A stretch of DNA of 21,527 bases from a virus. Shown in pieces: positions 1 to 21,527 of this stretch. Location of the stretch: positions 1 through 21,527 of IMG/VR virus record IMGVR_UViG_3300032677_000189; one strand, written 5' to 3'. Under the pieces are notes generated by a model, which was not told the origin of the DNA, ran no database searches, and saw only the letters and a list, made by a program, of their open reading frames with translations. Made by a program: the position numbers and the translations under genes. The stretch's first letter is position 1; each line of letters begins with the position of its first letter.

Positions 1-1
1 T

Positions 2-9
2 TATTTATG
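2..9 (-). promoter_or_regulatory. Late-promoter-like octamer CATAAATA after nrdA N-half
   Basis: On the minus strand the bases read CATAAATA, an exact match to the NATAAATA late-promoter consensus of T4-like phages. It lies 19 bases past the TGA that ends the nrdA N-half. It would drive whatever lies beyond the left edge of the window. By analogy with the gp41 locus (20491-20498) that is probably an endonuclease gene, but this cannot be seen here. Confidence 0.5.
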
Positions 10-27
10 CTGGTATACGAAAAACTG

Positions 28-996
28 TCATTTATCTGTAGAATTATCTTCATCTAAAACCTCTACCCAGGTATCTGGGGTAACACAGCAACTACGCAAG
101 TCACCAAACCATTTCTTTAAGAAAGGGATCATACCAGTATGCATGATTTCGCCACCCCTAATAGGACTACCAAGCGGACGGATCCTGCCTATTTCCAACC
201 CAATGCCTGCACGTTTGCTGGCGTATTTGGCCATCATTTCGCCTGAAGCAAATATGCTGTCTAGATCGTCGTCGCTACGTATGAGCACGCATGAACTAAA
301 CTGTTTGGTTGGAGTGCCCAAACCGGCTAAAACCGGTGTGGCCAACGTAAACAGCCCGTCAGATGCTGATTGATAATACTCCTTGATGTAACGCATGCGT
401 GCCGTGTTTGGTTCTTCTTTATGGAACACGGTGGCTGCGGCTATCATGTAACGTATCTGTGGGGTTTCATATATTTCTTTTGTTGCACGATTTCGAACCA
501 AATACTTTTCGATTAGTTGCTCAATGGCTGCGTAACCGTATTGCTCGTCCTTTTCATGATCGAGCATGTCATTCATTTTATTCCAGTCATCTTCCGAATA
601 CCATTCGAGAAGATCTGCCGTGTATAACCCGGCTTCCACGTTTCGTTTTACGATTGAATAGAGATGTGGAACTTCGTATGTCCCATACACATCCTTACGC
701 AGCATGCTCAATCGCTGCTTTCCTGCCACATATTGGTAGTTGGTATGGCCGATACCTGGATTGATATCTGCATCAATTAGATCAACTATTGCCCGCAGTG
801 TTATGCCGTCAATCTCCGTGGTCGGAATATTGTTGTAGAAATGTGGCTGCGCCTTGATTTCAATCATCGATTGGCTAACGTCGGCTATGTTTTTACATAC
901 CTTGGCAATCTGGGCCTGCCACTTTTCGATGTCAAGCAGCTCCTGGCGTCCATCCCGTTTGGTGACGTAAATTTCTCCCTGTCTATGGGTTACCAT
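28..996 (-). CDS. nrdA: Ribonucleotide reductase large subunit, N-half fused to a very short split-intein N fragment
   Basis: Class I ribonucleotide reductase alpha subunit, which makes deoxynucleotides for phage replication in the cytoplasm. Residues ~8-100 form an ATP-cone allosteric domain (YVTKRDGRQELLD). The catalytic-domain motif QFSSCVL carries the redox cysteine C236, followed by KRAGIGLEIGRIRPLGSPIRGG. The protein reads as NrdA up to RSC (residue 303), where a normal enzyme continues SQGGVRGG, the specificity-loop region. Here it instead continues with C304-VTPDTWVEV, a typical intein block A, and stops at residue 322. The gene is therefore the first half of a split gene. The C-half and intein C fragment would lie beyond the left edge. 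The ATG start is supported by AAGGA about 7 bases upstream. The enzyme identity is sure; the split-intein reading is strong but depends on the unseen partner. Confidence 0.93.
   Translation of the reverse strand: MVTHRQGEIYVTKRDGRQELLDIEKWQAQIAKVCKNIADVSQSMIEIKAQPHFYNNIPTTEIDGITLRAIVDLIDADINPGIGHTNYQYVAGKQRLSMLRKDVYGTYEVPHLYSIVKRNVEAGLYTADLLEWYSEDDWNKMNDMLDHEKDEQYGYAAIEQLIEKYLVRNRATKEIYETPQIRYMIAAATVFHKEEPNTARMRYIKEYYQSASDGLFTLATPVLAGLGTPTKQFSSCVLIRSDDDLDSIFASGEMMAKYASKRAGIGLEIGRIRPLGSPIRGGEIMHTGMIPFLKKWFGDLRSCCVTPDTWVEVLDEDNSTDK
31..87 (-). other. Split-intein N fragment in NrdA (19 residues)
   Basis: Codons for C304 to K322 of the nrdA N-half. Cys1 followed by VTPDTWVEV matches intein block A, which has a nucleophilic Cys and a D-T-x-V pattern. 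The fragment ends at TGA before any block B (TxxH) could appear, unlike canonical split inteins of about 90-100 N-terminal residues. Very short natural N fragments are known (AceL-TerL, VidaL types). The insertion point follows the conserved RSC of the NrdA effector-specificity loop. Confidence 0.7.
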
Positions 997-1011
997 GTTC
1001 GATCCTTTTTG

Positions 1012-1019
1012 ATTTTATA
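1012..1019 (-). promoter_or_regulatory. Possible -10 box upstream of nrdA
   Basis: On the minus strand TATAAAAT stands 15 bases before the nrdA ATG, inside the 64-base gap after the upstream gene. It resembles a sigma70 -10 box, but I see no convincing -35 or MotA box. It could be an early or middle promoter, or chance A/T richness. Confidence 0.25.
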
Positions 1020-1060
1020 CTGAGTTAATGTGCGGTCGCTGAAAGCCACATATTTAAATG

Positions 1061-1585
1061 TTATATTATGGTATTGTCATTTGTTATTATGGATTTGGGC
1101 AAGATCATATTCTGATAGTTTAACAGGTAATGATCACCATTGCTATATCCATATCTTTGCTGCACCGTATGTTCCATGTTTGACATTTTTTTGTCTACAA
1201 CTTGCTTGTATTCTAAGTTCAACCACCAGCTGCTGTCTACTTCTAAAACGATAGACTGTAGGCATCGGCGTCGGTCGGTTATCAGCTGTAATTGTAGCCT
1301 GTCAGCGTTCCATCGTCCGTCAGCAGCATAGATAAGCGTGTAGAACATTCCCAATGAAACTGCGCTTTCATCAAACTTGTTTTGATATATTAGATTCCAC
1401 GCAGTTGGCCATGAAGCACAATCATCCCAATCAAGCACTCTTACCGATATTGGTGCATGGCTCCAAAAATCAACAACTTCCTGCAACTGTAACATATCTG
1501 GCAGATCTGCGGTTAGGTTTGCTCGTAAATTTTTCCAAGATTTTAATAGATGCATTGATCCTTGAAAACAATCGGGGCTGTGCAT
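1061..1585 (-). CDS. Conserved phage hypothetical protein, 174 residues
   Basis: No function recognised. The sequence has the style of a conserved family in T4-like cyanophages: a central segment with FWSHAPISVRVLDWDD, then SWPTAWNLIYQNKFDESAVSLGMFYTL and a later LQSIVLEVDSSWWLNLEYKQV. It looks like a compact, soluble, Trp-rich alpha/beta protein without signal peptide or membrane segment. The start is the only ATG after an in-frame stop, with GGAG 10 bases upstream. It lies 23 bases after the tail-fibre stop on the same strand, so it is probably co-transcribed with it. A role in virion assembly is possible from position only. Confidence 0.75.
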   Translation of the reverse strand: MHSPDCFQGSMHLLKSWKNLRANLTADLPDMLQLQEVVDFWSHAPISVRVLDWDDCASWPTAWNLIYQNKFDESAVSLGMFYTLIYAADGRWNADRLQLQLITDRRRCLQSIVLEVDSSWWLNLEYKQVVDKKMSNMEHTVQQRYGYSNGDHYLLNYQNMILPKSIITNDNTII

Positions 1586-1608
1586 TATGTGGCGACTCCG
1601 TACATCTA

Positions 1609-3315
1609 TTATGATTCAAGTTGTAAAAGCGTCAGTGTGACGGTAATGGCCGATGTTGAGCCACCATTATTATACACATTCATCTGTATATTGCTGTTGG
1701 GCGACGATTCGCTGCTGTAACCAATCACGGCAGGGCTGAAATACACGGTACCTGCGCCTGTTGTGATTGCTTCGGCAACCACTCCGCTGCCGGGAGTTGG
1801 GTCGGTATTGATGGATCTGCCTGCATCACTGGTCCTATCCGCAATGCTGGTATATACCGTAACCCATGCACCAAACGAGACTTGTATGCTATACAAGGCA
1901 TAACCTACATAACCCACCGCGGTTATGTTGGCACTCGACCCGGCAGTGAGACTACCGGTGGTTACGGCAACCGTGGTCCTGGCTGACAAGCTGTTGCCGC
2001 TGTAGCCGCTATAACCAGAATATCCACTGATGCCCGAATATCCCGAGGACGCAAAGGCACCATTGAGACCACTGTATCCGGAGTATCCACTGTATCCGGA
2101 ATGTCCGCTATATCCGCTATAACCTGAACCGCCAAGTCCATTATTTTGTTGTGCATCTATTATGAGATTGTTGGTACCATGATCAACCACTCCGGGTGCC
2201 AAAGAAAACACATCTCCTATGCTGGCATTTATGGTTGAAGAGGTTCCCCAGTATAGGCTTTTGACCGAGTCGGCCGTTCCTGTGTCGTAAAAGGTGTTGC
2301 CAATGCTTGTAACGCCGGGATTGCTGCTGGCGTCACCAACATAGATACCATAATTGGCGATTGTGTAAAATCGAGATTGCGTGACAGTTGTGTAGGATGG
2401 TCCATTATAAGTAGGTGCTAGCCCTGCGCCAATCCCTCGATATAGCGTGTGTAAACCACACCGGCTCAGGGTGGTATATTGCACAGGATCGTTCATTAAT
2501 AAGGCCGTGCTGAAATTCTGTATATCACAGTCGACCAATTGGGCATCGTGTGTGTAAACGGCATTGCCCATGGTTTCACAGGTAAATGCGGCGTCATTAC
2601 CGCCCGGAAATCCATCGTGCCATCCACCTACTAGCCATACCCTTTCAAATCTTACATGTGTATACCTTAACAATTGAACCGCGCTTATCTGCTGGTCATT
2701 GGTGTTGATTGCCATGTCGCGCACATGTATGTGTGTAGGAAGCAGTGCTCCGTTTAATCCTACGTTGGCATCGGTTTGACCCAGACTATCAACCGTTTGG
2801 AACATAAATGGCATCGACGTGCCACTGGCTGCCATTATCGTGGTTCCGCTTGATCCATCCCCGATCAGGCTTACATACGGATACAACAATATGGGACTGG
2901 CAATTAGATAGGTTCCTGCCGGAAAGAACAACGAGATTGCAGTGTTCCCATTGGCAGGATAGCCCTGCAACAGTTGTGCAATGGCAGCATTTATGGCAGG
3001 AGCATCATCTGTTACACCATCACCTACTGCACCAAAGTCCTTTATGCTGGCTATGTCGTCCAGCTTTGCTTGCAGGGTCCTCGATATCGCAGCGGTCAAG
3101 TCCACTCCGTTGGCACTGAAGATCGTGTTGATCAAGCTGGTGTTTTGGCTATATGCCGTTAAGACCTCAGTATTACCACCGTAGCCACTTGTATTTCCTA
3201 TAAACAATTGCCGTGTATCGAGACACCATCCAAATTCGCCTTCTGCCAGTGCAGCTGGCAGGTCTGCGTATACCCCTCTACGGTTTTGTATTCTTGATAT
3301 TGTTTGGATGGCCAT
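1609..3315 (-). CDS. Tail fibre or tail spike with pectate-lyase-like beta-helix and GYS repeats
   Basis: Likely receptor-binding or polysaccharide-contacting virion protein of 568 residues. Residues ~1-45 (RRGVYADLPAALAEGEFGW..LFIGN) match the N-terminal attachment module of many phage fibres. Residues ~90-385 begin with IKDFGAVGDGVTDDAPAIN, the classic opening of a right-handed beta-helix (Pectate_lyase_3) domain. Residues ~392-442 are a low-complexity Gly-Tyr-Ser linker. The C-terminal ~125 residues (YALYSIQVSFGAWVTVYT .. VTLTLLQLES) match a knob-like domain common at the ends of cyanophage fibre proteins. The start has GGAG 9 bases upstream. It is divergent from the CCA-adding enzyme gene. 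Whether the beta-helix is a lyase, a hydrolase or only a binding surface cannot be told. Confidence 0.85.
   Translation of the reverse strand: MAIQTISRIQNRRGVYADLPAALAEGEFGWCLDTRQLFIGNTSGYGGNTEVLTAYSQNTSLINTIFSANGVDLTAAISRTLQAKLDDIASIKDFGAVGDGVTDDAPAINAAIAQLLQGYPANGNTAISLFFPAGTYLIASPILLYPYVSLIGDGSSGTTIMAASGTSMPFMFQTVDSLGQTDANVGLNGALLPTHIHVRDMAINTNDQQISAVQLLRYTHVRFERVWLVGGWHDGFPGGNDAAFTCETMGNAVYTHDAQLVDCDIQNFSTALLMNDPVQYTTLSRCGLHTLYRGIGAGLAPTYNGPSYTTVTQSRFYTIANYGIYVGDASSNPGVTSIGNTFYDTGTADSVKSLYWGTSSTINASIGDVFSLAPGVVDHGTNNLIIDAQQNNGLGGSGYSGYSGHSGYSGYSGYSGLNGAFASSGYSGISGYSGYSGYSGNSLSARTTVAVTTGSLTAGSSANITAVGYVGYALYSIQVSFGAWVTVYTSIADRTSDAGRSINTDPTPGSGVVAEAITTGAGTVYFSPAVIGYSSESSPNSNIQMNVYNNGGSTSAITVTLTLLQLES
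1990..2140 (-). repeat. Collagen-like GYS tandem repeat region in the tail fibre
   Basis: This stretch encodes about a dozen Gly-Tyr-Ser triplets with minor variants (GHS, GIS, GLN), broken by a short GAFASS segment. The protein repeat is regular, but the codons vary (GGC/GGT/GGA, TAC/TAT, AGC/TCC/TCT/TCG/AGT), so this is not a simple DNA microsatellite. G-x-y repeats of this kind form extended or triple-helical linkers in phage fibres. Confidence 0.85.
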
Positions 3316-3339
3316 GTATATAAGCTCCGATATGTGGAA

Positions 3340-3347
3340 TATTTAGC
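3340..3347 (-). promoter_or_regulatory. Weak late-promoter-like box before tail fibre
   Basis: The minus strand reads GCTAAATA, one mismatch from NATAAATA, 24 bases before the tail-fibre ATG. That spacing equals that of the exact late boxes elsewhere in the window (21-26 bases). The tail-fibre gene is divergent from its neighbour and needs its own promoter. Confidence 0.35.
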
Positions 3348-3364
3348 TACCCATCACTCTTCAG

Positions 3365-3394
3365 TTGACCTTAATTTCACACATGCTATAAATT
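3365..3394 (+). promoter_or_regulatory. Putative promoter for the CCA-adding enzyme gene
   Basis: TTGACC at 3365-3370, a 16-base spacer and TATAAA at 3387-3392 form a sigma70-like promoter. TATAAATT at 3387-3394 is also one mismatch from the late octamer. The start codon follows 7 bases after the box, and I see no SD, so the mRNA may be leaderless or nearly so. The 11-mer AGTTGACCTTA recurs before the small gene at 5966. Confidence 0.4.
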
Positions 3395-3401
3395 AGATAA
3401 C

Positions 3402-4565
3402 ATGAATGCAGACAACAACATATTGCTGGATATCAAACAGCTGGTTAAGCCTGGCTTGGAATCCCTGCGAAATCTTTTCCTGGCAAGAGGTCATGATATC
3501 CGGTTGGTCGGCGGTTGTGTGCGAGATTACATGTTAGGGATGCTACCAAACGATATTGATCTCTGCACGGATGCAACACCAGACGAGCAGGTTGCAATCT
3601 ACCAAACACATGACATCAGATACATTGAAACTGGGTTGCAACATGGTACCGTTACCGTGGTTCTGGATGGCGAAACGTACGAAATCACCAGCCTGCGTGC
3701 TGATGTAGAAACTGACGGGCGTCATGCCATTGTTGCCTACACTCGTGATTGGTATGTTGACCTGCAACGGCGTGATTTCACCATGAATGCCATGAGCTTG
3801 ACATTTGACGGAGAGCTGATTGATCCTTTTAATGGCTTGACGGATCTAAGAAAAGGTCTTGTGGCATTTGTGGGCGATGCGGAACAGCGAATCCAGGAAG
3901 ATTACCTACGCATCCTCCGCTGGTTCCGGTTTCGTGGTCGCTTTGGCATGAGCATGAGCTATTCCGCGCGCAGGGGCATTGAGAAACATGCAGCAGGCCT
4001 GGAAAAAATCAGCCGGGAAAGGGTGTGGAGCGAAATCGGAAAGATCTTGACCGGTAATTATGGGCCTTTTATCATGATAGAGCTGCACCAGATGGGCATT
4101 GGCCAACATATAGGCTTGGGCAACACGGTTGCTAACATTGTCGATGCAGAAGCGGTACATGCTATAACCAAAAATCCTGTTACCATCATGGTGGCGCTGT
4201 ATGAGCGGGAGGCCAGCAATATTCTCAGAAAATGGAAAGCAAGCCGGGCAGAAATCGATCTGGCGGTTTTTCTATGCACTGAGCAATATTCGGCCATCTC
4301 CCCGTTTAACTGGATGGCGGTATCTGGTATCAGCAGGGAATTGGCAATGGAGCTGGCTGCCCTAAGAGGCATGGACGGGTTTGACCGTGCTGTTCTGGCA
4401 GAGTGGGAAGTGCCGGTATTTCCTGTAACGGGTGACGACATCATCGCCATGGGGGTCAAGCAAGGACCCGAGGTGGGTAGGTTACTGTCGTCACTTAAAA
4501 TGTATTGGGCATCCAATAACTATACACCCACACGCTACGATCTTCTGGGGCAGTTGGATAAGTGA
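3402..4565 (+). CDS. cca: tRNA nucleotidyltransferase (CCA-adding enzyme), class II
   Basis: Adds or repairs the 3' CCA end of tRNAs in the cytoplasm. Motifs appear in the family order: LVGGCVRD (residues 35-42, nucleotide-binding GG and arginine), DIDL with metal-binding D51 and D53, TDATP, then RRDFTMNAM (123-131), DPFNGLTDL (141-149), and QEDYLRILRWFRF (165-177). The C-terminal FPVTGDDIIAMGVKQGPEVGRLL matches the tail domain typical of alphaproteobacterial enzymes. At 387 residues it has near-normal length, so it looks intact. No SD precedes the ATG. It is the first gene of a plus-strand island among minus-strand late genes. A poly(A) polymerase role cannot be excluded, but class II CCA motifs fit better. 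Confidence 0.92.
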   Translation: MNADNNILLDIKQLVKPGLESLRNLFLARGHDIRLVGGCVRDYMLGMLPNDIDLCTDATPDEQVAIYQTHDIRYIETGLQHGTVTVVLDGETYEITSLRADVETDGRHAIVAYTRDWYVDLQRRDFTMNAMSLTFDGELIDPFNGLTDLRKGLVAFVGDAEQRIQEDYLRILRWFRFRGRFGMSMSYSARRGIEKHAAGLEKISRERVWSEIGKILTGNYGPFIMIELHQMGIGQHIGLGNTVANIVDAEAVHAITKNPVTIMVALYEREASNILRKWKASRAEIDLAVFLCTEQYSAISPFNWMAVSGISRELAMELAALRGMDGFDRAVLAEWEVPVFPVTGDDIIAMGVKQGPEVGRLLSSLKMYWASNNYTPTRYDLLGQLDK

Positions 4566-4602
4566 TTGAATTTCTGTTATCTAATTTTGCTATGGTGTGA
4601 TA

Positions 4603-4637
4603 TATCTCCTGCGCATAGTAAATATGCGCAGGAGATA
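4603..4637 (+). promoter_or_regulatory. Perfect 14-bp hairpin burying the SD of the ParB-like gene, with late-promoter-like loop
   Basis: 4603-4616 (TATCTCCTGCGCAT) pairs perfectly with 4624-4637 (ATGCGCAGGAGATA) across a 7-base loop. The SD AGGAGA (4630-4635), 7 bases before the ATG at 4643, lies wholly in the 3' arm. There is no U-tract on either side, so it is not a good intrinsic terminator. AGTAAATA at 4617-4624, mostly in the loop, is one mismatch from the late consensus. A transcript begun there would start near the SD and lack the 5' arm. A weak TTGAAT...TGCTATGGT upstream (4566-4596) could make a longer, self-blocked mRNA. Confidence 0.7.
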
Positions 4638-4642
4638 CTGTC

Positions 4643-5320
4643 ATGCGAATAATTGATGTGATTGGCGAAACGGCTGGTGTCGGCAAAATAGAATTGGGAA
4701 TCAATACCACGCCGGATTTTCATCCCGGCGAAATCAAGCGACAAGCTGCAAAAATGCGCTTGAACGTGGACAACAACGGCAGGCCACCCATTGCAAATAC
4801 AAATGGGTCCGACGCAGTAAAAGAAAGCGTTTCCGGTGCAGTCATGCTGGATATATTCCATAGGCAGCATCATGACCAACCTGGTCTCAATAAGCAAATG
4901 GAGCAGTGGATAAACGGCCAAAAGTGGGGTATGAAAATGATCGCACCTGACGATCTTCCAGATCATGATGCTGACACGGAAGATCCATTTAACCGTGTGA
5001 TTTACCTTGACGACAGCAGGGTTTCATGGTATGAACGCAAATTGAAAGCTGGACAAAAAATAGAACCCATAATCATGGGACCTAACGGGAGCGTCATCGA
5101 TGGCAATCATCGTGCGCAGGCAGCTAAGGATCTACACCAGCCAATACTGGCATATGTGCCAATGGGATCATTGGACGAAGAAGTTTGGGATCAAAAAAAT
5201 CCAAAAAAACGCCACAAGCATCTATCCCCTGCACAAAAATCGGCGGCCAAGGCCAGGGCTAAACGTGCCGGAAGACCCTATCCAAACCTAATTGACAACA
5301 TGTGGGCGTCTCGCAAATAA
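4643..5320 (+). CDS. ParB/sulfiredoxin-fold domain protein with basic C-terminal tail
   Basis: A 225-residue protein with a ParB/Srx-like domain at ~118-175. RVSWYERKLKAGQKIEPIIM is followed by VIDGNHRAQAA (152-161), the DGxHR signature of ParB N-terminal domains. Family members bind DNA or CTP, act as nucleases, or modify proteins or DNA; the precise role is unknown. Residues ~187-222 (HKHLSPAQKSAAKARAKRAG then RPYPNLIDNM) form a basic tail that recurs in phage proteins. The N-terminal ~110 residues are not recognised. The start has an ideal SD (AGGAGA) that is buried in a perfect hairpin. It lies 77 bases after cca on the same strand. Confidence 0.8.
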   Translation: MRIIDVIGETAGVGKIELGINTTPDFHPGEIKRQAAKMRLNVDNNGRPPIANTNGSDAVKESVSGAVMLDIFHRQHHDQPGLNKQMEQWINGQKWGMKMIAPDDLPDHDADTEDPFNRVIYLDDSRVSWYERKLKAGQKIEPIIMGPNGSVIDGNHRAQAAKDLHQPILAYVPMGSLDEEVWDQKNPKKRHKHLSPAQKSAAKARAKRAGRPYPNLIDNMWASRK

Positions 5321-5321
5321 T
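5292..5321 (+). promoter_or_regulatory. Possible sigma70-like promoter before the cupin-like gene
   Basis: TTGACA at 5292-5297 inside the end of the ParB-like gene is followed after 18 bases by AATAAT (5316-5321). The start codon is 8 bases further on and no SD is visible. The -10 match is weak. Confidence 0.25.
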
Positions 5322-5329
5322 CAAACTTG

Positions 5330-5920
5330 ATGTTTACGGATTCAAAATTATTATTTGCCTCTCTGGATCTTCCCGACAATCCCGTTAAACCTAACGTGGA
5401 ATGGCCAAAGATTATTGATAGGCCGAGTGAGATACAAAAGGTTGACAGATCAATCTTAACTGACGATGTCAATCAAATCATCAGCGATCTCGGCTTATCT
5501 ATTGATTATTTGATGCTTTGGACATGGAGCCAGCCGGCAGATAAAAATTATTATGAAATCCATTCCGACGGCCATTATACCAATGTGCATGCAAGGTATC
5601 TAGCAATGAATTGGCTCATAACAGGGACCAGCAGTGTCAATTGGTATAGTTATGATAATGGAACACCGACGCTGAAAAAATACCGAAGCGACACATTCCA
5701 ATTAACACAATGGTCATATGACACCGCACCTGCAAAACACCTTGCTAAATGGACCGGGGCTAAACCTGCCATACTTAACATCCGACAACCACACCAGGTG
5801 ATCGTTGAAAGCGCAGATGTACCGCGCAGAAGTGTAACAATGCGGTTTCTTCCCAACATAACCATGGAAGAAATGATTTCACGGCTTGGAAAACGTGTTT
5901 TAAAAATCAACGAAGAATGA
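5330..5920 (+). CDS. Cupin / 2-oxoglutarate-Fe(II) oxygenase-like protein
   Basis: A 196-residue protein with the layout of a double-stranded beta-helix oxygenase. It has an HxD pair (H78, D80 in EIHSDGH), RYLAMNWLITGTSSVNWY as following core strands, then a distal histidine (H155 in RQPHQV) and downstream arginines (R166, R167, R172) of the sort that hold 2-oxoglutarate. Similar small hydroxylase-like proteins are frequent in T4-like phages; their substrates are unknown. The ATG at 5330 is chosen over the TTG just before it. Neither has an SD. It follows the ParB-like gene by 9 bases. Assignment rests on motif spacing only, and a non-catalytic cupin is possible. Confidence 0.7.
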   Translation: MFTDSKLLFASLDLPDNPVKPNVEWPKIIDRPSEIQKVDRSILTDDVNQIISDLGLSIDYLMLWTWSQPADKNYYEIHSDGHYTNVHARYLAMNWLITGTSSVNWYSYDNGTPTLKKYRSDTFQLTQWSYDTAPAKHLAKWTGAKPAILNIRQPHQVIVESADVPRRSVTMRFLPNITMEEMISRLGKRVLKINEE

Positions 5921-5930
5921 TTTGCTGTAG

Positions 5931-5960
5931 TTGACCTTACCATCTATGCAAGCGTATCCT
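5931..5960 (+). promoter_or_regulatory. Putative sigma70-like promoter before the 56-residue gene
   Basis: TTGACC (5931-5936), an 18-base spacer and TATCCT (5955-5960). The ATG of the next gene is 5 bases after the box, so transcription would begin almost at the start codon. The 11-mer AGTTGACCTTA is shared with the promoter region at 3363-3373. Confidence 0.35.
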
Positions 5961-5965
5961 ATTGC

Positions 5966-6136
5966 ATGGAATATAAAATCGTCAAACCAAAATGGCAAAA
6001 AATTGAAGACGTGCCGGTGATAACATACGATTGGGCCGCACTGATTGCCGGCGACAGAATATCAGTTGAGGATATAAACGATCTTGTTGACACATACGAA
6101 GATTGGCTGGCAACCTTTACACCTGATGGAACTTAG
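5966..6136 (+). CDS. Small acidic phage protein, 56 residues, hypothetical
   Basis: Begins MEYKIVKPKWQKIEDVPV and ends WLATFTPDGT. It is acidic, with a likely helix (ISVEDINDLVDTYEDWL), and has no known domain. It fills most of the gap between the cupin-like gene and the nuclease gene. Its last 20 bases overlap the 3' end of the convergent PD-(D/E)XK gene. There is no SD before the ATG, but a TTGACC/TATCCT promoter sits immediately upstream. It could be a small regulator or inhibitor, but this is not shown. Confidence 0.55.
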   Translation: MEYKIVKPKWQKIEDVPVITYDWAALIAGDRISVEDINDLVDTYEDWLATFTPDGT

Positions 6137-6800
6137 CCACCCGCTGCCACCAACGTGCTGTAAATTCCTCAAATTCTTCACCACGCAATACCCAGTGCTG
6201 TGGAGCCAGATCTTTTGAGCACATTAGTATCACACCTTGTTTGATATCTGTTCCATACAAAGCGTTATGTGCAGCCGCATAGGCCACCAGCTGTGTTTTA
6301 TAATCCACAACCCGTTCGTCAGTTTTTGGCTGATTGGTTTGTTTAAAGTCAACAATGCTAGGCACACCTTGATAGACGCCTAGGACATCTGTTGTACCTG
6401 CGTATAACTCTGGGTAATACAGATTGACTTCCAATCCCCAAACCTCATCCAAAAATGGTCTAAGATAGTTTTCCAGTATCACTTCTGCCATTTTTGAGCT
6501 CTGTTTATGGTAAAAGTTGGTACCCGGAGTAGGGTTCTCTCCCTTGAGGTATCTTTCTAAAAACGAGTGCATCAGTGTTCCACGAAAAGCAGCTTCCTTG
6601 GTGATTTCATTCGCCTTTTTGTCGCCTACACTACGTCGCCATGCTTCGAGAGCCTTTTTAGATTCATCTGACTTGGTTTTATCTAAAATAGTGGTTACAG
6701 ATGGTAATTTGTTCCCATATGGATCAACATATTTGCGACCTTCGGGTCCCCCGTCTTCTCGTGCAAGAGGCTGGTATTGGAATTTGTCTACTAATATCAT
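6117..6800 (-). CDS. PD-(D/E)XK superfamily nuclease (RecB/Cas4-like exonuclease family)
   Basis: A 227-residue single-domain nuclease. Motifs run in the RecB-like order: LPSVTTIL at 32-39, GTLMHSFLERYL with H78, AGTTDVLG with D138, IVDFK with D151 and K153, and YKTQLVAYAAA with Q170. These are the metal-binding and catalytic residues of the family, and all are present. In phages such enzymes process DNA ends or degrade host DNA; the exact role here is unknown. It lies 33 bases after an unknown gene on the same strand and is the last gene of the late cluster. No SD precedes the ATG, so a different start is possible. Confidence 0.88.
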   Translation of the reverse strand: MILVDKFQYQPLAREDGGPEGRKYVDPYGNKLPSVTTILDKTKSDESKKALEAWRRSVGDKKANEITKEAAFRGTLMHSFLERYLKGENPTPGTNFYHKQSSKMAEVILENYLRPFLDEVWGLEVNLYYPELYAGTTDVLGVYQGVPSIVDFKQTNQPKTDERVVDYKTQLVAYAAAHNALYGTDIKQGVILMCSKDLAPQHWVLRGEEFEEFTARWWQRVAKFHQV

Positions 6801-6833
6801 AGCAGTATTATTAGCTGAATTGCAGTCAAATAA

Positions 6834-7337
6834 CTATATTGTCTGTCCTAGTTTGTTTAATCTGGCCCGTTCAAGCGCATGCAGATCGGACAGTGTTCCT
6901 TGTTTTACAAAAAAGCTGCTGGCCGTAAGACGATTTTTAATATCATGGCTTATTTGCAAAAAGTTGTTGCTGACAAATATCCTACCATCTTTTAGCATTG
7001 CCCAGTGCCATCCTGTTTTGGCTTCAAGCAATGTTGATCCAACCGGGATCCAGATATCTTCGTGTGCGATTGCATAGATCTCGCAATCAGCATCAAATCC
7101 GCCGGGCGTAGGTATGCTTGAGTTGACCATTTTCTCGGCTATTTTCTCAGCTATTGTTGATTTTTTCTGGTCCAGCCCAAATTGATTGATAAGAAGAAGA
7201 CCTCTAATGACATCTGGTTTTTCGTTTAGTGCCAGTATCTCTTCTTCTGACATTGAGGCTGATTTTGCAACAAGCTCTTTTATCCTGGGTTTTTTGCTGG
7301 CCAATAGAAGTGTATCTGGCCCATACATGCTTCTCAT
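6834..7337 (-). CDS. Hypothetical phage protein, 167 residues
   Basis: Not recognised. The N-terminal ~85 residues are helical and charged (KKPRIKELVAKSASMSEEEILALNEKP). The rest looks like an alpha/beta domain (DIWIPVGSTLLEAKTGWHWAMLKDGRIFVSN). It has no signal peptide or membrane helix. The ATG is 10 bases after the stop of the upstream virion-like gene, with GGTGA overlapping that stop, so it is probably translated from the same mRNA. An alternative start is the in-frame ATG three codons later. Confidence 0.7.
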   Translation of the reverse strand: MRSMYGPDTLLLASKKPRIKELVAKSASMSEEEILALNEKPDVIRGLLLINQFGLDQKKSTIAEKIAEKMVNSSIPTPGGFDADCEIYAIAHEDIWIPVGSTLLEAKTGWHWAMLKDGRIFVSNNFLQISHDIKNRLTASSFFVKQGTLSDLHALERARLNKLGQTI

Positions 7338-7347
7338 GACAACAAAG

Positions 7348-8031
7348 TCACCATTGTATGACCCAGGTAAAGGTATTGCCAGTAGCGGTGTTGACTATGC
7401 GATTAACAATATAACCCATTGATGCAAAATAGTTAATTACTGCATTCATCTGGTTATTGTATGGTGGGGATAGCAGAGGGTTGCTCATGTTGGTACTTTG
7501 CCATGCGCCATAGTAATCCTGGCTAGGATAGTACGCATAAACATAAAATGTTCCTGTCCCAGCTGTGGTTAGGGTGATCGGAATTGGACGAGGTTGGACG
7601 GCGTTGGCATAGCTTGACGCCAACATGATTGTGTTTACGTCCACATAGATCACGTAGTAATATGTGGCCTGGGCAAGAGGCGATGGTAATGTACCTGTGC
7701 TGCTCACGGTTACTATATCGCCCGTGTTAAATGGATGATTTGTAATAGTAAGCATGTTGCCAGTTACGGTCCATGCGAGAGGAGTAAACGGGGTGCTGTA
7801 TGTCATCAAGGTTCCGTTTGATACCTGTGTTTGATATACACCCTGGCCGACCGCAGCAAACACTGCCTGTTGCAAGGCGCTGGTTTCCCTATTAATGGCT
7901 TCCTCTGCAGGCAATGAACTTCTTGCATCAACTGCATTATAAAATACCGGGCTCGGCGCCGGAGATGGATTATACGCATAATTGTAATAGAAGCTGTTCC
8001 AGTAATTTGCGTTGTTGAGAGAGCAAGACAT
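7348..8031 (-). CDS. Probable virion/tail structural protein with beta-sandwich module
   Basis: A 227-residue protein. The N-terminal ~80 residues are Tyr/Asn/Pro-rich. Residues ~95-165 (NHPFNTGDIVTVSSTGTLPS .. TYYYVIYVDVNTIMLASSY .. GTGTFYVYAY) match a beta-rich module frequent in phage tail and fibre proteins. The C-terminal NAVINYFASMGYIVNRIVN..FTWVIQW resembles a conserved ending in structural proteins of T4-like aquatic phages. AGGA lies 8 bases before the ATG. It lies between an acidic/basic-tailed gene and a hypothetical gene in the late cluster. The exact virion location is unknown. Confidence 0.75.
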   Translation of the reverse strand: MSCSLNNANYWNSFYYNYAYNPSPAPSPVFYNAVDARSSLPAEEAINRETSALQQAVFAAVGQGVYQTQVSNGTLMTYSTPFTPLAWTVTGNMLTITNHPFNTGDIVTVSSTGTLPSPLAQATYYYVIYVDVNTIMLASSYANAVQPRPIPITLTTAGTGTFYVYAYYPSQDYYGAWQSTNMSNPLLSPPYNNQMNAVINYFASMGYIVNRIVNTATGNTFTWVIQW

Positions 8032-8054
8032 TTGTTACGTCCTATAGTAGTGTT

Positions 8055-8432
8055 TCAATTGGTTGTGTATTCAGACAGCTCACCAGACTTTACCGTTTTT
8101 TCAGCCTCTTTTTCCGCGGTCTTATCTATCTTGTCTTTTTCTTTTTCCTTCTCTTTGTTGCTCATGGAATCCGGAACATTGGTTTTGATTTTTATATGTT
8201 CCGGTCCACTTCGTTCAACCACATCCGTAAAAGGAGGTTTGGACAAAACCGTCATAAGATCGTCGGTATCGACGTCATGATCCAATCCGCGCATGTATGC
8301 TACAGCACCGTTGGGCCCACTCATTGGTGCCCAGGGGCGATTTTTGTTGCGGTACATGATGATGAAATCCATGAGATCATTGTTAATCTCTTGCACAACC
8401 TCACTTTCGCAAATCAGTTCTCGAATCAACAC
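8055..8432 (-). CDS. Hypothetical phage protein with charged Lys/Glu-rich tail, 125 residues
   Basis: Residues ~1-75 look like a small helical or winged-helix domain (VVQEINNDLMDFIIMYRNKN .. TDDLMTVLSKPPFTDVVE). Residues ~88-115 are almost only Lys, Glu and Asp, a likely coiled coil or flexible tail. The start is GTG, with AAGG 7 bases upstream, placed 2 bases after the stop of the 1125-residue gene, so translational coupling is likely. The layout resembles small conserved proteins next to structural genes in T4-like cyanophages. No function can be assigned. Confidence 0.7.
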   Translation of the reverse strand: MLIRELICESEVVQEINNDLMDFIIMYRNKNRPWAPMSGPNGAVAYMRGLDHDVDTDDLMTVLSKPPFTDVVERSGPEHIKIKTNVPDSMSNKEKEKEKDKIDKTAEKEAEKTVKSGELSEYTTN

Positions 8433-8434
8433 AG

Positions 8435-11400
8435 TTATGCCTTTATCTTTTTATTGATTGCAGCCTCAAACGTTTCTGGCTCAATCATCCTTGGATTGGA
8501 AATCTTGCTGCCGTTCAGATCCAACCAATACCTGCGGGTTTCGGCATTTTCAAACATTTTCTTGGCCTTGCGACCGCTTTTTGTTTCGTATATCACACCA
8601 AACGGAGTTTCGTTTTTTACCTTTGTGAGTTCCTTAGCTTTGTTTAGCAGCTCAATGCTTTGCAGCATGCCAATCACACCTTCCTGCATGATTTGACGCA
8701 CCACGCTTTTTTGCTCAGCAATCTTGCGCTTTGCGGAGATCATGCTTTGGCGGATTGATTCGCCTTCAAGGCCATACCCTACATTTAGAGGATCTGTTGC
8801 TTTACCTTCTGCCAGCTGACGCTTAAAAGCAGCTTTGTGGGCGGACATTTCTTCGGAATAATTCTCAAACATGCGATTGGCTTCTGCCAGTGCTGCAACT
8901 GCTTGATCATATCCTTCTTTCTTTGGTCCAAATTGCTTCCATGCTGTGGCATAAAGAATGGATTCCCAATTCTTACCATAGCGCTTTTTGAACGCCTCCT
9001 TGTTGCCAGTGATGAAATCCTCGGCTTTTTTACCTGGGGGAGCGACCTCGTCCACTGTTGTTTCGGTCTTTTGCCCCCTACGAATATACGCAGGAACTTC
9101 CAGTTCACGTTCTTTGCGTAACATATCTGGAGTTACTTTGGTAACCCGTATCTCGCCTTTCTTCAGTGGAACTTCGTGTTGTGCCTTGAGTTCGCTTGGA
9201 GTAGGCGGGGAAAGGCGTGTTACAACCGGTTTCGGCTTTCTCGAAAAAATACCCTCAACAACGGGGTGGTCGCTGTTTATCTTCGTGATTTTATCCCACT
9301 GTTTGTCGGCATCACTTGGCTTGGCTTTTTGATTGGCCATGTTCTTCTTGTAGCCGGGCCAGTTTTCATTTACTTCAACGTCTTCCCTAAAACTAGGAGC
9401 ATCCGCTTTGGCCGATCCAGTCCTACCAATATGTCCACCTCGCATGGCGCGTCGATACCGTTCGCTACCCTTGGCATCTTTGCCAGGTCCTTGGGTAATT
9501 TTGCCGCCTTTGGCTAGGAATTCCTTCTTTGCCTTTTCAACTTCAGCTGCATGTGGGTCATATTTTTCAGACATCATCATTGCACCGCATTCATTGCAGC
9601 ACATTTTTCCGTTGGTGTCTTCCATGTATGTGCCTACACCGCATTCATTGCAGGTCATGGCACCTTCTTTTATTTTTCCCCATTTGTTTTTCTGTTTAGC
9701 CCTGATGGCAAAGTCAATTTGCTTGACTGTTTTTTGTTCAGCTGCGGTACGTGTGGCCTTTTTCATTAGCTTGGACTTTTTAGCTTTAAGCTCTGCTAAT
9801 GTGTAACCATCCCACTTGCCCTTGTCTTTTTCTGCGGTATGCATTTTGGCATTCCATGACTCCGCAACCGGTTTCTTGGCCCGGCCTAGCGCTGCTTCTG
9901 GATTTTCTTCCGGTTCTTCAGACTCTTCGCCGCCTAGTGCTGCCATGTCGGCGCTTATGTCAGTGTTGTCCGGCGGGGCTTCCGTGTCGCCTGCCTGTTC
10001 GATGTCGGTCTGCTCGGATGGTACGCCACCTGACTGCAATGTTGTCGTTGCAGCATCTATTGTTTCTTTGGTCTCTGTGGTAACATTAAGTAGGTTATCC
10101 AGTGCTGCCTTGACCGTGTCGTTGAAACCTGCTGCCGCGTCTGGACCAAATTGGCTACGCATGCTGTCAACCAACGGCATTAGCTCATTAACACCCAGCT
10201 TTGCCACATCCTCAGCCATGTCCTGGACCTTGCCCGATATTGCTTTTGCATTGATGATCAGCGTAGCCTTGGCAAGTTCTTCGCTATTGGGGTCGACATC
10301 CTCATACAGATGTGATTCGGCAATTGAATTCCTTTTTGCTCGGCGCGCTTCATCGAAATGATCATCCAACGCATGATGTTCAAATTGCACATAGTCCATG
10401 TAGTGCTTGCTGCTGCTTATGCATTCGCTGGCGGTTGTTAGTTTCATTGCTACCCAGCCTTCAAGTTTGTCACCTGGCTTGATTAGGTTAAAAAGCTTGG
10501 TACTGTATTCCATGATCAGCATTAGGTTTTCACGGGCAATGCTACCGCTTGTTTCGCCTAATTCGACATCGCCTTCTATATCTTCCGGCAATTCAGCCGG
10601 CTCAAAGGTCTTGTAATAGTCGAGATAGTGATATACCTTGTCAAGCATGTTGGCAGCCTTGGTTAGGCACGCAGCTATCCAGGGTTGTATTTCTTCCTGT
10701 GGATCAACCTGCTTGAGCATGCTCATGGCATATTTTGCGTTGCGATAAAGCTCGCTGCGGGCCATGCTTGCCTGGTATTCATAATGATGAGCTTGACCAA
10801 ACGTTGCGTTACCAGGCATTTTAGGAGCACCTATCATCTGCGGATTTAAAGTATCGCTTTCGCGTAGATTTTCATGCACATTGTCCATTCCAGGATTGGC
10901 ATGGCTGCTTGGCTTTGCGGCCACTACGGAAACCGCCTCGTCAGTGTCTACTTTTGGCAATGATGCGATGTGGGACATGCGTGCATCCAGCAGGTCCTTA
11001 CCAAATTTTTCTATGCCGGCATTGATCATATTGCCGACATTTATCGGGCGAGGTAAGGATTTTATCCACGACATGATTGCCTTTTCATGTGTATCTAGAT
11101 CTGATGCGAATGATGTTCCGCGCGCGGCTAACTTATCGGCGATGCCCGACAGGGCGTTGGAAAAGGCAGTAGACTGCTGCGTTGACTGCGGCACTTTGGC
11201 TGCGATATCGCTCAGCTGTGTCGAAATCGTGGGCTTGGAATTCGTATCTTCATCCAAATTGTTGCGATATGCCGCTTCTTCTTTGGGGGTTGCCGGTACG
11301 ACCTTTACGTCATAAAATGCTCTTGTGCGATTACTGTTAAGAAATCGATCTTTAACGTCTTCTGGATTGGTTCCGTAACGATATTCTTCGTCGTGCCATT

Positions 11401-11812
11401 CGCGGTCGGGTGCATCCGAGCGGCTTTTCTGCGTCACCCAGTAGGTGATTTTGTACAATTTTCTATCCATAGGATCTTCCATGATTGATTCGTGCATCTT
11501 TGTCGACTTGCGGCGGCGCTTTGGACCTATTTCGGTCAGCATTATTTTCATTGCCTCAAGGATCAACATTGCTTTGGTGTAGCCTGGGTTAAGCTGATAG
11601 CTGTTAAAACTGCTTTCAGCAATTATCCTGTTTCTGGTTAATTCCCAAGCAGACTGGCATTCCTTGATGGCAAATTCTGCTGTTGGACTGTCTAGATCTA
11701 TGTTAATCGTAACACCGTGAACATCGTTCAATGTTGCAAGTATTTGTTGCAATCTTACTTGCGATGTTGATTCGAACTGGTTTAGATACATGTGACTAGA
11801 TCTCCTGGCCAT
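8435..11812 (-). CDS. Giant modular phage protein with zinc ribbon, probable virion-associated
   Basis: 1125 residues, the largest gene in the window. Modules in order: an N-terminal helical region; a YKITYWVTQKSRSDAPDREW segment (~115-175); two divergent copies of a helical module ending HYLDY / HYMDY (~350-399 and ~424-478); acidic low-complexity (~600-650); a basic RTAAEQKTVKQIDFAIRAK segment (~680-710); a four-cysteine zinc ribbon with two CNECG knuckles (~717-741); a GGKITQGPGKDAKG segment; and a C-terminal domain with GVIYETKSGRKAKKMFE. Several modules recur in varying combinations in T4-like cyanophage proteins. Two starts are credible: this ATG (GGAAGG upstream) or the ATG at 11791 with AGGAGA. 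A late box lies 21 bases upstream. The function is unknown; a late structural or internal protein is inferred. Confidence 0.8.
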   Translation of the reverse strand: MARRSSHMYLNQFESTSQVRLQQILATLNDVHGVTINIDLDSPTAEFAIKECQSAWELTRNRIIAESSFNSYQLNPGYTKAMLILEAMKIMLTEIGPKRRRKSTKMHESIMEDPMDRKLYKITYWVTQKSRSDAPDREWHDEEYRYGTNPEDVKDRFLNSNRTRAFYDVKVVPATPKEEAAYRNNLDEDTNSKPTISTQLSDIAAKVPQSTQQSTAFSNALSGIADKLAARGTSFASDLDTHEKAIMSWIKSLPRPINVGNMINAGIEKFGKDLLDARMSHIASLPKVDTDEAVSVVAAKPSSHANPGMDNVHENLRESDTLNPQMIGAPKMPGNATFGQAHHYEYQASMARSELYRNAKYAMSMLKQVDPQEEIQPWIAACLTKAANMLDKVYHYLDYYKTFEPAELPEDIEGDVELGETSGSIARENLMLIMEYSTKLFNLIKPGDKLEGWVAMKLTTASECISSSKHYMDYVQFEHHALDDHFDEARRAKRNSIAESHLYEDVDPNSEELAKATLIINAKAISGKVQDMAEDVAKLGVNELMPLVDSMRSQFGPDAAAGFNDTVKAALDNLLNVTTETKETIDAATTTLQSGGVPSEQTDIEQAGDTEAPPDNTDISADMAALGGEESEEPEENPEAALGRAKKPVAESWNAKMHTAEKDKGKWDGYTLAELKAKKSKLMKKATRTAAEQKTVKQIDFAIRAKQKNKWGKIKEGAMTCNECGVGTYMEDTNGKMCCNECGAMMMSEKYDPHAAEVEKAKKEFLAKGGKITQGPGKDAKGSERYRRAMRGGHIGRTGSAKADAPSFREDVEVNENWPGYKKNMANQKAKPSDADKQWDKITKINSDHPVVEGIFSRKPKPVVTRLSPPTPSELKAQHEVPLKKGEIRVTKVTPDMLRKERELEVPAYIRRGQKTETTVDEVAPPGKKAEDFITGNKEAFKKRYGKNWESILYATAWKQFGPKKEGYDQAVAALAEANRMFENYSEEMSAHKAAFKRQLAEGKATDPLNVGYGLEGESIRQSMISAKRKIAEQKSVVRQIMQEGVIGMLQSIELLNKAKELTKVKNETPFGVIYETKSGRKAKKMFENAETRRYWLDLNGSKISNPRMIEPETFEAAINKKIKA

Positions 11813-11833
11813 GCGGGCCTTCCGCTGTTTGGT

Positions 11834-11841
11834 TATTTATG
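11834..11841 (-). promoter_or_regulatory. Late promoter octamer CATAAATA
   Basis: An exact NATAAATA match on the minus strand, in the 48-base gap between the IscA-like gene and the 1125-residue gene, 21 bases before the latter's ATG. It probably drives the cluster from 11812 down to 6117. Confidence 0.6.
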
Positions 11842-11860
11842 TCAAACTGCCGGAGAGAAG

Positions 11861-12178
11861 CTATATTGAAAATGAAGTACCACAGCCACAGGTGCTTGTA
11901 GCGCCTGGAATATCCACGGTGAAATATGAACCGCCTAAATCGGTTTTATAGTCAATCGTGGACCCTTGTATGATGTCCATGCTCACCGCATCTATCAATA
12001 ATTTACCATTGACAAAATCATACACGGTGTCGTCATCGTCTTGAATGCCGGTTATATCCCAAGATTTTGAAAAACCTTGGCAGCCGCCACTGCGTATGGC
12101 CAAACGCACCATGGAACCTGTTTGTGCGCATAGACTGCTTATTTGCTTTTCAGCTGACTGTGTTATGATCAGCGACAT
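11861..12178 (-). CDS. A-type Fe-S cluster carrier (IscA/HesB-like)
   Basis: A 105-residue protein of normal family length. It has the three conserved cysteines, C33 in GGCQGF and C97, C99 in the C-terminal STCGCGTSFSI, as well as the DAVSMDIIQGSTIDY core and GSYFTV before the tail. Family members hold and hand over Fe-S clusters or iron to target proteins. IscA/HesB-like genes are known auxiliary genes in aquatic T4-like phages. The ATG overlaps the end of the upstream gene by 10 bases, and no strong SD is seen, so coupling is likely. It is the last gene of a late-promoter operon of probable structural or assembly genes, so it probably acts late, perhaps in a virion component or for a host enzyme. 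Confidence 0.93.
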   Translation of the reverse strand: MSLIITQSAEKQISSLCAQTGSMVRLAIRSGGCQGFSKSWDITGIQDDDDTVYDFVNGKLLIDAVSMDIIQGSTIDYKTDLGGSYFTVDIPGATSTCGCGTSFSI

Positions 12179-12831
12179 TCTTTGGCCAGTGTTTTAATCA
12201 ACCTTTTTGCATCCATGCATCTATCCATGCTAGCCTGCAATCTGCTTTCGTACAGGTCCTTTTTTACGGGATCACGTGTTGCTACTATGCGTTTTTTGAA
12301 TTGCACCGCATCGACTCGATGGCTGGTGTAAGCATCGTCGTGCTCAAATAGTTTACGAACGGCCGGGTCGTTGGCAAATCTACCGGAATTGAGATACCGT
12401 ACCACTGCCAGTGCGGTTTCATATAGGCTTATGTCGTCAGCTATCGTATCATTTGTAAGGCTGTTGTAGATGCTGTAAAACTGTTTGCCAGCGGTGCGTA
12501 GCGCGTCCTCTTTTACCAAGATTTGATATCGTCCTACCTTGACTCCGTTGTTTACGCGCTCGGTTACAAGTGCTTCGGCTACATTGCCGTGCACGACTGA
12601 CTCGGTAATCATGTCATCCACCACGTGATTGCTTAGGCTGTTTAACCGATTCAATACCGCTGCCATGGCGCTAACATCTGCCGAAGTTGCCTGACCAGGG
12701 CCTGCTAACTCAATTTCATGGGTAGATTCTGCCATGACCAAGCGGCCTGTTTTGGGCTCTGGATTTGATTTACCTTCCATGATATTGCGTAGGCGCTGCA
12801 TCGCATCTCTTTCTTCAGGTGTTACCGTCAT
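12169..12831 (-). CDS. Conserved phage hypothetical, 220 residues, possible processed head protein
   Basis: Function not recognised. It is mostly helical. The central and C-terminal part (VNNGVKVGRYQILVKEDALR .. YSIYNSLTNDTI .. YETALAVVRYLNSG .. VDAVQFKKRI) has the look of a conserved family in T4-like aquatic phages. The start MTVTPEERDAM is chosen because GGGAGAG lies just before it; the longer frame from an ATG 30 bases upstream overlaps the previous gene. Residues 17-20 read I-M-E-G, matching the (I/L)-x-E|(A/G) pattern cut by T4-type prohead proteases. That is only a hint. Confidence 0.75.
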   Translation of the reverse strand: MTVTPEERDAMQRLRNIMEGKSNPEPKTGRLVMAESTHEIELAGPGQATSADVSAMAAVLNRLNSLSNHVVDDMITESVVHGNVAEALVTERVNNGVKVGRYQILVKEDALRTAGKQFYSIYNSLTNDTIADDISLYETALAVVRYLNSGRFANDPAVRKLFEHDDAYTSHRVDAVQFKKRIVATRDPVKKDLYESRLQASMDRCMDAKRLIKTLAKECR

Positions 12832-12832
12832 T

Positions 12833-13069
12833 TCAGCTCTCCCATAGTTCTTCAAGATCATTTAATACAAAGCATAGATTACCTTCATAAACGAATCTGG
12901 TCAATAAACCTCGTTTCACCAAATTCCTGGCAAGCTCTTGTTCGCGGTCATCAAGCACAGCTTTTGGCAGAGGTCCATCATATCCCTTTACTCGCTCGAG
13001 TATGATGTTTTCTTCATTGCTAACTGGTTGTAAGAAACCGCCCTTTACCTCTATGAATTTCAAATCCAT
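12833..13069 (-). CDS. Small hypothetical protein, possible winged helix, 78 residues
   Basis: Residues ~35-78 (AVLDDREQELARNLVKRGLL .. RFVYEGNLCFVLND) have the pattern of a small winged-helix or FaeA-like fold: two helices and a beta hairpin. It has no other features. TGGAGAG stands immediately before the ATG. It ends one base before the start of the next gene, so the two are tightly linked. No function can be assigned. Confidence 0.75.
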   Translation of the reverse strand: MDLKFIEVKGGFLQPVSNEENIILERVKGYDGPLPKAVLDDREQELARNLVKRGLLTRFVYEGNLCFVLNDLEELWES

Positions 13070-13076
13070 CTCTCCA

Positions 13077-13760
13077 TTATTTTGCCTGGGTCATGCCTTT
13101 GGCAGCGGTTATCAATGCTGCACCTAATCCCACGGCCATGTTTACCTTGGTTTCCAGATCTGGTGTAATTTTTCCACGCAATTGTTCTACCTGGCTTTCA
13201 AGACCTGCCATGACCTCGCCTATGGTTGCAAGGCGTGCTGCATCTGGATTATTACGATATTCTCCGTTTAGGTTCGCTCTGAAAAGCTGTTCAAACATGT
13301 TTGTTGAGTCAGCTTCGGCAATTTGTTCATCCTCTAATACTGGCTCAGCTATTGTTGGCACGCTTATTCCTGCCAGTTGCATCATGCGATTTATTGGATT
13401 CAAAGGCTGCATTCCGCCCAGCACACCTTCATCTATTTTGGTAAGTCGAGATCCAAGAACCATTTTAGTACGACCTTCAAAAAGTATTACAATGGTTCCG
13501 TTTGGGCCTTGCGGGACAATAACTTCCACTTCTTGCGATTCATAAAACGCCACTTCGCCCTTTTCCCAAGTTATTTTTGGTTCTGTTGGAACTTCATTGA
13601 TGCGCAGTGGATGTTTTGCCTTGCGGCTCCAACGGTCGTTTTCTGTATTCCATAGTACCAAATCTTCGTTGGTTTGTTCAGCCACTATTTTCCTGGGTTT
13701 CATAACAACATCCTCCGGTGTTCCTTGCACTTGTGCAAGATAATCTTTGAAATTTTTCAT
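13077..13760 (-). CDS. Hypothetical phage protein, possible internal head or core protein, 227 residues
   Basis: Function not recognised. The N-terminus MKNFKDYLAQ resembles in pattern the capsid-targeting peptide of T4 internal proteins (MKTYQEFIAEA). Residues ~60-105 look like a small beta-barrel (VAFYESQEVEVIVPQGPNGT .. VILFEGRTKMVLGSRL). The C-terminal ~70 residues are helical. Two sites fit the T4 prohead-protease pattern: I-D-E|G at 109-112 and I-A-E|A at 147-150. The ATG overlaps the upstream gene's stop (ATGA). It is the second gene of the late operon that starts at 13915. Confidence 0.75.
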   Translation of the reverse strand: MKNFKDYLAQVQGTPEDVVMKPRKIVAEQTNEDLVLWNTENDRWSRKAKHPLRINEVPTEPKITWEKGEVAFYESQEVEVIVPQGPNGTIVILFEGRTKMVLGSRLTKIDEGVLGGMQPLNPINRMMQLAGISVPTIAEPVLEDEQIAEADSTNMFEQLFRANLNGEYRNNPDAARLATIGEVMAGLESQVEQLRGKITPDLETKVNMAVGLGAALITAAKGMTQAK

Positions 13761-13915
13761 GATCTGTCCTTGCTAATTGGAAACAATGGTTTATCGGACT
13801 GATCGTTATCTGTTGTTTGCGGAAGTTGCCGTGCAACATGCATGATTTTCCCATCCTTGCGTACAATGGTCATTTCAATCGGGCCTGCTGGGGTAAAAAT
13901 ATGATCTAATAACAT
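13757..13915 (-). CDS. Small phage protein, 52 residues, hypothetical
   Basis: Begins MLLDHIFTPAGPIEMTIVRK and ends PLFPISKDRS. Its TGA overlaps the ATG of the next gene (ATGA), which supports it as a real coupled gene. The N-terminal half may form a beta hairpin (IEMTIVRKDGKIMHVAR); the rest is polar. The start lies only 7 bases after a late-promoter octamer and has no SD, so its mRNA would be nearly leaderless, or an internal ATG (codon 15) is used. The function is unknown. Confidence 0.6.
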   Translation of the reverse strand: MLLDHIFTPAGPIEMTIVRKDGKIMHVARQLPQTTDNDQSDKPLFPISKDRS

Positions 13916-13922
13916 GATTGAA

Positions 13923-13930
13923 TATTTATT
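13923..13930 (-). promoter_or_regulatory. Late promoter octamer AATAAATA
   Basis: An exact NATAAATA match on the minus strand, just downstream of the terminator at 13944-13967 and just before the 52-residue gene. It probably drives the operon 13915-11861. Confidence 0.6.
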
Positions 13931-13943
13931 ACACAATCACAAA

Positions 13944-13967
13944 GAAAGGCGCATTGCTGCGCCTTTC
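13944..13967 (-). terminator. Rho-independent terminator of the 260-residue virion gene
   Basis: GAAAGGCGCA pairs perfectly with TGCGCCTTTC (10 bp) across a 4-base loop. On the minus strand the stem is followed by TTTGTG. It begins 29 bases after the stop codon at 13996 and precedes a new late promoter. The U-tract is short, so termination may be partial. Confidence 0.75.
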
Positions 13968-13995
13968 ATGTTTGTAATACGCTTTATGGGCGATA

Positions 13996-14778
13996 TTATG
14001 GAGTTGGTAGTGCGTTCTGGTTTGGAACGTTTGGTGAACCAGCATTGGCCAATGTTGCAACATATGCAACTGTGTTGAGGCTTGCACCAGGTGCAACTTC
14101 AAAATAGTTGGTGTTGACATTGACTGTCTGTCCGCTTAGGGAAGTAAGGGTACCGGCAGTTGTTGAACCATTAAGCACTTCGCTCTGCAGGTCAAAAACT
14201 GTTACGCCAGCTGATGTTGCACTGTTCAGTGCATCAAGGAACTGGTAGCCAGTTGTGTTGCTGTCCCAATTTGGGCTGTCAACGGTTGAACCACTCACAT
14301 ACCAGTAACCGGTACGCTCAGTGATAAACTTGATGTAATATACCGTCTGGCTGCTGGTGTAATCGCTACCAAAATCATTGCTGTAGCTGTAGTTTGTTGA
14401 AGCGTTCAGCTGTGTTGCAGTGAGGTTGATTGCATTTGGGTTTGAAGAGGTTGCATAGTTGCAGCTGATTGCAACTGGGTTAACATTCTGGGCAAAAAGC
14501 TGCTGTAGGATGTTAAGGTTGGTCTGCTTCACGTATGCATCCTGGTAAGCACCGGCCGAGTTGTATGTCTGGGCAGTACCTGTTCCGTCCACAACGGTGA
14601 CTGGCTGCCAAGTGCTGTAACCCTGCTGTGTGTATAGCAGGTTGATTGGGGTATCGACGTTGGTCTGGAAGCATGGCACCAATGTAGCAATGGTGAAAAA
14701 GTCCATGCTGCCTGTGAGGAAGTTACCCCCAAGTGCACCACCGTTAACGCGGTTGTAAGTGCCTGAATTATAGGCCAT
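13996..14778 (-). CDS. Probable abundant virion structural protein, 260 residues
   Basis: No family recognised. The composition is typical of virion surface proteins: rich in Asn, Thr, Ser, Ala, Tyr and Gln, with very few charged residues, and no signal peptide or membrane segment. It has a late promoter, TATAAATA, 43 bases upstream, a strong SD (AGGAGA 7 bases before the ATG) and its own terminator, which together suggest high expression late in infection. Segments such as GYSTWQPVTVVDGTGTAQTY and YIKFITERTGYWYV suggest mainly beta structure. It could be a head decoration, tail or fibre protein. Confidence 0.8.
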   Translation of the reverse strand: MAYNSGTYNRVNGGALGGNFLTGSMDFFTIATLVPCFQTNVDTPINLLYTQQGYSTWQPVTVVDGTGTAQTYNSAGAYQDAYVKQTNLNILQQLFAQNVNPVAISCNYATSSNPNAINLTATQLNASTNYSYSNDFGSDYTSSQTVYYIKFITERTGYWYVSGSTVDSPNWDSNTTGYQFLDALNSATSAGVTVFDLQSEVLNGSTTAGTLTSLSGQTVNVNTNYFEVAPGASLNTVAYVATLANAGSPNVPNQNALPTP

Positions 14779-14821
14779 TGTTTGTTCTCCTTGTTAAGTG
14801 CAAACTTTGTTTTGCAGAGTT

Positions 14822-14829
14822 ATTTATAT
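14822..14829 (-). promoter_or_regulatory. Late promoter octamer TATAAATA
   Basis: The minus strand reads TATAAATA, the exact T4 late-promoter consensus, in the 63-base gap between the 754-residue gene and the 260-residue virion gene. Confidence 0.75.
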
Positions 14830-14841
14830 CAATCTGTATTT

Positions 14842-17106
14842 TTAACCGTTTTTCTTACGCTTCTTACGGCTCTTTGGCTTTTCAGGCGGTAATGTACCAG
14901 CTGGGCCAAAAAAGCTCTGGCCAGCCGGCATCCTGCGTATCATGGGCATAAGAGGTCCGCCTGCACCGGGTATGCTTGCAATGCTGCCGGCACTCGTGCT
15001 GCCTCCGGATGCGTATTCCATTAAAGCACGTATTTTTTTGACCGTTGTTTTCTTGTCATGGTCATCTTCCCTAATGATTTTTAACATCGTTTGCACAAGC
15101 AACATGTGCCGATCTATGTTTTCACTTACTTTAGACTTCATCTTGTTCGCGTAGGCTTTCTGTCGTGTAATCGGTTTTGTCGATGCTCTTATTGGTGATT
15201 TTTTAACCGCGCCTGCTGTTTGCTTGACCGCAGCCGGTTTTTGGCTTGCTGGTGCGGCAGTCGACGCCGCAGCCGATGTCTTTTTGGGCGGGGACTGCGG
15301 AGCAGCGAACTTTGCCACCTCGTTTGCCGTCTTCTGCAGGAAGGCCATTGCACCGGCAGTATCTCCATTTTTCAACAGGCGTTCGACCTCATTTTTGGCC
15401 TTGTTGAGAATATTGTTAGCCGCCATGTCGCCCAAATCTACCTGTAAACTTGACACTACCTTGTCAACCGGATCACCGGATGCCTGCGGTAAGGGGATGT
15501 TTGCATCCGTAAATATTGATGCCACTGCTGCCTTATCAAACCCTTGATTTGCAAGAAAAGTTGACATTGCTTCGCTGTCAATGGGTTTTCCTGCTTTTTC
15601 CCAAGCGGCACGAAGTTTTTTCATTGTGATGACGTTGGTGTATTCGCCGGCAACCTTACCTATCTTTTCCCCTGCTTTGGTTGCAAGGCTGGATGCAGCT
15701 CCGCGGGCCTGGCCTGCCGCGTGCTTGGCTACATCCTTGGTTTTGCTCCATGCCTGCTTTAGGTCGAGCTCATTTAATGACTCCGGAGTTGTCTCCTTGG
15801 AACCGGCGAAGCCAACTGCACCGGCGTTGGCCGCCGCTGCAAGTCCTTGAGATATGGTTTTAACATGTGATTCAAAATCCGTAGCTACTTTCATGATGGC
15901 AGTTGATGCTGCGCTTTGATCTGCCAACTCTTTACCTATAAATCTCGACACGATTTCCGTGAACTTTTTGCCACCTCCCTGGTCAGACGTAAATTCGCGT
16001 ACCAGCTCTTCTGGATAAGGTGTATGTTCTGCTAAACTGTTTAGAAGCTTGCTTGCCTCTTTGAGCTTTCCTGCCTTGATGAGTTCCTGTGATCGATCAA
16101 TTATGTTTTGTATGGCGGTGATTTCTTTTGGAGTTCCTAGAAAGTCAAGGTTAGCGTGGTTTATGTGTCCGTGGCCGTCGTCTATGGTGATCACCGTCCT
16201 ATAGCTTGACATGCTGACCCCAGGGTCAGCTGCTGCTTGGGCCGTATAAACATTTTTTATTACCGGATCGCCTATAAGATGTTGTAATTCATCAACTCCC
16301 ATGTGGGCAATCGCGCCAACCATTGCACCCCATAAACCCTTGCCCGCTGCGGTGCTCAGTTTCTCTCCTTTTAGTAGCTCCATGGTGAATCGTAGGAAAT
16401 ATCCGATGATCGCTGATTTGCTAACACCTGCAGCCGCGAGAAGTGGAGCTGCTGTAAGTCCGCCTGTACCCAGAGTAACGGTGGCTAGAAGGGTTAATAC
16501 CGAAACGATACCCGCTCCATACATAGGATGCGCTTTGAGCCATGCGCCGAGCTGTTTTGTTAGCTTGCTGATATCGCTATCTGGCCCACCCAATGCTTCT
16601 TCCAGTTTAGCCACGGCCTTTTCGTATAGTGCGTCGATGTTTTTTACGGTTTTTGTGTTTTGTAGCAGTTCACCAATCTTATTTTTGATCTTGTTTTGCA
16701 CCGCGACTGCTTGTGCCATTTTCTTGGCACCAACTTTAGCAGCATCTACTGTTTTGCCAGCAATCTTTTTGCCAACATCGGTTGCTTTTCCAAGTTTGGT
16801 ACGATTTTGACCACTTTTGTTAGCGTGATCAACAGCATTGCCAAGTAATTGCCCAATTTGATCAGGAGTTAGATCTGCTTCCGCCATGTATGTTATGAAT
16901 TCAAGCAATAGAGGTAGTGCTTCGTTTTCCCACCGCTTAAAATATCTTGATTCATCTAGGCTAATGCTTTCAAATATACCTGTGTTTGCAAATGGTATAT
17001 TTGAGGAGGTACCCAGCAATGTGGAACGGGTCGATGCTGTTTCAAGGATCAAATCGATCTGTGTGTCACTAAGCTGCGATCTTTTGGCGATGTCATTCAG
17101 TTTCAT
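14842..17106 (-). CDS. Large helical phage protein with hydrophobic core segment, possible internal or ejected protein, 754 residues
   Basis: Function not recognised. It is largely alpha-helical, rich in Ala and Lys. Residues ~197-240 (MYGAGIVSVLTLLATVTLGT .. GYFLRF) and ~255-270 are hydrophobic enough to cross or sit in a membrane, with Lys/Ala-rich amphipathic helices before them (~105-150). Residues ~475-510 (LRAAWEKAGKPIDSEAMSTFL) resemble a short module repeated in T4-like phage proteins. The C-terminal ~150 residues are Ala/Pro/Lys-rich and end in a basic tail (KSRKKRKKNG). The ATG overlaps the stop of the upstream gene by four bases. A virion-internal or ejected protein that meets DNA or membrane is a guess from composition and context. 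Confidence 0.75.
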   Translation of the reverse strand: MKLNDIAKRSQLSDTQIDLILETASTRSTLLGTSSNIPFANTGIFESISLDESRYFKRWENEALPLLLEFITYMAEADLTPDQIGQLLGNAVDHANKSGQNRTKLGKATDVGKKIAGKTVDAAKVGAKKMAQAVAVQNKIKNKIGELLQNTKTVKNIDALYEKAVAKLEEALGGPDSDISKLTKQLGAWLKAHPMYGAGIVSVLTLLATVTLGTGGLTAAPLLAAAGVSKSAIIGYFLRFTMELLKGEKLSTAAGKGLWGAMVGAIAHMGVDELQHLIGDPVIKNVYTAQAAADPGVSMSSYRTVITIDDGHGHINHANLDFLGTPKEITAIQNIIDRSQELIKAGKLKEASKLLNSLAEHTPYPEELVREFTSDQGGGKKFTEIVSRFIGKELADQSAASTAIMKVATDFESHVKTISQGLAAAANAGAVGFAGSKETTPESLNELDLKQAWSKTKDVAKHAAGQARGAASSLATKAGEKIGKVAGEYTNVITMKKLRAAWEKAGKPIDSEAMSTFLANQGFDKAAVASIFTDANIPLPQASGDPVDKVVSSLQVDLGDMAANNILNKAKNEVERLLKNGDTAGAMAFLQKTANEVAKFAAPQSPPKKTSAAASTAAPASQKPAAVKQTAGAVKKSPIRASTKPITRQKAYANKMKSKVSENIDRHMLLVQTMLKIIREDDHDKKTTVKKIRALMEYASGGSTSAGSIASIPGAGGPLMPMIRRMPAGQSFFGPAGTLPPEKPKSRKKRKKNG

Positions 17107-17810
17107 GGAGTGCCTCCTGCCAACGTATGCATGGCAAGTTGAAGTTGATATAGTATCTTGGCTGCGTTATCTGCTTTTGCATTACCGGTAGCCACGGGCT
17201 TCTGTGGTGGTGCAACGGGATTATAATTGCTTGTTGCAGCCGTTTGTGCGCGCCCGGCCCCAGCGGGTGCTATTGCTGGCGCAGGTTGAACCCCGGCAGG
17301 AGTTGTCATATCGACATCCTCTCCGCCAGCTGCGATTTCTAGATGTTTTATTGCGGCCAAGCCAACTATATAGGTTACAATTGCCTGGGCTATGGATTCT
17401 GCTTTGGGATCGGCAGGATTGCCAGATATTGCTTCTTGCGGCTTTGCCCAGGTTTTTGGTATTTTACCACCTGGTATTTTTTGTGCAATGACGTTTTTTG
17501 TTCCAGGATCTAGGATTATTCTTTTCACGTCATCTGCACTGAGGCCTAATTGATTTCTTATTGTCAAATATCGTGCAAGGGTATTCCAAGTAACGGTTTT
17601 GTAATCCTGACGGTTACGACCCATGTACTGGGCAAACTGCTGTAGCGCTTCCTTCTCCAGATCATCAACTTCTTTCTGTCCATGTTTTCGGGCCTTGGCA
17701 ACCGGATCGAGATTAGGCTTGAATTTTTTGATAAAATCAAGTATTCCTTCATCCAGACGATGCGTTTCGTTGCCCATCATGTTCATGAGGTTCCGCATGC
17801 TTTCGCTCAT
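17103..17810 (-). CDS. Hypothetical phage protein with possible head-targeting N-terminus, 235 residues
   Basis: Not recognised as a known family. The N-terminus MSESMRNLMNMMGNETHRLD is a Met-rich amphipathic helix that ends in L-D-E|G (residues 19-22), which fits the cleavage pattern of T4-type prohead proteases. Residues ~55-100 are helical (LARYLTIRNQLGLSADDVKR). A hydrophobic stretch follows (IAQAIVTYIVGLAAIKHLEI), then an Ala/Pro-rich linker (~170-210) and a last helix. Both ends overlap neighbours by ATGA, so it is coupled to the genes before and after it under one late promoter. Confidence 0.75.
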   Translation of the reverse strand: MSESMRNLMNMMGNETHRLDEGILDFIKKFKPNLDPVAKARKHGQKEVDDLEKEALQQFAQYMGRNRQDYKTVTWNTLARYLTIRNQLGLSADDVKRIILDPGTKNVIAQKIPGGKIPKTWAKPQEAISGNPADPKAESIAQAIVTYIVGLAAIKHLEIAAGGEDVDMTTPAGVQPAPAIAPAGAGRAQTAATSNYNPVAPPQKPVATGNAKADNAAKILYQLQLAMHTLAGGTP

Positions 17811-18052
17811 CGCTCTTTCCTTATCTCTTTAATTTTACGTGTGAATTTTCTTTCATCTTCGCTCATGATGCTGCGATGCAATCTTTTTACAAGATCGTCT
17901 GCTTGGTCGTCTGGATAGCTCTCTCGGATCAACCGTATGAGATTGATGGCACTGGCTATTAAATGGGTTGCCCTGCTTTCAATGACAGTATGCTTGCTTT
18001 TTGCCGGAACAATTGCATCAAGTTCATCTATAATGTTTTTTAATGAGTCCAC
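17807..18052 (-). CDS. Small helical hypothetical protein, 81 residues
   Basis: It is helical and charged throughout (LKNIIDELDAIVP .. LIASAINLIRLIRESYPDDQ .. RKFTRKIKEIRKER) with no known domain. The GTG at 18052 is chosen. AGGAACC precedes it, and the late promoter at 18079-18086 would start transcription after the longer frame's ATG (18091), so that ATG cannot be used on the late mRNA. It ends with an ATGA overlap into the next gene. It is the first gene of the 18052-14842 operon. Confidence 0.7.
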   Translation of the reverse strand: MDSLKNIIDELDAIVPAKSKHTVIESRATHLIASAINLIRLIRESYPDDQADDLVKRLHRSIMSEDERKFTRKIKEIRKER

Positions 18053-18078
18053 GTGAAGGTTCCTATATGATCGTGTGA

Positions 18079-18086
18079 TATTTATA
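18079..18086 (-). promoter_or_regulatory. Late promoter octamer TATAAATA (leftward)
   Basis: An exact TATAAATA on the minus strand, 26 bases before the GTG at 18052. It is one of a back-to-back pair with 18103-18110. Confidence 0.75.
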
Positions 18087-18102
18087 TGCAAACGGTGCTA
18101 TG

Positions 18103-18110
18103 TATAAATA
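18103..18110 (+). promoter_or_regulatory. Late promoter octamer TATAAATA (rightward)
   Basis: An exact TATAAATA on the plus strand, 22 bases before the GTG at 18133. Only 16 bases separate it from the leftward box. Confidence 0.75.
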
Positions 18111-18132
18111 GTCATACATTTTGGAGACAGAC

Positions 18133-18870
18133 GTGGCACATTTCACAGCCGAAGATTTTAGAAGCATGGTTAACAGGCTTAATGAGTATGCGGGCTTGAT
18201 TTCAGAAGAAGATTCTGTTCCTGACGACAATAGCGAGCCAGTCACCAATATGCTCACAAAGCCAGCTGGATTACAAAAGATCTCAGGAAGTCTTGACACG
18301 GATGCTCTCATTACAATACTAGAAATTCCAAGCAATTTGCAAAGTGATTTCAAGAGTGCCATAACAGCATTGCAGGACGATAATCCGCAGCTGAGTCCAG
18401 GACAGGCGTTGGCCTTGGCAACCGCATTTGATCATCTTTTGAGGGCAAGTCCTAACGCAAAAGCACAAACACTGGGAAAGATCAGGGCAGTCGGGGCTCC
18501 CTCGGTAACCGAATCTGAGGAAGATGTTACATCCGCAGATACTGGCATTGACAAGGTTGTTAAAACCATACAAATGGCCAGCGATGTTAGTCCTGTATCC
18601 AAGTTGCAGGCTACAAAACTTGTCAAGTATTTGCTCAACGGCATAAAGGATCGCCACCCAGATGGTGGCATGAACCATGTTATGTCGGGAATCGTATCTG
18701 CAATAGAATCTGCAAAATCGGGAAACGAATCAGAAGCGCTGAAACACATCAGCAGCATGGTAAATCATGTGGAAGGCGATCGCCACGCTATTGATACCGC
18801 AGCATTACCTAACATAGTGGTATGCCTCATGCTGCTGATAGGTGATATGCTTCAGCACCCACACGATTAA
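18133..18870 (+). CDS. Helical hypothetical protein, probable late gene, 245 residues
   Basis: Function not recognised. It begins VAHFTAEDFRSMVNRLNEYA and is acidic and helical, with low-complexity acidic patches (SEEDSVPDDNSEP, ESEEDVTSADTG) and a hydrophobic C-terminal segment (NIVVCLMLLIGDML). GTG at 18133 is chosen because GGAG lies 6 bases upstream. A TTG twelve bases earlier in frame precedes that SD and is unlikely. An exact late promoter drives it. The N-terminal helix resembles in style those of neighbouring probable virion proteins. Its stop shares the TTAA at 18867-18870 with the stop of the convergent helicase C-half. Confidence 0.75.
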   Translation: MAHFTAEDFRSMVNRLNEYAGLISEEDSVPDDNSEPVTNMLTKPAGLQKISGSLDTDALITILEIPSNLQSDFKSAITALQDDNPQLSPGQALALATAFDHLLRASPNAKAQTLGKIRAVGAPSVTESEEDVTSADTGIDKVVKTIQMASDVSPVSKLQATKLVKYLLNGIKDRHPDGGMNHVMSGIVSAIESAKSGNESEALKHISSMVNHVEGDRHAIDTAALPNIVVCLMLLIGDMLQHPHD

Positions 18871-19376
18871 CGTCTAACCAATGACGTTAACGCACTGAGA
18901 TCCTTGATGCCTTTTGTGGTATCATTTGTGTTGGGCTTGGCATCATCCTTTTTTGCTGCTGCTGAATTTTTACGTCGCAGGTCTGCAAACTTATCGGCTG
19001 TGCTTACTGCTGTTAATGCCTGTACATCATCGTCAGCATTAAAAATCCTCAAAGTGTTTGGATCAAACCCTAGATTAACCTTGCTGCCGACACCGCTGGA
19101 CGAACGTGTTTTCAAAAACTGCACTTGATATTGGCCACGTTCTTTCATAGCAGCGGATGCAAAAATTGAAATCACATTGTCAGCCGTTTGGATTTTAGAA
19201 ATACCTCCCGATATATGGCTATGATCGTGTTCTTGTTCTTGAACCGACGAGTTGTGAGTTAATATGTTGTTAGCATAAAATAAATGGTTGCCAGTAACTG
19301 ATATATCTAGTGTATCTTGGATACCGATATATTCTATAGATTCAATTTCATCTAGCTCTGTAAAAAGTTGATACAT
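18867..19376 (-). CDS. gp41-type replicative helicase, C-half, with split-intein C fragment at its N-terminus
   Basis: A 169-residue protein. Residues 1-42 are a split-intein C fragment ending ANNILTHN, and S43 begins the helicase part (SSVQEQEHDHSHISGG). The exteins match the C-terminal RecA core of T4-like gp41/DnaB helicases: DHSHISGGISKIQTADNV, then FASAAMKERGQYQVQFLKTR and SSSGVGSKVNL. After trans-splicing with the N-half (20490-21527) it would rebuild the ring helicase that unwinds DNA at the phage fork. The ATG lies inside the end of the endonuclease gene (25-base overlap) with AGGA upstream, so translation is probably coupled. It ends convergently at TTAA with the plus-strand gene. 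Confidence 0.93.
   Translation of the reverse strand: MYQLFTELDEIESIEYIGIQDTLDISVTGNHLFYANNILTHNSSVQEQEHDHSHISGGISKIQTADNVISIFASAAMKERGQYQVQFLKTRSSSGVGSKVNLGFDPNTLRIFNADDDVQALTAVSTADKFADLRRKNSAAAKKDDAKPNTNDTTKGIKDLSALTSLVRR
19251..19376 (-). other. Split-intein C fragment (42 residues), gp41-8 type
   Basis: Starts MYQLFTELDEIESIEYIGIQ and has block F (DTLDISVTGNHLFYANNIL) and block G (THN with terminal Asn), followed by Ser as the +1 nucleophile. It closely resembles the IntC of gp41-8 as I recall it, and the insertion site (QLNR before S) is the same. Confidence 0.93.
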
Positions 19377-20467
19377 TCTTCAAATGTCCTTTGTGGATTG
19401 TTAACATAATCATATTCCCATACTGTCAATGTTTGGTAATTCTTGCTTTGATAGTACGCAATTCGGTTGGCATCTTTGTCCCATATATCTTTTGCTGACC
19501 ACATCGGCCGATATGGGTGCGGCGTGTCAGTAGATTCAAACAATGTCGGATTAGCATGTATACAGTCTCCATTAAACTCTATTATACGACCTTTGTAAAA
19601 TAAATCTGGACAAATACACCGAGTACCAATAATCGTTTGCCATTTAGCCGGAAGCTGCCATACCATTTCGTTTATACCATAGTAATATAAATCCGGTATA
19701 ATCTTTAAACAAGACATTATTACCTCCAATGACCACTTACTTGCTGTAAATTTATTAGGCAATGTCTTATTTCTGTACGCATTATATTTGGTTGTTCCTA
19801 GATCGTTGCCGTATCTACTAACAAAATATTCTAAAGATCTTGATTTAGCTACTTTACATCGCAGTCGACCTTCTTCTTCTCCATATTTTTCAATATATCC
19901 GGCTAAACTAACCTTATATCCCTGTGCCCTTCGCTTTTTGTCCCAGATCTGATAACCAAGTTCCTCGCCATGCTTCTCTACAAACCATGCTAAATTTCTC
20001 TTGGCATATTTCCCTCTATTAGATTTGTAAGTTTCTGACCTCTTTTTGCAATACAAATTCCATTTAACTATACCATCTTCTTGTCCATATCTAGCAATAT
20101 AGTTCTCCAGCGATGCTCCAAGTTTAGACAACCGTTCTGCCGCGTTAACTTCACCATACTTGGCTTGATATTTTTCTTTAGTCTGTATGCAACTGTTAGT
20201 CTTTATCGCATGTAGCCTTGTCCCGTGTATATGACCGTATCTAGCAATATAAACATCAAGAGACGATGCATCGTGTGTAGTTAGTAATTTGGCTATAGGC
20301 CATTGAACTTTCAATGTCTCTAAATCTATACCAAGAACCAGATATCGTGTTAATAAATCTTTAAACTTTCGATACTCGGCTCTTGATATATCTATATCGT
20401 TTAATATCAGTTTTTGATCAAATGCCAGATCTGGTAATTTCTTACAGAACGAGAAATATGTAGGCAT
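19352..20467 (-). CDS. Free-standing homing endonuclease, Vsr-like EDxHD type, inside fractured gp41 gene
   Basis: A 371-residue endonuclease lying between the two gp41 halves. Residues ~73-235 hold about six repeats of the form Y-x-x-[RK]-[YH]-G-x(3)-G (at ~73, 100, 123, 162, 191 and 215), a likely modular DNA-binding array. Residues ~285-360 are a Vsr-like nuclease domain: CPDLFY (D288), IIEFNGDCIHANP (E297, D301, H304), and later LTVWEYDY. This EDxHD arrangement was described for the family found in fractured phage genes (I-Bth0305I relatives). It would cut intron/intein-free gp41 alleles and spread the insertion. The ATG at 20467 is chosen for its AGGAGA; the longer frame overlaps the N-half stop. 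The gene is visibly more A/T-rich than its neighbours, a sign of separate origin. Confidence 0.9.
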   Translation of the reverse strand: MPTYFSFCKKLPDLAFDQKLILNDIDISRAEYRKFKDLLTRYLVLGIDLETLKVQWPIAKLLTTHDASSLDVYIARYGHIHGTRLHAIKTNSCIQTKEKYQAKYGEVNAAERLSKLGASLENYIARYGQEDGIVKWNLYCKKRSETYKSNRGKYAKRNLAWFVEKHGEELGYQIWDKKRRAQGYKVSLAGYIEKYGEEEGRLRCKVAKSRSLEYFVSRYGNDLGTTKYNAYRNKTLPNKFTASKWSLEVIMSCLKIIPDLYYYGINEMVWQLPAKWQTIIGTRCICPDLFYKGRIIEFNGDCIHANPTLFESTDTPHPYRPMWSAKDIWDKDANRIAYYQSKNYQTLTVWEYDYVNNPQRTFEECINFLQS

Positions 20468-20489
20468 AAATGTTCTCCTGTGTTGCAGT

Positions 20490-21527
20490 CTATTTATGCC
20501 GTACAATTAGTTTATCACCAACTTTCAGTCCTGTTTCTAAACTTTTTTCTCCGTTACTTGTTGGGAACACATGATTATTACTACATGTAATAGTCTTTCC
20601 AGATTTTGTTGTGATCTTAAACACTGGTCTAGGACTAACTTTGGTTACATCAGTTACGCTAACAGGTCCTTCATCTGAATCTAGCCAATCGCCGACATTG
20701 ACATCTTTGATTTGGATAGTTTTACCATTGGCAGTTACAGTCGAGTCAAGAGTAAGGCAACGATTCAACTGTGCAGCGGTTTGGCCGATCATCTGTCGTT
20801 CAACCATTAAACCTCGCAGTTCTTCCGTAACAAACTTATCCTTTACGAATAGATTGCTTGGGTCAATCCTTTTGTTGTTAGGAAACAACAGATCCAGATA
20901 ATCGACCACCAAGACATCTGGTTTTTTCTGTGTTTCAATTTCATATGTTTTTAGATACGCTTTGATATCGTTACATGTACTGCCCTGTGGAAGCTGTTTA
21001 ACATGCAATCCACCGCTTTTATGCCCAGCTTGACGCACACGTATTTCTACCTCATCCAACTTTCTAAATATTTCCTTGGTTGGAACCTCACTCAACATGC
21101 TGTCCATTCGCATTGAGCACAGCTCTTCGCTTAGCTCAAGCGTGATGTAAACCACGTTAAGACCTTTCACTGCAAGATTGATGGCAATATTTTGCAGGAA
21201 CAATGATTTCCCTACACCAGAGCCTGCACACCAAATGGTTATTTCTCCTCGATTAACACCACCGTAAAGCTTGTCATCAACATCACGCCATCCCGTGCTG
21301 ACCTGTCCGTTGTTGTCTTTTATTCGCAGCAGTCTTGCCCTAGGGTCTTCAAAGTAGTTTGTTCCAACATCGCTTTGTAGACTGATCAGTATGGCTTCTC
21401 TTACTCGCTTTTCAACCTCACCATAATTGCCTTTTTCAATGAGATCCACCGCACTGAGCACGGCCTCTGCCAGAGCCCTATTCTTACAAAACTCTTCAAT
21501 TTCATCTAAAAATGCGTCTTGATGCTG
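20490..21527 (-). CDS. gp41-type replicative helicase, N-half, fused to split-intein N fragment (5' end outside window)
   Basis: The frame is open to the right edge, so the true start is not in the window. It shows the helicase core: Walker A CAGSGVGKS (21203-21230 region), then NVVYITLELSEELCSMRMDS, Walker B VLVVDYLDLLFP, and DKFVTEELRGLMVERQMIGQ. It runs to AAQLNR, where the intein N fragment begins, and stops at TAG. The match is to T4-like gp41/DnaB-family 5'-3' helicases, which form hexamers at the fork. Alone it lacks the distal RecA-core motifs, so it should need trans-splicing with 18867-19376 to work. Confidence 0.95.
   Translation of the reverse strand, partial: QHQDAFLDEIEEFCKNRALAEAVLSAVDLIEKGNYGEVEKRVREAILISLQSDVGTNYFEDPRARLLRIKDNNGQVSTGWRDVDDKLYGGVNRGEITIWCAGSGVGKSLFLQNIAINLAVKGLNVVYITLELSEELCSMRMDSMLSEVPTKEIFRKLDEVEIRVRQAGHKSGGLHVKQLPQGSTCNDIKAYLKTYEIETQKKPDVLVVDYLDLLFPNNKRIDPSNLFVKDKFVTEELRGLMVERQMIGQTAAQLNRCLTLDSTVTANGKTIQIKDVNVGDWLDSDEGPVSVTDVTKVSPRPVFKITTKSGKTITCSNNHVFPTSNGEKSLETGLKVGDKLIVRHK
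20491..20498 (-). promoter_or_regulatory. Late promoter octamer CATAAATA for the endonuclease gene
   Basis: An exact NATAAATA match on the minus strand that overlaps the last codons and stop of the intein N-half. It lies 23 bases before the endonuclease ATG, with the SD between. It would give the endonuclease (and the overlapping helicase C-half) a late transcript of its own. Confidence 0.65.
20493..20759 (-). other. Split-intein N fragment (89 residues), gp41-8 type
   Basis: Cys1 in CLTLDSTVTANGKTIQIKDV (block A), then VGDWLDSDEGPVSVTDV, and a block B-like TITCSNNHVFPT with its histidine. It ends GLKVGDKLIVRHK at the stop. Length and sequence match the gp41-8 IntN as I recall it, and the partner IntC lies at 19251-19376. 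Confidence 0.94.

What the first reader, a model, noticed from the sequence alone, without database searches (positions are those of the whole stretch)
18867..21527. Fractured gp41 helicase gene: intein N-half, endonuclease, intein C-half
All three parts are visible and complete at the junctions: AAQLNR|Cys1 (89-residue IntN), an EDxHD endonuclease gene, and IntC (42 residues) ending HN|S. The layout and insertion site match gp41-8, first described from environmental DNA, here with its genomic surroundings. Splicing would rebuild QLNR-SSVQEQEHDHSHISGG, in line with normal gp41.
Basis: partly seen in the sequence, partly recalled or inferred. Interest (0 to 1): 0.65.

Follow-up and report, generated by a model that had tools for sequence, protein, structure and literature searches.

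The report
Mobile split intein in phage helicase
A phage helicase gene is broken in two by a self-splicing protein element with a DNA-cutting enzyme gene between its halves; this arrangement is already known, but here the whole element is found letter-for-letter identical in a clearly different phage, which indicates that it moves between phages as one unit.

Summary
On the minus strand, a gp41/DnaB-type helicase N-part ends AAQLNR|Cys1 and runs into an 89-aa IntN; a 371-aa endonuclease gene follows; then a 42-aa IntC ending THN|SS, joined to the helicase C-part. Removing the 1,509-bp insert gives the uninterrupted sequence seen in 80 intein-less relatives. The endonuclease passes profile and fold tests for the EDxHD/Vsr homing family (I-Bth0305I). 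This is a new member of a known kind, the 'fractured genes' of Dassa et al. 2009; gp41-8 itself could not be compared from a held source. (2) Relatives show empty, intact, decayed-nuclease, nuclease-free split and fused forms at this site. (3) Residue +1 is Ser in 66/66 occupied but 25/80 empty alleles; the identical tract covers it. (4) The same phage has a second fractured gene, nrdA, with a 19-aa IntN. Splicing and DNA cleavage are inferred, not shown. The nearest cultured relatives by helicase are jumbo phages of Sinorhizobium, Agrobacterium and Pseudomonas, not cyanophages.

The parts
20760..21527 (-). N-extein: helicase (gp41/DnaB-like) N-part, Walker A GSGVGKS, ends AAQLNR; 5' end outside the window
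   Evidence: Pfam DnaB_C 8.5e-14; PHROG 19 9.7e-50; complete N-part in L003
20490..20759 (-). IntN, 89 aa (CLTLDSTV...IVRHK) plus TAG stop; Cys1 at 20759-20757
19352..20467 (-). EDxHD/Vsr-like homing endonuclease gene, 371 aa; helical YG-repeat N-part (residues 1-235), nuclease domain (241-371) with D288, E297, D301, H304, D332
19251..19376 (-). IntC, 42 aa (MYQLFTELDE...ILTHN); its ATG overlaps the HEG 3' end by 25 nt
18867..19250 (-). C-extein: helicase C-part starting SSVQEQEHDHSHISGG
   Evidence: PHROG 19 2.5e-07; empty alleles
19210..20765 (-). tract identical (0 differences in 1,556 bp) to phage contig L003: cassette plus 6 nt left and 41 nt right flank
28..996 (-). second fractured gene in the same phage: nrdA N-part ending LRSC|CVTPDTWVEVLDEDNSTDK (19-aa IntN)

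Best explanation
This is a fractured helicase gene. A naturally split intein (89-aa IntN, 42-aa IntC) sits at the QLNR|S site of a phage gp41/DnaB-type helicase, with an EDxHD (Vsr-fold) homing endonuclease gene between the halves. The two helicase parts are translated separately, the intein halves associate and trans-splice, and one intact helicase results (inferred from complete splicing residues and conserved junctions). The endonuclease cuts intein-less alleles at or near the insertion site (inferred from fold, active-site residues and empty alleles). Repair copies the whole IntN-HEG-IntC cassette, with short stretches of flanking DNA, into the cut gene. The transfer itself is shown by an identical cassette in a diverged phage; that the endonuclease drove it is inferred. 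The co-converted right flank also supplies the Ser+1 that splicing needs. Once fixed, the endonuclease decays and is deleted, leaving a nuclease-free split intein or, by deletion and fusion, a contiguous mini-intein.
For: Anatomy and junctions. Empty alleles with uninterrupted reading across the site. Intein match to the solved gp41-1 intein (contiguous relative L017 at 1.2e-19). NG86 dN/dS 0.14-0.37 for IntN and IntC against L015/L017. HEG profile hits the I-Bth0305I catalytic domain 3R3P at 3.2e-06; the model's C-domain matches Vsr 1CW0 at Z 10.7 and 3R3P at Z 9.7 (rmsd 2.4 A, 93 of 97 residues). D288, E297, H304 and D332 are invariant in 18 same-site endonucleases. Window against L003: 1,509/1,509 cassette identity, flanks 76% and 80%, whole-contig mean 72%, best other 300-column stretch 89.7%; synonymous sites of the N-extein are saturated. 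Second, older pair L162/L164: cassette 91.5%, flanks 73% and 80%. HEG loss: L165 (745 bp) against L167 (1,682 bp), rest 99.7% identical; L165 keeps a HEG C-terminal remnant. Ser+1 in 66/66 occupied against 25/80 empty alleles.
Against: No splicing or cleavage has been measured. The L003-type flank with the cassette is known from one contig only (one search found the cassette junction in three contigs, two of them the window's own lineage). All contigs are fragments, so a second helicase copy elsewhere cannot be excluded. The donor and direction of transfer are unknown, and the endonuclease target is inferred.
Confidence: 0.93

Rival explanations
1. The identical cassette in L003 is an assembly chimera between two phages in one sample.
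For: The L003-type flank with cassette is known from a single contig, and metagenome assemblies can join strains.
Against: Identity drops 6 nt left of Cys1, with mismatches at 20766 and 20769, so no shared k-mer bridges the left junction to an empty allele. If L003 truly carried a slightly different cassette, identity could be overstated, but a close cassette would still be there. A second, independent pair (L162/L164) shows a cassette much closer than its flanks.
Confidence: 0.05
2. The gene is a decaying pseudogene: the halves no longer splice and the phage relies on another helicase.
For: All contigs are incomplete.
Against: All splicing residues are intact (C1, S60..H63, penultimate His, Asn, Ser+1), intein dN/dS is below 0.4, the exteins are conserved, and no contig showed more than one DnaB_C gene, including 127-kb and 236-kb contigs.
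Confidence: 0.03
3. The two helicase parts work as separate subunits without splicing (genes in pieces, as reported for Aeh1 nrdA).
For: A two-part nrdA retains function without a self-splicing intron in phage Aeh1 (PMC3653736).
Against: Here the breakpoint carries complete, conserved intein halves with selected splice residues, and contiguous relatives such as L017 keep the same intein in one reading frame.
Confidence: 0.03
4. The island of identity came from ordinary homologous recombination between phages, not endonuclease-driven homing.
For: Phages recombine readily and flanking homology exists on both sides.
Against: The tract ends at the cassette borders (6 and 41 nt) rather than at random within flanking homology, and an intact endonuclease gene lies inside it.
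Confidence: 0.12

Closest known systems
Fractured gp41 genes with split inteins from environmental DNA (gp41-1, gp41-8; Dassa et al. 2009, not held; cited in PMC7090010 and PMC10448857)
   Same: Split intein halves on two helicase parts with a free-standing endonuclease gene between (from memory of that paper); typical split site; recalled gp41-8 site NR|S
   Different: Set in a longer phage contig; identical cassette in a second phage; relatives at the same site in every state from empty to fused; gp41-8 sequence could not be compared from a held source
Aeromonas phage Aes123 polB (gp43B1 / VSR endonuclease / gp43B2; JN377899)
   Same: Same three-gene layout with short overlaps; VSR endonuclease related to the window's (26% identity)
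   Different: DNA polymerase host gene, cysteine-less intein (PMC11923092), another insertion site
Shigella phage ESh36 gp41 (ON528746)
   Same: Cultured T4-like phage with gp41 in two parts carrying intein halves and a gene between them
   Different: Other insertion site (DIAE|C); the gene between has an EYDGRAFH stretch, not compared further; record marked UNVERIFIED
I-Bth0305I (EDxHD homing endonuclease; 3R3P; PMC3943268)
   Same: Catalytic fold and active-site residues
   Different: I-Bth0305I is a mobile-intron protein; the window's enzyme is encoded between intein halves and has a long helical YG-repeat N-part
F-CphI and psbA intron, 'collaborative homing' (PMC6083498)
   Same: A free-standing endonuclease spreads a separate self-splicing element that protects its target
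   Different: F-CphI uses the Endo VII motif and works with a group I intron; here the endonuclease gene lies inside the inserted unit

Membership tests
Fractured gene with split intein (Dassa 2009 type) | Two host-gene parts ending and starting with IntN and IntC, with no in-frame link | tested here: met
   over 20 in-frame stops between the halves
Fractured gene with split intein (Dassa 2009 type) | Endonuclease gene between the intein halves | tested here: met
Fractured gene with split intein (Dassa 2009 type) | Precise joining restores the uninterrupted host protein | tested here: met
   80 intein-less alleles align across the junction
Fractured gene with split intein (Dassa 2009 type) | Trans-splicing activity | not testable with these tools
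   needs co-expression
Split intein of the gp41-1/gp41-8 group | Sequence relationship to the gp41-1 intein and splicing residues C1, S..H, HN|S | tested here: met
   IntN hits 6QAZ at 1.6e-09; contiguous relative L017 at 1.2e-19 over 121 residues; residues read
gp41-8 allele | Insertion at NR|S and close sequence identity to gp41-8 | tested here: inconclusive
   Site read directly, but no held source gives the gp41-8 sequence; resemblance rests on memory
EDxHD (Vsr-like) homing endonuclease | Catalytic-domain sequence and fold related to I-Bth0305I/Vsr | tested here: met
   3R3P E 3.2e-06; 1CW0 Z 10.7, 3R3P Z 9.7
EDxHD (Vsr-like) homing endonuclease | Conserved E, D, H, D residues | tested here: met
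   D288, E297, H304, D332 invariant in 18 sequences; D301 is D or E
EDxHD (Vsr-like) homing endonuclease | Cleaves the intein-less allele and drives homing | tested here: inconclusive
   Cleavage not testable; transfer seen as an identical cassette in a diverged phage

The most novel reading that the evidence does not exclude
The whole fractured unit (IntN, endonuclease gene, IntC) is one mobile element with its own homing cycle. It moves between diverged phages by co-converting a short flank that carries the essential Ser+1, so even Ala+1 or Gly+1 alleles can be invaded. Some contiguous mini-inteins at this site arise by deletion of the endonuclease and fusion of the split halves, the reverse of the usual view that split inteins come from broken contiguous ones.
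Probability: 0.5. Interest if true: 0.6.

Novelty: new member of a known kind. Interest (0 to 1): 0.45.

Why it matters
Split inteins of this group are among the fastest known and are used widely as protein-engineering tools (PMC7090010), but in the literature held here I found no natural case of a fractured cassette caught moving. The window/L003 pair, the same-sample empty allele L022 and the HEG-deleted pair L165/L167 give ready material to test homing of a split intein directly. The fused relatives bear on how split and contiguous inteins turn into each other.

Tried and rejected
Reading the HEG from TTG 20506: rejected in favour of ATG 20467. Pfam and NCBIfam on the window's HEG alone gave nothing above cut-off, and a single-sequence PDB search gave only chance hits; the 18-row profile was needed. 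AlphaFold model of the contiguous L017 intein without an alignment was poor (pLDDT 44) and was not used. Looking for gp41-8's sequence in papers failed. The genome-contig scan gave only two helicase relatives in one Neomarinimicrobiota MAG, matched over the helicase part only (residues 2-256). Foldseek alone gave no hit with E below 0.001 for the HEG model; the family assignment rests on the profile and VIA-align results. The tree of 46 inteins is weak in many branches (quick method, 7 of 43 branches starred), so the count of fusions is only a minimum. Stop-codon read-through joining IntN to IntC was rejected.
Full report
OBSERVATION. The window is a whole 21,527-bp IMG/VR virus record. The helicase N-part ends ...GQTAAQLNR and continues into an 89-aa IntN starting with Cys1 (20759) and ending at TAG 20490. 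A 371-aa endonuclease gene follows (ATG 20467, AGGAG upstream; stop 19352). A 42-aa IntC begins at ATG 19376, overlapping the endonuclease gene by 25 nt, ends ILTHN, and runs into SSVQEQEHDHSHISGG and the helicase C-part (stop 18867). More than 20 stops lie between the halves in their shared frame, so they are separate polypeptides. The helicase assignment rests on Pfam DnaB_C (8.5e-14) and PHROG 19 for both halves. The intein assignment rests on matches to the solved gp41-1 intein.

HOST GENE AND PHAGE. The best cultured relatives of the N-part are jumbo phages Phosso, Atu_ph07 and PA5oct (48-53% identity), not cyanophages. In L003 the N-part is complete (341 aa before Cys1). No cassette-bearing contig tested (up to 236 kb) showed more than one DnaB_C gene; L149's contig gave no match at all, so sensitivity is imperfect.

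EMPTY SITES. A query made of the joined exteins found at least 80 viral contigs with an uninterrupted helicase across this site, the closest 98% identical in protein (L020) and one (L022, 94%) with the same sample number in its name as L003. This fixes the insert as 20759-19251, 1,509 bp.

ENDONUCLEASE. Across 18 same-site enzymes, D288, E297, H304 and D332 are invariant. A profile of these matches the catalytic domain of I-Bth0305I (3R3P) at 3.2e-06. The AlphaFold model (mean pLDDT 79, mostly 84-96 from residue 271 on) aligns residues from about 241 to 371 to Vsr (1CW0, Z 10.7) and 3R3P (Z 9.7, rmsd 2.4 A over 93 of 97 residues). The N-terminal 235 residues are helical with repeated YG motifs, probably DNA-binding (inference). 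The EDxHD label is therefore tested and met; cleavage is not shown.

HOMING. Contig L003 (30.4 kb) is a different phage: shared regions average 72% identity and no 300-column stretch outside the cassette exceeds 89.7%. Yet from 20765 to 19210 there is no difference in 1,556 bp: the full cassette plus 6 nt on the left and 41 nt on the right. N-extein synonymous sites are saturated between the two. A recent transfer of the whole unit is the simplest reading. A chimera is unlikely because the left junction shares only 6 nt of flank. A second, older pair, L162/L164, shows cassette 91.5% and flanks 73% and 80%. Direction and donor are unknown. Only three contigs carry this exact junction.

SER+1. 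Occupied alleles have Ser at +1 in 66 of 66 cases (46-48 non-redundant); empty alleles have Ala 39, Ser 25, Gly 13, others 3. The two empty alleles closest to the window have Gly. The identical right-hand tract covers this codon, so co-conversion can supply the residue that splicing needs. A comparable co-conversion of a blocking proline is described for archaeal MCM inteins (PMC10643990). Relatedness among sequences makes the Fisher value (about 1e-16) only indicative.

STATES AT ONE SITE. Among 46 distinct inteins at this site and its variants, 28 have a long gene between the halves, 13 are split without an intact one, and 5 are contiguous. Most of the genes between are EDxHD-like; others look different (L110/L111/L123, of which L110 hits DUF7487; L112/L114/L117; L155). 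L165/L166 (745 bp) and L167 (1,682 bp) are 99.7% identical apart from a deletion that removed most of the endonuclease, leaving its C-terminal end. L104 has an interrupted and L107 a degenerate endonuclease. L017 has the same kind of intein in one frame with an internal Met-Tyr-Gln-Leu-Phe, the start of IntC in its split relatives, and lies next to split L015 in the tree. Contiguous forms need at least three changes on the tree (two forced by starred branches). This pattern fits the homing cycle known for contiguous inteins (PMC8966425, PMC7765530), run here by a fractured gene. That fusion follows splitting is an inference from the relic start codon and the tree, with weak branch support.

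SELECTION. NG86 dN/dS is 0.14-0.37 for intein halves against L015 and L017, consistent with splicing being maintained.

KNOWN OR NEW. The arrangement is the 'fractured gene' of Dassa et al. 2009 (not held; cited in PMC10448857, PMC7090010). Cultured examples with the same layout are Aeromonas Aes123 polB and, apparently, Shigella phage ESh36 gp41 at another site. Membership in the gp41-8 group could not be tested against the real sequence. I file this as a new member of a known kind. What adds interest is the natural evidence of movement of the unit and the full series of states; no held paper that I found reports such movement for a fractured intein, but the library is partial.

SHOWN AND INFERRED. 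Shown: anatomy, empty sites, EDxHD fold (predicted model plus profile), identical cassette in a diverged phage, endonuclease loss and fused states. Inferred: trans-splicing, cleavage of empty alleles, endonuclease as the driver of transfer, order of split and fused forms.

Noticed in passing
window 28-996 (-); L191, L192-L198: nrdA of the same phage is also fractured: LRSC|C starts a 19-aa IntN (CVTPDTWVEVLDEDNSTDK), followed in L191 (99.9% identical to the window over 4.4 kb) by a 387-aa ORF with a GIY-YIG-like start (by eye; no Pfam hit) and then an ORF with the rest of the intein (MVKTKKIQIKDL...; Pfam Hint/intein hits). L192 and L197 have the same intein contiguous; L195 and L198 have other ORFs there.
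   Followed up: partly
L017:187-1330: A second split intein in the same helicase gene, at Walker A (GSG|C...HN|SGKS), with an IntN of only about 21 aa and a long IntC (Pfam intein hit), resembling atypically split inteins.
   Followed up: partly
L162 and L164: Second pair with cassette (91.5%) much closer than flanks (73% and 80%), an older transfer.
   Followed up: partly
L118, L122, L128, L152, L178 and Shigella phage ESh36 (L190): Related IntN at another helicase site (AE, GE or SE before Cys1) with split arrangement; L116 at an SGF|C site.
   Followed up: no
window 11861-12178 (-): Phage-encoded A-type iron-sulphur cluster biosynthesis protein (Pfam Fe-S_biosyn 5.7e-13).
   Followed up: no
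window 3402-4565 (+): Phage tRNA nucleotidyltransferase (PolyA_pol 8.7e-30, PHROG 2244), on the strand opposite to most genes.
   Followed up: no
window 1609-3315 (-): Tail fibre/spike with pectate-lyase-like domain, Mtd N-terminal-like match (below cut-off) and collagen-like GYSGYSG repeats.
   Followed up: no
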